Source: Ignavibacteriota bacterium | GTDB lineage: Bacteria; Bacteroidota; Ignavibacteria; UBA10030; SZUA-254 | Direction of reading: 5' to 3' | Assembly (NCBI GenBank): GCA_025358305.1 | Contig: JANYJZ010000006.1 | Coordinates: 1-64,000 of the forward strand | Length of the DNA: 64,000 bases | Part shown: positions 1-64,000 of the stretch, one piece after another | How the letters are laid out: the number at the start of each line of letters is the position of its first letter | Position numbering within the stretch: the stretch's first letter is position 1 | Notes under the pieces: generated by a model | What the model saw: only the letters and a program-made list of their open reading frames with translations | Database searches by the model: none | Told to the model about the DNA's origin: nothing | Program-made: the position numbers and the translations under genes

Positions 1-86
1 AGCAAAGGACCCAAAACTCTACTCCAAAAGCAACACACCAAAACCCTTGACAAACACCGTAAATCGTATGTATCTTAACCTCACCT

Positions 87-137
87 ACCTGACATTTCTA
101 CTAAGTTCTAAGACCTGACATTTCTATTAAGTTGTAA
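87..137. repeat. two imperfect 25-bp direct repeats
   Basis: Positions 87-111 and 113-137 match at 23 of 25 bases, with a period of 26. Both copies read CTGACATTTCTA-like then TAAGTT. They lie in an AT-richer stretch directly before the first gene. They could be tandem regulator sites or the end of a mobile element whose body lies left of the window; no transposase is visible here to decide. Confidence 0.6.
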
Positions 138-204
138 CAGACACCCCGAAGGTGCGCGTCATTCCTTGACTTTCTTCCCTCAGTTGCCTACACTATCACA
201 GCCC

Positions 205-1212
205 ATGGCGACCGAACCGACGTCCATATCGTTGCTAAGCCTCTTCTGCCAGAGTTGTTCCGTCGTCGCACGGGTCCTCAGCGGGGTCATGGTCGGCGTG
301 ATCCTCCTCTTCCTCTTCCCCCTCCTCGTCCCGTATCTCGAGAACGCCGATTCCTACGGGTACATCCGTTCCGCCGTCTCAGCAGAAAAGTCCATGACGA
401 GGATCGTCAAGAACAACATCCCGACGAAGGTCAACGGGACCGACGTCACCAGGTGGATCGTCGTCGCAACGGCGTTCTTCGCCAGCGGCGCACTCGGACG
501 CACATCCGGGAAGTTCCAGGGGAAGGCACAGTACCTCAAGTTCAAGAAGAACATCGACGTGTGGAAAGAGCAGATGCAGCTCTCCGACAACGCCATCGTC
601 CTGACGCCGCTCAAGAACAAGCTTGAGGAACTCAAGCACGCCAAGCCGCGGGACCGGGAGCAACTTCTGAGCGAATTCGTCGAAACGAAGAAGCAGCTCG
701 ACGCGATGGGCAGGGACCTCGCGTTCCTCGCCATCGACGTGGTCGATTCGACCGGCATGAAGCAGGGGGAGGAACGGGGGAGCGTCGAACACGATTTCAA
801 GGAGTACAAGCGGTTTGTGGAGCGCGCGTTCGTGACCTTCGGATGCCTCAAGTCCGCCTGGACGCCCGACGGAGTCATGGCAGCCTTCATCTCCGTCGAC
901 GCTGCGGTGCGGGCCGCGCGCGAGGTCATCACCGGGCTCGACACGTTCAACAGCTCCGTGAAATCGATGCGGAGGGATTTTGCGGTGCGGTGCGGCGTGA
1001 ACTCAGGGTTCGTGTACTTCGACGAATCGCGCCCGCTCGAGGAGGTGAGCGACCGGGTCATCGACATCGCGGGACACATGCAGAAGGCCGCGCGGCCGAA
1101 CACGGTCTGCGTCGCGAAACCGACGATCGAGCCGTTGAACGAGAGGAATGGATTTGAGCCGGCCGGCCGGATGGTCGACGGGTATGAAGTGTACGAATGG
1201 AAGAGGGGCTAG
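205..1212 (+). CDS. membrane-anchored class III nucleotidyl cyclase-like protein
   Basis: Predicted 335-residue protein with two hydrophobic segments (about 26-45 and 84-98), a charged linker likely to be coiled coil (about 105-170) and a C-terminal class III adenylate/guanylate cyclase homology domain (about 172-310). The first metal-binding Asp is D178 in AIDVVDST and the second is D222 in TPDGVMAAF. In the block that normally carries the transition-state Asn and Arg (VNxAAR) the protein has D287 and H291, so activity is uncertain. I chose ATG at 205; an in-frame TTG at 166 with a GAAGGTG-like site would add 13 residues. The stop overlaps the convergent cysS stop by three bases. Whether it makes cAMP, cGMP or nothing cannot be told from the sequence. 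Confidence 0.75.
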   Translation: MATEPTSISLLSLFCQSCSVVARVLSGVMVGVILLFLFPLLVPYLENADSYGYIRSAVSAEKSMTRIVKNNIPTKVNGTDVTRWIVVATAFFASGALGRTSGKFQGKAQYLKFKKNIDVWKEQMQLSDNAIVLTPLKNKLEELKHAKPRDREQLLSEFVETKKQLDAMGRDLAFLAIDVVDSTGMKQGEERGSVEHDFKEYKRFVERAFVTFGCLKSAWTPDGVMAAFISVDAAVRAAREVITGLDTFNSSVKSMRRDFAVRCGVNSGFVYFDESRPLEEVSDRVIDIAGHMQKAARPNTVCVAKPTIEPLNERNGFEPAGRMVDGYEVYEWKRG

Positions 1213-2660
1213 CGGCTCCGGCGCCAGCTCGTGGAGCCGTCCTTCGCGTCCTCCACCGTAAACCCTAGTTTCGCGAGCCCGTCGCGGATCGCGTCCGAGA
1301 GTTTCCACAGCTTGTTCGCGCGTACCTCCTGGCGGACGTCGAGCATGAGCGTCATGAGTTCCCCCACGTCCGCTCCCCCCTTCTCTTCCAGCTGTTCCGG
1401 TATGAGCCCCAGCACCTGTCCCCCCGTCTCGAGGAAGAACCGGTCGATCTCGGCGAGCCTCTCCGCGGAGAAGCCCTTGAGGGCAAGGCCCGCGTTCACG
1501 TCGCGCGCGATATCGAACAGGACCGCGATCGCCTGCGGGGCGTTGAAGTCGTCGTCCATCGCCTCGAGGAAAATCGTTCGTGCGCCGTCAAGGTCGAGGA
1601 GCGCTTCGGCTGCTGCCGCGCGGCCTGGCTCGAGCTTCATGGCCTCCCGGACGCTTCGGACGGTCTGGTGGAGCTTCTCGAGTCCTTTCGATGCGCCTTC
1701 GAGGGCCTCGTCGGTGAAGTCGAGCGTGCTCCGGTAGTGACTCTGCAGGATGAAGAACCGGACGACGACCGGCGAATACTTCCGAAACGTCTCCTTCAGC
1801 ATCATGGTGTTGCCGAGGGACTTGCTCATCTTTCGGCCGCCCACCGTGACGAGATTATTATGGATCCAGTACTTCACGAAGGGCTTGCCGGTGGCGGACT
1901 CGCTCTGGGCGATCTCGCACTCGTGGTGGGGGAACTGGTTGTCCATGCCGCCGCCGTGGATGTCGAACGACTCCCCGAGGTATTTCATCGACATCGCGGA
2001 GCATTCGATGTGCCATCCAGGAAACCCTACGCTCCACGGGCTCGGCCACCGCATGATGTGCTCCGGCTCCGCGCGCTTCCAGAGGGCAAAGTCGTTCGGG
2101 TGACGCTTCTCGGACTTCGTCTCGACGCGCGTCCCCGTCTCAGCATCTTCGGTCTTCCGGCCGGAGAGCTTCCCGTATGCCGTATCTTTCGCGACCTCGA
2201 AGTAGACCGATCCGTCCGCCTCGTACGCGAACCCGCCAGCGACGAGTTTTTTGATGAGCTCGATCTGTTCAATGATATGGCCCGTCGCCCGCGGCGCGAT
2301 GTCGGGCCGGAGGATGCCGAGCGCGTCCATGTCCTCGAAATAGCTCCGGGTATAGGCTTCGGCGATCTCCATCGGGTGCTTCTGTTCAAGGCGCCCCTGC
2401 TTCAGGAGCCTGTCCTCCCCCTCGTTCGCGTCGCCCAGGAGATGGCCGACGTCGGTGATGTTCTGGATGTACGTGACGGCGTAACCCCGAGAGCGCAGGT
2501 AGCGGACGATGACGTCGAACGACACGTAGCTCTTCGCGTGGCCGATGTGCGAATGTCCGTAGACGGTCGGGCCGCAGACGTACATCCCCACCTTGGCCGG
2601 GGCCATCGGCGTGAAGAGTTCCTTCTGTCGCGTGAGCGTATTATAGAGCTTCAGAGCCAT
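1209..2660 (-). CDS. cysS: cysteine-tRNA ligase
   Basis: Charges tRNA-Cys with cysteine in the cytoplasm. The 483-residue product has the usual family length. It carries the HIGH motif at about 38-41, KMSKS at about 277-281, and the zinc ligands expected by comparison with E. coli CysRS: C29, C220, H245 and E249. The ATG at 2660 is preceded by GAAGGATC, so the 30-residue upstream extension of the open frame is not coding. The gene starts 13 bases after the prolyl oligopeptidase stop and is the last gene of the ffh-rpsP-trmD-recN run. Its stop codon interlocks with the stop of the convergent cyclase-like gene. Confidence 0.96.
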   Translation of the reverse strand: MALKLYNTLTRQKELFTPMAPAKVGMYVCGPTVYGHSHIGHAKSYVSFDVIVRYLRSRGYAVTYIQNITDVGHLLGDANEGEDRLLKQGRLEQKHPMEIAEAYTRSYFEDMDALGILRPDIAPRATGHIIEQIELIKKLVAGGFAYEADGSVYFEVAKDTAYGKLSGRKTEDAETGTRVETKSEKRHPNDFALWKRAEPEHIMRWPSPWSVGFPGWHIECSAMSMKYLGESFDIHGGGMDNQFPHHECEIAQSESATGKPFVKYWIHNNLVTVGGRKMSKSLGNTMMLKETFRKYSPVVVRFFILQSHYRSTLDFTDEALEGASKGLEKLHQTVRSVREAMKLEPGRAAAAEALLDLDGARTIFLEAMDDDFNAPQAIAVLFDIARDVNAGLALKGFSAERLAEIDRFFLETGGQVLGLIPEQLEEKGGADVGELMTLMLDVRQEVRANKLWKLSDAIRDGLAKLGFTVEDAKDGSTSWRRSR

Positions 2661-2673
2661 CGTTGACGATCCT

Positions 2674-4881
2674 TCACGTTGTTCCTGTGCGGCTCGGCGC
2701 CGCAGCGGTGATGCCGTACTGACTGAGAATATACGCATAATCGAACGCAATTTCCCGTAACTTTTCGTACCGGCCGGAGGATCCGCTGTGCCCGGCGCCC
2801 ATGTTCACCTTCAGAAGCATGAGGTTGTTGTCGGTCTTGAGCGACCGGAGCTTCGAGACCCACTTCGCCCCCTCCCAATAGCTCACGCGTGGATCATTGA
2901 GGCCGACCTTGACGAGCATGTTCGGGTAGGCTTGGGCCCGAACGTTCGTGTACGGGCAATACGATTTGATGTAGTCGTAGTATTCCTTGATGTTCGGGTT
3001 TCCCCACTCGAGGTATTCCCCGATCGTCAGGGGAAGGCTCGCATCGAGCATCGTATTGAGGACGTCGACGAACGGGACCTGCGCGATGACGGCCGCGAAG
3101 AGATCCGGGCGCATGTTCGCGACGGCCCCGACGAGGAGGCCGCCTGCGCTTCCCCCTTCGATCGTCAGAAGGGAGGCCGAGGTGTACTTCTCTGCGATGA
3201 GATGCTCCGCGCAGGCAATGAAGTCGGCGAACGTGTTCTTCTTCCTCAGCATCCGCCCTTCCTCTTTCCAGTCCCTCCCGAGATCGCCGCCGCCCCTGAC
3301 GTGGGCCACGCCGTAGATGACCCCGCGTTCAAGGAGGCTCAGCCGAGCCGAGGAGAACATGACCGGTTCGGAGATCCCGTACGCCCCGTACCCCGTAAGG
3401 TACATCGGAGATGCGCCGTCCTTCACCATCTCTTTACGGTAGACAAGCGACAGAGGGACCTGTGTCCCGTCGTCCGACCGGGCGAAGACCCGCTCGGAGA
3501 CGTACGCGTCGGGGTCATAACCCCCGACGATCTCCTGGCGCTTGAGAAGGACGCGGTCGCGCGTATCGAGGTTATACTCGTAGACCGAGTGCGGCGTGAC
3601 GAACGACTGGTAGATGAACCGGAAGATGTTCGTCTCAAACAGGAGGTTCGTGCTGTTGAACGCGGAGTAGACTGGTTCGGGGAACGCGATTTCGTGCGCG
3701 GCGCCGGACCGGAGGTCGGTGACGCGCATCTTCTGAAGACCGTCCGCCCGGGCGAAGAGAACGAAGTGGTCGCGGAAGAACTCAACGCTCTCAAGCGTGA
3801 CGTCGGCCCGCGCGGGGACGACATCCGTCCAGCGCGCAGGTGAAGGGTCGTCCACCGGCGCCTTCACGAGCCTGAAGTTCCTCGCGTCGAGGTTCGTCAG
3901 GATGTAGAAGGAATCTCCGTGGTGGCTCACGGCGAACTCCACGTCGGGCTGCCGCGGAAGGATGACCCGCAGCGGGGAAGCGGGGTCGGCAGCAAGAAGG
4001 ACCCGTATCTCGTCGGACGTGCTCGCAGACGAGTGGGCGATGATGTAGGCGTCGCTTTTCGAACGGTAGGCGTAGAGCGAGTACAGTTCGTCCTTCTCCT
4101 CATAGAGGAGCACGTCGCCAGCCGGGTCTGAGCCGAGGGCGTGCCGCCAGAGCCGGTAGGAGCGTTTGGCCGCGTCGCGCGTCGTGTAGAAAAGTGTGGC
4201 ATTGTCCATTGCCCAGACGACCGATCCGACGTCCCGGATCCGGTCAGGACGCTCGATGCCGGCCGCGAGGTCCCGGACGAAGAGGTCGAAGGTCTCTGAC
4301 CCGTCGGTGTCGGCCGTGTAGAGGAGGATCGACTCGTCGGGGCTCACGTGCATCGACCCGATCGTGAAATACCCGTGCCCCTTCGAAAGCTCGTTCTCGT
4401 CGAGGATCACCGACTCGGGCGCTCCCGGCGCAAGCTCCTTGCGGCAATAGATGGGGTACTGCTTCCCCTGTTCGGTCCGCGCATAGTAAAGATGCGTCCG
4501 TTGGCGGTACGGGACGTCCATGTCGGTCTCCTTGATCCGGGCGAGCATCTCGCCGTAGAGCGACTCCCGGAGCTCCGAGAGGGGCTCGAGAACGCTCGCA
4601 GTGTAGGTGTTCTCCGCCTCGAGATACCGGATGACATCCGGGTTCGACTTGTCGCGCAACCAGTGGTAATCGTCGACGCGGGTATCACCGTGCACGGTGT
4701 CGGACTTCGGGACGCGGGGAGCGACCGGCGGCGTGTTTCCGGCGGACTGGGCGTCGCTCTGCGAGAGCCACCCGAGTGGCAGCGTGAGCGAAGCGAGCGA
4801 GAACGTCCGCATGAGGACACTTCCGTCGGCAAAGACCGGACGAAGGAACGAATCGAGGGCCGTGGAGAGAAGCGACATCAT
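2674..4881 (-). CDS. prolyl oligopeptidase family serine peptidase (S9A, oligopeptidase B-like)
   Basis: A 735-residue protein with the N-terminal beta-propeller and C-terminal alpha/beta hydrolase layout of S9A peptidases, which cleave short peptides after Pro or basic residues. The catalytic triad is visible: S578 in GGSAGG, D663 in GLNDPRV and H698 in GAGHSG. The start at 4881 lies one base after the recN stop and is preceded by CAGGGGATAGG, pointing to coupled translation. An alternative ATG at 4812, preceded by GGAAG, would leave a weak signal-peptide-like start. The two options differ on whether the enzyme is cytoplasmic or exported. Pro versus Lys/Arg specificity cannot be decided by eye. 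Confidence 0.9.
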   Translation of the reverse strand: MMSLLSTALDSFLRPVFADGSVLMRTFSLASLTLPLGWLSQSDAQSAGNTPPVAPRVPKSDTVHGDTRVDDYHWLRDKSNPDVIRYLEAENTYTASVLEPLSELRESLYGEMLARIKETDMDVPYRQRTHLYYARTEQGKQYPIYCRKELAPGAPESVILDENELSKGHGYFTIGSMHVSPDESILLYTADTDGSETFDLFVRDLAAGIERPDRIRDVGSVVWAMDNATLFYTTRDAAKRSYRLWRHALGSDPAGDVLLYEEKDELYSLYAYRSKSDAYIIAHSSASTSDEIRVLLAADPASPLRVILPRQPDVEFAVSHHGDSFYILTNLDARNFRLVKAPVDDPSPARWTDVVPARADVTLESVEFFRDHFVLFARADGLQKMRVTDLRSGAAHEIAFPEPVYSAFNSTNLLFETNIFRFIYQSFVTPHSVYEYNLDTRDRVLLKRQEIVGGYDPDAYVSERVFARSDDGTQVPLSLVYRKEMVKDGASPMYLTGYGAYGISEPVMFSSARLSLLERGVIYGVAHVRGGGDLGRDWKEEGRMLRKKNTFADFIACAEHLIAEKYTSASLLTIEGGSAGGLLVGAVANMRPDLFAAVIAQVPFVDVLNTMLDASLPLTIGEYLEWGNPNIKEYYDYIKSYCPYTNVRAQAYPNMLVKVGLNDPRVSYWEGAKWVSKLRSLKTDNNLMLLKVNMGAGHSGSSGRYEKLREIAFDYAYILSQYGITAAAPSRTGTT

Positions 4882-4882
4882 C

Positions 4883-6592
4883 CTATCCCCTGAGTCCCAT
4901 GAGTTCGCGGGCGCTCTTCAGCGCATTCCCCGTTACTTCCTCGCCGCTGAGGAGCTTGGCGACCTCCGCCACGCGCTCGTCGAGGGAGAGCTTCCGGACC
5001 CGAGTGAACGACCGCTTCTTCTCTTCCACTTTTTCGACGACAACGTGGCAGTCGGCGAGGCCGGCGATCTGAGGAAGGTGCGTGATCGCGATGACCTGGT
5101 GGAATTGTGAGAGCTTCTTCATGCTCCTGCCGACGGCCTGGGCGATGCGGCCGCTCACGCCGACGTCGATCTCGTCAAAGATGAGGAGCGGGAGGCGGTC
5201 CGATTTCGCGAGGATCATCTTCAGGGCGAGCATGACGCGGGAGATCTCTCCGCCGGAAGCGACCTTCACGAGCGGCTTGGGGTCCTCCCCGACGTTCGTG
5301 GAGAGATGGAACTCCAGGAGGTCCATCCCTTTCGGCGAGGCTTCGCGCCATTCCTTCCCGACGCGGACGACGGCGTCAGATGCGTCCTCTGCCTTGCGGT
5401 AGGATAGGCGTGTTTCGAACTGACCGTGTGCGATGCCGAGCTCCGAGAGCGACTTCACGACGGCGACATTGATCTTCCGCGCGACCTCGTTGCGCTTCTC
5501 GGAGAGCCGGACGGCGATCTCGGACGAACGTTCCCGGATGCCGTCGATGGAGCGCTGGAGCGCGGCGGTGGCCTCCGCGAAGTTCTCCGCAAGGTCGAGC
5601 TCCCGACCGACCGCATCCCGGTGGGAAAGTACAGCGTCGAGCGAACCGCCGTACTTCTTCTTCAGCATGGCGAGGTGTCCCAGGCGGTCGCGGATCTCGT
5701 CGAGGCGCCCGGGCTGGAATTCGATGCGGGAGTTGTAATGCTGAACGAACTTCGCGAGCTCGTCGACGATGGCGGCGGCCGATGACGCTTCCGCGCGGTA
5801 TTCTTCGAACGACTTGTCGATAGCCGCGAGGTTCTCGAGTTCGTTCCGGGCGATGACGAGCTGGTCGTGCACCGCGTTCTCGCCCTCGTAGAGCATCTGG
5901 TAGAGGCGTTCCGTTGCTGCGTGGAGCCGCTCGGCGTTCTCGAGGATCGTGAGTTCCGATTCGAGGGCATCCTCCTCGCCGGCCTTGGGTTGGACGGCGT
6001 CGATCTCACGCGCCTGGAACTCGTAGAGTGAACGCTTCTCCTGGAGCTGTTCCTCCCGGGCGCGCAGTTCCCGGAGCTCCCGGAGGAGCGAGCGCGCCGC
6101 GTGGAAGGAGGAATCGAACTCCTTCACGAGCCCCGCGAGGCTGCCGAAGTCGTCCACCATGTCGACGTGCGTCTCCGGTCTGAGGAGCGACTGGTGTTCG
6201 TGTTGGCCGTGGAGGTCCACCATCATGTCCCCCACTTCCTTGAGGACGGCGAGCGTCGCCGGCGTATCATTGATGAACGCCCGGCTCGCTCCCTTCACGG
6301 TGAGCTCGCGCCGGAGGATAAGCTCATCCCCGAAATCGAATTCGTGCGCGGCGAGGAGCGATTGGAGCCTTTTGTTCCCCGCGACGGTGAACATCCCCTC
6401 GACGACCGCCTTCTCGGCCCCCTTGCGCACGGCGTCAGAATCAGCCCTTTCACCCAGGATGAGCCCGAGGGCGTCAATGATGATCGATTTGCCCGCGCCG
6501 GTCTCGCCGGTGATGATGTTGAGCCCGCTCTCGAACTCGATGGTGAGCTCCTCGATGAGCGCATACTGCTTGATGGTGAGCCGTGTCAGCAT
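4883..6592 (-). CDS. recN: DNA repair protein RecN
   Basis: SMC-like ATPase that helps hold and repair double-strand breaks. The 569-residue product matches the usual RecN length. The Walker A GETGAGKS lies near residue 30, long coiled-coil arms fill the centre, and the C-terminal half has the signature GGEISRVMLALK followed by Walker B LLIFDEIDVGVSG. It starts three bases after the MqnA-like stop and ends one base before the prolyl oligopeptidase start, so it is inside the operon. Confidence 0.96.
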   Translation of the reverse strand: MLTRLTIKQYALIEELTIEFESGLNIITGETGAGKSIIIDALGLILGERADSDAVRKGAEKAVVEGMFTVAGNKRLQSLLAAHEFDFGDELILRRELTVKGASRAFINDTPATLAVLKEVGDMMVDLHGQHEHQSLLRPETHVDMVDDFGSLAGLVKEFDSSFHAARSLLRELRELRAREEQLQEKRSLYEFQAREIDAVQPKAGEEDALESELTILENAERLHAATERLYQMLYEGENAVHDQLVIARNELENLAAIDKSFEEYRAEASSAAAIVDELAKFVQHYNSRIEFQPGRLDEIRDRLGHLAMLKKKYGGSLDAVLSHRDAVGRELDLAENFAEATAALQRSIDGIRERSSEIAVRLSEKRNEVARKINVAVVKSLSELGIAHGQFETRLSYRKAEDASDAVVRVGKEWREASPKGMDLLEFHLSTNVGEDPKPLVKVASGGEISRVMLALKMILAKSDRLPLLIFDEIDVGVSGRIAQAVGRSMKKLSQFHQVIAITHLPQIAGLADCHVVVEKVEEKKRSFTRVRKLSLDERVAEVAKLLSGEEVTGNALKSARELMGLRG

Positions 6593-6595
6593 GGG

Positions 6596-7372
6596 TCAGT
6601 GGGTCGCAGTGAGTGGTGCGGACGATGCGTCCGGTAGAAACTTCATGTCGGGAATGTCCTTGAGGATCCCGTGATAGTAGGCCATCCGTAGGAACTCGGT
6701 GAGCGCAGCGATGTCGTCGGGGCCGAGCGTGTACCCGAGCGCGCCTCCGTGGATAGCCCCGAGCCGCGCATCGGCGTCGCGGCCCGTCGCACGGAGCCTC
6801 GCGACCTGCGCCTGCACGAGTGCGCCGGGCCGGGTGGCCCAAAGACCGTGGACGTACGGGAGCCCCGTGGTGTCCTCCCATTCGTCCGTGACGTCAAGCT
6901 TTCGGTCCCATCCGGCCATCGCGGCGGCGGCGTCGCCGCTCACGAGGACCGCGTCCGCGGACCGCAGGGCTTCGGCGGGGGGGACTGCGACAGGGACGAA
7001 CTTCGGAACGATGTCGTACTTTTCCGCCATGACGAGGTGCGTCAGGACGATCTCCGCGCTCGAACTCGGTTCGACCGCGATCGTCCTGAGGCGCGGGGTC
7101 CCCTCCCGGAACAGGAGGAGGATCGTGCTGGTTTCCCCACGGGACACGACGCCCGCATCCGGAATGAGGGAGTAGTGCGTGTACTCCCGCGCATAGTCGA
7201 CGGGGGATAAAAAAGCTCCGTCGAGGTTTCCCTGACGGAGCTCAATCGCTAACTGGGCGGAAGACTCCGTCACCAGTTCAAACGCGGATGCCGCGGGGCT
7301 TTCCGACCCAGCGAGCCCGACGAATAGCGGTCTGGCGTACGCGTGAGGGATGACCCCGAGCCGGCGAGCCAT
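6596..7372 (-). CDS. MqnA/MqnD family protein (futalosine menaquinone pathway)
   Basis: A 258-residue protein with a periplasmic-binding-protein-like fold of the VitK2_biosynth family. Visible family features are the start RLGVIPHAYARPLF, GNLDGAFLSPVDYAR, VVSRGETSTILL and SADAVLVSGDAA. MqnA dehydrates chorismate to 3-enolpyruvylbenzoate and MqnD acts later in the same menaquinone route; this copy looks closer to MqnA. No other menaquinone genes are in the window. It begins five bases after the rplS stop with no strong ribosome binding site, consistent with coupling to rplS. Confidence 0.75.
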   Translation of the reverse strand: MARRLGVIPHAYARPLFVGLAGSESPAASAFELVTESSAQLAIELRQGNLDGAFLSPVDYAREYTHYSLIPDAGVVSRGETSTILLLFREGTPRLRTIAVEPSSSAEIVLTHLVMAEKYDIVPKFVPVAVPPAEALRSADAVLVSGDAAAAMAGWDRKLDVTDEWEDTTGLPYVHGLWATRPGALVQAQVARLRATGRDADARLGAIHGGALGYTLGPDDIAALTEFLRMAYYHGILKDIPDMKFLPDASSAPLTATH

Positions 7373-7377
7373 GAAAC

Positions 7378-7722
7378 TTACGAGACGGAGGTCTTCTGCC
7401 GGATCTGCTTGGCCGCGAGCGTGCGGATGTAGTACATCTTCGCGCGGCGAACCCTGCCGGCCTTCAGCACTTCGATCTTCGCGACGCGGGGGGAATGCAC
7501 CGGGAAGATGCGCTCGACGCCGACGCCGTTCGAGACCTTACGAACGGTGAAGGTCGTGCCGAGACCAGCGCCGCGGCGCGAGATGACGACGCCCTGGAAC
7601 TGCTGGATGCGCTCCTTGTCGCCTTCCACGACTTTCACGTGCACGATGATGGTGTCGCCGGGGCCGAATGCCGGGACATCGCTCTTCATCTGTGTTGCTT
7701 CGACCAGTTTCATCTTGTCCAT
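7378..7722 (-). CDS. rplS: 50S ribosomal protein L19
   Basis: A 114-residue L19 of standard length, with the typical block [23 protein letters not shown] and the C-terminal KMYYIR. L19 sits at the 30S-50S interface. The ATG is preceded by AAGGAG about eight bases upstream. It follows trmD by 17 bases, the classical rpsP-rimM-trmD-rplS order. Confidence 0.98.
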
Positions 7723-7739
7723 GGTGGTACTCCTTGCAT

Positions 7740-8414
7740 TTATGATAAAAGATCGTTTCGTCGGAGCCGCGTTCGCTCAACTCGCTGCTCCCTGCGCCAG
7801 CGCTCCACGGCCTTGTGATCTCCCGAGAGCAGCACATCTGGCACCTTCATCGACCGGAATTCCGGAGGACGCGTGTAACTCGGACCGTCCAGGAGGTTCT
7901 CCTGGAAGGAGTCCGTCAGCATCGATTCGCCGTCCCCGAGCACGCCCGGAATGAGGCGGATGACGGCATCAACAAGGACGAGCGCCGCAAGCTCTCCGCC
8001 CGTCAGGACGTAATCGCCGATCGAGATCTCGCGCGTGACGATCGCCGTACGGACGCGCTCATCGATGCCTTTGTAGTGTCCGCAGAGCAGGATCACGTTC
8101 TCTGCGAGCGACAGCCTGTTCGCCGACTGCTGCGAGAAGGTCTCTCCGTCGGCGGAGAGGTAGATGACCTCGTCGTACTTCCGTTTCTTCTGCAGAGCCT
8201 CGATGCACGCGAATATCGGTTCCGGCTTCAGGATCATGCCCGCGCCGCCGCCGTACGGCGTGTCGTCGATCGAATGGTGCTTGTCCGTCGTGTACTTCCG
8301 CAGATCATGCACCCGGATCTGCACGAGCTTCTTCTTTCTCGCCCGGCGGATGATGCTCTCGTTGAGAGGGCTTCGCACAAGCTCCGGGAACCCGGTGATG
8401 ATGTCGATTCTCAT
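7740..8414 (-). CDS. trmD: tRNA (guanine37-N1)-methyltransferase
   Basis: SPOUT-class enzyme that methylates G37 of tRNAs from S-adenosylmethionine and prevents +1 frameshifts. The 224-residue product shows the N-terminal [11 protein letters not shown], the TPYGGGAGM block and the trefoil-knot motif [16 protein letters not shown] followed by RLIPGVLG. It is slightly short of the roughly 245 residues usual for the family because of a shorter C-terminus. It lies 13 bases after rimM. Confidence 0.97.
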
Positions 8415-8427
8415 GCGGTCGCCGCTT

Positions 8428-8937
8428 CTACCCTTGCTCCAGGCCTTCGATCATCTGCACCGTGATCTTCCGGTTCTTCAGATCGACCTTGCGCACAAAC
8501 TCTTTGACCGCGGGGAGGAGGAACGCTCCCATCGAGGTCCGGACGCTCCAAATGTCCTGCGCGGGGAATTTCAGGATCTCTTCGACGGTGCCGACCAAGC
8601 GGCCGTCGGTGTCCCAGATCTCGCAACCCACGATATCATGTATGAAAAATGAGCCTTTCGGCGGCGCCTTCGCCTTCGCCTCTTCGACGAAGAGGAGGTT
8701 GTTCCTCAATTTCTCCACCGCGGTCCGGTCGTCGATCCCTGAGAACTTCATGACGACGGAACTGGGCCGCACGATGACATCTTCGACGACGTACGGGAGG
8801 GCAGCCTGTTCCGACGCACCGATGAACACGTCGCGCAGGGTTTCCGTTCGGGCAAGATCCCCGGAGGCGGGGTAGAACTTCACGTATCCCTTAAGGCCGA
8901 AACAGCCTCCGATCTTCCCTGCCACAAACAACGTCAC
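8428..8937 (-). CDS. rimM: ribosome maturation factor RimM
   Basis: A 169-residue factor that binds S19 and helps mature the 30S head. The N-terminal AGKIGGCFGLKGYVKFYP matches the RimM beta-barrel start, and the C-terminal PRC-barrel contains GSFFIHDIVGCEIWD and the LLPAVKEFVRKVD block. The position between khpA and trmD fits the family. Confidence 0.95.
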   Translation of the reverse strand: MTLFVAGKIGGCFGLKGYVKFYPASGDLARTETLRDVFIGASEQAALPYVVEDVIVRPSSVVMKFSGIDDRTAVEKLRNNLLFVEEAKAKAPPKGSFFIHDIVGCEIWDTDGRLVGTVEEILKFPAQDIWSVRTSMGAFLLPAVKEFVRKVDLKNRKITVQMIEGLEQG

Positions 8938-8979
8938 GCGCGTTCGGCTCCTTGCTTCAAGCGCCGTTCTCTTTCGGCG

Positions 8980-9210
8980 CTAATCCAGTACTTCCAGGGT
9001 TACCTTCTTGCCGGCCTTCTTTCCGACCGCGGCGACCAGCGTCCGCAGTGCGAAAGCGGTCCGTCCCTTCTTCCCGATCACCTTGCCGATGTCGGGCTGT
9101 GCGACTCGTAACTTCAGGACGAGCTTGTCGTCCACCATCTCTTCTTCAAGTACTACGCTGTCGGGTTGATCTACGAGGTGTTTGGCGATGAATTCGATGA
9201 ATTCTTTCAT
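8980..9210 (-). CDS. khpA: KH-domain RNA-binding protein KhpA (YlqC)
   Basis: A 76-residue single KH-domain protein with the GxxG loop in VIGKKGRTAFALRTL. KhpA proteins bind RNA and, with KhpB, influence cell elongation in Firmicutes; the role in this lineage is not established. The ATG at 9210 has a strong TTGGAGGTCTC upstream, so the 18-residue extension of the open frame is rejected. It lies between rpsP and rimM, its usual place. Confidence 0.94.
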   Translation of the reverse strand: MKEFIEFIAKHLVDQPDSVVLEEEMVDDKLVLKLRVAQPDIGKVIGKKGRTAFALRTLVAAVGKKAGKKVTLEVLD

Positions 9211-9386
9211 GAGACCTCCAAACGAACCATGAATTCCGTCGAATCTCTGCCGGCAGGAGAACACAAGAGCCGAGCCGGCATCCGTGAAATTCCTTGCACC
9301 GTCGTGTGCGGAACGGTTACGTCTGTAAGTTATGAAAACCCGAAACTCTCTCGCGCGTTCCCGATCATCCCTGCCGGGCGAGCCTC

Positions 9387-9878
9387 TTACGCTGCCGGTG
9401 CTTCCGTTGCTGCCGGTGGTTCCACTGCTACGGATGCTTCCGGCGCAGGGGCATCGACCGCGGGGGCTTCCGCCGCCACGGGTGCCTTTGCTGCCGCCGC
9501 CTTCGCTTTACGGACCGACTTTCGGCGCGCCTTGCGTTCAGCGTCGCGCGTCAGTTTGTCGGCCTGGAGCGCCTGCCACTTTTCCATTTCCGCGGTGATC
9601 GTCGCTTCATCGGCGCCCTTTTTCATCAGGCCCCACTTCAGCCACAGCCCTTTACGCTGGAGGAGGCTCCGGAGCGTATCGGTCGGCTGTGCGCCGTTCT
9701 TCAGCCACGAATAGAGACGCGGTTCTTTGACCGTGATGATCATCGGATTGACGAGGGGATTGTACTGCCCGATCGCCTCGAGGAACTTACCGTTGCGCGA
9801 CGCACGCGAATCGGCAGCGACGATCTTGTAGATCGGCTGCTTCTTCTTTCCCACCCGTCGCAATCGTAATTTGACCAC
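9387..9878 (-). CDS. rpsP: 30S ribosomal protein S16 with alanine-rich C-terminal extension
   Basis: Residues 1 to about 85 are ordinary S16 (MVKLRLRRVGKKKQPIYKIV start, TDTLRSLLQRKG). The protein continues to 163 residues with a basic helix and then a low-complexity Ala/Pro/Glu tail, nearly twice the minimal S16. Such tails are common in Bacteroidota-type S16 and are probably disordered on the ribosome surface. It follows ffh by 47 bases and precedes khpA by 176 bases, the longest gap in this operon. Confidence 0.96.
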   Translation of the reverse strand: MVKLRLRRVGKKKQPIYKIVAADSRASRNGKFLEAIGQYNPLVNPMIITVKEPRLYSWLKNGAQPTDTLRSLLQRKGLWLKWGLMKKGADEATITAEMEKWQALQADKLTRDAERKARRKSVRKAKAAAAKAPVAAEAPAVDAPAPEASVAVEPPAATEAPAA

Positions 9879-9925
9879 TGGTGCTACTCCTTATGTTGAA
9901 TGGTGAACGATGTACTTCAAAACCC

Positions 9926-11251
9926 TTATCCCGGTAGGCGCATGCCCTGGAACATCCGGGGAATCTTTCCTTTGGAGAACGTTTTCATCATCTTCTGCAT
10001 ATCGCCGAACTGCTTCAAGACCTTGTTGACATCCTGCACAGAGGTACCGCTGCCGGCCGCGATCCGCTTCCGGCGCGCTCCGTTGATGATGTTCGGACGG
10101 TTCCGTTCGTCGCGCGTCATCGACTGGATGATCGCCTCGACCCGGACGAGAGCCCGGTCGTCGATCGAAGCGTTCGCCGGGAGCTTGTTCATCCCGGGGA
10201 TCATGCTCAGGACCTGCTGGAGCGACCCCATCTTCTTGATCTCGTGGAGCTGGTCGAGGAAGTCCTCGAACGTGAACTGGGACTTTCTGAGCTTCTCCTC
10301 GAGCTTCTGCGCCTTCGTCTCGTCGAAGTTCGCTTGCGCCTTTTCCACGAGGGTGACGATGTCACCCATGCCGAGGATGCGGCTGGCCATCCGTTCCGGA
10401 TGGAAGACCTCGAGCGCATCGAGCTTCTCGCCCACGCCGACGAATTTGATCGGCTTCGAGACGACGGCCCTGATCGAAATGGCCGCTCCGCCGCGCGTAT
10501 CGCCGTCGAGCTTCGTGAGGACGACGCCGTCGAAATCGAGGCGGTCGTGGAACGCTTTCGCCGTGTTGACGGCATCCTGGCCGGTCATCGAGTCGACGAC
10601 GAAGAGGATCTCGTGCGGATTGACGCGCGCCTTGATCGTCTCGATCTCTTTCATCATCTCTTCGTCGACATGGAGCCGGCCGGCGGTATCGATGATGACG
10701 ACGTCGCGTGCCGCTTTGCGCGCCTGGTCGATCGCCCCTTCGGCGATCTCCACGGCGCCCTTGCCCCGCTCGACGATGACGGGTACGCCGATCTGCTTGC
10801 CGAGCATCGCGAGCTGGTCCATCGCCGCTGGGCGGTAGACGTCGGCTGCGACGAGTATCGGCTGGCGGCCCTTCGATTTGAGCATGAGCGCCAGCTTGGC
10901 GCAAAACGTGGTCTTGCCGGAACCCTGAAGACCCGCCACCATGATGATCGTCGGGGGCATCGGAGCATACTTCATCTCCGTGTACGACGTCCCCATGAGC
11001 TTGATCAGCTCGTCATGGATGATCTTGACGATGAGCTGACCGGGGGTAATGCTCTGCAAGACTTCCTGGCCGACCGCCCGCTTGTGCACGTCCTCGACGA
11101 ACTGCTTGACGACCTTGTAATTGACGTCGGCGTCGAGGAGCACGCGGCGGACTTCCCGAAGAGACTCGGCAACGTTCTCTTCCGTGATCCTACCCTGGCC
11201 GCGAAGCCGTTTAAAGACGAGGTCGAGCTTTTGACTTAGGTCTTCAAACAT
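9926..11251 (-). CDS. ffh: signal recognition particle protein Ffh
   Basis: GTPase that binds 4.5S RNA and delivers inner membrane proteins to FtsY. The 441-residue product has the N domain (MFEDLSQKLD start), the G domain with GLQGSGKTT, DTAGRLHVDEEMM and TKLDGDTRGG, and the methionine-rich M domain beginning near GSLQQVLSMIPGMNKLP. It is the first gene of the minus-strand translation operon and has a candidate promoter about 75 bases upstream. No 4.5S RNA gene was recognised in the window. Confidence 0.97.
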   Translation of the reverse strand: MFEDLSQKLDLVFKRLRGQGRITEENVAESLREVRRVLLDADVNYKVVKQFVEDVHKRAVGQEVLQSITPGQLIVKIIHDELIKLMGTSYTEMKYAPMPPTIIMVAGLQGSGKTTFCAKLALMLKSKGRQPILVAADVYRPAAMDQLAMLGKQIGVPVIVERGKGAVEIAEGAIDQARKAARDVVIIDTAGRLHVDEEMMKEIETIKARVNPHEILFVVDSMTGQDAVNTAKAFHDRLDFDGVVLTKLDGDTRGGAAISIRAVVSKPIKFVGVGEKLDALEVFHPERMASRILGMGDIVTLVEKAQANFDETKAQKLEEKLRKSQFTFEDFLDQLHEIKKMGSLQQVLSMIPGMNKLPANASIDDRALVRVEAIIQSMTRDERNRPNIINGARRKRIAAGSGTSVQDVNKVLKQFGDMQKMMKTFSKGKIPRMFQGMRLPG

Positions 11252-11518
11252 GGGGCAGAAGGGGGTTGAATCCGCTTAAATGAGATAAAAACGCCAGGTT
11301 GAGGTCCCCGGCGCTTCGACAAAATCGCACTAAATTTACACAAAAAAAAAGAGGGAAGCAAGGGGGGAATTCCGAAGGACCCAATACCGCCAGGATCCGT
11401 TTTGTGGCAATATTCTCCATAAATTCGGGGGTGCGGGCGGTCAGCGTGACGCTCGAACTTCCCGTCATTCGGATGGCATCTGTCTGCGACAGCCCATGGT
11501 TACGGATGAGCACGACAA
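11252..11518. other. intergenic region before ffh, no gene seen
   Basis: Between the ffh start and the hairpin downstream of the metal-binding decarboxylase-like gene. Apart from the candidate ffh promoter, I see no coding sequence with a ribosome binding site or a recognisable product. A 100-codon minus-strand open frame here has unlikely composition and overlaps the ffh start. Confidence 0.5.
11333..11361 (-). promoter_or_regulatory. candidate sigma70 promoter for ffh operon
   Basis: On the minus strand TTGCTT (11356-11361), a 17-base spacer that is mostly T, and TAAATT (11333-11338). Transcription would begin near 11326, giving a leader of about 75 bases. The spacing equals that of the other promoters found in this window. 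Confidence 0.45.
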
Positions 11519-11555
11519 CGACGAAGGATGGCAGAGCCAATGCCATCCTTCGTCG
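11519..11555 (-). terminator. perfect 15-bp hairpin downstream of the ALDC-like gene
   Basis: Arms 11519-11533 and 11541-11555 are perfectly complementary, with the 7-base loop GAGCCAA on the plus strand. It begins 25 bases after the stop of the minus-strand gene ending at 11580. No clear U-tract follows on the minus strand, so termination is inferred from position and stem strength. Confidence 0.65.
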
Positions 11556-11579
11556 CGCGCGGGGGGGGTGCGGGACCTT

Positions 11580-12446
11580 CTATCTCTCGGACAGGAAGAG
11601 CCGGATCTTCCCCTTGACGAATTCCACTTCGTCAGGGTGGCCCATCATCTTCTTGTCGGCCGTCATGAGATGCATGTGAACGTAGGTGTCATGGTGCGTG
11701 AAGACGCCCTTATGCATCCGTGAAAAAAAGCCGACGAGATCGACATCCCGGTCTCGCAGTGTGTATTTCTGCTCTCCGAGATGGGCATCTTCCGGCGAGG
11801 CGACCTTCGTTCCCTTCGGCAGGTTTACCACATGGATCGACGCGTTCTTCACCGTTCCGCTCACCTTGAACGCAAACGGCCGCAGCTCGTCCTTCTGGAT
11901 CGTATCCAGGTACTTCTCGAGCTGCGAAGCGGTCGTAACGTCCTCGGGAACGGCTACTTCCTTCCACCGATCCACATGGGCATACACAAAGAACGGGGCT
12001 TTCACCTTGTACGATTCCACGACCTTCATCTCGGTGGGAGAGACGACCCTCGAGACGTATGCACTCCCATCGATGATCGTGATCTCCCCCAACAGGTATT
12101 CCACCGGGCCGAGTCCGTAGAGGTGCTCCCTTCTCGAGATCGTATCGAGGTCGATCGTGCCAAAGAGCTCGCCTTTGTGCATGACGTTCATCATCGCGCC
12201 GACGGCCTTCACCGTGTCATCGTCGGCCGGCGTTGCCCGGTCCGCTTCGGGGGTTAACTTGACCTCCTGCAGGTCCATTTTACAGACGGGACATGTTCCC
12301 GGCGCATCATAGGTCTTGGCCCCTTCGCACTTCATAGGACACTGGTACCTTTTCCCTCCGTCGGCGACAGAGCATGCCGGTGCACTCTGAGAAGCACAGA
12401 AGCAGAGCGCGACCAATGAGAGGATGAGTACAATGGAATATTTCAT
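11580..12446 (-). CDS. exported protein: heavy-metal-binding domain fused to an acetolactate decarboxylase-like domain
   Basis: A 288-residue protein. Residues 1-24 form a signal peptide. Residues 33-62 are a heavy-metal-binding (HMBD-type) module with CPMKC and CPVC (C36, C40, C52, C55). Residues about 88-275 resemble alpha-acetolactate decarboxylase (BudA): GELFGTIDL, GEITIIDGSAY and a C-terminal metal site VHMHL plus GH (H257, H259, H270). BudA converts acetolactate to acetoin in the cytoplasm, so export and fusion to a metal-binding module suggest another role. The ATG at 12446 is preceded by AAGGAATT; the upstream extension is not coding. Confidence 0.75.
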   Translation of the reverse strand: MKYSIVLILSLVALCFCASQSAPACSVADGGKRYQCPMKCEGAKTYDAPGTCPVCKMDLQEVKLTPEADRATPADDDTVKAVGAMMNVMHKGELFGTIDLDTISRREHLYGLGPVEYLLGEITIIDGSAYVSRVVSPTEMKVVESYKVKAPFFVYAHVDRWKEVAVPEDVTTASQLEKYLDTIQKDELRPFAFKVSGTVKNASIHVVNLPKGTKVASPEDAHLGEQKYTLRDRDVDLVGFFSRMHKGVFTHHDTYVHMHLMTADKKMMGHPDEVEFVKGKIRLFLSER

Positions 12447-12544
12447 GATCGAATTCCTTATAAAATGAACATACGACGAGGGCGGCAGGTCCATTCACGG
12501 CCGTACCGCTCCACTGTCATTGGGATGAATTCTCTTTGGGGCGC

Positions 12545-12598
12545 GAAAGCTGGGGACCCGACCGGAGGATCAGATCACACGGGGGGCCCCCAGCTTTC
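12545..12598 (-). terminator. long hairpin between secreted-protein genes
   Basis: GAAAGCTGGGG at 12545-12555 pairs perfectly with CCCCAGCTTTC at 12588-12598, around a 32-base loop rich in G and C. It follows the stop of the small cysteine-rich gene on the minus strand and precedes the ALDC-like gene. It lacks a U-tract. Confidence 0.5.
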
Positions 12599-12622
12599 CG
12601 GGGAGTTACCGTTGCGGGAGGC

Positions 12623-13006
12623 TTAAATCCTCAAATTGAGGTTGAGGATCTCTCGTCCGACAGGGATGGGTGAGATGAGATCTTGCAGATCGATCGTCAC
12701 AATGATCGTCGGGGGAGGCGAATCGAAAAAGACGAGACACACGGGAACAATCGGCTGAGGGGCTTTGGAGGAATAGTCTTCGGGCACGCAATGGAGGAGC
12801 GTGAGTTCCCGCGCGCCAGGATGGCCGGGAGTCTGTTGATCGCTCGTCCGCTTTGCGCATTGCTTTGCGTCTTTGTCGCACGGCGTCATCCCTCCCATGC
12901 TCGCGCATGGCTTGCGTTGCAGCGTATTCGCCAGAAAATAGGGGCATGGCTGTGCAATGCCGAGGAAACAGATCGTAAGAAGGGAGATGCGAAAGAAGCG
13001 TTTCAT
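12623..13006 (-). CDS. small cysteine-rich exported protein of unknown function
   Basis: A 127-residue product starting MKRFFRISLLTICFLGIA, which looks like a signal peptide. Seven cysteines (13, 21, 34, 43, 50, 73, 90) and short Met-rich stretches suggest disulfides or metal binding. I do not recognise the family. A weak CAGG lies upstream of the ATG at 13006; the open frame extends another 42 codons with unlikely composition. It precedes the metal-binding ALDC-like gene on the same strand, so a shared metal or copper theme is possible but unproven. Confidence 0.5.
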   Translation of the reverse strand: MKRFFRISLLTICFLGIAQPCPYFLANTLQRKPCASMGGMTPCDKDAKQCAKRTSDQQTPGHPGARELTLLHCVPEDYSSKAPQPIVPVCLVFFDSPPPTIIVTIDLQDLISPIPVGREILNLNLRI

Positions 13007-13132
13007 TCGGCCTGATGCAGTAGTACAGAAGACAGTATCATCGCCATAAGTATACGCATGGCGGATGTACGAGTTGCGTCTCCGGATGCAACCTATCGCA
13101 TAAAAGAGGCCTCTCTCCGGACAGATCGGCAC

Positions 13133-13711
13133 TTACCGTATCTTGAACGCGGCCGGCACGCGGAAGAGCACTTCCGGTATCTCTGCGTTCTCCGTGATCG
13201 TTACCGCCTTGGAGACAGAATGGATCCCCCCGGCATCACTCGCGGCGTAGAGGGTCATATGACCCCATCCGGCGAGCGTCGTCGTCGATCCGTTCTCCGT
13301 GAACTCATAGGCAAGACACTTCTTTCCCGCGATCTTCATCGGCGGGAGCTTCTTGACGGTCATCTTCGGTGTTGCCGGGGGGAGCGAGTCTCCCGCGAAG
13401 CGCGCTTCTGTGCCGAGAGCCGAGGACCCGGAGCGGTACGCAGTCGATTCTTCGTAGATGACGTTAAAGAGCTCCTTCCCATCACAGACATAGGCTTCGC
13501 GGAGGATCGCTCCCTCGTAGAGTTCCTTCCGCTCCCTTTTCCCGTAGTCGTCAAAGTAGAGGATCTGTTTCTGAGGGGCGGACTTACCGAGGATCGCGAT
13601 CGTATTCTCGAACGTGATGATACCCGACTTGAGATCGTACTTGTGCTGGGCCGAAGCGCAGGCTGATGCGAGCAGGAGGAAACAAAGGAGCGTGCAGAGT
13701 CGTGCGATCAT
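13133..13711 (-). CDS. exported hypothetical protein
   Basis: A 192-residue protein with a clear signal peptide (MIARLCTLLCFLLLASACASA, cleavage probably before QHK; a lipoprotein alternative at the second Cys fits the lipobox less well). The mature part contains beta-strand-like repeats such as GIITFENT and YFDDYGKRERKELYEG, and resembles uncharacterised periplasmic proteins that report on oxidation or metal state, but I recognise no named family. AGGAT precedes the ATG. It starts 10 bases after the trmO stop and is probably co-transcribed with it. Confidence 0.7.
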   Translation of the reverse strand: MIARLCTLLCFLLLASACASAQHKYDLKSGIITFENTIAILGKSAPQKQILYFDDYGKRERKELYEGAILREAYVCDGKELFNVIYEESTAYRSGSSALGTEARFAGDSLPPATPKMTVKKLPPMKIAGKKCLAYEFTENGSTTTLAGWGHMTLYAASDAGGIHSVSKAVTITENAEIPEVLFRVPAAFKIR

Positions 13712-13721
13712 AAATATCCTG

Positions 13722-14537
13722 TTAGGTGGTGGGGAGTTCGATCGGCGGCCAGAGCCGGTGAAATGCTTCGTGCGCCGCATGGTCATGCAATTCACCGGCA
13801 GGCCCGGCGGCAATCGCGTCGGCCCCATAGCCGCTTGCGATGCGGCGGAGCTTCACGGCCCTATCGTGCACCGCATAGTAGACGCGCCATGATTTGACGG
13901 CGAGGACGAACTCGCCAGGAGAGAGCTCTTTTGTCCGTCTCGACGGGTGCGGGAGCGGGTGCGAAGCGAGCACCGGCAAGGCGCTCTCGAGGAGATCGAT
14001 GCCGTGTTCCGACCGCAGCCAGTCGAGCTGGAGCGAGGCGAACGGGTCGACCGCGACCTCGTACCTCTCCTCCTCGGGCGGAAGCGCATCGATCCAGCCC
14101 GCGGCGGCATCCGGAAAAGCCTCCGCGTAGGGCAGGTACGGTTTGATGTCGAGAATGGGTGTTCCGTCGAGAAGATCGGGATCTTCGACGCGGATGGTCC
14201 TTCCCTCGACCCCAAGAAGCCTGCAGAGGGAGAGCCCGATGGGGTTCGGCCTGTGCGGACTGCGCGTGGCGAACAGTCCTTTGCGTTCGCTGCCTGCGCG
14301 CGGCGGCAGGACCTTGGGCGTCCACCCCTCGTTGCGGTGGAACCAGGAGAGGATCCATACACGGTCGAATCCTGCCAGATCCTCGAGCGCCTGTTCAAAA
14401 TTGGACCCGGGAAAGAGCGTAATGACCCCTTCGGGGGGCGCCTCAAGCGTGCCGGGTTGACGAGGGGTTCTATACTTCTCAGAATACGGGGTCTGCATGA
14501 CCCCTATCGGGGTGAGGGTGAATGTGGTGGGCGCCAT
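13722..14537 (-). CDS. trmO: tRNA N6-threonylcarbamoyladenosine methyltransferase TrmO
   Basis: Uses S-adenosylmethionine to methylate t6A37 in some tRNAs. The 271-residue product has the TrmO N-terminal beta-barrel with PIGVMQTPYSEKYRTPRQP, GFDRVWILSWFHRN and the hallmark RSPHRPNPIGLS, then GTPILDIKPYLPYAE. The C-terminal domain is longer than in minimal homologues. A TTGACA-N17-TACATT promoter ends five bases before the ATG, so the transcript is probably leaderless. Confidence 0.92.
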   Translation of the reverse strand: MAPTTFTLTPIGVMQTPYSEKYRTPRQPGTLEAPPEGVITLFPGSNFEQALEDLAGFDRVWILSWFHRNEGWTPKVLPPRAGSERKGLFATRSPHRPNPIGLSLCRLLGVEGRTIRVEDPDLLDGTPILDIKPYLPYAEAFPDAAAGWIDALPPEEERYEVAVDPFASLQLDWLRSEHGIDLLESALPVLASHPLPHPSRRTKELSPGEFVLAVKSWRVYYAVHDRAVKLRRIASGYGADAIAAGPAGELHDHAAHEAFHRLWPPIELPTT

Positions 14538-14542
14538 GGATA

Positions 14543-14571
14543 AATGTAACCATTAACGCCTCTCCTGTCAA
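14543..14571 (-). promoter_or_regulatory. sigma70 promoter abutting the trmO start
   Basis: Minus strand TTGACA (14566-14571), 17-base spacer, TACATT (14543-14548). The ATG of trmO begins only five bases after the -10 element, where transcription should start. Confidence 0.6.
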
Positions 14572-14587
14572 GGAGAAGGTCTGGAGG

Positions 14588-14800
14588 CTATTCCATCGTC
14601 GCCGGCGCCATCGGGGAAACCGACGGGCCTCTGGAAGAGGTGACCTCGGCAACGCTCAGCCGGACGGCGAGGGCCTTCGCCCGTACGACATCGCGCAAGG
14701 CGATGACCTTGGGGCGAAGCGCATGGACGATGAGCAAGGCCACCGCCGTGAAGGCGATGCCGTACTGCAGCTTCGAGAAGAGATCGATGAACAATTCCAT
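14588..14800 (-). CDS. possible small membrane protein
   Basis: A 70-codon open frame whose product has one hydrophobic segment (about residues 10-30, YGIAFTAVALLIVHAL) followed by a basic and then Ser/Pro-rich tail. No good ribosome binding site precedes the ATG; the upstream bases are pyrimidine-rich. I do not recognise it. It fills the 375-base stretch between trmO and the aminotransferase, in which I see no other gene. Confidence 0.35.
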   Translation of the reverse strand: MELFIDLFSKLQYGIAFTAVALLIVHALRPKVIALRDVVRAKALAVRLSVAEVTSSRGPSVSPMAPATME

Positions 14801-14912
14801 GGCATCTTGAAGGAGGAGGAAGAATCGAACGGTATGCCCACAAGATAGCGATACCGCCCCTCATGAGAGATGATGCGGCTCACACGGGCGTCGGGATCGG
14901 GTAAATTGGGTA

Positions 14913-16217
14913 CTAACGGAGTGCGGCGAGGGCCGACTTGAGGCCCGGGATCATCCGGCGCAGGTCCTCGACCGAGACCGCCCCGACCGAGAGCCTGAAC
15001 CAACCCGAATCATGGACGAGTCCGAACGCCTGGAACGGCACGACCGCAAGTCCGGCGGCGTTCAGGAGATACCGTCTGATCTCCTCGTTCGTTCGCAACA
15101 CCTCCCCCTCGGGCGTCGTCTTGCCGTTGAGATCAAAGCGTGCGCTCAGATAGATGGCGCCCATCGGGGCAGCGGTGTCGACCGGGAACCCTTCAGAGCG
15201 GAGCGTCGCGAACGCATCTGTCAGAAATCCAAGCCGCAGTTCCAGCCCCTCCTTGAGCGTGCGAAGAAACGAAGTCATTTCATCGTGGACGGCGAGGAAC
15301 CGCGCCACGGCCACCTGTTCCGCGCGGGGAGCCCAGGCGCCCACGTGGCCAAGAAGACTTCCCATCCGTGCAACGACGTCGGCCGGTCCGACAGTCCAGC
15401 CGACGCGAAGGCCCGTCGCGGCCAACGATTTCGAGACCCCGTCGATGAAGAACGTGTACGGGGCAAGCTCGGGCCGGAGCGAGATGGGGTTCTCATGCCG
15501 GGTCGCGCCAAACGTGAGCATCCAGTAGACCTGGTCGTACAGCAAATAGAGCGGCCTCTCCCCCGGTCCTCGGCGCCGGTTCTCCTCCAGGACGAGGTCG
15601 CAGATCCCTTCGAGGGCCTCGCGGGAGAACGCCGTGCCCGCGGGGTTGAGGGGTGAATTCACCGAAAGCATTCTCGCGCCCCGCACCGCGTCGGCCAAGG
15701 CCGACCGTGTCGGCAGGAACTGGTCCTCCTTCCCGCAGACGATCGGGACGGGCCTCGCGCCGACGAGATGGCAGTAATGGTTGTTGTTCCAGGAGGGGAC
15801 GGGATAGACTACCGCGTCGTCCGGATCGACGAGCGCGCGGTAGACGGCGTAGATCGAGGGCCGGGAGCCGGCGGTGATGAGGACCGAGTCCGCGCCGTAG
15901 GTCAATCCAAGCTGATCCTTGTAGAGCTGCGCGACAGCGCTCCGCAATGCGGGCATGCCGTCCGACGGCGGGTAGTTCGTCTCACCCGAGGCGATCGCGC
16001 GTTGGAGCTCCTCTTCGAGGAGTCGGGGGATGCGAAACTGCGTGGAGGAATAATCGCCGACGGTAAGGTTGCAGACCCGCTTCCCCTGCGCCGTAAGGGC
16101 GCGGATATCGCCGGAGATCTTCAGGATCTCGGAGCCGATGAGATGCTCCGCCATATAGGAGGATCGGGGGGCGGGTGCGTCCGCCGTTGCCGGCGTCGCG
16201 TTCAGCCCGATCGTCAT
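14913..16217 (-). CDS. PLP-dependent class I/II aminotransferase (aspartate aminotransferase-like)
   Basis: A 434-residue fold-type I aminotransferase. Visible family features are NLTVGDYSS near the N-terminus, ETNYPPSDGMPALR, VNSPLNPAGTAFS, the LLYDQVYW block and the Schiff-base lysine in DGVSKSLAATGLRVGW. Such enzymes move an amino group between an amino acid and 2-oxoglutarate; the exact substrate is not clear. It follows atpG by 50 bases, and the ATP synthase transcript may read into it, but no functional link is evident. Confidence 0.88.
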   Translation of the reverse strand: MTIGLNATPATADAPAPRSSYMAEHLIGSEILKISGDIRALTAQGKRVCNLTVGDYSSTQFRIPRLLEEELQRAIASGETNYPPSDGMPALRSAVAQLYKDQLGLTYGADSVLITAGSRPSIYAVYRALVDPDDAVVYPVPSWNNNHYCHLVGARPVPIVCGKEDQFLPTRSALADAVRGARMLSVNSPLNPAGTAFSREALEGICDLVLEENRRRGPGERPLYLLYDQVYWMLTFGATRHENPISLRPELAPYTFFIDGVSKSLAATGLRVGWTVGPADVVARMGSLLGHVGAWAPRAEQVAVARFLAVHDEMTSFLRTLKEGLELRLGFLTDAFATLRSEGFPVDTAAPMGAIYLSARFDLNGKTTPEGEVLRTNEEIRRYLLNAAGLAVVPFQAFGLVHDSGWFRLSVGAVSVEDLRRMIPGLKSALAALR

Positions 16218-16267
16218 GCGGGGAGAAAGCCCCCGTAGAGTGGAGAGTTCCCCTCGCAGTGCACGGG

Positions 16268-17158
16268 TCAGCCCGCCTTTTTCAATGCTTCGGCTCCGCT
16301 CACGATCTCAAGGAGTTCCTTCGTGATCGACGCCTGGCGCGCCTTGTTGTAGGTCAGCTGGAGATTGCGGATGATGTCCGTGGCGTTCGTCGTCGCGTTC
16401 TCCATCGCCGCCATTCGCGCGCCCTGCTCGGCCGCGCTGGACTCGAGGAGGATACGCCATATCTGGAAGTTCAGGTGCTTCGGTACGAGCGCCTGGACGA
16501 TCGCCTCGCTCGACGGTTCGTAGATGTAGTCCGTCCTGGACCCGCTCGCGCCGCTCTGGGGCCCGTCGACCGACGGGATCGGCAGGAGCTGGTCGATCAT
16601 GATGCGCTGCTGGGCGATCGACTTGAACTCGTTGTAGACGACGTCCACCCGGTCGTACGTCCCCGAAAGGAACCCCTGCACCGCCTCATTCACGATCGCC
16701 TGGGCATGTCCGAGCTGCAGGCCTGCAAAGATGCCGAGGTGCTTGCTCGCGATCTTGTAATTATTCTTGGCAAAGAAGTCGAACCCCTTCTTGCCGACGA
16801 TGATGAGGTGGACGTTCCCGGTCGACTGGAGTTCGGCGTAGTTCGTCCGGATGTGGTGCGCAGCGGCCTTTATGATGTTGGCGTTGAAGGCGCCGCAGAG
16901 TCCGCGGTCCGCGGTCACGACGATCACGGCGACGTTCGCATACGGACGGTTGACGAAGAGGGGGTTCTTCGTCACGTCGACGACCGCCGCGAGGTGCTGA
17001 AGGAGCTCCTTCATCTTGCGGGCGTACGGACGGGCAGCCACGACGGCGTCCTGGGCCCGGCGGAGCTTCGCCGCGGCGACCATCTTCATCGCCTTGGTGA
17101 TCTTCTGCGTGCTCTTGACACCGCTGATGCGCTGCCGTATCTCTCGAAGTGTTGCCAT
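16268..17158 (-). CDS. atpG: ATP synthase gamma subunit
   Basis: Central rotor shaft of F1. The 296-residue product begins with MATLREIRQRISGVKSTQKI and ends with the matching C-terminal helix QLTYNKARQASITKELLEIVSGAEAL. GLCGAFNANI is the conserved nucleotide-fold segment. It is the last ATP synthase gene here; beta (atpD) and epsilon (atpC) do not follow. Confidence 0.97.
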   Translation of the reverse strand: MATLREIRQRISGVKSTQKITKAMKMVAAAKLRRAQDAVVAARPYARKMKELLQHLAAVVDVTKNPLFVNRPYANVAVIVVTADRGLCGAFNANIIKAAAHHIRTNYAELQSTGNVHLIIVGKKGFDFFAKNNYKIASKHLGIFAGLQLGHAQAIVNEAVQGFLSGTYDRVDVVYNEFKSIAQQRIMIDQLLPIPSVDGPQSGASGSRTDYIYEPSSEAIVQALVPKHLNFQIWRILLESSAAEQGARMAAMENATTNATDIIRNLQLTYNKARQASITKELLEIVSGAEALKKAG

Positions 17159-17189
17159 GTTCCGTGTCCGTCAGGTGCGCGTGATGTGA

Positions 17190-18737
17190 TCAGGATGCCT
17201 TGAAGGACGCGACAAAGTCCTTCGCGGCCTGATGGAGTTTCGCCTGGAGATCCTGGGAGAGATCCTTCTTTTCCGCGATCTCCGTGAGGAGTCCGCCGTG
17301 CTTCAGCTTCAACATCTCGAGGAACTCGCCTTCGAACCGCCCCACCTGATCCAGGGGGATCTCGTCGAGGTACCCGTTCGTGCCGATGAAGAGGCTGACC
17401 ACCTGGTCTTCCACGGTCATCGGGACGTACTGCCCCTGCTTCAGGAGCTCCACGAGCCGCGAACCGCGGCGGAGCTGCGCCTGGGTCGCCTTATCGAGAT
17501 CGGAGCCGAACTTCGCGAACGCTTCGAGCTCGCGGTACTGGGCAAGGTCGAGGCGGAGACGGCCTGCGACGCGTTTCATCGCCTTGATCTGGGCGTTGCC
17601 GCCGACGCGGGAGACCGAGATGCCGACGTTGATCGCGGGGCGGTTGCCCGAATTAAAGAGGCCCGGTTCCAGATAGATCTGACCGTCCGTGATGGAAATG
17701 ACGTTCGTCGGGATGTACGCCGACACGTCTCCCGCTTGGGTCTCGATCACAGGAAGCGCCGTGAGGCTGCCGCCGCCGAGGGCGTCGGAGAGCTTGGACG
17801 CGCGCTCGAGAAGACGGGAGTGGAGATAGAACACGTCGCCGGGGTACGCTTCGCGCCCCGGGGGACGGCGCAGGAGAAGCGAGACTTGGCGGTAGGCCGC
17901 GGCGTGCTTTGAAAGGTCGTCATAGATGACGAGGGCGTGCCGCTTGCTGTCGCGGAAGAACTCTCCCAAGGTCGCGCCCGCATAGGGGGCGACGAACTGC
18001 AGCGGCGCGGGATCGCTCGCGTTCGCGCAGATGACGGTCGTGTACGCCATCGCGCCGCTCTCCTCGAGCTTCGCGACGACCTGGGCCACGGTGGAGCCCT
18101 TCTGGCCGATGGCGACGTAGATGCAGTACATCGGGTTGACGCCTGCCTTCTTCGCCGCTTCGGTGTGGGTGTAGCGCTGGTTGATGATGGCATCGATCGC
18201 GACGGCGGTCTTGCCGGTCTGGCGGTCGCCGATGATGAGTTCGCGCTGTCCGCGGCCGATCGGGATCATGCCGTCGACGGCCTTGATGCCGGTCTGGAGC
18301 GGCTCCTTCACGGGGGCGCGCTCGACGACGCCGAGGGCCTTGCGCTCGAGGGGCAGGAACTTGTCCGTCTTGATGGGTCCGCGGCCGTCGATCGGCTGGC
18401 CGAGGGGGTTGATGACGCGGCCGAGCATCGCCTCTCCCACCGGCATGGACGCAACGCGACCGGTCCGCTTCACGGTGTCGCCTTCCTTGATGAGGGTCGT
18501 CTCGCCGAACAAAACGCAGCCGACGTTGTCCTCTTCGAGGTTCAGCACCATTCCGAAGACGCCGTTCGGGAACTCCACGAGTTCGCTCGCCATGACCTTC
18601 GAGAGCCCGTAGACGCGCGCGATGCCGTCGCCGACCTGGAGGACGGTGCCGACATCATAGACATCGACTTCTTTTTCAAAACCGGAGAGCTGCTTGCGCA
18701 GTATCGCGGACACTTCGTCTGGTCTAACTTCTGCCAT
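17190..18737 (-). CDS. atpA: ATP synthase alpha subunit
   Basis: Non-catalytic nucleotide-binding subunit of F1, 515 residues, normal length. Walker [16 protein letters not shown], the [17 protein letters not shown] block and the signature [18 protein letters not shown] are all present. It follows atpH by 51 bases. Confidence 0.98.
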
Positions 18738-18788
18738 CGTACGATCCTTTAGTAAGAGATTATTCCAAAAATGTTCAGTGAGTTGGTC

Positions 18789-19334
18789 CTACGCGACGCC
18801 CGATGCGAACCGCTGCCGGAGGAGTTCCAGCTGATGCGCGACGCTCGCGTCCCATACGGTATCTTCATGCTGCACCAGGAACCCACCCTTCAAGGACGGC
18901 TCGATGGTGAAATTGATGCGCACCTTCTTTTTCGTCGTCTCTTCGATCTGCCGCACGAGCGCCTGCGCCTGCGCATCGGTGAACTTCACCGCGGTCTTCG
19001 CACTGACGTTGAGGATGCCCTGGCGTTCGTCCCTGAGGCGGCCGAACTGCCGGAGGATCTCCGGGATGAGCTCCTCCCTCCCCTTTGCCGCCAACAGGAG
19101 GATGAACTTCATCATGAGCTTGCCCACGTGCTTTTCGAGGATCTCCGCAAGCACGAGCTTCTTCTTCTCTTTGTTCACGACCGGGCTCCTGAGGAATGCG
19201 AGGAACTCCTTCGACTGCCGGAGCAGCGTCTCCAGGGTGAGGACGTCCCTGCCGACCTCATCGAGGCTCTTCGTCTCTTCGGCGACGCCGAGGAGAGCGA
19301 GGGCGTAGCGTGATGCCGCTTTTGATTCGCTCAT
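18789..19334 (-). CDS. atpH: ATP synthase delta subunit
   Basis: Joins F1 to the peripheral stalk. The 181-residue product has the family pattern of an N-terminal helical domain (ASRYALALLGVAEE) and a C-terminal region ending KGGFLVQHEDTVWDASVAHQLELLRQ. It starts six bases after the atpF stop. Confidence 0.93.
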   Translation of the reverse strand: MSESKAASRYALALLGVAEETKSLDEVGRDVLTLETLLRQSKEFLAFLRSPVVNKEKKKLVLAEILEKHVGKLMMKFILLLAAKGREELIPEILRQFGRLRDERQGILNVSAKTAVKFTDAQAQALVRQIEETTKKKVRINFTIEPSLKGGFLVQHEDTVWDASVAHQLELLRQRFASGVA

Positions 19335-19340
19335 GGCCGG

Positions 19341-19826
19341 TCAGTTCTTCGGAAGGTTCTTCATGAACGAGTCGACGATCGCGCGGTGCTTCTTGTCGTC
19401 GAGGGTCTCGTCGAGGATCTTCTCTGCGGCCTTGATCGCGAGGTTCGCCACTTCGGTCCGGAGCTCCGCGAGCGCGGCGTCCTTGTCGCGTTCGATCTCC
19501 TGCTTCGCTTGTTCCGCGAGCCGGCGCGACTGCTGGTTCGCCTTCTCCACGATCTCATTCTTCAGTTTTTCGCCCAGCTCCCGGCCCTCGTTGAGGATCC
19601 GGTGCGATTCCGCCTCGGATTTCGCGAGCAACTTCCGGTGCTCCTCGAGGAGCCGCTCCGCTTCCTCACGCGCGTGTTCCGCGCGTTCGAGCGTGCCGCG
19701 AACGCCTTCTTCGCGCTTCTGGAGCGCATCGAGGAGGGGTTTCCAGGCGAACTTCCGGAGGACAACCATAAGGAGAACAAACGTGACGATCGTCCAGATA
19801 ATAAGTCCGGGATTCGGATCTAACAT
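19341..19826 (-). CDS. atpF: ATP synthase b subunit
   Basis: Peripheral stalk subunit, 161 residues: one N-terminal membrane helix (PGLIIWTIVTFVLLMVVL) and a long charged helix rich in Glu, Lys and Ala, predicted coiled coil, to the C-terminus. It lies between atpE and atpH as expected. Confidence 0.95.
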   Translation of the reverse strand: MLDPNPGLIIWTIVTFVLLMVVLRKFAWKPLLDALQKREEGVRGTLERAEHAREEAERLLEEHRKLLAKSEAESHRILNEGRELGEKLKNEIVEKANQQSRRLAEQAKQEIERDKDAALAELRTEVANLAIKAAEKILDETLDDKKHRAIVDSFMKNLPKN

Positions 19827-19890
19827 ACGTTATTCCTTTTGCTAACGATGGTGGAAGTGTGCGGGGTGGCCCGCACACGAGAAAGTGCCG

Positions 19891-20121
19891 TTATGCCTTG
19901 TTCGCAAGGATAATGCAGATGACGAGCGCAAAGAAGGTCGCACCTTCGATGAGCGCTGCGGCGATCAGCATAGAGATACGAACCTGGCCGGCGACTTCCG
20001 GCTGGCGTCCGCTTGCTTCCATCGCGGCGGCGGCGAGCTTGCCGATACCGAGTCCCGCGCCGATGACCGTTAAGGAGGCGCCAATGCCTGCTGCAAGATA
20101 ACCAAGACCGACTGATTCCAT
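19891..20121 (-). CDS. atpE: ATP synthase c subunit
   Basis: Rotor ring proteolipid, 76 residues, two membrane helices around the RQP loop (39-41). The ion-binding carboxylate is E59 in AAALIEGATFF. The first helix lacks the Gln, and E59 is not followed by Ser/Thr, both expected of sodium-binding rings, so protons are the likely ion. AAGAGGAG precedes the ATG at 20121; the 74-codon upstream extension of the frame is not coding. Confidence 0.97.
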   Translation of the reverse strand: MESVGLGYLAAGIGASLTVIGAGLGIGKLAAAAMEASGRQPEVAGQVRISMLIAAALIEGATFFALVICIILANKA

Positions 20122-20167
20122 GGATGATACTCCTCTTATTGTGATACGTTGTGGATGTGACTGTGCA

Positions 20168-21094
20168 TTAATGACCGTGCTCTTCGTGTTCTTCGTGCCC
20201 GGATTGCATGCCGAGCCCCATGAACAGCGACGTGAGCATTGTGAAGATATATGCTTGGAGGAACGCCACAAAAAGTTCCAGCATGCTGATCCCGAGGACG
20301 AACAATACCGAGGCTGGAGCGACCGCAAGGGATTTGAAGACAAAAATGAGTCCTAAGAGCGAAACGATGACGATGTGACCGCCGATCATGTTCGCAAAGA
20401 GACGGATCATGAGCGCGAAGGGCTTGGTGAAGAGCCCGAGAATTTCAATGGGTATCATGATCGGCCAGAGTGCCCAGTGGACGCCGCCCGTGAGGTGAGC
20501 AAGATAATGCCCGAACCCCTGGGATCGGATGGCTGAAGCCTGGATCATGAGAAACGCGATCATCGCCAGGCCCGCGGTCACGCTCACGTTGCCCGTCGCC
20601 GAGGCCCCGTAGGGAACCATCCCCGCAAGGTTCATGATGAGGATGAAGAAGAACGTCGTCAGGAGGTATGGCATGTAGTAGACGCCCGCCGGACCCATAT
20701 TGGGGACGACGACGTCGTCGCGGATGAAAAGGATGAACACCTCGACCAGGTTGCCGAAGCCGGTCGGAACGCGCTGCTTTGAATTCTTTCGCGCCGCAGA
20801 GACGGCAAGAACGAGAAGCACAAGAGCTGCAAGCCAGAGAAACACCACATGCTTCGTTATCGAGAGATCGACGGTGAGTCCGCCGATATGGACCGGCGCG
20901 AAGTGGGGCAATTCGACGCGTCCCAAAAACGGCAGCTCCAACTGGTGAGAATCATAGACATGGTGGATGAGCTCGTCGAAGAGGTTTTCTCCATGCTCCG
21001 GGCTCGCGCCGTGAGCGACGGATCCTCCCACCGCATGAAGCGTGTCCGCAAGAGTGCGCTGAGCGGAGAGGGTGTCGGGGTTCGGAAATAACAC
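20168..21094 (-). CDS. atpB: ATP synthase a subunit
   Basis: Membrane stator subunit with the proton half-channels, 308 residues. It has a long N-terminal periplasmic segment typical of Bacteroidota-type a subunits. The essential Arg sits in the penultimate helix, within KPFALMIRLFANMIGGH. The extreme C-terminus is His/Glu rich. It starts six bases after the atpI-like stop. Confidence 0.96.
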   Translation of the reverse strand: MLFPNPDTLSAQRTLADTLHAVGGSVAHGASPEHGENLFDELIHHVYDSHQLELPFLGRVELPHFAPVHIGGLTVDLSITKHVVFLWLAALVLLVLAVSAARKNSKQRVPTGFGNLVEVFILFIRDDVVVPNMGPAGVYYMPYLLTTFFFILIMNLAGMVPYGASATGNVSVTAGLAMIAFLMIQASAIRSQGFGHYLAHLTGGVHWALWPIMIPIEILGLFTKPFALMIRLFANMIGGHIVIVSLLGLIFVFKSLAVAPASVLFVLGISMLELFVAFLQAYIFTMLTSLFMGLGMQSGHEEHEEHGH

Positions 21095-21100
21095 GTATGC

Positions 21101-21484
21101 TTAAGATTTATTGGAGACTGTTTTATGTATAAAGAGAACTTCCAGCGCCAGAAACACTGAATACAGCACACCGAGTGAACTGACCAATGCGACGGTGTGA
21201 AGGTGAAGGACCATCAAGAGGAACGCAATCGTCAATGTCATAAGGAGGAGGCGGATGCCCATGCCACCCAGCACGACATTGAAGAAGACGGTCGTGGATT
21301 TTCCTTGGCAATACTCGATAGATGCAAAACCCAACAATACGTTTACGGTGGCCAGCAGAGCCCCGGCAGCCACGGCAATGAGGATCTCCCGAGTGCCATA
21401 GACTGCGAGCGGATACCACGCGAGACAACCGACGACAGCAAGAACGATCAGCACTTTTTTCGGAAACGCCCAGTCAATCTTCAT
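21101..21484 (-). CDS. ATP synthase subunit I-like membrane protein
   Basis: A 127-residue protein with four predicted membrane helices, placed between atpZ and atpB. Its size, topology and position fit the AtpI/subunit I group, which aids c-ring assembly in other bacteria; sequence identity to AtpI is not obvious. The start at 21484 overlaps the atpZ end by 11 bases. Confidence 0.7.
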   Translation of the reverse strand: MKIDWAFPKKVLIVLAVVGCLAWYPLAVYGTREILIAVAAGALLATVNVLLGFASIEYCQGKSTTVFFNVVLGGMGIRLLLMTLTIAFLLMVLHLHTVALVSSLGVLYSVFLALEVLFIHKTVSNKS

Positions 21485-21755
21485 GCTTCGCTTTATCTTC
21501 CGCCTCTTGCCGGCCGATCGCAAGGACCGTCCGAATGAGCTGATACATTCCCGCGCCAAGACCAAAAAAAATCCCCGTCATCATCAGCCACGGGGTCCAT
21601 CCGAGCCGATCGTCAAGCCATCGGCCGACGAACATCATGATCACCACCGACACCGCCAGCTGAATACCGGCCGTCAACAGAGGGCCGGCACTCTTCATCG
21701 CCTTTGCGTACGCGCCCACCCCCGAATCGTCTTGGTTCTTTCCCGGGGTGACCAC
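21474..21755 (-). CDS. atpZ: AtpZ/AtpI family protein
   Basis: A 93-residue protein with two membrane helices and the ATPase_gene1 pattern: GIQLAVSVVIMMFVGRWLDDRLGW then GIFFGLGAGMYQLIR. AtpZ is usually the first gene of F-type ATPase operons and has been linked to Mg2+/Ca2+ uptake and assembly. Translation starts at GTG six bases after the bactofilin stop. Confidence 0.85.
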   Translation of the reverse strand: MVTPGKNQDDSGVGAYAKAMKSAGPLLTAGIQLAVSVVIMMFVGRWLDDRLGWTPWLMMTGIFFGLGAGMYQLIRTVLAIGRQEAEDKAKHED

Positions 21756-21761
21756 TCCGGA

Positions 21762-22151
21762 CTACCGGGCTTCCGCTTTGCCCAGATCCGGTTTCAATTC
21801 CACGATGTTTTGCTTCACATCTCCGGACATGACGCATTTTCCGTCGAACTGGGCGCCTTCATCGATCACGAGCCGCGCGGCCCGGATGTCGCCTCGGACG
21901 AGGGCCTTCGACTCGAGGACGAGCTTCTCCTGCGCGACGATCGTGCCCTTGATCTTGCCGCCGATCGTCACCGATTTGGCGGTCATGTTCCCTTCAACGT
22001 CACCGGTGCTGCCGAGCGAGATGTTCTGCGCCGCGTTGACTTCGCCGATGATCTTGCCGTCGATCCGTATGCTTCCCGGGGTCCGCAGTTTTCCTTCGAA
22101 CACGGTGCCTGCCGCGACCAGGTTCAGCTCACTCCCTGTTTCGGTCTTCAT
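21762..22151 (-). CDS. bactofilin
   Basis: Polymer-forming cytoskeletal protein of the DUF583 family, 129 residues. The core is a right-handed beta-helix visible as repeats such as GSIRIDGKIIGEV, STGDVEGNMTAKSVTIGGKIKG and LVRGDIRAARLVIDEGAQFDG. Bactofilins assemble without nucleotides and often position cell-wall enzymes. It is preceded by AAAAAGGAG and lies 15 bases after the M23 peptidase gene, a pairing known from several phyla. Confidence 0.93.
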   Translation of the reverse strand: MKTETGSELNLVAAGTVFEGKLRTPGSIRIDGKIIGEVNAAQNISLGSTGDVEGNMTAKSVTIGGKIKGTIVAQEKLVLESKALVRGDIRAARLVIDEGAQFDGKCVMSGDVKQNIVELKPDLGKAEAR

Positions 22152-22166
22152 GATGCCCGCTCCTTT

Positions 22167-23057
22167 TTATTGAACTGCGACCAGATATTTCATAGGGTCC
22201 GTTGCGATTCCGTCCCTCCAGATTTCAAAGTGCAGATGCGGGCCCGAACTGGTCTTCCCGGTATTTCCCAGGAGCGCGACCGGCTCACCCCGCCGAACCG
22301 TGGAACCGACGATCTTCAGCAGCGCTTTATTATGCTTGTAGACGGTGAGATATCCCAGGTCATGGGAGATCATCATCATGAGACCGTCATCGTACGTCCA
22401 GCCTGCGAACACGACGCTGCCGCTGGCGGCAGCGAGGACCGCAGTACCCTGCGCGCCGGCGAGATCGACGCCGTAATGGAACTCGTCGGGGTCGAACCCC
22501 CGCGAGAGGTAACCGTCGGCCGGCATGCCGAACGGGACATCCATGACGCGCCTTCCGCCCACCGGGAATCTTGCCTGCAATACCGTACCTCGCGGCGCTT
22601 CCTGGAGAGCCGCGACATCCGCTCCTGGCGGCTCCTTGCCGGGGGCGAACCGTTCCCGCGCAGGCATCCGGTCGATCGCAAGACCTCCGGTAGCGGCCAG
22701 AACGCTGTCTTCGCCGTGCATCTCTTCACCCATCGCCCTGCGCAGCCGTACGTTATAACCCCGGAGGACACTCATTTGATCGAGAAGCGTGCTGATCTGC
22801 GTTTGAATCTCTGAGATCTGTTTCGCGTATTGTTGTTCCAGCTCCGGATTGGCAATAGGCAGCAACGAGCCTATGGGAGTGTAGACGATGGCAGCAAGTA
22901 TCAAGAAAACGATGACAAGGAACGAGGCGAATACCGTACCGACAAGCCCCGGAACGCTCGCGGAAAACGTCCGCGTTTTGTCGGTGTCCCCTTCAGGCAA
23001 AACGACAAACGTGTAACGTGCTTTTTTCTTCCGTTCGCGGCCATTTTCAGGGGACAT
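22167..23057 (-). CDS. membrane-anchored M23 (LytM) peptidoglycan peptidase
   Basis: A 296-residue protein: cytoplasmic basic N-terminus, one membrane helix (about 40-62, VFASFLVIVFLILAAIVY), a periplasmic coiled-coil segment and a C-terminal LytM domain. Zinc ligands are seen in FHYGVDLAG (HxxxD) and GPHLHFEIW (HxH). Such enzymes cut peptide cross-links. With the adjoining bactofilin it probably forms a cell-shape module. It is first in the ATP synthase operon, behind a strong promoter. Confidence 0.9.
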   Translation of the reverse strand: MSPENGRERKKKARYTFVVLPEGDTDKTRTFSASVPGLVGTVFASFLVIVFLILAAIVYTPIGSLLPIANPELEQQYAKQISEIQTQISTLLDQMSVLRGYNVRLRRAMGEEMHGEDSVLAATGGLAIDRMPARERFAPGKEPPGADVAALQEAPRGTVLQARFPVGGRRVMDVPFGMPADGYLSRGFDPDEFHYGVDLAGAQGTAVLAAASGSVVFAGWTYDDGLMMMISHDLGYLTVYKHNKALLKIVGSTVRRGEPVALLGNTGKTSSGPHLHFEIWRDGIATDPMKYLVAVQ

Positions 23058-23097
23058 AGGCTACATTTTTATCGCATTCTGTTCGTAAAGCGATGCC

Positions 23098-23126
23098 AAT
23101 ATAACCAAAAACGGTCAGAATGTCAA
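23098..23126 (-). promoter_or_regulatory. strong sigma70 promoter for the M23-bactofilin-ATP synthase operon
   Basis: Minus strand consensus TTGACA (23121-23126), 17-base spacer, TATATT (23098-23103). The predicted start is near 23091, leaving about 34 bases before the M23 ATG. The rest of 23058-23245 holds no gene that I can see. Confidence 0.75.
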
Positions 23127-23245
23127 CGATTTTTAGAATCCCGGGCTCTCCCCCCCGAAAAAAGCGAAAACCCGCTTGCGCAGGTGGCGCGGGCGGGCCT
23201 TCTCACGTTACTGTCCCCCGAGGCGAACTCGGAGACGTTTGCTTG

Positions 23246-23566
23246 CTAGAGCCGCTTGACGTCGACGAAGTTCCTGCCCGAGCCGTCCCCGTTCCCCTCG
23301 GCGCCGTACTCGGCGGAGAGCCGGTAGAAGTACTTTCCCCCTCCCGCGTCGGGAAGGTCGACCGAGAGCTGGTGCGTTCCGGCGGAGAACCGCTGGCGCT
23401 CCATGAGCTTCTTCACCTCGTTCCCGGAATCATCGAAGATAACGAGGGAAACGTCGGCCTCCTGCGGCAGCTCGAATTCGATGCCTGCCGGGATGAATGG
23501 ATTTGGATAGAACACGCGGGAACTGAATTCCCGTCCAGGCGGATTCTTCATGGTCTTTGCGAACAC
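23246..23566 (-). CDS. orphan T9SS-type C-terminal sorting domain protein
   Basis: About 106 residues consisting almost only of a sorting-domain-like beta-sandwich: VFYPNPFIPAGIEFELP, SLVIFDDSGNEVKKL, SAGTHQLSVDLPDAGGGKYFYRL. It has no signal peptide and no cargo domain. A GTG at 23566 lies 13 bases after AAAGGAG; an ATG at 23551 is the alternative. It follows the giant PKD gene on the same strand and may be a degraded tail of a duplicated cargo gene, a programmed extension, or a real small protein. Confidence 0.45.
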   Translation of the reverse strand: MFAKTMKNPPGREFSSRVFYPNPFIPAGIEFELPQEADVSLVIFDDSGNEVKKLMERQRFSAGTHQLSVDLPDAGGGKYFYRLSAEYGAEGNGDGSGRNFVDVKRL

Positions 23567-23654
23567 ACTGTCATGCTGGTTCTCCTTTCGATGCGGGAAG
23601 GCAGCGCGGGGAGACGGGCCGTGAACGCCCGTCTCCCCGACTGGCCTGACGATC

Positions 23655-26600
23655 TTACCGCATGAGGAGCATTTTCTTGATATCGACGTACCGCGCCTTC
23701 TGGCCTGCTTCATCGGCCGGTGTCTCGGCGACGAACTGGTAGAAGTAAATGCCCGACGAAAGCGATGAGGCGTCGAACACGACCTCCTGATCGCCGGCAT
23801 CGAGGAACGCGTTGTCGAAGAACGTCCGTACTTCCTGCCCAAGGACGTTGTAGACCTTCAGCGTGATGTAGGCGTCCTCCGGCATCGAGAACCGAATGAC
23901 CGTCGACGGGTTGAACGGATTCGGGTAGTTCTGTTCGAGCATGAACCGGTCCGGACCAAGGTCGATCTTCGGCTGCACGGGCCGTGCGATCGGCGTCGTG
24001 CCCGAGACCTGGATGAGGAACGGAACATCCGAGAGCGCGCGGGCGCCGTTGAGCCGGAGCTTCGGCCCGGTGATCCAGGAGAGCGTATCCTCCGGAGCGA
24101 TCGGCACCGATCCGGCGAAGGATGCGTTGATCGCCGCGATGAGCTCGTTCAGCTCGTAGTACTTCTGGTACGAGACCCCTTCCCAGTTCGTGAGGATGTC
24201 GTCCCCGGCCGCCGCGATCATCGCGACGGTGCATTCCGGACCCGTGACGAACCAGGGGGAACTCCCCACCGGCGGGACGTAGACGAGGTCGCCGAGACCC
24301 GGGGGCGTCTTCCCAAGGTCGCTCGCGAGGATGTTAAGCTTCAGTGCGAGGAGGTTCGCCAGGAACACGTTGTTGTGCTTCACCGGAGACATCTTCGTCT
24401 GCCGCTTCAGGATGACCTTGCCCTTCGCGTCGAGCGCGAGACCGCGCGGGTCGCCCGTATGCACGACATCCTTGTCGTTGAACGTCTTGAAGACGTCGGC
24501 CTGCTTCTTCGGATTGAGGTAGGCCTTCTCCTTCTGTGCGGCGTTCATCTGGCTCGGAAGTCCAACGAGGATGATCCCCTGCTGCCGCAGGATCTCGTCG
24601 ATGACGTTCGCCGTGTTGGGCATGACGACCGGCTTGCCTGGCTTGGTCCGCTTCACGGGTTTCACCTGGTCGGAACCCGCGAGCTGCGACGCGGTGAACG
24701 TCCTGAACTTCACCGTCGTGTCAGGGTTCGCCGTGTTCAGGAAGAGGATGGATACCCCCTGCAGCGAATCAGCGACCTCGACCGACACGGAGTCCTGGTT
24801 GTTCGTCCAGAGTGTGTCATTGACGTAGATACGGTCGAACTTGTAGTTCGCCAGGTGATGCCGGATGATGTGATACGTTCCCGGCGGGCAGAGCACGATC
24901 GGATCGACCGGAATGCCGATGATGCCGTTGAAGACCGTCGTAAAGGCAGCGCTCGGCGCGCTCCGGTACTTGATCTCGACCGGCCACGGAATGCTCGGAG
25001 ACGGCATGACGCTCGGCGTAAGTATAGGATCGATCGGCACGCCGATCGTATCGGCGGTCACCCAGATGTCGATGCACTTGTACTTGTTGCCGAAGTCGAT
25101 GCCGTTCAGCGTCGTGCTGTCGCCGATGCTGACGTGATAGAATTTCGGCGCGATCGGCCACGTCTGCGACCAACCCGGTCTCGGGACTTCCACCACACAG
25201 TAGTCGCCTTTGCAGAGACCCGTGAAGCAGTAGAACCCGAGGGAATCGGTCGTCGTGCACGCGAGAGTGTCCTTCGTCGGATACCCGTCGATGTTGCAGC
25301 GCACGAGGCAGATCTTCCACCCGAAGATGCCGTGTTCGGTCCCATAGTTGAACTTATGGTTGCCGTTCGCGTCGTTCCATTTCCGGCCGCAGATCTTGCC
25401 GTTGCAGTGCACGCTGTCGCAGTCCTTGAGCGAGAGGTTGTAGCCGTTCGACGTGTCGATGCAGAACGTCGGACCAGGCCCGGTGAGGATGAGCGAATAC
25501 GTCCCGTTCCCGACGGGCGTGAGCGTGTCGTTGACGCCGTTCGCCGGCGGAATGGGGACGCCGTTGAAGAGCCACTGGTACGTGTAGTACCCGGGGTACG
25601 GGCCGATGGGCCCGGGGATCTTCACCGTGTCGCACAGGAGGTCGCACCCGATCGGGAAGAGCGAGAAATCGGGCAGCGGCGAGACCGTGACGTTGATGAA
25701 GGCCGTCGCCTGGCATCCGTTCGGATCGGTGACCGTCACCGAATAGGTGCCGGAGGCCGACACCGTGATGTTCTGCGTCGTCGCGCCCGTGTTCCAGAGA
25801 TTGTTCACCGCGCTCGAACTCGTGAGCGTCACCGATCCGCCCTTGCAGAAGATCGTCGGACCGCCCGCCGTGATGGTCGGCGGAACCGGTGCGCCGTAGA
25901 CGTTCACCGTGTAGACCGCGGATGTGTCGAAGCACCCCGTCGCGTTGTCGGTGATGATGACGTAATACGTATAGATGCCCGGCGTGTTGAGGAACACGGT
26001 GAGCGACTGGTTCGTCGATGCATCCGACCAGAGGTACGAGTAGGGCCCTGCAGGCGCGGTGAGCGTGATGAGGCCGCTGCCGCAGATGATCGGCGAGCCG
26101 GTCACGCTGAGGATGTTTGGGGGAAGCGGATTGACCACGACGATCACCGGCGGCGAGATGCAAACGCACCCACCCGCATCGGTGACCTTCACGGTGTAGC
26201 TTCCCGTCACTTTCGCATAGTACACCTGCGAGAGCGCTCCCGGGATAACGACGTTGTTGCGGAGCCAGATATAGCTAGCCCCTGGCGCCGCCGTGAGCTT
26301 CACCGAGTCTCCCTGGCAGATCGGTGCCGGGTTGGCCGGCGAGAGGGGGCAGGTGCCAGCAGGCGACGTTATGGTGATCGACTGCGTCGAACTATCGGCG
26401 CATCCGGTCGGACTCTTCACGACGAGCTTCACGATATACGTGCCCGGAGTGGCCCACGCGTGCGACGTCGTCTGCGTCCCCGAGGTCGCGGCGTCGCCGA
26501 AGTCCCAGTGCCAGCTGAACGCGGCACCTGCGGCCATCGGGACCGGCGTCCCCACGCACGCCGTCGGAGCGAGTGAGAACAGCGGCGACGGAGGCGTCGT

Positions 26601-29468
26601 TACGGGAACGTTGATCGTGATCGTGGACGAGCAGCCGCCGTTCGAGACCGTGAGCGTCACCGGATAGCTCCCGGAGGTCGGGTAGGTCACCGGCGGAGGC
26701 ACCTGGGACGGCCACGAGGAGGGCGAGCCTCCGGGGAAGCCCCAGCTCCAGCTCGTGATGGAGGTCGATGGGAGCCACGTGGAGATGTCGGTGAACGTCA
26801 CCTTGCCGCAGACGTTGACGAACATGAAGTTCGCGGCCACAGGGACCTGGACGACCATCGTCGAGCAGACATGGCAGGTGCCGGTCGTCGTCGACGGCAC
26901 GTCGCCGCAGAGTGTGACGCTGTAGACGGCGGCCTGGTTGTAGACATGCGTCGGGTTGGGAACGTTGCCGGCAGTGCCGCCGTCACCGAAACTCCAGCCC
27001 AGATTCGTGACGTTCGACGTCACGGCGTTGAACTGCAGGTTATTGCAGAGCCCGCCGACGTTGCCCCAGTTGAAGCTCAGCGAGTAGGCCTGCGGCGTGC
27101 ATCCCGGTCCGCCGCCGACGCAGGGCGCGGTCGTGATCGTGATGACGTTCGATGTGCTCTTGCAACCCGTGACCGCGTCGGTCACAACGACGTAGTAGGA
27201 TCCCGCAGCCGTCGCGGTGATCGTCGGCGTCGTCTGGCCAGTCGGGACCCAGAAGTACTGGTAGTTCGGCCCGGCCAACGCGATGATCGGCGTATTGATC
27301 GTCGGGGGCGGCGTGGAGCAGTAGCTCAGCGGCCCGGGCGAGGAGATGCTCGCCGTCGGGGGCGGCGTGTGCGGAACGTCGATGCAGACCGATGCCTGGC
27401 ACCCGTTCGCGTCGGTCACCGTCACGCAGTACTGGCCGCTCGAGGTGACGTTGATCGATTGGGTCGCGCCGCCGCCGGTCCATGAGTACGATGCGAACGC
27501 GGGCGAGACGGTGAGATTCACCGTGCCTCCCGGATCGCAGACCGCGCCTGTCATGGTGATGACCGGGTTCGGTTTCGGGTTGATCGTCACCGATTGCGTC
27601 AGCACGGTGCTGCAGACGGTGAGCTTCACGACCGCGGTGCCGCCGGGGCCGTGCCAGAGGACGTTGATGGAGTTCGTCCCCTGACCCGACGTGATGCTGC
27701 CTTTCGGCGAGGGATTATTGAGGCCGTCCTCGATCGTCCAAACATAGTTGATGCCGGGGTTCGGCGGGCCGGCGGTGAACGTCGCGTTGCCGTCCATACA
27801 AACGACGGTCGGACCGGCGATGGACGGGATGGTGAAGATGCCCACCGGGATCGTGATCGGGAGCGAGGAACAGAACGGTGCGACCGTCTGGACCTGCGAC
27901 ACCGAGATCGTGCCGGGGCCGCCCCACTGGACGGTGACGGGGTTCGCGTTCGGAGACCCGATGATCGAGCCGCCGAGGACGGACCACTGGAACGTGTAGC
28001 CGGGCCCGGAGGCGGCGGCAAGATACGAGTACGTGCCGCCCGGGCAGACGGTCTGCGGCCCGGTGATCGAAAGGGCCTGCGGAACGGTGACCACGGTGAT
28101 CGTGGAGGTCGCGTTCGGGTTGCAGAAAAGGTTCGGGTTGAGGGGCGTCGCGGTGACGGTATGAATGCCGCCGCTCGTCCAGGAGACCTGGATGGAGCTC
28201 GTGCCGTTGCCGCCCAGGATGTTACCGCCCGTAACGATCCAGTTGCAGTTGCCGTTCGCTGTGAAGGTCGTGATGTCCCCGATGCAGAACGGTCCGGGGA
28301 GGTTATTGATGACGAGCTCGTCGCGGATCTTCACGTGGATCGTGTCGGTGCCGCCGCAGCCGAGGAGGATGTTATGCCAGTCGGCGATGATGATCGCGTT
28401 CCCGGGGAATGACGGCCACTGGACCTGGATGGAGTTCGTGTTCCAGCCGCCGATGATCGTGCCGTTGAGGAGCACCTGCCAGTTGTAGTACGTGCCGGGC
28501 CAGAGCGGCAGGCCGTAGATCGACGTGGAGTTCACGCACACGACGGTCGGGCCGGAGATCGAAGCGGTCGAGGAGATGATCGGTATGACGACCGTGGTGG
28601 TATCGGCGCAGACGTTGCCGCAGCCGGTGATGTAGAGTCCGATCGTGCCCTGCGGACCCGCGCCCCACTGGATGCAGATGCTCGCGGTGTTCGAGGGACC
28701 GACGATCGTCCCGCCGTTCACGATCCAATGGTAGACCGCACCGGGGCAGCCGGAGCTCGTGGAATAGCACGCCTCGGTGAACTCGCAGACGGTCGTCGGA
28801 CAGTCGATGACGGGTCCCGGAGTGCTGCTGACGTTGATGACAAGCGAGGTCGAATCGGAGCAACCGCACTTGTTGTAGGCGACGAGGATCACCGTGTACG
28901 TGCCGCCGTTCGCATAGGCGTGGGTCGGGTTCATGAGCGTCGAATTGTTGCCGTCCCCGAAATCCCAGTAGTAGGTGAGCGCGTTGACCGAATTATTGAT
29001 GAAGTTCACCGGCACGTTCTTGCAGACGTTCGTGTTCGCGGTGAACATCGCGATCGGCGAGGTGATGATCTTCACGCAGCGGTCGTCGGACCCCGTACAG
29101 CTGTCGATGTTCGTTTCCACGACGTTGATGTTGCCGTTGCCGCTCGGACCCCAGAGGACCGTGACGCAGCTCGTTCCCTGGCCAGAGGAGATCGCCCCTC
29201 CGACGACGGTCCAGACATAGGAGCTCCCCACGTTGATCGGCGCGATGCAGTAGGTCGCAAACTGGTTCTCGCAAGCGACGAGGCACGGCTTTCCGGCCGT
29301 CCCGGCGTCGGGCTGGTGCTTATCCACGCAGCTCGAGTCCGGAAGGAACGAGGAGACGATGAGGGGATGCGGAGGCGTGCTGCCCGGAGGGCAGACCGCT
29401 CCGAACGCGGTCACGCAGATGACGAGGAGCGTGAGGCAGACGGTCAACAACATCGTAGTGAATTTCAT
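23655..29468 (-). CDS. giant PKD/SdrD-repeat surface protein with T9SS sorting domain
   Basis: A 1937-residue secreted protein. Residues 1-24 are a signal peptide. The N-terminal three quarters are many Ig-like PKD and PKD-like modules, including YYWDFGDGN, LGWSFGDGG and WHWDFGDA cores and repeated 'SITGPTVVC'-type starts, most with paired cysteines. Then comes an SdrD B-like domain (GRKWNDANGNHKFNYG), a less repetitive region, and a final ~95-residue T9SS type A sorting domain with NYPNPFNPST and KVYNVLGQEV. The protein should be secreted through the outer membrane and anchored on the surface, in adhesion or gliding. The ATG at 29468 is preceded by GAAAGGAT; the 47-codon upstream extension is rejected. 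Confidence 0.93.
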   Translation of the reverse strand: MKFTTMLLTVCLTLLVICVTAFGAVCPPGSTPPHPLIVSSFLPDSSCVDKHQPDAGTAGKPCLVACENQFATYCIAPINVGSSYVWTVVGGAISSGQGTSCVTVLWGPSGNGNINVVETNIDSCTGSDDRCVKIITSPIAMFTANTNVCKNVPVNFINNSVNALTYYWDFGDGNNSTLMNPTHAYANGGTYTVILVAYNKCGCSDSTSLVINVSSTPGPVIDCPTTVCEFTEACYSTSSGCPGAVYHWIVNGGTIVGPSNTASICIQWGAGPQGTIGLYITGCGNVCADTTTVVIPIISSTASISGPTVVCVNSTSIYGLPLWPGTYYNWQVLLNGTIIGGWNTNSIQVQWPSFPGNAIIIADWHNILLGCGGTDTIHVKIRDELVINNLPGPFCIGDITTFTANGNCNWIVTGGNILGGNGTSSIQVSWTSGGIHTVTATPLNPNLFCNPNATSTITVVTVPQALSITGPQTVCPGGTYSYLAAASGPGYTFQWSVLGGSIIGSPNANPVTVQWGGPGTISVSQVQTVAPFCSSLPITIPVGIFTIPSIAGPTVVCMDGNATFTAGPPNPGINYVWTIEDGLNNPSPKGSITSGQGTNSINVLWHGPGGTAVVKLTVCSTVLTQSVTINPKPNPVITMTGAVCDPGGTVNLTVSPAFASYSWTGGGATQSINVTSSGQYCVTVTDANGCQASVCIDVPHTPPPTASISSPGPLSYCSTPPPTINTPIIALAGPNYQYFWVPTGQTTPTITATAAGSYYVVVTDAVTGCKSTSNVITITTAPCVGGGPGCTPQAYSLSFNWGNVGGLCNNLQFNAVTSNVTNLGWSFGDGGTAGNVPNPTHVYNQAAVYSVTLCGDVPSTTTGTCHVCSTMVVQVPVAANFMFVNVCGKVTFTDISTWLPSTSITSWSWGFPGGSPSSWPSQVPPPVTYPTSGSYPVTLTVSNGGCSSTITINVPVTTPPSPLFSLAPTACVGTPVPMAAGAAFSWHWDFGDAATSGTQTTSHAWATPGTYIVKLVVKSPTGCADSSTQSITITSPAGTCPLSPANPAPICQGDSVKLTAAPGASYIWLRNNVVIPGALSQVYYAKVTGSYTVKVTDAGGCVCISPPVIVVVNPLPPNILSVTGSPIICGSGLITLTAPAGPYSYLWSDASTNQSLTVFLNTPGIYTYYVIITDNATGCFDTSAVYTVNVYGAPVPPTITAGGPTIFCKGGSVTLTSSSAVNNLWNTGATTQNITVSASGTYSVTVTDPNGCQATAFINVTVSPLPDFSLFPIGCDLLCDTVKIPGPIGPYPGYYTYQWLFNGVPIPPANGVNDTLTPVGNGTYSLILTGPGPTFCIDTSNGYNLSLKDCDSVHCNGKICGRKWNDANGNHKFNYGTEHGIFGWKICLVRCNIDGYPTKDTLACTTTDSLGFYCFTGLCKGDYCVVEVPRPGWSQTWPIAPKFYHVSIGDSTTLNGIDFGNKYKCIDIWVTADTIGVPIDPILTPSVMPSPSIPWPVEIKYRSAPSAAFTTVFNGIIGIPVDPIVLCPPGTYHIIRHHLANYKFDRIYVNDTLWTNNQDSVSVEVADSLQGVSILFLNTANPDTTVKFRTFTASQLAGSDQVKPVKRTKPGKPVVMPNTANVIDEILRQQGIILVGLPSQMNAAQKEKAYLNPKKQADVFKTFNDKDVVHTGDPRGLALDAKGKVILKRQTKMSPVKHNNVFLANLLALKLNILASDLGKTPPGLGDLVYVPPVGSSPWFVTGPECTVAMIAAAGDDILTNWEGVSYQKYYELNELIAAINASFAGSVPIAPEDTLSWITGPKLRLNGARALSDVPFLIQVSGTTPIARPVQPKIDLGPDRFMLEQNYPNPFNPSTVIRFSMPEDAYITLKVYNVLGQEVRTFFDNAFLDAGDQEVVFDASSLSSGIYFYQFVAETPADEAGQKARYVDIKKMLLMR

Positions 29469-29566
29469 AGAGGGATCCTTTCGCGGGAACCGGAAAAAGT
29501 GGAATGTGTTGGGATGCCGCCGGCGATCGAACCCGGGCGGGCCTGTATCCCTGTTATATCCGGGAC

Positions 29567-29596
29567 TAAATAGTGTCTTATTCGAGCCATATTCAA
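29567..29596 (-). promoter_or_regulatory. candidate promoter of the giant adhesin gene
   Basis: Minus strand TTGAAT (29591-29596), 18-base spacer, TATTTA (29567-29572). The leader would be about 90 bases. The -35 element touches an inverted repeat at 29595-29613. Confidence 0.4.
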
Positions 29597-29613
29597 TCAT
29601 GGAAACCATGATT
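29595..29613. promoter_or_regulatory. perfect 8-bp inverted repeat, operator-like
   Basis: AATCATGG and CCATGATT separated by AAA. It overlaps the upstream edge of the candidate -35 element of the giant adhesin gene, where a dimeric regulator could activate or block transcription. The regulator is unknown. Confidence 0.4.
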
Positions 29614-29898
29614 TCAACGTTCTAAATACATGAGGGGGCGAACGGGGGCTGGAAGGGGCCTTTGAAGGACCCGTCCCGCATCCCTCTGAAGCTGGTACGG
29701 GGAGGAAAATATGGCGGGGATCGCCGGTTCCTGTGCAGTCTGGAGGTGGGGCAATACTAGGAGATGTTATTTTGTGGAGGGCGGGCTCCTGGAGAAGTGC
29801 AAACGGGGGGGGTGAATCGGCTGGGAAACCTCACCGCGATCAATGGATCAGTTCGCTCGCATTCAAGCCGGTATGTTTGGGGTCAGGCCACTCGGCGA
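29614..29898. other. intergenic, nothing recognised
   Basis: Stretch between the operator-like dyad and the small membrane protein gene. G-runs are frequent on the plus strand, but I find no gene, RNA fold or repeat that I can name. A 133-codon plus-strand frame starting at 29764 crosses two real minus-strand genes and is not convincing. Confidence 0.4.
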
Positions 29899-30090
29899 TC
29901 AAATGATCACATTCGAGATCGTCAGAAGCAGACCAACGACGATGAGCACGATCCCTCCCACGCGCAAGAGCATGCCGTACTTGTTCAGATATTCCTGGTT
30001 CTTTCCCGGATTCATGCTCACGGGGATCTTGCCAAGCCCCATGAGAAGGACCAAGAGGCCGAGTGCGATGGTAATGAGAGTATCAAACAT
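29899..30090 (-). CDS. small two-helix membrane protein
   Basis: A 63-residue protein with two hydrophobic segments (LITIALGLLVLLMGLG and VGGIVLIVVGLLLTISNVI) joined by a short loop. The family is not recognised. The ATG at 30090 is chosen because GGAGGT lies four bases upstream; the ATG at 30102 would place this site inside the gene. It follows the lipoprotein gene on the same strand. Confidence 0.7.
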   Translation of the reverse strand: MFDTLITIALGLLVLLMGLGKIPVSMNPGKNQEYLNKYGMLLRVGGIVLIVVGLLLTISNVII

Positions 30091-30142
30091 ACGTACCTCC
30101 ATTCTTGTGACGTTCCTCTACGCATCGCCCGCCGCGAAGAGA

Positions 30143-30565
30143 CTATCGTCCGTTTTCTCTCGTAAAAACGGAAAGGAAGTAGAGCGGCTTCCCCTTCGTT
30201 TCAAACGCTTCCGGATAAGCGCCGCCCGCCAAGTTGTAGCAGATCGTCAGCTGTCCGTCGTCATACGTGTACCGTGCGGTGAAATGCTTCCCGGCATTGA
30301 CGCCTTCCCTGCCGTAGATGTCCATCGTATGCTCGCCATACGTGACGACGCCCTTGTCGACGCTTTCGGCGATGAGCGTATACGAACTGTCGCTCAATGT
30401 GAGCTTCGAATTTTCATACGCCGCCTTCGGCAACGGCTTCCCGCCCATTTCCTGTCTCACCGGCACCCAGATGCCGTACAACATGCTCGGAGCCATTGCA
30501 GCGTCCTTCGTGCCGGCGCAGCCGAGACCGAGGACAAGGAGGGTAATGAATGTCAGTGCGCGCAT
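30143..30565 (-). CDS. lipoprotein with a TIGR03067-like domain
   Basis: A 140-residue protein with a lipobox (LVLGLGC, Cys16), so probably a lipoprotein. The body has GIWVPVRQEMGGKPLP, the strand SKLTLSDSSYTL, MDIYGREGVNAGKHFTARY and DGQLTICYNLAGGAYPEAFETKG, a pattern of small beta-barrel proteins classed with TIGR03067, whose function is unknown. CAAGGACAT precedes the ATG. Confidence 0.75.
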   Translation of the reverse strand: MRALTFITLLVLGLGCAGTKDAAMAPSMLYGIWVPVRQEMGGKPLPKAAYENSKLTLSDSSYTLIAESVDKGVVTYGEHTMDIYGREGVNAGKHFTARYTYDDGQLTICYNLAGGAYPEAFETKGKPLYFLSVFTRENGR

Positions 30566-30630
30566 ATGTCCTTGGATATAGTGTGTGCGATGGAATCTTC
30601 GTTCGAACGTTACGACGGCGAACTTCCTCC

Positions 30631-30659
30631 AATAACTTAAGATAGACCCACAATGTCAA
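30631..30659 (-). promoter_or_regulatory. candidate promoter for the lipoprotein gene
   Basis: Minus strand TTGACA (30654-30659), 17-base spacer, GTTATT (30631-30636). The -35 is perfect and the -10 weak. Confidence 0.4.
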
Positions 30660-30660
30660 G

Positions 30661-30688
30661 GCCGGGTTCTTTGGGCCGGGTTCTTTGG
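30661..30688. repeat. tandem 14-bp repeat
   Basis: GCCGGGTTCTTTGG occurs twice in direct succession (30661-30674, 30675-30688), just downstream of the response regulator stop on the minus strand. It looks like slippage or local duplication. Confidence 0.7.
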
Positions 30689-30722
30689 GCCATGCGCCGA
30701 TCCCAAGGAGAGCGGAGAATGC

Positions 30723-31376
30723 CTATTCGAGCGAAGTAAGGCCGGTGCGGATCGCGTATTTCGTCAATTCCGCTACGGTGTGGAGGTGAAGTTTCGCCAT
30801 GATGTGCTGTCGGTGGGTCTCTATCGTCGGCACGCTCACCGAGAGCTTCAGCGCGATCTCCTTCGTGGAAAGTCCCTCGGCGATGAGCTGCAGGACCTCG
30901 CGTTCCTTCGCCGTGAGCTCTTCGCGTTCGGCCCCCTTCTTCATCTGGATGTACTCCTGTATGACGACGCCGGCGATCTCGGGCGTGATGTAGGTCTTCC
31001 CTGCCAAGACGGTCTGGATCGCCTGCTGGAGCTCGTCCATCGCGCTCTGCTTCAGCAGGTACCCGCAGGCGCCCGCGCTGAGCATCTCGCCGACGAACCG
31101 CTTGTCGGCGTGCATCGACAGGGCGATGACCTTCGTCCCCGGGCGGTCCTGCACGATCTGCCGCGTCGCCTCGATCCCGTTGAGCCCCGGCATGGAGATG
31201 TCCATGATGACGAGGTCGGGCGCGTGCTCCTTCACGAGCTGGACGGTCTCGCGGCCGTTACCGGCCTGGGCAATGACGGTGTACCCGAGCTCGCTCTCGA
31301 GGATAGACCGCAGCCCCTCGCGCATCATGGCGTGGTCGTCGGCAAGGATGATGCGAATGGCGTGGGCGGACTTCAT
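30723..31376 (-). CDS. NarL/LuxR-family response regulator
   Basis: A 217-residue two-domain regulator. The receiver domain has the acidic pair D13-D14, the phospho-acceptor D59 in VIMDISMPG, and the conserved Thr/Ser and Lys positions. The C-terminal LuxR helix-turn-helix is LTAKEREVLQLIAEGLSTKEIALKL followed by TIETHRQHIMAKL. The start at 31376 overlaps the sensor kinase stop by four bases (ATGA), so the two form a cognate pair. Confidence 0.93.
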   Translation of the reverse strand: MKSAHAIRIILADDHAMMREGLRSILESELGYTVIAQAGNGRETVQLVKEHAPDLVIMDISMPGLNGIEATRQIVQDRPGTKVIALSMHADKRFVGEMLSAGACGYLLKQSAMDELQQAIQTVLAGKTYITPEIAGVVIQEYIQMKKGAEREELTAKEREVLQLIAEGLSTKEIALKLSVSVPTIETHRQHIMAKLHLHTVAELTKYAIRTGLTSLE

Positions 31377-34300
31377 GTGGCGATGAAAGATGGTGAGGTG
31401 CGCGGGGCCCCCTTGAGCGGGGCGTCGATCGTGACGCACGTCCCTGCGCTTGGGGACGAGGCGACCTCCATGAAGCCGCCGAGGTACTTCAGGCGTTCGC
31501 GGATATTGAAGAGGCCGAAGCCTCCGCGATCGGTCCCCGGGTGACGCAGCGCCTCTGTATCGAACCCCGTACCGTTGTCCCGGACGACGATGCGGATGTT
31601 CTGCTCGGTCCGGGAAAGGGCGACGTCGACCTTCCCTGCGCCGGCATGTTTGATGACGTTGACGAAGATCTCCCGGAGCGCCTGGAAGAGAATGGCCCGC
31701 ATCTCCTCAGTGAGGGGCTTCTCCGTGCCGTCGTCGCGCACGGCAATCTCGACGCCGTGCTGCTGGTGGAACCGGTCCGCGAGCCAACCGGCGGCGGCCT
31801 CGAAGCTCAGCTCGTAGAGGATGGGCGGGCAGAGTTCGAACGTGAGAGACTGCGTGTTCCGGATCGACTCGTCGACGAGGTCACGGACCTCGGCGAGCGA
31901 AGTGGACCAGGGGTCGGGAATGGCGGATTTCTGGATCCCCCGGATCTTTATCTTGCAGAGAGCGAGCGTCTGTCCGATGACGTCATGGAGGAACGTCGCC
32001 ATGCGGTGGCGCTCCCGTTCCTCCGTGAGCGTGAGTTCCGTCGTCAGGAGTCGCAGTTTGTCCTCCGCGAGCTTCCGTTCGGAGATGTCGAACGCGGTCC
32101 CGAGGGTCGCAGGAAGACCCTGGTAGCGGATCCATCCCCACCGGTAGTCGACCCAGCGTTCGGCCCCCTGCTTCGTCATGATGAGAAACTCCGCCCGGTT
32201 CGGAACGGCCGATTCGCCCGAGCGGTCGCGCTCGCGCGTTTCCATCAAGTCGCGGTATTCCGGATGAATGAGGTCCGCGAGCTTCATCTTCAGCAGTTCC
32301 TCGCCGGAGTAGCCGGTGAGCGATTCGGCCCCGGGGTTGGCGAAGAGGAAGCAGCCGTCTTGGTAGATGACGATCGCCGAAGGGGACATCTGCGCGACCG
32401 CGCGGAACTTCGCCTCGCTTTTCCGCAGGTCCAGGTCATGTTTCCGCTTGCGCGCCAGGAGAACGACCGCGAGCGCGATGATCCCGAAGGAGAGCGCAGC
32501 CAGCGGGATATAGTAGATGGGCCGGAGATAGTACGGCGGGAGGACCGAGAACCGCGCCTCGACCGGCGTCGGGTCGAAGTTCCCTACGAGGCCCTTCGCC
32601 TGGATCTCGACCGATTGATCGCCGTTCGGAAGGTTCGCCCGCACGATCTCGCGCGTGATCCCCCAGGGCGACCAGGGCTCGCCTCCAACGCGGTACCGCG
32701 TAAGGATCTCTTCCGGCTCGGCTTCTCCCCAGTAGGAGTAGGCCTTCCAGCGGATATGCACGTCGCGCGCCTCGACGACCGGCCGGTCGATGACGATCCG
32801 CGGCGTTCGGAAGGTGCTCTCTCCACGGTTGAGGATCGCGATGCCCTTCCCGCGCGTCCCGGCATACACGACGTCGCGCTGGGGGAGGACGGGCCAGAGC
32901 TTGGAATAGTGGAGCCCGGTCTTCTGGTCGTACGTGAGCCAGATCCCCTGCGAGTAGCTGCAGAGCCCGCCGTCCGTCGCGACCCAGAGCGTCCCCGTGG
33001 CGTCGACGCTCAAGTCCCACACGAAGTCGTTCAGGAGGCCGTCGGCGCTCGTCACGTAATGGACCGAATCGTCCGCGTCGACATACCCCATCCCGCTTCC
33101 CGAGGTCGCATGGCCGAACCAGACGCGTCCGGCGCTGTCGGCAGCGAGCGTGAAGATTTTGCTGTAGAGGATGCCCTTACCGCGCGACCAATAGGTCCAA
33201 TGCCCGCCGGCCGAGGGGGTCTCCTCATGCATGTGGGACCGGTCCGGGGTCCACCGACTGAGGCCATCGAGCGATCCGAACCAGTAGGCACCGTCGCTCC
33301 CCTCGGTGAAGCTATAGACGCGGCCGTTCACCAGGCCCTCCTCCTCGCCCCAATGGACGAATCGCCCGTCCGAGAGGATGTACGCGCCAACCTCCTTCGC
33401 CCCGCGGTAGCCGTAGCGCCGCGAGATCCCGAGGAACCAGAGGCGCCCCTCGCGGTCTTTGCGGATCTTGTGGAAGCGCGCTCCTTCCGGGTCATCAGTG
33501 ACGGCGAAGTGCTTCCATTCGTGTCCGTCCCAGCGGTACGCGCCGTCGAAGGTCGCCCCGCTGGTGATCCAGACGTTTCCGTCCCGGTCCTCTGCAAGGC
33601 CGGTGACGGTGTAGAGGCGCGTCGAGCCGATGCTCGCGATGTGCTCTATCGCCCCCGATCGGTGATGGAGGTCGACGCCCTCGGCCGTCCCGACCCAGAG
33701 ATCGCCGCTGCGGGTCTGGAGGATCTCATTGACGGTGTTGCGGCTGTCGGGAGGTGGATGCGCGAGCACCTCCCAGCGCGAGGAGGACTGCTTGAAGAGG
33801 AACAACCCGCGCTCGGTGCCGAACCAGAGGTCGCCGTTGTCACGCCATTGGACGAACTCGACCTCGCCGAGCCGCGACTGCACCGAAGGAAGCGAGGACC
33901 AGACGCCGCGGCGGCGAATGCGGATGTCGCTCGAGTTGTAGACGACGATCGCATCGCCGGTGGCGCTCAGGTCGATCGCTTTGATGTCGTAACCGAGCTC
34001 CTCCTTGTTGCGCACGACCTTGCCTCCCGAGGACCATTCCCACAAGCCGCGCATGTCCAAAGGGAGGATGACCGCGGCGATGCCGCCGACGCCGTTGACC
34101 TCCGCCAAGGCGGTCACGCTCACCTCTCCGGAGTCCTGCCAGACCTGCTTTCGCCAATGGTCGCGGTCCCAAGTGTAGACCCCCTTGAGGGTCCTGATCC
34201 AAAGCGTGTTCTTCCGGGTCTTCCAGAAAATGTCAATGTTCCCGTTCACCTTGTCGGAGTCCCCCTCCATCGGCCGCAGGTGTCCGTCTTTGTAGAGGAA

Positions 34301-34726
34301 AAGGCTCTTCTCCATCCGTAGGATGATCGAGGTCGAGTCGAGGGGGGCGCCGAGGCTCACGTCGCGCAGGGGGAGCATGATGCCCGAGTCGCGCGTGACG
34401 ATGTAGACGAGCGCCTCGCGGTTGCAGACGACGCTCGAGGTCCCATAAGGGTAGATCGCACCGAAACGCTGGGCTGGAAGGTTCGCGACGCGATGCCACT
34501 CAAATCCGTCGTACCAAGCAACGCCGGCGGTCGTCATGGCCCAGACCGTGCCGTCCTGCGTCTCGGCGAGCGCCGTGACGTCGTTCGACGGGAGCCCCGA
34601 CTCGGTGGTGAACTCCACCCAGCGCCAGGCGTCGTCGAAGTGATTCTCCTGCGCGACGAGCGGCCACGACGCCAGGAGCGCCGCCCCGAGGAGAGACCGG
34701 AGGATATGCGCTGTCCTATTCGCCAT
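31373..34726 (-). CDS. one-piece sensor histidine kinase: Reg_prop propeller, Y_Y_Y, PAS, HisKA_3
   Basis: A 1117-residue membrane sensor. Signal peptide 1-25; a periplasmic region of beta-propeller repeats (for example GLPSNDVTALAETQDGTVW and VWVGTAEG-type blades); a Y_Y_Y module near 665-735; one membrane helix (about 745-768); a PAS domain (about 775-895); and a NarX/DegS-type kinase with the phosphorylated H914 in FLHDVIGQTL and an HATPase domain with DNGTGFD and GGFGLFNIRERL. This is the layout used by Bacteroidota to sense glycans or envelope signals, except that no receiver domain is fused. Its start overlaps the NamZ gene by 11 bases. Confidence 0.93.
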   Translation of the reverse strand: MANRTAHILRSLLGAALLASWPLVAQENHFDDAWRWVEFTTESGLPSNDVTALAETQDGTVWAMTTAGVAWYDGFEWHRVANLPAQRFGAIYPYGTSSVVCNREALVYIVTRDSGIMLPLRDVSLGAPLDSTSIILRMEKSLFLYKDGHLRPMEGDSDKVNGNIDIFWKTRKNTLWIRTLKGVYTWDRDHWRKQVWQDSGEVSVTALAEVNGVGGIAAVILPLDMRGLWEWSSGGKVVRNKEELGYDIKAIDLSATGDAIVVYNSSDIRIRRRGVWSSLPSVQSRLGEVEFVQWRDNGDLWFGTERGLFLFKQSSSRWEVLAHPPPDSRNTVNEILQTRSGDLWVGTAEGVDLHHRSGAIEHIASIGSTRLYTVTGLAEDRDGNVWITSGATFDGAYRWDGHEWKHFAVTDDPEGARFHKIRKDREGRLWFLGISRRYGYRGAKEVGAYILSDGRFVHWGEEEGLVNGRVYSFTEGSDGAYWFGSLDGLSRWTPDRSHMHEETPSAGGHWTYWSRGKGILYSKIFTLAADSAGRVWFGHATSGSGMGYVDADDSVHYVTSADGLLNDFVWDLSVDATGTLWVATDGGLCSYSQGIWLTYDQKTGLHYSKLWPVLPQRDVVYAGTRGKGIAILNRGESTFRTPRIVIDRPVVEARDVHIRWKAYSYWGEAEPEEILTRYRVGGEPWSPWGITREIVRANLPNGDQSVEIQAKGLVGNFDPTPVEARFSVLPPYYLRPIYYIPLAALSFGIIALAVVLLARKRKHDLDLRKSEAKFRAVAQMSPSAIVIYQDGCFLFANPGAESLTGYSGEELLKMKLADLIHPEYRDLMETRERDRSGESAVPNRAEFLIMTKQGAERWVDYRWGWIRYQGLPATLGTAFDISERKLAEDKLRLLTTELTLTEERERHRMATFLHDVIGQTLALCKIKIRGIQKSAIPDPWSTSLAEVRDLVDESIRNTQSLTFELCPPILYELSFEAAAGWLADRFHQQHGVEIAVRDDGTEKPLTEEMRAILFQALREIFVNVIKHAGAGKVDVALSRTEQNIRIVVRDNGTGFDTEALRHPGTDRGGFGLFNIRERLKYLGGFMEVASSPSAGTCVTIDAPLKGAPRTSPSFIAT

Positions 34727-35954
34727 AGAGGAGGTATTGTGCCCGCTGTTTCAGATACTGTTCGATCCGGGGGCGGAGCTTTTCTGTGATCTGCGCCGGG
34801 CTGACGCCGCGCTGGAGCTCCTCGCGGGGAACATTGTCCCCGAGGAGATGGTCCATGAGGCCTTCCTGCATGACGAACTTCGCTCCGAAGTGCGTCTGGA
34901 AGTACTGCACGACCGTCAGGCCGGTGAGAACGGGCCGGAACGCGTTCCGATCGGTCACGCGAATCGTCACGCCGCCGCATTTCTTATTCTTGAACTTCGG
35001 ATCGGGCGCCGCAATGGAGTCGGGCGCCGGGACGAAGGAGGCAGGAAGGAACATCACACCGGGAAGCCGCAGCGCGTTGAGGTCCGAGGCGACGCTGTCG
35101 CCGCTGACGGCCGGAGCGCCGATCGTTTCAAAAGGCGCTGGCGTCCCGCGCCCTTCCGAGACATTGATCGCTTCGATGAGGCACATGCCGGGATAGACCG
35201 TGGCGGTACCGAGCGAGCGCATGTTCGGGGACGGGGGTACCCAGGGAAGCCCCGTCTCGTCGTACCACATCGACCGGCGCCAGCCCTTCATCGGGACGAC
35301 GGTCAGCGCGAGCTTCGAGTCGTCGTTCCAGCCTTCGCCGATGATCATCCGGGCAAGTTCGCCGATCGTCAGGCCGTGACGAACCGGGACCGGGAAGAGT
35401 CCGAGGAACGATCTCAACGTCAGATCGAGGACCGGCCCCTCCACGTCATTGCCGTTGATGGGGTTCGGGCGGTCGAGGATGATGAACTGCTTGCCGTTCT
35501 CGGCCGCCGCCTGCATGGCATACGCCATCGTGGCGGCATAGGTGTAGAAGCGCGCGCCGACGTCCTGGATGTCGAAGATGAGGACGTCGACGTTCGCGAG
35601 CATGTCCTGGGAGGGGGTTCTCGTCTTGCCGTAGAGCGAATAGACCTGGAGACCCGTCGCAGGGTCCTTGTGGTCGCCGACGCTCTCCCCCGCCGGGGAG
35701 ACGCCGCGAACGCCGTGTTCGGGTCCGAAGAGCGTCGTGACGTTCACGCCTCGCCGAAGGAGCGTATCGACGAGATGCGTCCCGTTCGGGAGGAGCGACG
35801 TGTGGTTGCAGATGATCCCGACCCGCTTGCCGGCGAGGAGCTGCATCTGCTCATCGAGAAGCACCTCCGCACCGATGCGGACCCGCTCCGAGCACGAGAG
35901 CGCGGACCAGGAAAGGAGGATGAAGATCACACCGAGAGCGACACGGCGCATCAT
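34716..35954 (-). CDS. DUF1343 / NamZ-type exo-beta-N-acetylmuramidase lipoprotein
   Basis: A 412-residue protein with a lipobox (SALSC, Cys21). DUF1343 features include the start GKRVGIICNHTSLLPNG, TLFGPEHGVRG, SLYGKTRTPS, LIFDIQDVGARFYTY and ILDRPNPING. Characterised NamZ enzymes remove terminal MurNAc from peptidoglycan fragments. Co-transcription with a sensor kinase suggests that muropeptide recycling and sensing are linked. A weak AAGG precedes the start. Confidence 0.85.
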   Translation of the reverse strand: MMRRVALGVIFILLSWSALSCSERVRIGAEVLLDEQMQLLAGKRVGIICNHTSLLPNGTHLVDTLLRRGVNVTTLFGPEHGVRGVSPAGESVGDHKDPATGLQVYSLYGKTRTPSQDMLANVDVLIFDIQDVGARFYTYAATMAYAMQAAAENGKQFIILDRPNPINGNDVEGPVLDLTLRSFLGLFPVPVRHGLTIGELARMIIGEGWNDDSKLALTVVPMKGWRRSMWYDETGLPWVPPSPNMRSLGTATVYPGMCLIEAINVSEGRGTPAPFETIGAPAVSGDSVASDLNALRLPGVMFLPASFVPAPDSIAAPDPKFKNKKCGGVTIRVTDRNAFRPVLTGLTVVQYFQTHFGAKFVMQEGLMDHLLGDNVPREELQRGVSPAQITEKLRPRIEQYLKQRAQYLLYGE

Positions 35955-35971
35955 GAAAGGCCTTGGGCGAG

Positions 35972-36505
35972 TTACAGAAAATGCCGGGCGAGCGTCCAGG
36001 CGGCGAGCGTCATGCCGTCCCAGATGCCGCCTGCGGCGATCGTTGCTTCAAGTTCTTCGACGGTGAGGGCCACCTGCTCGAACTCCTCGGTCTCGTCGCG
36101 GTGCGCTTCGACCGGGCGCAAGTCTCGGGCGACGTACACCTTGCAGATCTCGTCGGTGACGCCGTTGTACGGGTCGTACTCTCCGACGCAGCGCAGGTCG
36201 CCCGAGGCGCATCCGGTCTCTTCGGCAAGCTCCTCGACGGCGGTCGCGAGGTAGGTGGAGCCGTCCTTCACCCCGCCGCACGGGAACTCGAGGCTTTCCC
36301 GGTCGAGGAGGTAGCGGTACTGGTTCACGAGAAGGAGTTTGCCGTCGGCCGTCACCGGTATGACCATGCTCGCGCCATTCGTGTGTACGAGGTGATACTC
36401 CCCTTCCGTGCCGGACGGGAGAGAGACGATCTCCTTCCGGTAGATCCACCAGGGGTTCTTGATCTCGAACACCTGCCGGAGCTTCTTCCAGCGCTTTAGC
36501 GCCAC
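35972..36505 (-). CDS. Nudix hydrolase (ADP-ribose pyrophosphatase-like)
   Basis: A 177-residue Nudix protein. The Nudix box is GGVKDGS...VEELAEETG: the catalytic EExxEE-type glutamates remain, but the usual Glu after Gly is Ser and the usual Arg is Glu. Flanking sequence (KNPWWIYRKEI, LVNQYRYLLDRESLEFP) resembles ADP-sugar pyrophosphatases. The start is uncertain: GTG at 36505 is preferred by homology, TTG at 36520 is possible, and neither has a good ribosome binding site. A 33-codon upstream frame ends on top of the GTG. Confidence 0.85.
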   Translation of the reverse strand: MALKRWKKLRQVFEIKNPWWIYRKEIVSLPSGTEGEYHLVHTNGASMVIPVTADGKLLLVNQYRYLLDRESLEFPCGGVKDGSTYLATAVEELAEETGCASGDLRCVGEYDPYNGVTDEICKVYVARDLRPVEAHRDETEEFEQVALTVEELEATIAAGGIWDGMTLAAWTLARHFL

Positions 36506-36597
36506 GGCCGGTTCTTGCAATCAGGCGGAGCGACGCGCGGCCAGCGTTGGGCGGCGGCCAGTTCTGGAAAAAGACGATATAGGATGAGCTCAGGCAT
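36496..36597 (-). CDS. possible 33-codon upstream ORF
   Basis: Starts at ATG about 11 bases after the predicted transcription start and ends with TAA overlapping the Nudix GTG by 10 bases. The peptide begins MPELILYRLFPELAA. There is no ribosome binding site, so initiation would have to be near-leaderless. It could couple translation to the Nudix gene or be chance. Confidence 0.2.
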   Translation of the reverse strand: MPELILYRLFPELAAAQRWPRVAPPDCKNRPWR

Positions 36598-36614
36598 GAA
36601 CCGTGTCGCCGTTC

Positions 36615-36643
36615 AATATAGAGTTTTTTGGGAGGGATTTCAA
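36615..36643 (-). promoter_or_regulatory. sigma70 promoter for the Nudix-NamZ-kinase-regulator operon
   Basis: Minus strand TTGAAA (36638-36643), 17-base spacer, TATATT (36615-36620). It gives a leader of about 100 bases before the Nudix start. Confidence 0.65.
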
Positions 36644-36666
36644 GGTGACTGAGCGGCCCGCGGGCC

Positions 36667-37857
36667 CTAATAACCCGACAGTGTGCGGTCGATCTTCTGC
36701 GCCCAGGCGGTGATGCCGCCGCGGAGAACCTTGACGTTCCGAAACCCCGCGCCGAGGAGGAGCGTCATGGCTTTCGCGCTTCTGACCCCGGTCTTGCAGT
36801 GGACGACGATCTCGCGCCCGGCATCGAGCTCCTTGAACCGCGCCGGCAGTTCCGTCAGAGGGATGAGCGTCGCGCCGTCGATGTGGCAGAGGATCCACTC
36901 TTCCGCGTTGCGCACGTCAAGGATGTCGACGTCATCCCCTCGGTCGAGCCGCGCCTTGAGCTCCTCGACGGTGATCTCCGCAGGCATTCCGGCAGTCGCG
37001 CGGGCCTTCGCGGGCCCGGCGCAGAACTCCTCGTAGTCGATGAGCTTCGTGATCGAGGGGCTCTCGCCGCAGACGGGGCAGTGGGGATCCCGATGGATCT
37101 TCACCTCACGGAACTGCATCTCGAGCGCATCGTAGAGGAGAAGGCGTCCGATAAGGGGATCGCCTTTGCCGAGGATGAGCTTGATCGCCTCGGTCGCCTG
37201 GAGACTGCCGATGACACCCGGCAGGACGCCCAGGACGCCCGCTTCGGCGCAGCTCGGGACGCTCTCCGGCGGAGGAGGTTCCGGATACAGGCACCGGTAA
37301 CACGGACCCGCCGGCGGCGAGAAGACCGAGACCTGGCCGTGGAACCGGAAGATCGATCCATAGACGTTCGGCTTGCCCAAGAGCACGCAGGCATCGTTGA
37401 CGAGATACCGCGTCGGAAAGTTATCCGTGCCGTCGATGACGATGTCGTAAGGCCTGATGAGGTCGAGCGCGTTCGCAGAGGTCACTTGGGCCTCGTACGT
37501 TGTGATCTCGATCTCCGGATTCATGTCGCGGAGTCGGTCCGAGGCCGACGCGGTCTTCTTTCTTCCGAGGTCGCGCGTCCCATGGAGGACCTGCCGCTGG
37601 AGGTTGGAGAGTTCGACGACGTCGAAGTCGACGATCCCGAGGTGCCCGACGCCCGCCGCGGCGAGGTAGAGTCCGAGCGGCGAGCCGAGTCCGCCCGCGC
37701 CGATGAGGAGGACACGTGCGGCCTTCAGCCGCTTCTGTCCTTCCATCGCGACCTCCGGCAATACGAGATGGCGACTGTACCGGGCGACCTCCTGCGTCGA
37801 GAGATCCCTCCCGGATGGAGCGTCGGGACCCGTGTGGTCCGGTGCCGGCTGTTTCAT
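36667..37857 (-). CDS. ThiF/MoeB-type E1 adenylyltransferase fused to rhodanese
   Basis: A 396-residue protein in the order of MOCS3/Uba4 and bacterial MoeBR. The E1 domain has the nucleotide loop GAGGLGS, DFDVVELSNLQRQ, zinc-binding CYRC and CPVC pairs and the conserved SCAEAGVLG cysteine. The C-terminal rhodanese has the active loop HCKTGVRS. Such enzymes adenylate the C-terminal glycine of a small ubiquitin-like protein and pass sulfur to it. The partner gene lies 64 bases upstream. The ATG at 37857 has no clear ribosome binding site, so the exact start is unsure. Confidence 0.92.
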   Translation of the reverse strand: MKQPAPDHTGPDAPSGRDLSTQEVARYSRHLVLPEVAMEGQKRLKAARVLLIGAGGLGSPLGLYLAAAGVGHLGIVDFDVVELSNLQRQVLHGTRDLGRKKTASASDRLRDMNPEIEITTYEAQVTSANALDLIRPYDIVIDGTDNFPTRYLVNDACVLLGKPNVYGSIFRFHGQVSVFSPPAGPCYRCLYPEPPPPESVPSCAEAGVLGVLPGVIGSLQATEAIKLILGKGDPLIGRLLLYDALEMQFREVKIHRDPHCPVCGESPSITKLIDYEEFCAGPAKARATAGMPAEITVEELKARLDRGDDVDILDVRNAEEWILCHIDGATLIPLTELPARFKELDAGREIVVHCKTGVRSAKAMTLLLGAGFRNVKVLRGGITAWAQKIDRTLSGY

Positions 37858-37921
37858 CGATGCGGCCGTCTGGTCATGGGAGAACGATTCACGTGAAGTG
37901 ACAAAGATGTGGTCCGGGGCC

Positions 37922-38218
37922 TTATCCCCCGGCGATCGATCCGACGATGAGGAACGGTTCTGCGCCGGAGGTGACCGCCGCGGGCAACAACGAGTCCGGC
38001 GGTTCGAGTGAGAGATCCTCCGCACAGGCAAAGTACCGCAAGAACGGCCGCCGGTTGAGCGTCCCGTGATCGCGGATCGTACCGCGCAGCATCGGATAGC
38101 GCTCTTCGAGCGCGTCCAGGAGCGACCGGAGCGAGGGCGCACCTTCGACGGCGAGCTGCACTTCCCCGTCGACCCGGGCGAGCGTGCGCAGATGGTACGG
38201 AAGAACGACGCGGATCAT
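37922..38218 (-). CDS. MoaD/ThiS-family sulfur carrier protein
   Basis: A 98-residue beta-grasp protein ending exactly in Gly-Gly (GSIAGG), the tail that E1 enzymes activate and thiocarboxylate. It starts [22 protein letters not shown], like MoaD/ThiS/Urm1-type carriers. Its start overlaps the BNR propeller stop by four bases (ATGA). The sulfur could go to molybdopterin, tRNA, cysteine or another product; no molybdopterin synthase large subunit or thiamine genes are adjacent. Confidence 0.88.
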
Positions 38219-39399
38219 GGGAGTTTCTGCACCTCGACGGAAAGCACGGCGGGCAGATCCCGGACGATCGGCGCCCAGGAATCCCCCGCGTCCGACGAGG
38301 CGTACACCTGCCCGCCGGTCGTACCAAAGTAAACGCCGCAGGGCGTGAGCGTATCGACGCACATCGCGTCTCTGAGGACGTTGACATAGCAGTCGCTCTG
38401 CGGGAGGCCGTTCGTGAGCGCCTCCCACTGCGTTCCGCCGGTGCGGCTCCGGTAGACCCGAAGCTTCCCGTCCATCGGGTAATGTTCCGAGTCGCTCTTG
38501 ATAGGTACGACGTAGATCGTCTCCGGCTCGTGGGCGTGGACGTCGATGACGAACCCGAAGTCGGTCGGCAGGTTCCCGCTCACTTCGTGCCACGAGTCGC
38601 CCGAGTCGTCAGTCCGCAAAACGTCCCAGTGCTTCTGCATGAAGAGCGTGTTCGGGCGCGAGGGATGCATCGCGATACGGTGGACGCAATGCCCTACCTC
38701 TGCGTTCGGGTCGGGGATATACTCCGATTTGAGTCCCTTGTTGATCGGGCGCCAGTTCTGACCCCCGTCCTCGGAGCGGAACGCTCCCGCCGACGAGATC
38801 GCGACGAAGATGCGCTTGGGGTTGTTGGGATCGATGAGGATCGTGTGGAGGCCCATGCCGCCGGCGCCGGGAGCCCACTGGGGCCCCGTCCCGTGGCCGC
38901 GAAGGCCCGCAAGTTCCTGCCAGGAAGCTCCGCCGTCGGTCGTGCGGAAGATCGCCGCGTCTTCGACGCCGGCGTAGACGGTGTTTGGATCGTTCGGCGA
39001 CGGCTCCAGATGCCAGACGCGCTTGAACTCCCATGGGTGCTGCGTGCCGTCGTACCACTGGTGGGTCGTGAGGGGCTTGCCCGAGGGCGAGGTGTCGTAC
39101 TTGAAGCGGTTGCTCTCCCCCATCGGCATCCCCTGGGGGTTCGTCGTCGGCTCCCCCGGCTTGAGCCCGGGCTGGAACCAGGTCTTACCGCCGTCGTCCG
39201 AGCGCTGGATGATCTGCCCGAACCAGCCGCTCGTCTGCGACACGTAGATGCGGTTCGGGTCTGCAGGCGAGCCCTTGACATGGTAGATCTCCCAGCCGGC
39301 GAAGTGCGGACCGTTCACGTTCCATTTCTTGCGGGCGTTGTCCGACGTCAGAATGAATGCCCCTTTTCGTGTGCCTACCAAAACGCGCACTCCGCTCAT
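38215..39399 (-). CDS. BNR/sortilin-type beta-propeller protein, cytoplasmic
   Basis: A 394-residue propeller with five visible Asp-box (BNR) repeats: [32 protein letters not shown] and SSDAGDSW. It starts [17 protein letters not shown] with no signal peptide, so it is probably cytoplasmic and not a secreted sialidase, although databases often give it that name. AGGGGG lies before the ATG. It is translationally coupled to the sulfur carrier gene and shares its promoter. Confidence 0.88.
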
Positions 39400-39447
39400 A
39401 CGAACCCCCTGATTGTGAAAGGCTTGGCTGTGATTGGACTCTTGGAA

Positions 39448-39476
39448 AATATATCCTGTAACGGAGAGAAAGTCAA
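39448..39476 (-). promoter_or_regulatory. sigma70 promoter for the BNR-sulfur carrier-E1 operon
   Basis: Minus strand TTGACT (39471-39476), 17-base spacer, TATATT (39448-39453), about 42 bases of leader. Confidence 0.7.
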
Positions 39477-39544
39477 GGCCTGCGGGGATAACGCGCGGGA
39501 CAGGGCTGGAGACCCGCCATTCCCGCCCAATAGGGGGAAGAACA

Positions 39545-39585
39545 CGAAGGGGAGCGCCGCCGGACTATGGCGTCGCTCCCCTTCG
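39545..39585 (-). terminator. 12-bp perfect hairpin after the PQQ-propeller gene
   Basis: CGAAGGGGAGCG (39545-39556) pairs with CGCTCCCCTTCG (39574-39585) around a 17-base loop. It lies 38 bases after the stop of the gene ending at 39623 on the minus strand. Only a weak U-rich stretch follows. Confidence 0.65.
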
Positions 39586-39622
39586 GATCAAGCGTGTGGT
39601 GCGGCCGAGCGCCGCGCGAGTG

Positions 39623-41950
39623 CTACTGCGTCATCGCGTAGACGCGGACTTCGTCCTTCTCGAGAAGGTAGAGATATTTTTCACTCGGAGGTATGATCGG
39701 CGTGGCGTCGGAGTTCGCTTCCTCTTTCCAGGAGACCTTCCCCGTGTTCTCGTCGATCATCTGGATCTTCCCCTTGATCATGGCGACGATGTTGCCGTTC
39801 TTGAGGATGTACGGCGGGAGGGTCACCTTCTTCGAGTCCCAATCCCATTTCGTGGACCACTGGAGTTTGCCGTCGGTGCCGACCGCGGCGACGCCGGAGG
39901 GACCGAAGATGACGAAATGGCCCATGTGAACGACCGGATAGAGGACGAGCGTCGCGCTCGCCTCGTATGTCGTCGTCACGGTCGTGTAGTTGTACCCTCC
40001 GTTATAGTCCCACTGAGAACTGGCACTCGAGGAGGAGGATCTCGTCACCGCGTAGCAGTGCTCGTGGTCGAGTTTGCCGACCTTCATGTCCTCGTCGAAC
40101 TTCAGCGACCAGAGCCGTTTGCCGCCCCCCTCCCGGGTGAGCTTGACGGCGAACATCTCCTCCTCGTCCGCGCCGTAGAACGTGCTCGAGACGGTGTCGA
40201 TGAACGCGAGATTATTCTTCATGCCGAGGCCGGCATCGTTCTTGAAATCGGACTTCCAGATCGTCGTTCCATTGGTCGGATCGATCGCGTAGATCCGGTA
40301 GGGGTCCTTGTTCCACGCCTTCTTCGCGTTGATGTCCCCGCTCTTCGCGTCGACCGAGACGTCGAACGCCTGGTGGCCGACCCGGAGGAAGAGCGTGTTG
40401 TTCATCAAGTGGAGCGAGACCGGAAACCCGAGGTCCTGGTCGATCTTCCAATTGATCGCGCCGGTCTTGATATTCGCGCAGACGAGCCTCTCCGCGCCGG
40501 CGATGAACACGTTATCTCCCTGAAGGATCGGCTTCGGGGCGGCGTCGAAGTCGAAATCCGCTCCCCAGAGCTTGAAGTTCGTCTTGTTGAGCGCGAAGTA
40601 GGACCGATACGCCACCCTCCCCGTCTCGAGATTGATCCGGACGAGTCCCTCGCCGTCGCCATCGCGGGTCACCGGGCTCTTCATGTCGAACGAGCCCTTG
40701 TTCCCCCGAATGAGGAAGACCGCGTCGCCGTCCACGGAGTACTCCGTGAGGTCGAAGCCGTACTCGCTCTCCTTCATATAAGGTTCGATCGCGTTGCCGA
40801 AGGCGTCGCTCTTGGAAAATGCCTTGAAGAGCTTCGCTTCCGCCCCGAGGATCGACTGGAAGATGGAGACAACGGCATGATAATCGGTGAATCCGATCTT
40901 CTCCTTGTAGATGATCTTGCCAGTGGCCAGTTCGAGCTTGCACAGGACGAAATACGTCCCGCCCTCGTCCCCCGAGGTGCGCTTCTGCTTGATGTAGCAG
41001 AGAATGTTCTTGCCGCCGTCCTGGATGCGGTACTCCTTCATGATGCCGGAGAGTTCGCCTGGCTTCGTCTCCCACGCGATCTGGCCCGTCGTGAGGTTTA
41101 CCATCGTCTGGGTCTCGTTGAACGACAGGAGGAGGTAGTCGGTCCCGCCGACGTTCTTGATGTTGAAGTATCCTTCGATGTCGCCGATCTTCGTTTTCTT
41201 CGTCCAGAGCTCCTTGCCGTTGACGAGGTCGAGGAAGGCGATGCGGTCATCGTCATACATGATGAGCGCGTTCTTCCCGTAATAGGTCACCGGTCGCACC
41301 TTCTCCTCCGTGGTGAGGTCCGACTTCGTCGTCCAGAGAACGTTCCCGTTCTTCGCATCCAAGAGGACGAGGCCGTCGGAGGTCGCGAAGAGGATCCGGT
41401 TGTCGGCCTTCCACTTCGTCGGCCAGAACTCCGAGAGACCCTCGCTGTGGCGGTGGCCGTTCGGCTCATGCTTCCCGCGCCAGAGCTCGCGGCCCGTCGC
41501 GAGGTCGATCATGAGGTCCACCGGACCGTACTGGAGCATCTCTCCTTCGGCCAAGTCGTCGCATCCGAGGTAGTCGCCCTGGTCGATGTCGTCGTACTTC
41601 TGCTGCCAGAGGACCTTTCCCGACATGAGATCGTAGCAGATCATCTCCTTCTTCGAATTGGAGACGATATATTTGTTGCCGTCGACCCACTTGATGTGGG
41701 GACCCTTCTTTTCGTAGTCGGGGACCTGGGCGGACCAGATCTGCTTGCCACCCTCGCCGTCGAAGAGGTAGAGGTAGTCCTTCGCCCGAACGAAGAAGTA
41801 CTTGCCGTCCTCGAGGAAGAACTTCGATTTCACGTCCTCGTCCGTTTTGATGGTCCAGACATTATGGCCTTCGCCGGCCCTGGCGGTCGAACGGAACACT
41901 CCGCCCGACAGGGCGAGTGCGAGGAGGAAGAGAGAGAGAAATGGCTTCAT
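39623..41950 (-). CDS. exported PQQ-like beta-propeller repeat protein
   Basis: A 775-residue protein with an N-terminal signal peptide (MKPFLSLFLLALALSGGVF). The rest is a series of PQQ-type blades, for example LFDGEGGKQIWSAQ, DLMSGKVLWQQK, LDAKNGNVLWTT, DLVNGKELWTK, AIDPTNGTTIWKS and MIDENTGKVSWKE. The family includes BamB and quinoprotein dehydrogenases, but no catalytic PQQ site is evident, so a scaffold or binding role is more likely. A Ser-rich, Tyr/Thr-rich insert (TRSSSSSASSQW) sits near the C-terminal third. It stands alone between hairpins, with its own promoter. Confidence 0.82.
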   Translation of the reverse strand: MKPFLSLFLLALALSGGVFRSTARAGEGHNVWTIKTDEDVKSKFFLEDGKYFFVRAKDYLYLFDGEGGKQIWSAQVPDYEKKGPHIKWVDGNKYIVSNSKKEMICYDLMSGKVLWQQKYDDIDQGDYLGCDDLAEGEMLQYGPVDLMIDLATGRELWRGKHEPNGHRHSEGLSEFWPTKWKADNRILFATSDGLVLLDAKNGNVLWTTKSDLTTEEKVRPVTYYGKNALIMYDDDRIAFLDLVNGKELWTKKTKIGDIEGYFNIKNVGGTDYLLLSFNETQTMVNLTTGQIAWETKPGELSGIMKEYRIQDGGKNILCYIKQKRTSGDEGGTYFVLCKLELATGKIIYKEKIGFTDYHAVVSIFQSILGAEAKLFKAFSKSDAFGNAIEPYMKESEYGFDLTEYSVDGDAVFLIRGNKGSFDMKSPVTRDGDGEGLVRINLETGRVAYRSYFALNKTNFKLWGADFDFDAAPKPILQGDNVFIAGAERLVCANIKTGAINWKIDQDLGFPVSLHLMNNTLFLRVGHQAFDVSVDAKSGDINAKKAWNKDPYRIYAIDPTNGTTIWKSDFKNDAGLGMKNNLAFIDTVSSTFYGADEEEMFAVKLTREGGGKRLWSLKFDEDMKVGKLDHEHCYAVTRSSSSSASSQWDYNGGYNYTTVTTTYEASATLVLYPVVHMGHFVIFGPSGVAAVGTDGKLQWSTKWDWDSKKVTLPPYILKNGNIVAMIKGKIQMIDENTGKVSWKEEANSDATPIIPPSEKYLYLLEKDEVRVYAMTQ

Positions 41951-41996
41951 ACGTCGATCCAAAGTAGGTGAATGGGGAGAACCGTCAGTTAGGAGT

Positions 41997-42025
41997 AAGA
42001 TACGACCCCCCCGCTCGCCTCTCAA
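41997..42025 (-). promoter_or_regulatory. candidate promoter for the PQQ-propeller gene
   Basis: Minus strand TTGAGA (42020-42025), 17-base G-rich spacer, TATCTT (41997-42002). Confidence 0.5.
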
Positions 42026-42150
42026 TAGCGCAAATGCGTCATTTCATGACAGGGATCAGAACGGTAGCGTGGGAGCGTACATTGGGGGGAAGAGTGCGCG
42101 GGGATCGCGTCAACAAACTACGTGACGAACTGTGAGAGGAGCTCGGAAGA

Positions 42151-42180
42151 GCGTCCGGCCCCACAAACGGGGCCGGACGC
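42151..42180 (-). terminator. 12-bp perfect hairpin closing the inositol operon
   Basis: GCGTCCGGCCCC (42151-42162) and GGGGCCGGACGC (42169-42180) with a 6-base loop, 19 bases after the ino1 stop on the minus strand. This is a likely terminator for the long operon, although no U-tract follows. Confidence 0.75.
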
Positions 42181-42198
42181 ATCCGCGACAGAACGGGG

Positions 42199-43515
42199 TC
42201 AGTCGTAGTATTCGACGCCCAAGTGCGTGATGAGCTCCTCGCCCTTAAGGTGGCGAAGGGTGTTTTTGAGTTTCATGAGCTGGATGAACAGGTCGTGCTC
42301 CGGATAGAGTCCGGGCGCGGACATCGGGCTCTTGTAATAGAACGAGAGCCATTCCTGGATCCCCTTCATGCCGGCACGTTGGGCCAGGTCCATGAACAGG
42401 ACGAGATCGAGAACGATCGGCGCCGCCAAGATCGAGTCGCGGCAGAGGAAGTTCACCTTGATCTGCATGGGATAGCCCATCCACCCGAAGATGTCGATGT
42501 TATCCCAGCTCTCCTTGTTGTCGCCGCGCGGGGGATAGTAGTTGATCCGGACCTTGTGGTAGAAGTCCTTGTAGAGGGTCGGATAGAGTTCGGGCTGCAG
42601 GATGCCGTCCAGCACGGAAAGCTTGCTCTCCTCCTTCGTCTTGAACGATTCCGGATCGTCCAACACCTCTCCGTCGCGGTTCCCCAGGATGTTGCTCGAG
42701 AACCAGCCGCTCAAGCCGATGAGCCGCGCCTTCAGCATCGGCGCAAGGACGGTCTTCAGGAGCGTCTGGCCGGTCTTGAAGTCCTTGCCCGACACGGCGA
42801 CGCCGTTCTTCTTCGCGAGCTCCATGAGAGCTGGCGTATCGACGGTGAGGTTCGGTGCGCCGTTGGCGAACGGCACACCCTCCATGAGCGCCGCATAGGC
42901 GTAGAGCATGCTCGGGGCGATATCGACGTGGTTCTTCTTCATCGCCTCGACGAACGACTTCAGGGACTTGTGCGCTGCGCCGGGGGTGATATAGACCTCG
43001 GTGCTGCCGCACCAGATGACGATCGTGCGGTCGAGCTTGTTCTTCGCGGTGAACGTGCGGATATCCTCGCGGATCTGTTCTGCGAGTTCGAACTTCGTCT
43101 TGGCCTTCTTCACGAACGAGCCCTTGAGCCGCTTCACGTAGAACTGATCGAACACCGCCTTCATCGGCTTGATGGCCTGGAGCTCTTTCCGGACGGTGTC
43201 GAGGTGCTCCCCTTCCAGGACGCCGGCATGCACGGCCGAATCGTAGCAGTTCTCGTCGCGGATGTCCCACCCGCCAAAGACGAGGTCGTCGAGTTTCGCC
43301 AGGGGGATGAAATTCTTAATGAGCGGCGAGCGGCGGTCCGTCCGTTTGCCGAGCCGGATCGCGCCCATCTGTGTAAGCGAGCCGATCGGCTGGGCCGTCC
43401 CTTTGCGGATGGCAAGGACGCCGGCGAGGAAGGTCGTGGCGACCGCGCCGTTGATGCCGACGATGAGAACGCCGAGTTTTCCCTTGGGTTTTTTGATCAC
43501 TGCAGTTGTTGGCAT
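42199..43515 (-). CDS. ino1: myo-inositol-1-phosphate synthase
   Basis: Converts glucose 6-phosphate to inositol 1-phosphate with NAD+ as a recycled cofactor. The 438-residue product has the Rossmann start GVLIVGINGAVATT, the catalytic-domain blocks SGKDFKTGQTLLKTV, SNILGNRDGEVL and SVLDG, and ends KNTLRHLKGEELITHLGVEYYD. It is the last gene of the cluster. AAAAAAGGAATC precedes the ATG. An 86-base gap with a small hairpin separates it from the HAD gene, the only sizeable gap in the operon. Confidence 0.96.
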   Translation of the reverse strand: MPTTAVIKKPKGKLGVLIVGINGAVATTFLAGVLAIRKGTAQPIGSLTQMGAIRLGKRTDRRSPLIKNFIPLAKLDDLVFGGWDIRDENCYDSAVHAGVLEGEHLDTVRKELQAIKPMKAVFDQFYVKRLKGSFVKKAKTKFELAEQIREDIRTFTAKNKLDRTIVIWCGSTEVYITPGAAHKSLKSFVEAMKKNHVDIAPSMLYAYAALMEGVPFANGAPNLTVDTPALMELAKKNGVAVSGKDFKTGQTLLKTVLAPMLKARLIGLSGWFSSNILGNRDGEVLDDPESFKTKEESKLSVLDGILQPELYPTLYKDFYHKVRINYYPPRGDNKESWDNIDIFGWMGYPMQIKVNFLCRDSILAAPIVLDLVLFMDLAQRAGMKGIQEWLSFYYKSPMSAPGLYPEHDLFIQLMKLKNTLRHLKGEELITHLGVEYYD

Positions 43516-43572
43516 GACAGATTCCTTTTTTAAATGTGGCCGCCCGCAAGCGGGGTCCGGGGTGTGCGCAGG

Positions 43573-43592
43573 GAGGCGCGCTCTCGCGCCTC
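43573..43592 (-). other. short hairpin between HAD gene and ino1
   Basis: GAGGCGCG (43573-43580) and CGCGCCTC (43585-43592) with a 4-base loop, within the single long gap of the operon. It could protect the ino1 message or lower read-through; there is no U-tract. Confidence 0.45.
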
Positions 43593-43601
43593 TTACGGTG
43601 G

Positions 43602-44282
43602 TTAATGTAAGAAAATCTCCTGAATCTCGCTGAACTTTTGTATGGTCCGGTCGGCGGCCGTCGTCGAAGGGGGCGTGTTCCAGCTTTTCCCCCTGAGCCA
43701 GACGGTCGAGCAGCCGAGCTTCTTTCCGGGAACAATGTCCCGGTCGTACGAATCCCCCACGACGGTCGCCATCGCGGCCGGGAGCCGCAGCCTCTCGAGC
43801 GCGAGTGCGAAGATGGCCGGATCGGGCTTCCGTATGCCCACGACCGTGGAGTCAATGGCGACGGAAAAGAGCTTCTCGAGGCCGAACTCTCTGCAGACGA
43901 TCTCGAGGTTCCCGGTGAAGTTCGAGACGACGCCGAGACGGTACCGCGGCGCCAGTAGGTCAAGAGTCTCTTTCGCCCGCGCGATCGTCCGGCGGACGTC
44001 GTCGTAGCAGGTCCGGGACATCTCCTCGAAGAGGCTGCCGGAAGCCGGCATTTTCAGGAGCTCGAACTGGATCCGCCACTGGCGCGCGAGCGTTGCTTCG
44101 AACGTCAATTGCGCGACGCCGGGGTCGGCCAGGAGCATCTTCTCCGACTCGACAAACGCCCGCTCGACATCGACGTTGGGCACATCAGGCGCGAACCGCG
44201 CATAGAGTTCCGAGAACTTCTCGCTCCAGTGGACACCGTCGGTGTCGATCGTCCCGCCGAAATCAAAGAGGATCGCCTTCAC
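43602..44282 (-). CDS. HAD-superfamily hydrolase
   Basis: A 226-residue HAD phosphatase with motif I ILFDFGGTID, motif II VVSNFTGN, motif III lysine in GIRKPDPAIF and motif IV VVGDSYDRD. The usual second Asp of DxD in motif I is Gly, as in some HAD subgroups. By context it may dephosphorylate inositol phosphate or a cyclitol phosphate. It starts at GTG overlapping the oxidoreductase stop by four bases, so the longer open frame upstream is not used. Confidence 0.85.
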   Translation of the reverse strand: MKAILFDFGGTIDTDGVHWSEKFSELYARFAPDVPNVDVERAFVESEKMLLADPGVAQLTFEATLARQWRIQFELLKMPASGSLFEEMSRTCYDDVRRTIARAKETLDLLAPRYRLGVVSNFTGNLEIVCREFGLEKLFSVAIDSTVVGIRKPDPAIFALALERLRLPAAMATVVGDSYDRDIVPGKKLGCSTVWLRGKSWNTPPSTTAADRTIQKFSEIQEIFLH

Positions 44283-45295
44283 GCGGACGGTATGACCCGT
44301 TGTTCCTCGGAGGAGCGGTAGCTCATGTCGAGGAGCTTCATGACGTTCGTCGCCTCGACCAGGAGGTCGTCGGAGATGTTCTTCGCGGCGATCCGTCCGT
44401 GGAAGTCCTTGAGGAGCGCGGCGTACCAGGCGATGTACTGCTTCTTGTCGGAAACGTCCGGCATCGGGATCTCGCGGGTGTCCGCGCCGGAGACGAGGAC
44501 GAGCCGCGTCCCGTCGTACGAAAGGGTTCCCTTGCTGCCGGCGATGAAGACGCTGTTCGCTCTGGCGCTCGCCGCCCAGGTGAGCGTCATCTGCATGAGC
44601 ATATGGTCGTACTCGAGGACGACCGACGCGGTGTCCTCGACGCCGTAGTCCGCATGCTTCAGCGTCCGCAGGAGCGCCGAAACGTTCTTCGGCATGCCGA
44701 AGAAGTACTGTGCTAAATAGAGATAATGCGCGCCGGTGTCGACGAGGATGCCCCCTCCGCTCTGGGCCTTGTTCGTGCGCCACTGGGGATTCCAGGCGGC
44801 CGTTCCGGAGTCCGCCTGAAGACGGTAGACGTTGAACTGCGACATCGTCACCGTCCCGAGCTCGTCGGAGGCGATGAGGTCGTGGATCGTCCTCCAGAGC
44901 GGCGAATACTTGTACTGATGGCAGGGCATGAAGACGATGCCCGCGCCTCGCAAGGTCCGTTCAATCGCGGCGCTCTTTGACGCGTGTTCCACCAGGGGCT
45001 TCTCGCAAAGGCAGTGGATGCCGCGCTTGGCGAACGACTCGAGGTACGCTGCATGCGTGTGCGGCGGCGTGCAGATATCGATGAAGTCGAGCTTCTCGGC
45101 CGCCAGGAGCGACTCCACATCGGTGTAGAAGCGCGTTCCGGGAAGGTACTCGTGGGCCTTTTCGCGGTTTTGGGCGACGACGTCCATCACCGCGACGAGT
45201 TCCATCGACGCTCGGATCTCTTCCGAGAGATACGCCGGCACGTGCCCGCGTACGGCGATGTTCCCGAGGCCGATAAGGGCGCCTTTGAGCTTCAT
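44279..45295 (-). CDS. Gfo/Idh/MocA-family dehydrogenase
   Basis: A 338-residue NAD(P)-dependent oxidoreductase with an N-terminal Rossmann fold (ALIGLGNIAVRGH), the family lysine in CEKPLVEH, and the catalytic DTGAH in GGGILVDTGAHYLYL. The family includes inositol 2-dehydrogenases and the scyllo-inosamine pathway dehydrogenase StrI. In this operon, with inositol phosphate synthase and an aminotransferase, oxidation of a cyclitol hydroxyl to a ketone is the natural guess. It overlaps the CDP-alcohol transferase stop by four bases. Confidence 0.88.
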   Translation of the reverse strand: MKLKGALIGLGNIAVRGHVPAYLSEEIRASMELVAVMDVVAQNREKAHEYLPGTRFYTDVESLLAAEKLDFIDICTPPHTHAAYLESFAKRGIHCLCEKPLVEHASKSAAIERTLRGAGIVFMPCHQYKYSPLWRTIHDLIASDELGTVTMSQFNVYRLQADSGTAAWNPQWRTNKAQSGGGILVDTGAHYLYLAQYFFGMPKNVSALLRTLKHADYGVEDTASVVLEYDHMLMQMTLTWAASARANSVFIAGSKGTLSYDGTRLVLVSGADTREIPMPDVSDKKQYIAWYAALLKDFHGRIAAKNISDDLLVEATNVMKLLDMSYRSSEEQRVIPSA

Positions 45296-46206
45296 GGCCT
45301 TGCCTCGACCATGGAGGTGAGTTCCGCGCTCAGGCGCTCTTGGCGGATCGTCGTCGCGATCATGATGAGATTGATCACGATGATCTCGGTGGCGAAGTAG
45401 AGGGGCACGAAGTCGAGTAGCACCGCCAGGGACATGACGATCATCCTCGTGTTCGTCGTGAGGACCGCGTAGTACTTCATGAGCGGCTTATTCCGGCTCC
45501 GGTACGCGTCGGAGAACCAGGCCGGGATGTTCTGTCCGTACCGCGACGCAACAAGCTTCCGCAAGCGCTGGAAGTTCCTCGAGAGCGACTCCTGCTGGAC
45601 CGTGTAGTTGAGGTAGACCCGCATGAGGAGCTTCTTCACCGGATGCTGACGAAACCTCATCGCCTCGTACTCTCTGCGCACTTCGTCCGCCCCTTCGAGC
45701 TCAGACTTCATCGGGTCGACGACGAACTTGAGGTACGCGTTCCGGTAGTAGTCGGCGAGCGAGCTCTGCAGCGAGTGGCTCGCGCCCCCGGCCAGGACGA
45801 TGCCGAAAAGCCAGTACCACCCAACATCATACGTGACGACCATTCGCGCGAACAGGTGGAGGTAGAAGCTCACGAACATGAGGTTGCCGCCGAGGCCGTC
45901 GAGGATCCGGCCGATCTTCGACTTGTGGTTCGTCATTCGGGCAAGCTGGCCGTCGACGCTGTCGAGGGTGTCGGCGATGACCCAGAAGAGGATCCCCATG
46001 AGGTTCGCCGTCACGTCCCGGAAATAGAACAGGTGGCCGGCGTACACCCCGATGAAGATGCTCACGATCGTCACGGCGTTCGGCGTTATGCCGAACGCCT
46101 GACAACCGCGCGCGACGAGGTAGCCGATCGGACGGTAGAAGTAGATGTCGATCGTCTCTTCGACGTCGACAGCCTTATACGTTGATTCGATCCGCGACAA
46201 GGCCAA
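45292..46206 (-). CDS. CDP-alcohol phosphotransferase, first copy, lacking the last motif Asp
   Basis: A 304-residue membrane protein with about six helices. The family motif DxxDGxxAR...GxxxDxxxD is present as LDSVDGQLAR then GRILDGLGG: the last Asp, the presumed base, is Gly. The family joins a CDP-activated alcohol to a second alcohol. Translation starts at TTG 46206 behind AGAGGTG and overlaps the aminotransferase end by 32 bases. The substrate may be CDP-inositol or CDP-diacylglycerol; the missing Asp leaves activity open. Confidence 0.82.
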   Translation of the reverse strand: MALSRIESTYKAVDVEETIDIYFYRPIGYLVARGCQAFGITPNAVTIVSIFIGVYAGHLFYFRDVTANLMGILFWVIADTLDSVDGQLARMTNHKSKIGRILDGLGGNLMFVSFYLHLFARMVVTYDVGWYWLFGIVLAGGASHSLQSSLADYYRNAYLKFVVDPMKSELEGADEVRREYEAMRFRQHPVKKLLMRVYLNYTVQQESLSRNFQRLRKLVASRYGQNIPAWFSDAYRSRNKPLMKYYAVLTTNTRMIVMSLAVLLDFVPLYFATEIIVINLIMIATTIRQERLSAELTSMVEARP

Positions 46207-47533
46207 ACACCTCTTCCATGATTGCGATGCCTTCCTCCGCCGTCGCCTCGTCGATGATGAGCGGCGGGTTGATCCGGATGTCGGGATTGTACCCCATCGT
46301 GATCAGGCCCCGCTTGAGGCACTCGTGGAAGATGAATTTGCAAGTTTCCTTGTCGAGCTTCTCCTTCGTCGCGCGGTCCTTCACCAGTTCGACGCCGATG
46401 AGGAGGCCGCGGCCTCTGACCTCGCCGATAAAGGGGAACTTCGACTGGAGCGCCTGGAGCCGCTTGAGCATGAACGCGCCGACCCGGGCGGAGTTCTCGA
46501 CGAGGCCGTCCTCGATGATCGTCTTGACGGTGACGTACGCCGCGGCAGATGCGAGCGGGTTGCCGCCGTAGCTCGAGGAGCTGCCGCTCGCGTTCGCGAA
46601 CGGCTTCGAGAAGATGACCTTGTCGCTCGACATCAGCCCGGTCATCGGATAGCCGCCGCCGAAACTCTTGCCGATCGTGATGATGTCGGGCCGAACGTTG
46701 TCGTGCTGCGCGGCGAAGAGCTTGCCGGTCCGTCCGAAGCCGGTGATCATCTCGTCGACGATGAGGAGCGCCCCTTGGTCGTCCGCGAGCTTCCGAAGCT
46801 CGAGGAGGAACCCGTCGGGAGGAACGACGTTGCCGTTGGTCCCCTGGATCGGTTCGACGATGATCGCCGCGAGATTGCCGGTCGTCTCGACCTTGATCTT
46901 CTCGCGGATGAAGTCGACGCAGGCCCACTTGCAGTCGGGAAAGGTCAGATGGAGCGGGCAGCGCCGGCAGTTCGCGTACGGCGTGTTGTAGATGCCCGCC
47001 GGGAGGGGTCCGAGCTGGTGCTTGAACGTGTCGCCGATGAGGCCGACGACGCCCAGGGTCTTGCCGTGGAAGCCGCCCCAGAAGCCCATGACCTCGGTCT
47101 TCTTCGTGTACGACTTCGCAAGGCGAAGCGCCGCCTCGACGGCCTCGGCGCCGCCCGAGTAGTACTGGGTGCGGTAGAGGTCGGCGACGCAGTTCTCCGC
47201 GAGCATCTTCGACAGGTCCGCGCGGACCTTCGTCGTGAAGCTGCCGACGTGGATCTTCGCGACCTGCTCCGACATCATCTTGACGTACTTCGGATGGTTG
47301 TACCCGAGGCTCGCCACCGCGACGCCGGCGAAGAAGTCGATGTAGCGGTTTCCGTCGACGTCCTGGACAATGCACCCATCGCCGCGCTCCATGACGAGCT
47401 GTGAGAGCGTCGCGATCGTCTGCGTGCCGGGGGAAATGTACTTTTGTTCTAGTTCATAGATCTCCTTGGACTTCGGTCCGGGGAGCGCCGTTTTCACAGA
47501 TGCTTTTTTTGAGTGCGTTTCATGTACCAACAT
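46175..47533 (-). CDS. class III PLP-dependent aminotransferase
   Basis: A 452-residue omega-type aminotransferase. Family features include SGGAEAVEAALRLAK, FHGKTLG, IIVEPIQGTNG, LIVDEMITGFGRTGK and the PLP lysine in TIGKSFGGGYPM. A cysteine-rich loop (NCRRC...DCKWAC) is typical of the AGXT2/GABA subgroup. In this context a keto-cyclitol is a possible amino acceptor. The ATG at 47533 follows AAAGGCACAGGAC and overlaps the ATP-grasp gene by 14 bases. Confidence 0.88.
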   Translation of the reverse strand: MLVHETHSKKASVKTALPGPKSKEIYELEQKYISPGTQTIATLSQLVMERGDGCIVQDVDGNRYIDFFAGVAVASLGYNHPKYVKMMSEQVAKIHVGSFTTKVRADLSKMLAENCVADLYRTQYYSGGAEAVEAALRLAKSYTKKTEVMGFWGGFHGKTLGVVGLIGDTFKHQLGPLPAGIYNTPYANCRRCPLHLTFPDCKWACVDFIREKIKVETTGNLAAIIVEPIQGTNGNVVPPDGFLLELRKLADDQGALLIVDEMITGFGRTGKLFAAQHDNVRPDIITIGKSFGGGYPMTGLMSSDKVIFSKPFANASGSSSSYGGNPLASAAAYVTVKTIIEDGLVENSARVGAFMLKRLQALQSKFPFIGEVRGRGLLIGVELVKDRATKEKLDKETCKFIFHECLKRGLITMGYNPDIRINPPLIIDEATAEEGIAIMEEVFGLVADRINV

Positions 47534-48344
47534 GGTCCTGTGCCTTTCTGTAGATGAGTTGTGCAATATGCCGGCTCGCCTGTTCACGTACCGGGGCGAA
47601 ACTCGGCCAGTCGTTGATGTCGATGATCGTGATGCTCGCGTCGCGGCCGATGATCGCGTCGCCGCCGTAGACGAAGAGGTTCATCACCTCGGCGGAGGCC
47701 GAGGCGAGCTCCCGGAGCTTCGATTCGTCGAACTTCGTATGGTAGACGCCGTTGAGATAGTACCAGTGGAAGAGCTCGGTCTCCCGGACGGCGTAGAACT
47801 TCACCGTGTCGCCGTCGAGATGTTCCTGGAGGATCGCCTGGTGGATGTCGCGCTGCCGGAACTCCTTCAACAGATTGAGCTCCTCGTCGTCCGTGTTCGC
47901 GAGGGTCACGTCCTCCTTGTGCACCGCGTGGACGTCGCCGCGCTTGATCCAGACCTTCTCGGACTGGAACCCCGCCTGGCGCGGGTTGATGTCGGAGTCC
48001 GTCCCGACGATGACGCTCTTCGGGAACGGGATCCCCGCCGCCGGCAGGATCTTCACCATGTTGATCCGGTAGCAGTTCATCACCGCGTGCGGAGAATTGA
48101 TGATGTACGCGCCGCGCTCTTCGATCGTCATCAAAGTCTTCGACCCCAAGGGCCCCTGGGCCATGGAAAAGATGAGCCGCTCCTTCACGGAGTCGGGAGT
48201 GATGAGGCCCTCGTCGTACATCGTCACCTCCGCCCCCAAGGCGCGCAGGGCGTCCGCGGTCTGGTTGATGATGAGGAGGTCGTTCACCACGTGATTGGGT
48301 GAGAATTCCGTCTTGCGGCTGATGCCGCCGAATTTCAGTTTCAT
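47520..48344 (-). CDS. ATP-grasp-fold enzyme of unknown substrate
   Basis: A 274-residue protein resembling RimK/ITPK-like ATP-grasp enzymes: KVWIKRGDVHAV (nucleotide-binding lysine strand), ILQEHLDGDTVKFYAV, and the C-terminal metal-binding IIDINDWPSFAP. Members either ligate an amino acid to an amine or phosphorylate inositol phosphates. Both would fit this operon. Its start overlaps nothing upstream beyond the four-base ATGA junction with the second CDP-alcohol enzyme. Confidence 0.75.
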   Translation of the reverse strand: MKLKFGGISRKTEFSPNHVVNDLLIINQTADALRALGAEVTMYDEGLITPDSVKERLIFSMAQGPLGSKTLMTIEERGAYIINSPHAVMNCYRINMVKILPAAGIPFPKSVIVGTDSDINPRQAGFQSEKVWIKRGDVHAVHKEDVTLANTDDEELNLLKEFRQRDIHQAILQEHLDGDTVKFYAVRETELFHWYYLNGVYHTKFDESKLRELASASAEVMNLFVYGGDAIIGRDASITIIDINDWPSFAPVREQASRHIAQLIYRKAQDHVGT

Positions 48345-48982
48345 GAAAAGAGTTTCGATAAGAATGATGGAGGATCGTCGGGCGGCTGCGCTATCCCGGA
48401 AGAGATCTCGCGCTCGCGCCGGGTGATCGCCTCGCGGTCGATCGTCTGCTGGAACCGGTAGTCGACGAGCACCGTGCCGACGATGAACCCTGCGAGGTTG
48501 GCGAAGAACACGACCTGGAGGGCGATCTCAAAGCCCCGGACATGGAACATGACCATCGCCGCGTAGCCGAAGTACATCATGAACCGCTTGAAGCCCGGAT
48601 CGAACTTGGATTTGGGCTCGATCCACGTGATGAGAAGGATCGCCGTGAACGCCAGGAAGGCCATCCGGACGCTCGCGAGACCAACATACGCAAGTGCGAG
48701 AAAGAAGACAAACTCGTTGAGGCGGTCGAAGACCACTTCGAAGAGCTCTCCGCGCTTCGACTGGAGCTTGTACCTCCGCGCGACGCCGCCGTCGAGGCCG
48801 TCGACGATCTGGGAGGCGGCGAGTGCGGCGAGCGCGGCTTCGAGGCGCCCCGCGACGACGAGGCCCGCCGCGATCATCCCGAGGATGAACCCGATCACCG
48901 AGATCTGGTTCGGCGACAGACCCAATGTCTCGTGGACGAACCGTATCGGAAAGCTCAGTATGCCGTCGGATTCTTTTCCCAT
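48341..48982 (-). CDS. CDP-alcohol phosphotransferase, second copy, with Asp-to-Glu change
   Basis: A 213-residue membrane protein with the motif VDGLDGGVAR then GELFEVVFD: the third Asp of the signature is Glu, while the final Asp is kept. The first copy has the reverse pattern (third Asp kept, last lost). The two may act on different alcohols, or as a pair. It starts four bases after the YdjM-like stop. Confidence 0.85.
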   Translation of the reverse strand: MGKESDGILSFPIRFVHETLGLSPNQISVIGFILGMIAAGLVVAGRLEAALAALAASQIVDGLDGGVARRYKLQSKRGELFEVVFDRLNEFVFFLALAYVGLASVRMAFLAFTAILLITWIEPKSKFDPGFKRFMMYFGYAAMVMFHVRGFEIALQVVFFANLAGFIVGTVLVDYRFQQTIDREAITRREREISSGIAQPPDDPPSFLSKLFS

Positions 48983-48986
48983 AGCC

Positions 48987-49448
48987 CTAGGAGAACATCA
49001 AAAGTGGGCTGCGTCCGGCGGCCGCAAGGACCGCGATGAGAATGGCCGAGACGCCGCAGACCCAGATCTCCTTCGCCGTATCGGACGTCCCGCGCCAGAC
49101 CCCTTCGGTCGTGTACGTGCTGAAGGGATACCAGGGGCGTTTCTCGTAGCTCACCATGTAGTCCAGGGCGAAGTGCGAGAAGAAGAAGAGCGCCGGCACG
49201 TACGTGCCTAGGTAGAACGACAGGGGGATGATCCAGGCGAGCGCGATCGGCTCCTGGAACGGCGTGCGCCAGTGGTAATGCTTCTCGTTCTTCTTCCCGT
49301 TCTTCTTCAGGTAGAGCGGGAGCTTGATCGGGTGGTCGATGAGGTCGATGCCGTAGCCGAACGCGTAGGCGAGCGCGGCGTCGGGCCCGTGGAGACCGAG
49401 GACCTGGACGCCGACCGTCGTCAGGAGGAGATGCGGGAGGATGGTCAC
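48987..49448 (-). CDS. YdjM-like membrane-bound metal-dependent hydrolase
   Basis: A 153-residue protein with three or four membrane segments and His/Asp motifs on the membrane face: YGIDLIDH, HYHWRTPFQEP and SHFALDYM. This resembles the YdjM/DUF457 inner membrane proteins predicted to be metal-dependent hydrolases. It starts at GTG 49448, five bases after the flippase-like stop; the longer upstream frame is a shadow. Confidence 0.7.
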   Translation of the reverse strand: MTILPHLLLTTVGVQVLGLHGPDAALAYAFGYGIDLIDHPIKLPLYLKKNGKKNEKHYHWRTPFQEPIALAWIIPLSFYLGTYVPALFFFSHFALDYMVSYEKRPWYPFSTYTTEGVWRGTSDTAKEIWVCGVSAILIAVLAAAGRSPLLMFS

Positions 49449-49453
49449 GGGCG

Positions 49454-50464
49454 TCAGGACCCCCCTTTCGGCTCGAGGCCCCGCTTCTCTCCGGACAGGA
49501 GAATGAAGAGGAGTCCGAGAAGGATCCAGAAGAACTCTCTGAGGCGCATGACGATGCCGAGGTAGACCCCCAAGAGCGGCGTGAGGCCGAGGCTCTCGAG
49601 GCCGAGGTAGAGGCCCCCTTCGCGCGCGCCGAGGTTCATCGGGATGAAGAACATGAGGTTGATGACGATCGAGTAGACGAGGTAGAGAAAGAGCGCCGAC
49701 GGCAGCGTCACGTCGATGCCGACGCCTTGGAGGATGAGGTAGACCTCGAGGCCCATGAAGGCACGGCTCGCATACTCCAACAGCACGGCGCCATAGAGCG
49801 TCCCGCGCCGCTCGTGGTAGACTTCTGTGATCGTCCGGTCCATCTCGGCAAGCGACGCCTCGTTTCGTCCGAGCGCCGCGGCGGCGCGACGGAGGAACGG
49901 AAGAGCGCTCAGGATCGACTTGAGGCGTGAAAAGAACCCGTACCGGTGGCCCAGGATGGTCGCGGCGATAACGCCGCAGATGAGGAATCCCACGAGTGCG
50001 AGTCCCGCCATGAGCGCCGGGGGTAGCGAGAGCGCCGTGAGCGCCACCGCCACGCCCGTCAGGAGGAGAAGCATGTGTCCGAGGAGGTGGACCATGCGGT
50101 AGAGCACCACCGCCGAGACCGACCGTTCTTTGCCGAGGGCGCCGGAGAGCACGCTCACTTTGTACGGTTCGCCGCCGATGGCGATGATCGGCGTGATGTA
50201 GTTGATGCTGAACCCGGAGACCGTCACCATGAAGAGCTTCCGGAACGAGACGTCGGCGCCGTGCTCCCCGAGGACAAGCCGCCACGCGGACGTGTTGAGG
50301 AGGTAGATCGCGAGCCACACGATGACGACATAGATGAGGCTCCACCCCGCTTTGTGCGCGTTCTCGAGGATCCGTCCGAGTCCGAGCTGGCTCACGAGAT
50401 AGACGAAAATGCCGAGCCCGAAGAGGAAGAAAAAGACGTTGACGGGGGTGAACTTCTGCCGCAT
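49454..50464 (-). CDS. flippase-like membrane protein (lysylphosphatidylglycerol synthase TM family)
   Basis: A 336-residue protein with about eight membrane helices and the PF03706-type signatures TVSGFSINYITPI, GGEPYKV and PMNLGAREGG. The family includes the MprF flippase half and many proteins suspected of moving lipid-linked molecules across the membrane. It shares one base with the MlaD-like stop (TGATG), so translation is tightly coupled. Confidence 0.88.
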   Translation of the reverse strand: MRQKFTPVNVFFFLFGLGIFVYLVSQLGLGRILENAHKAGWSLIYVVIVWLAIYLLNTSAWRLVLGEHGADVSFRKLFMVTVSGFSINYITPIIAIGGEPYKVSVLSGALGKERSVSAVVLYRMVHLLGHMLLLLTGVAVALTALSLPPALMAGLALVGFLICGVIAATILGHRYGFFSRLKSILSALPFLRRAAAALGRNEASLAEMDRTITEVYHERRGTLYGAVLLEYASRAFMGLEVYLILQGVGIDVTLPSALFLYLVYSIVINLMFFIPMNLGAREGGLYLGLESLGLTPLLGVYLGIVMRLREFFWILLGLLFILLSGEKRGLEPKGGS

Positions 50465-51426
50465 CAGAATACCGAGAATTTCACATAGCGCTCCGGGTGC
50501 TCCCGGAGGTCGATGAGGAGGAGGTTCATGTCGCGCATGAGTTTCAAGAGGTCGGTCGAGTAGTGGCCGTCCGAAATGAGCCGGGAGACGTTGCTCGAGT
50601 CCGCGTTCACCTTTGCCATGAGTGAATCGGCTCGGGCAGTGAATGTGGCGAGGTTCGTATACAGACGGTCGTCCATGACGAGTTTCCCAAGGGAGCCCTC
50701 GCCTTTGCGGATCTGGTCGGTCACGGTCTTGAGGTTTGAGGAAACGTCCGTCATGTTCCCCGCGAGCGCCGGGTCGTAGACGAGCTTCCCGACCGATCCC
50801 CGCTTCTCCTCGATCGCGGCCATCATGCCGTTCATCGAATGGAGGAACCGTTCCATCTCATTCGCCATCGTCGGCTGGTTGATGAGCCGGGAGACGGAAC
50901 CGTTCCCACGCTCGATGGCGCCGGTGATGCGCCGGGCGTTCCCCATGACCTCGGTGAACTCTGCGAGCGCCGTCTTGAGCGACGGGCCCGCCGCCTCGAG
51001 GTCGAACGATTCCCGCAAGGGGACGAGCGAGTTGTCGGCCAGCGGCGTCTCGCCCTGCTTGCCGATGCCGATGTCGATGTATTTATCGCCGAGGAGGCCG
51101 ATCGTCTTGATCTGCGCGATGGAACTGGTCGTGATCGTCGAACGGTATTCATCGAGGACCTTCACGGTGACGTCCACGCCGTTGAGCGAGTCCTTCGTGC
51201 TGAATTCCATCTTCTTGACGTAGCCGACCTTCAGGCCGCCCAAGGTGACCATCGCCCCGTTCACCAGCCCCTGGACGTTCGGCAGGAAGAGCCTCAGCGA
51301 GTAGGTCGAAGCAAAGAGGCTCTGCTCGCTACCGACCGTGCTGATCATGAAGACGAAGATGATGAGCCCGATGAGGACGACGATCCCGATCTTCAGCCTG
51401 GCCCAACTGTAGTGTGGTTCGCTCAT
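50464..51426 (-). CDS. MlaD/Mce-family lipid transport protein
   Basis: A 320-residue protein with one N-terminal membrane helix (about 10-30) and an Mce domain (about 40-120: LRLFLPNVQGLVNGAMVTLGGLKVGYV, IGLLGDKYIDIG). A long helical region follows, with repeats of GSVGKLV and GEGSLGKLV type, as in proteins that build hexameric channels bridging the periplasm. It lies eight bases after the ATPase gene, in the order MlaE-MlaF-MlaD. Confidence 0.92.
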   Translation of the reverse strand: MSEPHYSWARLKIGIVVLIGLIIFVFMISTVGSEQSLFASTYSLRLFLPNVQGLVNGAMVTLGGLKVGYVKKMEFSTKDSLNGVDVTVKVLDEYRSTITTSSIAQIKTIGLLGDKYIDIGIGKQGETPLADNSLVPLRESFDLEAAGPSLKTALAEFTEVMGNARRITGAIERGNGSVSRLINQPTMANEMERFLHSMNGMMAAIEEKRGSVGKLVYDPALAGNMTDVSSNLKTVTDQIRKGEGSLGKLVMDDRLYTNLATFTARADSLMAKVNADSSNVSRLISDGHYSTDLLKLMRDMNLLLIDLREHPERYVKFSVF

Positions 51427-51434
51427 AATGGGTT

Positions 51435-52184
51435 CTAGAGAGAGAGTAAGTTGGCTTCTTCCCGTATCTCAGAGAGAAAATTCCGGACGAACGGATCTTC
51501 GGACGCGAGCAGCGTTCTCGCCGCGCCGTCGAAGACGATCGAGCCCTCGTTGATGAGGGCGAGCGAATCGCCCACGGCAAAGGCGTCGCGCAGAATGTGC
51601 GTCACGATGACGGAGGTGACGCGCCGTTCCTGCTTCAGCTTCATGACGAGTTCCGTCACCGTCTTTGCGTTGATCGGATCGAGCCCGGTCGTCGGCTCGT
51701 CGTAGAGGATCACTTCCGGATGGAACGCGATCGCCCGGGCGATCGCGACCCGCTTCTTCATCCCGCCCGAGATCTCCTCCGGGAGAAGGTCCGTCGTTCC
51801 GGGGAGGTTGACGAACTCGAGGCACTCGTCGACCCGGTCGCGGACCTCGGCGTCGGTCATGTCGGAATGCTCCCGGAGGAAGAATCCGACGTTCTCCCCC
51901 ACCGTCAACGAGTCGAACAGCGCGTTCCCCTGGAACACCATCGACATCCTTCGGCGAATCGGCATCTGCTCCCGCTCGCTCAACCGCGTGATCTCCGTGC
52001 CGTCCACGCTCACGGTCCCGGAATCGGGCCGCCAGAGCCCGAGAATGATCTTCAGGACCGAGCTCTTGCCGGCGCCGCTCGGCCCGAGGAGGACCTTCGT
52101 CTCCCCCTTCTCCACGCGAAAGGTGACGTCATCGAGGATCTTTCGATCGTCGGCGGTGACGGTGATATGTTCGAGGGCGATCAT
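51435..52184 (-). CDS. MlaF-like ABC ATPase
   Basis: A 249-residue ABC ATPase: Walker A GPSGAGKSS, signature ISGGMKKRVAIARA and Walker B VILYDEPTTGLDP, with the MlaF-type MSMVFQGNALFDSLTV. It powers the MlaE permease. The ATG at 52184 is chosen by homology; the 15-codon extension upstream overlaps mlaE. There is no strong ribosome binding site. Confidence 0.94.
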   Translation of the reverse strand: MIALEHITVTADDRKILDDVTFRVEKGETKVLLGPSGAGKSSVLKIILGLWRPDSGTVSVDGTEITRLSEREQMPIRRRMSMVFQGNALFDSLTVGENVGFFLREHSDMTDAEVRDRVDECLEFVNLPGTTDLLPEEISGGMKKRVAIARAIAFHPEVILYDEPTTGLDPINAKTVTELVMKLKQERRVTSVIVTHILRDAFAVGDSLALINEGSIVFDGAARTLLASEDPFVRNFLSEIREEANLLSL

Positions 52185-52188
52185 GATA

Positions 52189-52974
52189 TCAGAGGAGCGT
52201 CCAGACGACCTTCGTGAAGATGAAATCATTGAACAGCACGACCACCGAGGCGACGACGACCGCGTTCACGGCCGCGCGGCCCACGCCGATCGTCCCGCCG
52301 GTCGTGGCGAGACCGTAGTAGCAGCTGATCGTCGAGATGAAGAACGAGAAGACGACCGGCTTGCCGAACCCGACGATGAGATCCTTGATCGCGAGGTCCT
52401 TGATGGCCGACTGCCAGAAAAACCCCTTGTCGACATTGAGCCAAATGGACGACACATACATCGCGCCGACGAGGCCGACGAGGTCGGCGATGAGCGTCAG
52501 GGGCATGAACATGACCATGGACGCTGCGAGACGCGGGACGGAGAGTTTTTCGATCGGGTTGGTACCGAACGCCCTCAAGGCGTCGATCTGCTCGCTCACC
52601 TGCATCGAGCCGAGTTCGGATGCGTTCTTCGCGCCCGTCCGGGCCGCCATGAGGAGGCCGGTGATGACCGGTCCGAGCTCCCGGAACATCGCCAGGGACG
52701 TCGTACGCCCCACGAGGAGCTTCGCGCCGAACGTCTCAAGGCGGTGGCCCGTCTCGATCGCCATGATGATCCCCATGAAGAGTCCCGAGAGGAAGGCGAT
52801 CGGGAATGACTGCGCGCCGATGAGGTACATCTGCTCGACGAAGTCCTTCCGGTAGCGCCAGAGACTCGGGAGCCCGCGGATGTTCTCGTAGACGAAGATG
52901 GAATATTCCTGCAGGTGGAAGAGCCGCCGCTTGAACGAGCGTACGATCGCTATGTCCCGGGCGGCCTCAGGCAT
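52189..52974 (-). CDS. MlaE-family ABC permease
   Basis: A 261-residue permease with the MlaE hallmarks RELGPVITGLLMAARTGAKNASELG and SEQIDALRAFGTNPI. It transports phospholipids or other lipids between membranes together with MlaF and MlaD. It overlaps the cytidylyltransferase-like gene by eight bases, and mlaF starts four bases after its stop. Confidence 0.94.
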   Translation of the reverse strand: MPEAARDIAIVRSFKRRLFHLQEYSIFVYENIRGLPSLWRYRKDFVEQMYLIGAQSFPIAFLSGLFMGIIMAIETGHRLETFGAKLLVGRTTSLAMFRELGPVITGLLMAARTGAKNASELGSMQVSEQIDALRAFGTNPIEKLSVPRLAASMVMFMPLTLIADLVGLVGAMYVSSIWLNVDKGFFWQSAIKDLAIKDLIVGFGKPVVFSFFISTISCYYGLATTGGTIGVGRAAVNAVVVASVVVLFNDFIFTKVVWTLL

Positions 52975-53668
52975 GATGGCCGCGCAGGAGTTCCTCAGCG
53001 GTCTGGATGTCGCGCAGATGATCGACGTCGATCATCTTGGAGAACGGGAATGCTTCGATACGATAGCCCTTTTGAACGAGATGACTGAGAAAGTTCCGGA
53101 GGCGCTCCACGCCCGCCGCGAGCACAGGATCGATCTCCTGGAAGACCCGCGGACTGAAGATGTAGAGCCCGCCGGTCACCCATCGCGAGCGCTCCGTCTT
53201 CGAGAACCCCGTAATCCGCTTGGACGCGTCAACGGCCGCATAGAGCGGGCTCTCGTCGTCGACGAAATCGGTCACCGCGAGGATCCCGTCCGACTCCGGA
53301 CGTCCTTGCGCGTGGCGCAAGTATCCTTTGAGCTCCCCCTCGTCGAAGATGGCGTCCACCGTCGAGAGGAGGAATTGCCCGTCCGAGAGGTGCGGCGCGA
53401 GCGCGAAGAGGCTGTGCATGGAGCTCGGCGTCGTCTTGACGACGAACCGGATCGGCACCTGGAAGTGCTTGTCTTCTACGAACTTCCGCACGTCGAGGGA
53501 GTACTCGTTGACGATGATGGAGATCTCGGAGATCCCGGCGCGCTCGAGCGCACAGATGAGGCGCTCGATGAGAGGGACGCCGTTGACCGGAACGAGGGGT
53601 TTCGGCAGAGCGATCCCTTCCGACCTGAGCCGGCTCCCTTCCCCCGCTGCGATGATCCCTGCTTTCAC
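52967..53668 (-). CDS. sugar/cyclitol-phosphate nucleotidyltransferase, inositol-1-phosphate cytidylyltransferase-like
   Basis: A 233-residue NTP transferase with the activating loop GIIAAGEGSRLR, the PKPLVPVNG lysine, SEISIIVNEYS, LLSTVDAIFDEGEL and the C-terminal IDVDHLRDIQTAEELL. The overall pattern and gene context resemble inositol-1-phosphate cytidylyltransferase, which makes CDP-inositol; a hexose or glycerol substrate cannot be excluded. It begins at GTG 53668 behind TCAGGAC and is the first gene of the operon. Confidence 0.8.
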   Translation of the reverse strand: MKAGIIAAGEGSRLRSEGIALPKPLVPVNGVPLIERLICALERAGISEISIIVNEYSLDVRKFVEDKHFQVPIRFVVKTTPSSMHSLFALAPHLSDGQFLLSTVDAIFDEGELKGYLRHAQGRPESDGILAVTDFVDDESPLYAAVDASKRITGFSKTERSRWVTGGLYIFSPRVFQEIDPVLAAGVERLRNFLSHLVQKGYRIEAFPFSKMIDVDHLRDIQTAEELLRGHHA

Positions 53669-53819
53669 GTGTCCTGACGAAAATGTTGTCCCGTTACGAC
53701 CACATGCCCGGAACTCGCGCGCGAATCAGACGACGGAACGATTGATCCTGAAGAGTTTCTCTAGGGGACCCGGGAGGGCGGCTGCCGCGGCGGGTCCAAA
53801 AATGCCTGAAAAGATAGGA

Positions 53820-53848
53820 AAATTAAGGCAGAATTACAAGCAAATCAA
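53820..53848 (-). promoter_or_regulatory. candidate promoter of the inositol-lipid operon
   Basis: Minus strand TTGATT (53843-53848), 17-base spacer, TAATTT (53820-53825). Transcription would begin near 53813, leaving a leader of about 145 bases before the GTG. Confidence 0.45.
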
Positions 53849-54040
53849 CGTGTCAGAGGACCGCCGGCGCACAATGCTGCCCACCCGCGCGACGGCAGAG
53901 ATCGCTTGGATAGGGTGAAGTAATGCCTTTTTCATCCCTCTGGAGGATTGATTTCGATTTTGCAAACGTGTATCATGAGGCGAGACCTGGGTGGATACCC
54001 CGCTCGCCCCTCCACTCGAGGCGCACGCGGAGAGAAAACC

Positions 54041-54069
54041 TTTCATTTCTCATTCATTTTGCTTATAAT
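54041..54069 (+). promoter_or_regulatory. promoter of the coiled-coil lipoprotein gene
   Basis: TTTCAT (54041-54046), 17-base AT-rich spacer, perfect TATAAT (54064-54069). The leader is about 40 bases and ends with an AGGAGAAT ribosome binding site before ATG 54113. Confidence 0.65.
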
Positions 54070-54112
54070 ATACCCAGGCCCGTACGAACATTCACTTTCA
54101 GGAGAATAATCT

Positions 54113-55003
54113 ATGAGAATCGCAGCCATACTCTGCATATGCGCGATCATCGCGGTGGGATGCAACACCAAAAGCGACGAATTAGAGAAGCAGAATGCCG
54201 AACTGCAGGCCAAAAGCAATGAGCTCTATAAGGAGCTGACGAACCGGGACGAGTTCATCGGCCAGGTCATGGAGTCCATCAACGGGATGCACGAGAACCT
54301 CGAAGGCACCCGCGTGAAGGAACAGGTTCTCCTGAACCAGACGGACAAGCTTGAGGGAACCAAAAAGGCCTCTAGCGCGGAAATACGCCAGAATATGCTC
54401 GGACAGATCGCCGACATCGACTCGACGCTCACGTCCGACAAGAAGAAGCTCGCCGATCTCCAGACGAAGGTAAAGTCGTACAAGACCCAGTTCGCCAGCC
54501 TCAATAAGATGATCGCGAACCTCAAACAGACACTCGATGAACGTGAAGCGTCGATCACGCAGCTCCAAGGGCGCATCGCGGAGCTCGAAGGGGTCGTGAC
54601 CCAGAAGACGATGATGGTCGCCCAGCGCGATTCCACCATCAACGTGCAGCAGGGCCTCATTTCGAAGCAGACGTCGAAGATCAACACTGGCTATTACATC
54701 ATCGGGACTCGGAGGGAATTGAAGGAGAAGGGGATCATCGCCGAAGAAGGCGGATTCCTCTGGGGCCTGTTCGGCTCGACCACGATACTCGCGAACGGCT
54801 TCAACTCCTCGCTCTTCACGCCCATCGACAAGACGACCGCGACGAAGATCGATGTCGACAGGAACATCAGCGAGATCATCCCAAAACGCAACCTCGCCTG
54901 CTACTCTGCGACGGAATCAGCGGACCGCAGGAGCGCATCGGTCGTCATCCTCAAGTCGGACCAGTTCTGGCAGGATAACTACGTCGTCATCATCACGAAC
55001 TGA
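54113..55003 (+). CDS. coiled-coil lipoprotein
   Basis: A 296-residue protein with a lipobox (IIAVGC, Cys17), then a long charged, heptad-rich helical region (about 22-195) with stretches such as ELEKQNAELQAK and LADLQTKVKSYKTQ. A globular C-terminal part starts near INTGYYIIGTRRELKEKGI, with FLWGLFG. Likely a periplasmic or outer membrane scaffold; the family is not recognised. A strong promoter and ribosome binding site and a downstream hairpin mark it as a single-gene unit. Confidence 0.82.
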   Translation: MRIAAILCICAIIAVGCNTKSDELEKQNAELQAKSNELYKELTNRDEFIGQVMESINGMHENLEGTRVKEQVLLNQTDKLEGTKKASSAEIRQNMLGQIADIDSTLTSDKKKLADLQTKVKSYKTQFASLNKMIANLKQTLDEREASITQLQGRIAELEGVVTQKTMMVAQRDSTINVQQGLISKQTSKINTGYYIIGTRRELKEKGIIAEEGGFLWGLFGSTTILANGFNSSLFTPIDKTTATKIDVDRNISEIIPKRNLACYSATESADRRSASVVILKSDQFWQDNYVVIITN

Positions 55004-55027
55004 CCGAAGACAAGCGTTAGCGCACAC

Positions 55028-55059
55028 AAAGCCGTACCCCCGCACGGGGATACGGCTTT
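55028..55059 (+). terminator. Rho-independent terminator after the lipoprotein gene
   Basis: AAAGCCGTA-C-CCCC, loop GCAC, GGGG-A-TACGGCTTT, followed by CTTATAT. It begins 25 bases after the stop. Confidence 0.8.
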
Positions 55060-55111
55060 CTTATATCCCCGACCTCAGACCACCACCACCGCCAGGCATG
55101 AGCTCGACACG

Positions 55112-56728
55112 ATGACGCACCCTCTCCACGCCTCCCTCGAGAAGCACTACCGGACGATCCTTGTCGTCCTCATCGCACTGTTGACGCTCCTCGCATGGAT
55201 GAACAAGTTCATTCAGGACGACGCGTTCATCTCGTTCCGGTACGCGCGGCACCTCGCCGACGGGCACGGCCTCGTCTGGAACATCGGCGAGCCGATCGAA
55301 GGATATACGAACTTCCTCTGGGTCCTGTTCATCGCCCTCGGGATGAAGCTCGGGATCGAACCGGTCCTCGCATCCCAAGCGGCTGGTCTCCTCCTCTTCG
55401 CCGGAACGCTCTGGCTCGCCGCGCTCCTCATCCGGGAGGCCGTCGACACGGCAGAGGCCGCCCTCATCGGCGTCCTCGTCCTCGGAACGAACTACACCGT
55501 CAGCATCTACGCCACAGGCGGACTGGAGACGCAGCTCCAGGCGTTCCTCTGCGCGCTCGTGGCCCTGCTCGCGGCCTCGGCCGCCCGCCGCGGCGCCTGG
55601 ACCCGGAACGAACTCTTCGGCCTTTCCCTCGCCATGGCGGCCGCGCTCCTGACGCGCCTCGATTCCGGGATTGTCTGCGTGGTCGCGGCCCTCTCGTGCC
55701 TCGCCTCCTGGAGTCGGAGCACGCCGACCGAGATCGCCCGGCGCCTCTTCCACCTCGGGCTCCCCCTCCTGTTCATCATCGGAGCGTGGCTCGCCTGGAA
55801 GCTCTCCTACTACGGGGACATCCTGCCGAACACGTTCCGGCTCAAGGGATCGTTCACCGGGTTCGACCGCGGAGCATGGTACGTCCACCGGTTCATCGCC
55901 TCGTACTTCCTCTATCCCGTCCTCCTTTTCGCGCTCTGGTCCTCCGCGCGGTTCTTCCGGACCGGCACCAGGACGCTCTCGATGCTCCTGGCGATGACCG
56001 CCGCCTGGAGTGCGTACGTCATCGCGGTCGGCGGGGATTTTATGGAGTTCCGGTTCATGGTCCCCGCGCTCGTCCTCTGCGCGCCGTTGGGCGCCTGGCT
56101 ACTGGCTGGCGCGCATCGCGGCGTCCGGATCGCGCTCTTATTGCTCTTTGCGTACGGATCCCTCCATCATGCGACGACCTTCCGGTACGATTCGACGCTC
56201 GAAGTCGAACACAAGGCGATGCTCGAAGGGCACCTGTTCGATCCGAAGGAACAGTGGGTGAAGATCGGCAAGACGCTCGGGGACGCATTCGGCCGGGACC
56301 CGGACATCCGCATCGCGGTGACCGCGGCCGGGTCGATCCCCTACTATTCGGAGCTCACGACCATCGACATGCTTGGACTTTCCGATCGGTACGTCGCGAC
56401 CAAGGGGATCATTCTCGGTACGCGTCCGGGCCACGAGCGCATCGCCCCGCTGTCGTATCTCAAGGAACGCGGCGTCCATCTCGCCATCTCCCATCCCACC
56501 GTCGTCCCGATCGCATCGCCGACGTTCGTCGCGCCGTTCCTCCCGCGCGCCGAGGGCGAACCGGTCCCCGATGCGCCCCTCATCGAGATCCCCCTCGACG
56601 CCGAATCCAAGCTCATCGTCTGGTATCTCCTCCCGAACCCGAAGATCGACGCCGCGATCGCGCGCTACCATTGGAAGACCTCGCGCGTCGAGCCCGACGA
56701 TCCCGCATCCAGACCCTCCGGAGAGTAA
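55112..56728 (+). CDS. GT-C-type membrane glycosyltransferase-like protein
   Basis: A 538-residue protein with about nine or more membrane helices in the first 340 residues and a soluble C-terminus. The first extracytoplasmic loop has QDDAFISFRYARHLADG (D36/D37) and GEPIEGYTNFLW, a pattern seen in polyprenyl-phosphate-sugar dependent GT-C enzymes such as AftB. It would transfer a sugar from a lipid carrier to an unknown acceptor outside the membrane. There is no strong ribosome binding site before the ATG. Confidence 0.75.
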   Translation: MTHPLHASLEKHYRTILVVLIALLTLLAWMNKFIQDDAFISFRYARHLADGHGLVWNIGEPIEGYTNFLWVLFIALGMKLGIEPVLASQAAGLLLFAGTLWLAALLIREAVDTAEAALIGVLVLGTNYTVSIYATGGLETQLQAFLCALVALLAASAARRGAWTRNELFGLSLAMAAALLTRLDSGIVCVVAALSCLASWSRSTPTEIARRLFHLGLPLLFIIGAWLAWKLSYYGDILPNTFRLKGSFTGFDRGAWYVHRFIASYFLYPVLLFALWSSARFFRTGTRTLSMLLAMTAAWSAYVIAVGGDFMEFRFMVPALVLCAPLGAWLLAGAHRGVRIALLLLFAYGSLHHATTFRYDSTLEVEHKAMLEGHLFDPKEQWVKIGKTLGDAFGRDPDIRIAVTAAGSIPYYSELTTIDMLGLSDRYVATKGIILGTRPGHERIAPLSYLKERGVHLAISHPTVVPIASPTFVAPFLPRAEGEPVPDAPLIEIPLDAESKLIVWYLLPNPKIDAAIARYHWKTSRVEPDDPASRPSGE

Positions 56729-56730
56729 AA

Positions 56731-56765
56731 AAAGAAGCCCCGCCGGGGCCCGGCGGGGCTTCTTT
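56731..56765. terminator. bidirectional terminator between convergent genes
   Basis: Perfect inverted repeat: 17-base arms (56731-56747 and 56749-56765) around one base, with A-rich and T-rich ends so it works for both the plus GT-C gene and the minus DUF4340-LysM gene. Confidence 0.85.
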
Positions 56766-56796
56766 CACACGATCGAGCGTCGCGATAGGGGCGGCG

Positions 56797-58209
56797 CTAC
56801 TTCTTGATGAACACGTAGAGTTCCTGTCCCGGATGGACCGAGATCGATTTCAGTTGGTTCCACTTGATGATCTGGTCGACGGTGACGTTGAACTGCTTCG
56901 CGATGGTCGTCATCGTTTCGCCCCGTTTCACCGTATGGACGTTCAGGTCCCCTTCATCCTCGGCCGCCGCGGACGTCTTCGACGGCGTGGTCGCCGGCGT
57001 CTTCGACTGCGCGGCACCGGGCGTCTTGGTCTGCGCGGCGCCGGGCGCGGTGTGCACCGGTGTGGGGATCACGACCGGAGGCGTCTTCTCCGGCACGCTC
57101 TTTTGGACCGCGGGTTTCTCGGGGACGCTCTTCTTCTGGACAGGCTGCTGGACCGCCTTCGTCGTCGGCACGCTCTGTGGTGTCGGCTTCTTCTGTGTCA
57201 CGGCCGGCGCGGTGATCGTTCCCGCCTCATGTTTCGGGGGCACGGGCTTCTGCTCGACCACGACCGGGCGGGGACGTTTCTTCTCCGGAACGGCGGCCCT
57301 CTGCCTCGCCGTGCCCGGACGGGATGGTCCTTCGACCGGCGTCATGATCTGGCCGGCGATGTATTTACTCACGACGAAGAGCTGCGGGCTCTTCGACGTC
57401 TGGAGGGCGTAGCGCGCGGAGTCCGCGTCGAGCGGGTAGAGCGACAGGGCGACGTCTTCCGTCCCTTTGATCTTGAGCGTCAGGGGGCGGTACTTGAACT
57501 GCACCAGGCTGTCGATGAAGTCGTCGGCCTTGAGCTCCATGAGAGCCGTGAGCGACGGGTTGATGCGCTCGATGGGCGCGAGCTTGTCGCCCGAGCGCCA
57601 GCCGGCGCTGTCCCGGACGAACGATGTCGTCATGTTGCCGACGGTGAACTCCAGTTCCTTGATCCCTTCGGTATGCGAGGCGAGGATGGTCTTATTTCTC
57701 CACTCCTTCGGCTCCTTCGTGAACATCCAGGAATCAATCCCTTCGCCGAGATAGACATCCTTGCCGTCGGGGAGGCGGAAATAAACCTCGGAGAACGAGG
57801 GACCCATCTTGCCGACCACGAGCGATTGGGAGGCGCCGTTCCGGTCGGTGACCGTGACGAACGTTCCGAGGGAATCGACCTGGAAGAGGCGCTGCTTCTC
57901 GGGGTTTGAGGAGACGGGGCTCCCCACCTTGAACTTCGACAGACCGCCGACGAGCTGCTGGACGCTTGCCGGATCGGCGGTGTAATGGAATGGCGTGGTC
58001 ACCATCCACGTCCCGCCGACGTTCTGGAGCGTCGTGAGGGAGAGCGGACGCTTGATCTCGATGCGCATGACGGAAGCGGAGTCGACGGTAAAGTGCACGT
58101 CGTGCGCCTCATAACTCGTCTGGCGCTCCGCGCCAGACGGGAGGAGAAAGTACGTGATCGCCCCGAGCGCCAGGAGAAGGAACAGGAGGATGACGGTTGA
58201 ACGGTTCAT
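56797..58209 (-). CDS. DUF4340 protein with proline/lysine-rich linker and C-terminal LysM
   Basis: A 470-residue protein. One N-terminal membrane helix (about 5-23), a DUF4340 region (about 30-300: DVHFTVDSASVMRIEIKRP, SEVYFRLPDGKDVYLG), a repetitive Pro/Lys/Thr-rich linker (about 310-415) and a LysM domain (VKRGETMTTIAKQFNVTVDQIIKWNQL). LysM binds peptidoglycan. DUF4340 genes usually follow GldG-like genes as here; the added linker and LysM are unusual to my knowledge. It starts 19 bases after gldG. Confidence 0.85.
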   Translation of the reverse strand: MNRSTVILLFLLLALGAITYFLLPSGAERQTSYEAHDVHFTVDSASVMRIEIKRPLSLTTLQNVGGTWMVTTPFHYTADPASVQQLVGGLSKFKVGSPVSSNPEKQRLFQVDSLGTFVTVTDRNGASQSLVVGKMGPSFSEVYFRLPDGKDVYLGEGIDSWMFTKEPKEWRNKTILASHTEGIKELEFTVGNMTTSFVRDSAGWRSGDKLAPIERINPSLTALMELKADDFIDSLVQFKYRPLTLKIKGTEDVALSLYPLDADSARYALQTSKSPQLFVVSKYIAGQIMTPVEGPSRPGTARQRAAVPEKKRPRPVVVEQKPVPPKHEAGTITAPAVTQKKPTPQSVPTTKAVQQPVQKKSVPEKPAVQKSVPEKTPPVVIPTPVHTAPGAAQTKTPGAAQSKTPATTPSKTSAAAEDEGDLNVHTVKRGETMTTIAKQFNVTVDQIIKWNQLKSISVHPGQELYVFIKK

Positions 58210-58228
58210 GGCATGGTCCGAAAAAGGT

Positions 58229-59818
58229 TCACAGGCCCTTCAGTTCCAGCCGCTTCCGCGACATGGTGCGCCAGCGCCAGCGCGCGAATCCTGCAAGGAT
58301 CACGAGCAGCGGTGGGAGGCCGAGGCAGAGGCCCTTGATGAGGTTGCGGCTCGAGTCCGTCACCTCGCCCAGGGGCTTCGCGCCGCTCGCCCGCGCCCGT
58401 ATCGCACTCAGTCCTATGTCGTCCGCGAGCCAGTCGACGAGATTACTCGCGAGCACGAAATTATCCGACTTCCCGCCCGAATACTGGTCTTGCAGGAAAT
58501 CACCGTCGCCGGCGACCACGATCTTCGTCAGGCGGTTCGCCACGATGAGCTTGTGGGTCGTGTCGATCGTGCCGCGCATCGTGGAATCCGCGCCGACCGG
58601 CTTGGTCCCGAACGCGCTCACGAACGACCCTTCCACGGTCGCGACGAGCGGGATCCCGGACTCGGAGAACATGTCGGGGGTCATCTCGGTCGTGGGGTTC
58701 ACGACGAAGATGCCTTCCTGGCGGCCGCTCCGTTTGGACGACTGGACCAGGACGTTCGCCGTATAGCCCTTCGGGCGCGCGAGGCCCGTGTCGATGGAGC
58801 TCGCGAAGTAGAAGACGACCGAACCGAGTCCCTTCACCACCGGGCTCGTCTCGGCGAACTGGCTCGCCTGGGGGAGATAATAGAACGGCACTTGGTTCTG
58901 AATGACCATGAACCCGGCCTGCTGGCTGACGGTGACGTAGGCGCAGCTCAGGTCCCGGACGAGGTCGGTGTTGATCCGGACCCCGTACGACTCGAGCAGG
59001 TCGTCCAACCCGACGTCCAATGGCCGGCCCATCTGGCCCTGGAGGTTGATGTCGACCTTATTGAGGAAGAATGCAACATGCCCGCCGTTCATGATGTACT
59101 GGTCGACGAGAAACTTCTCCCAGCTCTTGAACGGCTGGTTCGGCGCGGCGATGATGAGCGCGGCAATATCCGCCGGGATCGCCCGGCCGGACGAGAGATC
59201 GACGGGCGTCACCTGGTACTGCTTCGCGAGCATCTCCTGGAGGTGACTCATCTGCTGGAGCGGCGGCTCCCCTTGGCCGGTGAGGAACCCGATCTTCTTC
59301 AGCTCCTTCGCGGTGAGCTTCTTGAGCGATGAACTGATCTCGTACTCGAGGTTCTCCGTCGACTGGATGACGGGGATGCGCTCCGTCTTGTCGCCGTAGA
59401 GGAACACGAGTCCCATGTACCCCTTCTTCACCTGCATCTTGTCCTGTTCGAGGACCTGGACCTGGACCGGCGGGATCCCGTACTTCTGGGCTTCCTTCTC
59501 GATCTCCTCGTTCTTCCCCGGGTCGATGAGCTCGTACTGGAAGTTCCCCTTCGCATACGCGCGGTAGTCGTCGAGCTGGTCCTGGAGGTAGCGCCGGTTG
59601 TTGTTGTACGGCGGCGGCAAATCATCGGTGAAGTAGGCCTTCACAGTGAACTTATCGTCGAGGGATTCGACGAGCTTCTTGCTCGCGTCGGAAAGGGTGT
59701 AGATCTGGTCCGCCGTCAGGTCGATCCGGGTGAAGAACCGCACCGCGATCATGTTCACAAGAACGAGGATCCCCAGAACGAGGAGGATGCGGACGATGAT
59801 CTGTTGCCGTTGGTTCAT
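58229..59818 (-). CDS. gldG: GldG-like ABC transporter auxiliary protein
   Basis: A 529-residue protein with an N-terminal helix (about 8-28), a periplasmic ABC_transp_aux domain (YTLSDASKKLVESLDDKFTVKAYFTDDLPPPYNN, KIGFLTGQGEPPLQQM, VDQYIMNGGHVAFFLNKVDI) and a C-terminal membrane helix. Works with GldF and GldA in an ABC complex needed for gliding in Flavobacteriia; in non-gliding relatives the role is unknown. Confidence 0.88.
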   Translation of the reverse strand: MNQRQQIIVRILLVLGILVLVNMIAVRFFTRIDLTADQIYTLSDASKKLVESLDDKFTVKAYFTDDLPPPYNNNRRYLQDQLDDYRAYAKGNFQYELIDPGKNEEIEKEAQKYGIPPVQVQVLEQDKMQVKKGYMGLVFLYGDKTERIPVIQSTENLEYEISSSLKKLTAKELKKIGFLTGQGEPPLQQMSHLQEMLAKQYQVTPVDLSSGRAIPADIAALIIAAPNQPFKSWEKFLVDQYIMNGGHVAFFLNKVDINLQGQMGRPLDVGLDDLLESYGVRINTDLVRDLSCAYVTVSQQAGFMVIQNQVPFYYLPQASQFAETSPVVKGLGSVVFYFASSIDTGLARPKGYTANVLVQSSKRSGRQEGIFVVNPTTEMTPDMFSESGIPLVATVEGSFVSAFGTKPVGADSTMRGTIDTTHKLIVANRLTKIVVAGDGDFLQDQYSGGKSDNFVLASNLVDWLADDIGLSAIRARASGAKPLGEVTDSSRNLIKGLCLGLPPLLVILAGFARWRWRTMSRKRLELKGL

Positions 59819-59831
59819 ATGCGCATGCTCC

Positions 59832-60548
59832 TCATGACCACCGGCGTTTTTGAAGGATCGCCGTCCCCAGCATCAGGAGGAACGTGATGGCGGAGCCGTA
59901 ATAGATGATGTCGCGGGAGTCGATCACTCCTCGGGCGATGTTGGAGAAATGGTAGTCGACACTGATGTATTCAAAGACCGTCGCGAGCGAGACGGGGAGG
60001 TAGATGAGGACCTTGTCGAGCATGAAGAGCCCGAACACGATGAGGAAGCTCACGATGAACGCGACGACCTGGTTCTCGGTGAGGGCCGATCCGACGATGC
60101 TCACGGCGAGGAAGACCCCGCCCACTAGGAGGAGCCCGAGGTACCCGCCGACAACCGGGCCGAGCTCGAGGTGGCCGATCATCGAGACGATGACATAGTA
60201 GCACAAGGTCGGCAGGAGCGTGAACACGTAGAGCGCCCAGGCGGCGAGGAACTTACCGACGATGATCTCCGACTCTCTGACCGGCTTCGTGATGAGGAGT
60301 TCTAAGGTCCCGGTCTTCTTTTCTTCTGAGATCAGGCGCATCGTGATGGCCGGGGCGAAAAAGAGGAGGAGGAACGGGGTCATCTCAAAGACCGTCCGAA
60401 GCGAGGAGATGTTCGCGATAAAGAGGTTGCTCGTGAAGAACCAGCCGAGGATCACCAGAAACACCACGATGACGATGTAGGCGACCGGCGAGTTGAAGAA
60501 CGACCGGAGTTCCTTCGAGAAGATGGTTCGAACGTTCGAGAAGCTCAT
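59832..60548 (-). CDS. gldF: GldF-like ABC permease
   Basis: A 238-residue ABC-2 type permease with six predicted helices and the conserved MRLISEEKKTGTLELLITKP block. The start at 60548 overlaps the gldA stop by four bases (ATGA); the 26-codon extension into gldA is rejected. Confidence 0.9.
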   Translation of the reverse strand: MSFSNVRTIFSKELRSFFNSPVAYIVIVVFLVILGWFFTSNLFIANISSLRTVFEMTPFLLLFFAPAITMRLISEEKKTGTLELLITKPVRESEIIVGKFLAAWALYVFTLLPTLCYYVIVSMIGHLELGPVVGGYLGLLLVGGVFLAVSIVGSALTENQVVAFIVSFLIVFGLFMLDKVLIYLPVSLATVFEYISVDYHFSNIARGVIDSRDIIYYGSAITFLLMLGTAILQKRRWS

Positions 60549-61495
60549 TTCGTCTGGTCCGAGGTGAGTTGTCGGAAAATGTCTTCGAGGCTCGTCTTCT
60601 CCCGGTGGAGCTCGATGAGCGTCCACCCCTTCTCGACGCAGAGCCGGAAGAGGTCCTTGCGGATGTCCGCGCCGGTCGTCTCGATGCTCAAGGACTTGCG
60701 GCCGTCCAGTTCGGCGAGGAGCGAGACGTTTTCCACCGCGGGGATGACCCGCAACTGCAGCGCGATCGCTTCAAACCGAGAGCCCGCAGGCGTGTCCACT
60801 TCCAAGAGCACCTTCTCCCCTCCCTGCATGCTGTGCTGGAGCTCGGCGATCGGGCTGTCGGCGACGATCTTCCCGCGGTTGATGATGACGACGCGGTCGC
60901 AGGTGGCCTGGACCTCCGGCAGGATATGCGTGGAGAGGACGACCGTCTTCTCCTTGCCGATATTCTGAATGAGGCTCCGGATCTCGACGATCTGGTTCGG
61001 GTCGAGTCCGCTCGTCGGCTCGTCGAGGATGAGGACCCGGGGATCATGGATGAGCGCCGCGGCGAGGCCGACGCGCTGCCGGTAGCCTTTCGAGAGCTGG
61101 CCGATGTCCTTGTGCTTCATCTCCCCGAGGCCGCAGACCTCGACCATCTCCCGCAACCGGAGCGAGACGCGGTGCTTCAGCACGCCCTGGAGTTCGGCGG
61201 CGTAGGAGAGGTACTCGACGACGTTCATGTCGAGATAGAGGGGGTTCTGCTCTGGCAGGTAGCCGACCAACCGACGCACTTCGAGAGAGTGCGTGCGGAT
61301 GTCGAGCCCTTCAACCTGAACCGAGCCTGCGGTCGGGGTCAGGAAGCACGTGATCATGCGCATCGTCGTGGTCTTCCCCGCGCCGTTCGGGCCTAAGAAG
61401 CCGAGGATCTCCCCGGAGTGAACCTCGAACGAGATGTTGTCGACCGCCTTGGCGTCGCCGTAGTTCTTGGAGAGCTGAGAGACTAGAATGGACAT
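60545..61495 (-). CDS. gldA: GldA-like ABC ATPase
   Basis: A 316-residue ABC ATPase: Walker A GPNGAGKTT, signature LSKGYRQRVGLAAAL, Walker B VLILDEPTSGLDP, with a C-terminal domain typical of gliding-type transporters. It is the first gene of the gldA-gldF-gldG-DUF4340 operon. Confidence 0.93.
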   Translation of the reverse strand: MSILVSQLSKNYGDAKAVDNISFEVHSGEILGFLGPNGAGKTTTMRMITCFLTPTAGSVQVEGLDIRTHSLEVRRLVGYLPEQNPLYLDMNVVEYLSYAAELQGVLKHRVSLRLREMVEVCGLGEMKHKDIGQLSKGYRQRVGLAAALIHDPRVLILDEPTSGLDPNQIVEIRSLIQNIGKEKTVVLSTHILPEVQATCDRVVIINRGKIVADSPIAELQHSMQGGEKVLLEVDTPAGSRFEAIALQLRVIPAVENVSLLAELDGRKSLSIETTGADIRKDLFRLCVEKGWTLIELHREKTSLEDIFRQLTSDQTK

Positions 61496-61552
61496 TTCGA
61501 AACTGTGCTGGTTTCGCTATGTATGAGAGATGTTCGCCTTCATCGGAGGGCA

Positions 61553-61581
61553 AATATGACAAGAATTTGTGAAAAATGCAA
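61553..61581 (-). promoter_or_regulatory. candidate promoter of the gldAFG operon
   Basis: Minus strand TTGCAT (61576-61581), 17-base spacer, CATATT (61553-61558). The overlapping CATATTTG also resembles the Bacteroidota -7 element TANNTTTG. Confidence 0.45.
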
Positions 61582-61661
61582 CTTTGGCTCGCGGGTTCCG
61601 GCTCCCCGGCCGTGTCAGACCAAGGACCACACGGTCCTCTAGAACAGACCAAAGACCGCGA

Positions 61662-62534
61662 TCAGAGCTTCACAATGCGGGAATTGAGAAGTTCGGAGGT
61701 GACCGCGACTCTCTTCCCGACACGCAAGTCCGACCCTTCTTTCTCCGTCACCTCGACACGGACGATGTTCGCGCCGGCGACGACGGAGACAAGGATACCC
61801 CCCGCGCCGGTCTTGACCAGGGCGGAGATTTCCCCTTCGATCGTGAACGCGCCGCCGGACGAGGCGGCGAAGAGATCGGACGGGACCCCCCGGTGCACCA
61901 CCGCTCCCGCCTCAAGAGAGAGCACCCGACCTGCAAGCCGGCAGATCTCGGCAACGTCGTGGGACACCATGATGACGGTCATCCGGAACCGCGCATGGAG
62001 CTCCAGGAGCTCATCCTGGAGCTTCACGCGCGCCGCGCGGTCGAGCGCGGAAAGCGGTTCATCCAACAGGAGGAGCTTCGGTTTCCGGACAAGGGCCCGG
62101 GCGAGCGCCACGCGCTGCTGCTGCCCTCCGGAAAGGGCCCCGGGGAAACGGTCGGCAAGCTCCCGGAGATCGGTCATGCCGAGAAGCTCGTCGGCGACGG
62201 CCGAGCGGTCGCGCGAACCTGCGGCATATTCCAGATTGCCGCGGACGGTCATGTGCGGGAAGAGCGCATAGTCCTGAAACACGAATCCGAGCTCTCTGCG
62301 GCGCGTGGCAAGGTTCACGCGCGAGCGACTGTCGTACCAGCACTCCGCGCCGGCGGAGACCGTTCCTTCGTCCGGCGCCGTCAGTCCGGCGATCATCCGC
62401 AACAGGGTCGTCTTTCCGGCGCCGGAAGGGCCGTAGAGGGCGACGAACTCGCCTTCGCTCACCTCTTCCTCGACCGAAAGGAGCATCGGGCCGGAACTTG
62501 CATGGAGCATCTTTCGCACCTTGAACCGGATCAT
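61662..62534 (-). CDS. modC: molybdate ABC transporter ATPase
   Basis: A 290-residue ABC ATPase: Walker A GPSGAGKTT, signature LSGGQQQRVALARAL, Walker B LLLLDEPLSALD, and a C-terminal TOBE-like region (EGEISALVKTGAGGILVSV). The position after modB and modA identifies it as molybdate/tungstate type. The 43-codon upstream extension overlaps modB and is rejected. Confidence 0.92.
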   Translation of the reverse strand: MIRFKVRKMLHASSGPMLLSVEEEVSEGEFVALYGPSGAGKTTLLRMIAGLTAPDEGTVSAGAECWYDSRSRVNLATRRRELGFVFQDYALFPHMTVRGNLEYAAGSRDRSAVADELLGMTDLRELADRFPGALSGGQQQRVALARALVRKPKLLLLDEPLSALDRAARVKLQDELLELHARFRMTVIMVSHDVAEICRLAGRVLSLEAGAVVHRGVPSDLFAASSGGAFTIEGEISALVKTGAGGILVSVVAGANIVRVEVTEKEGSDLRVGKRVAVTSELLNSRIVKL

Positions 62535-62544
62535 CGGATCTGCC

Positions 62545-63219
62545 TCACCAGATCCTCGCGGATCGTTTCCAATAGACCGGGAGGAGGATAGAGAAGGTGA
62601 CGCCGATGAGAATGAGCGCGTACGTGTTTGCTGCCGCGTAATGCAGGACCTCCACCTCGTCATAAATCGCGATGGAGGCCACGCGCGTCACGCCCGGGAT
62701 GTTGCCGCCGATCATGAGGACGACGCCGAACTCCCCGATCGTATGCGCGAAACTCAGTACGATGCCCGAGAGGAGCGCAGGCTTCATCCCCGGAAGAAGA
62801 ACGCGCAGAAGGGTCTGAAACCGCGATTTCCCAAGGGTTGCGGAGGCTTCCGCCAGCGACGCGGGGATAGAGCGAAACCCGGACTGGAGCGGCTGCACCA
62901 TGAACGGAAGACTGTAGACCACCGACGCGACGACGAGGCCCGGGAACGAAAAGACGAGCCGCAGATCGAACAACGATGCGAGCGCGCCTCCGACGGCCCC
63001 CGCCGGATTGAACGCGATGAGAAAGTAGAACCCGAGGACCGTTGGGGGGAGAACGAGCGGCATGCTGATGAGCGTCTCAGCGAACGGCCGCAGCCGGCTC
63101 GGCGAGAAGGCGATCCAGTAGGCTATCGGGATGCCGGCAGCCAGCAAGATGAGCGTCGTGGCCGACGCGAGCTTCAGCGTCAACAGGAGCGTCCCGACCA
63201 TCTCGGAGGTAAGTTCCAT
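62545..63219 (-). CDS. modB: molybdate ABC transporter permease
   Basis: A 224-residue permease with five helices and the family motif EASATLGKSRFQTLLRVLLPGMKPALLSG, preceded by MPLVLPPTVLGFYFL. It is placed 21 bases after modA and ten bases before modC. Confidence 0.94.
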   Translation of the reverse strand: MELTSEMVGTLLLTLKLASATTLILLAAGIPIAYWIAFSPSRLRPFAETLISMPLVLPPTVLGFYFLIAFNPAGAVGGALASLFDLRLVFSFPGLVVASVVYSLPFMVQPLQSGFRSIPASLAEASATLGKSRFQTLLRVLLPGMKPALLSGIVLSFAHTIGEFGVVLMIGGNIPGVTRVASIAIYDEVEVLHYAAANTYALILIGVTFSILLPVYWKRSARIW

Positions 63220-63240
63220 CGTCAGTCCCTGAGCGTCATA

Positions 63241-64000
63241 TTATGGGAGCCGATAGCCGTACCGAAGGAAGATCGAGCGTGCCTCCGGCGTAAAGAGGAA
63301 CTGAAAGAACTCGCGCGCGCGCGCGGCGTCGCCCGGCGAGCCGCGGCGGACGACGAGGGCGGCTTGGGGGATCGGCGGATAGAGCGACGTGTCGACACGG
63401 ACCCATTCCCGAGCGTCGCCTCCCGCCGCGGAAACAACGGCCGACGAGGAGGTGAAGCCGATCTCCGCCGCGCGCGAATCAACGTACTGGTTCACCTGTG
63501 CGACGCTTTCGCCGTAGACGATCTTTGACGAGACGGCGTCGTAGAGCCCGCCGGCTTGGAGCGCAGCGATCGCGGCGGCGCCATACGGCGCATTGCGCGG
63601 GTTCGCGACGGCGATCTTCTTCACCGCCGGATCAAGGAGCGCGCTGAGCCCCCCTTTGACCGAGATCCCGGTCTTGGACCAGAGAATGAGCGTCCCGAAC
63701 GCGTAGACGCGGGGGGTATCAAGGGCGATCCCGTCGCGCCAGAGGCCCATGGGATAAGCGGTGTCGGCGGAGAGGAGAACGTCGAACGGGGCGCCGTTCC
63801 GGATCTGGGAGGAGAGCGCGCCGGAGGACCCGACGACACTCCGGATCGTTTTCCCGGTCGCTCGCTTGAACGCGTCCGTCAGATCGGGGATGAGGTACTG
63901 CGCATTGGCCGCGACGGCGACCGTCTGGGCGCGTAGTGCAAGACCGGTGAAAATGAGGAGAAAGAAAAGAAAGACGAGCCTTCGCGGAGGTGAAATGCGG
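63241..64000 (-). CDS. modA: molybdate-binding protein ModA, cut by the window edge
   Basis: About 252 residues are visible; the start codon lies beyond the right edge. The visible N-terminus includes a signal peptide (LVFLFFLLIFTGLALRAQ), then the ModA pattern VAVAANAQYLIPDL, GSSGALSSQI, NGAPFDVLLSAD and the C-terminal RSIFLRYGYRLP. The internal ATG at 63750 is not the start. It should bind molybdate or tungstate in the periplasm for ModBC. Confidence 0.9.
   Translation of the reverse strand, partial: RISPPRRLVFLFFLLIFTGLALRAQTVAVAANAQYLIPDLTDAFKRATGKTIRSVVGSSGALSSQIRNGAPFDVLLSADTAYPMGLWRDGIALDTPRVYAFGTLILWSKTGISVKGGLSALLDPAVKKIAVANPRNAPYGAAAIAALQAGGLYDAVSSKIVYGESVAQVNQYVDSRAAEIGFTSSSAVVSAAGGDAREWVRVDTSLYPPIPQAALVVRRGSPGDAARAREFFQFLFTPEARSIFLRYGYRLP

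Follow-up and report, generated by a model that had tools for sequence, protein, structure and literature searches.

The stretch of DNA analysed here (the window) comprises the first 64,000 nucleotides of contig JANYJZ010000006.1 of an Ignavibacteriota bacterium. It contains an operon of 13 co-directional genes on the minus strand, which runs from position 53668 to position 42199 and ends with the gene for myo-inositol-1-phosphate synthase (MIPS) (Table 1). Neighbouring genes overlap or lie no more than 8 bases apart, with the exception of 86 bases ahead of MIPS, and the mutual overlaps among AT3, CDPA, GFO and HAD measure 4 to 32 bases. The labels, order and coordinates of these four genes (43602-47533), as given in a preliminary description of the window, agreed with the Pfam matches and the translations. 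Most family assignments were Pfam or NCBIfam matches, the ATP-grasp protein was assigned by profile and fold, and the labels MlaE, MlaF and MlaD are based on reading of the translations. Scans for promoters and terminators gave results at chance level, and neither the translations nor Pfam pointed to a glycosyltransferase among the 13 genes.

Table 1. Genes of the operon in order of transcription, with their positions in the window and the basis of assignment.
Gene product	Position	Strand	Basis
NTP transferase (NTP), candidate inositol-1-phosphate cytidylyltransferase; first gene, GTG start	52967..53668	-	PF00483/PF12804
MlaE-like permease	52189..52974	-	translation reading; position conserved in family
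MlaF-like ATPase	51435..52184	-	translation reading; conserved in family
MlaD-like (MCE) substrate-binding protein	50464..51426	-	translation reading; conserved in family
Flippase-like membrane protein (FLIP), LPG_synthase_TM	49454..50464	-	PF03706 4e-28; TIGR00374 above cut-off
Small membrane protein, invariant His, Asp, Tyr	48987..49448	-	70-85% identity in family
Second CDP-alcohol phosphotransferase (CDPB)	48341..48982	-	PF01066 42 bits, cut-off 22
ATP-grasp enzyme (RIMK), core member; candidate ligase or ITPK-like inositol kinase	47520..48344	-	deep profile, model
Class III PLP aminotransferase (AT3), cassette member	46175..47533	-	PF00202 E 4e-95, 319 bits
CDP-alcohol phosphotransferase (CDPA), core member	45292..46206	-	PF01066 43 bits, cut-off 22
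Gfo/Idh/MocA dehydrogenase (GFO), cassette member	44279..45295	-	PF01408/PF22725/PF02894
HAD-IA protein (HAD), core member	43602..44282	-	PF00702/PF13419
Myo-inositol-1-phosphate synthase (MIPS)	42199..43515	-	PF07994 4e-106, PF01658 2e-33

A search with CDPA identified six further genomes of the family, belonging to five further genera, at 66-72% identity; with the genome of the window, the conserved gene order extends to seven genomes from six genera. Five of these relatives have the complete set of 13 genes in unchanged order, while in the sixth (L028) the flippase-like gene alone was undetected and the rest of the operon was present. AT3 and MIPS were the most conserved proteins of the operon, AT3 with 80-84% identity within the family and 64-68% across families; the identity of GFO within the family was 54-66%. 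The small membrane protein, for which no match was obtained in Pfam or NCBIfam, and CDPB were restricted to the family of the window among the loci examined.

When the phylum was searched with the ATP-grasp protein as query and named genomes were scanned, a related core emerged across Bacteroidota (e.g. in Phocaeicola, Parabacteroides, Dysgonomonas, Sphingobacterium, Runella and Dyadobacter), composed of NTP, ATP-grasp, CDPA and HAD, often with the flippase-like gene and usually with MIPS. Phocaeicola massiliensis (L147) had the same gene order, including the ATP-grasp and the flippase-like genes. Among 99 loci with CDPA, some of them cut by contig ends, AT3 and GFO were both present in 22, both absent from 77 and in no case present singly. 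The tree of these loci required four changes, and all four independent AT3/GFO changes were joint (p 0.125), four being too few to reach significance on their own. Among 391 genomes of the class Ignavibacteria, at the thresholds used, the identical 27 held AT3 and GFO and 364 held neither; the 27 are related and do not represent 27 independent events. Throughout these 27, one of which has the pair twice, GFO follows AT3 on the same strand at a distance of about one gene. In the loci compared, the two genes retain their positions flanking CDPA. One genome (G088) contains one cluster with the cassette and one without it. No AT3 orthologue was seen outside the class in a phylum sample of 335 genomes. 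In five genomes with AT3-less clusters the class III enzymes encoded elsewhere were only remote (31-42% identity), and a sixth, with a partial cluster, had no class III enzyme at that threshold. Since the core cluster exists across Bacteroidota without them, AT3 and GFO are a paired add-on to the inositol-lipid core and not members of it. The association of the two genes drawn in the preliminary description is thus not due to chance, given the conserved order and the identical set of genomes. Their joint presence shows coupling, as distinct from a shared action on the headgroup. MlaEFD, examined as a further partner of the cassette, proved only loosely coupled to it, as one locus has MlaEFD without AT3 (L064) and another AT3 without MlaEFD (L069). 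A full cluster was also present in a record named Patescibacteria group bacterium BroJett037 (L081), which probably is a mislabelled or contaminated bin, or else reflects transfer.

Among the enzymes of the lipid pathway, NTP matched the model of the bifunctional IPCT/DIPPS (NF041135) at 5e-16, under the cut-off, and the archaeal IPCT 2xme was among its PDB matches. The nearest NCBIfam model of CDPB was the archaetidylinositol phosphate synthase (NF040950), also under the cut-off, and Glu occupies the position of the third Asp in its motif. Of 99 CDPA rows, only one keeps the fourth Asp of the CDP-alcohol motif DxxDGxxAR...GxxxDxxxD; the other 98 lack it, 97 having Gly and one Ser in its place. 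The protein of the window has Gly, and CDP-alcohol paralogues in its own genome keep the Asp. One residue past this position there is Asp mostly in Bacteroidales and Asn in Ignavibacteria. Elsewhere in the genome of the window (L038, C36, 7102-9305) two CDPA-related CDP-alcohol phosphotransferases with a normal motif are encoded in tandem, and such a pair was also found in other genomes of the family and the order. The deep profile of the ATP-grasp protein gave weak matches to the ester-forming ligase PsnB (1e-5) and to ITPK (1e-4). Its predicted structure had a pLDDT of 46 when built from 7 close sequences and of 92 when built from 86 sequences, the latter model having the general ATP-grasp fold that fits many ATP-grasp enzymes equally, ligases and kinases alike. 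The gene is present also in clusters without AT3; it is tandemly duplicated at four loci (L061, L065, L066 and L067), all of which carry AT3 and GFO.

Instead of the phosphatase motif DxDGT, the HAD protein of the window contains DxGGT, as do about 90 of 91 homologues, so that the second Asp is absent. The protein is encoded in clusters with or without AT3 and GFO. It had been regarded as a phosphatase of an amino-cyclitol branch, in which inositol would be dephosphorylated first and then oxidised as by StrI. We rejected a dedicated phosphatase of such a branch, since the gene is present in clusters without the cassette, and with HAD as a core protein devoid of the second Asp, the dephosphorylation-first order is unsupported. 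The oxidation by GFO may act on phosphorylated or lipid-linked inositol.

GFO matched PF01408, the Rossmann domain of Gfo/Idh/MocA dehydrogenases, above the cut-off. Lys99 of the EKP motif, and Asp186 and His190 of the DxxxH motif, which we take to be the catalytic residues of the Gfo/Idh/MocA site, were invariant in all 15 rows. Its best NCBIfam model was the inositol 2-dehydrogenase IolG (TIGR04380) with 84 bits, and by the curated cut-off of 355 GFO does not count as a member of IolG. Solved relatives were mixed, ranging from glucuronide 3-dehydrogenase to myo-inositol 2-dehydrogenase, and by sequence GFO was about as near to glycoside 3-dehydrogenases as to inositol 2-dehydrogenase. Therefore, with mixed relatives and a score under the IolG cut-off, the substrate of GFO is not readable from its sequence.

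AT3 matched PF00202 only (Pfam, 0.001) and is a class III aminotransferase; at the same threshold it had no Pfam match to PF01041 (DegT/DnrJ/EryC1/StrS), the usual aminocyclitol type, which confirms the difference in class remarked on earlier. The PLP-binding Lys289 was invariant, with TIGK in 23 of 23 sequences, and so was the carboxylate-binding Arg420 of the RxxPPL segment. In GABA and ornithine aminotransferases, a gate Glu following EPxQG masks the carboxylate Arg and gates omega-amino-acid substrates. This Glu of EPxQGE is present in 7vno and is replaced in AT3 by Thr232 (23/23 sequences), which suggests that AT3 is not an omega-aminotransferase of the GABA/ornithine type; its lack presumably suits an enzyme that takes its amino group from an alpha-amino acid and passes it to an acceptor other than an omega-amino acid. 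The nearest solved structures of AT3 were an archaeal 4-aminobutyrate aminotransferase-like protein and amino-acid racemases.

In the pathway that we propose, MIPS, as assigned by family, would convert glucose 6-phosphate to inositol phosphate, the NTP transferase would turn this into CDP-inositol, and CDPA would move inositol phosphate from CDP-inositol to a lipid acceptor, the latter two steps as proposed for the Bacteroides cluster. Judging by family and residues, GFO would use NAD(P)+ to convert a single ring hydroxyl into a ketone, on a substrate suggested by the context, and AT3 would aminate the ketone with PLP and an alpha-amino acid donor, e.g. glutamate. Candidate substrates for the two reactions are free inositol, inositol phosphate, CDP-inositol and the completed lipid. 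Transport of the lipid towards the outer membrane would then fall to MlaEFD together with the flippase-like protein. Because of their joint presence, their position flanking CDPA and the chemistry of their families, GFO and AT3 probably act in sequence, the one oxidising and the other aminating, and because of the inositol context of the operon the inositol moiety is most likely their substrate. Of the oxidation-amination branch put forward in the preliminary description, the inseparable pair on an inositol-lipid core and the conserved catalytic residues stand in favour, while the IolG score and the equal nearness to glycoside 3-dehydrogenases weaken its application to inositol, as do the membership of AT3 in class III and not DegT and the confinement of the pair to one class. 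We give an even chance to the view that the operon makes and moves an inositol phospholipid in which the AT3/GFO cassette swaps one hydroxyl of inositol for an amine. We propose somewhat more tentatively an inosamine phospholipid of Ignavibacteria, in which a class III aminotransferase and a Gfo dehydrogenase have been added to a CDP-inositol-type Bacteroidota pathway with MlaEFD-like delivery. The genome also encodes a phosphatidylserine decarboxylase, which weakens the idea of the aminated lipid as a replacement for phosphatidylethanolamine; therefore such a lipid would add to phosphatidylethanolamine and not substitute for it.

The main rival of an aminated inositol is a sugar-phosphate route like that of NtdC/NtdA, in which GFO and AT3 would act in sequence on another substrate, e.g. 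a sugar phosphate (kanosamine-like), and the resulting amino sugar or amino polyol would be attached to the inositol lipid or exported along with it, perhaps serving CDPA or CDPB as acceptor. Although NtdC and NtdA together with NtdB perform such chemistry on glucose 6-phosphate (PMC8788734), and GFO has glycoside 3-dehydrogenases among its solved relatives, the lack of a recognised glycosyltransferase in the operon and the occurrence of HAD in clusters without the pair, so that there is no dedicated trio, make this route unlikely. Slightly less probable, in our view, are separate jobs for two co-inherited enzymes, with AT3 as an amino-acid aminotransferase or racemase (feeding, for example, the ATP-grasp enzyme) and GFO oxidising or reducing inositol for supply. 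The closest solved relatives of AT3 and the resemblance of the ATP-grasp neighbour to RimK and to the ligase PsnB would fit such a division, but it does not account for AT3 and GFO being gained and lost together, the ATP-grasp gene occurs also where AT3 is absent, and AT3 lacks the gate Glu. A chance or hitchhiking insertion with no role in the lipid pathway would agree with the restriction of the pair to one class and with the 77 loci devoid of it, but is highly improbable and already disfavoured by conservation, since few proteins of the operon are as conserved as AT3 and the flanking positions around CDPA are kept.

Inositol lipids are rare in bacteria and have been recognised only recently. 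Our search of open papers yielded no study of an inosamine phospholipid or of inositol lipids in Ignavibacteria, and no description of an amino-bearing inositol headgroup. A pair of genes that are present together and absent together within the putative operon for such lipids leads to a testable prediction, an amino-bearing inositol lipid, and names two enzymes for it. Moreover, the putative core pathway gains a conserved ATP-grasp member, and its CDP-alcohol enzyme lacks the customary fourth Asp.

Several known systems share parts of this arrangement. The kanosamine operon ntdCAB, which makes kanosamine from glucose 6-phosphate, likewise combines a dehydrogenase (NtdC, glucose-6-phosphate 3-dehydrogenase), a PLP aminotransferase (NtdA) and a phosphatase (NtdB) in one operon, but its substrate is glucose 6-phosphate and it has neither MIPS nor lipid enzymes (PMC8788734). 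In the IPCT/DIPPS of hyperthermophiles (NF041135, 4mnd) the cytidylyltransferase half resembles NTP and the phosphotransferase half CDPA and CDPB, whereas in the window these are separate proteins, all far under the family cut-off. The hygromycin A branch Hyg18-Hyg25-Hyg17-Hyg8 has MIPS, a PF01408 dehydrogenase and an aminotransferase as in the window, and Hyg17 with Hyg8 provides a precedent for oxidation and amination; it differs as an antibiotic pathway with a phosphatase step (PMC10949010). DegT enzymes are the usual aminotransferases of aminocyclitol pathways; near PF01408 genes they outnumber class III aminotransferases about 12-fold (PMC10949010). In the rhizopine (scyllo-inosamine) route an inositol dehydrogenase is followed by a PLP aminotransferase, as proposed for GFO and AT3, and IolG with the aminotransferase MosB converts myo-inositol to scyllo-inosamine in vitro (PMC6668481), so oxidation-amination chemistry on inositol is known. 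This route yields a soluble product and has no lipid operon, and the comparison with AT3/GFO concerns the chemistry. The core of the operon (NTP, ATP-grasp, CDPA, flippase-like protein, HAD and MIPS) matches the “putative alternative inositol lipid cluster” of Bacteroides vulgatus and Prevotella among gut Bacteroidetes (Heaver et al. 2022, PMC9246714), for which the authors proposed a CDP-inositol intermediate, stated as unconfirmed, and did not mention the ATP-grasp gene. Both have an NTP transferase, a CDP-alcohol phosphotransferase and a HAD protein beside MIPS, as do the homologous clusters of Phocaeicola, Parabacteroides and Dysgonomonas used for the comparison, but the published cluster contains no aminotransferase, no dehydrogenase and no MlaEFD. 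The operon is best read as an aminated variant of this known, putative inositol-lipid pathway.
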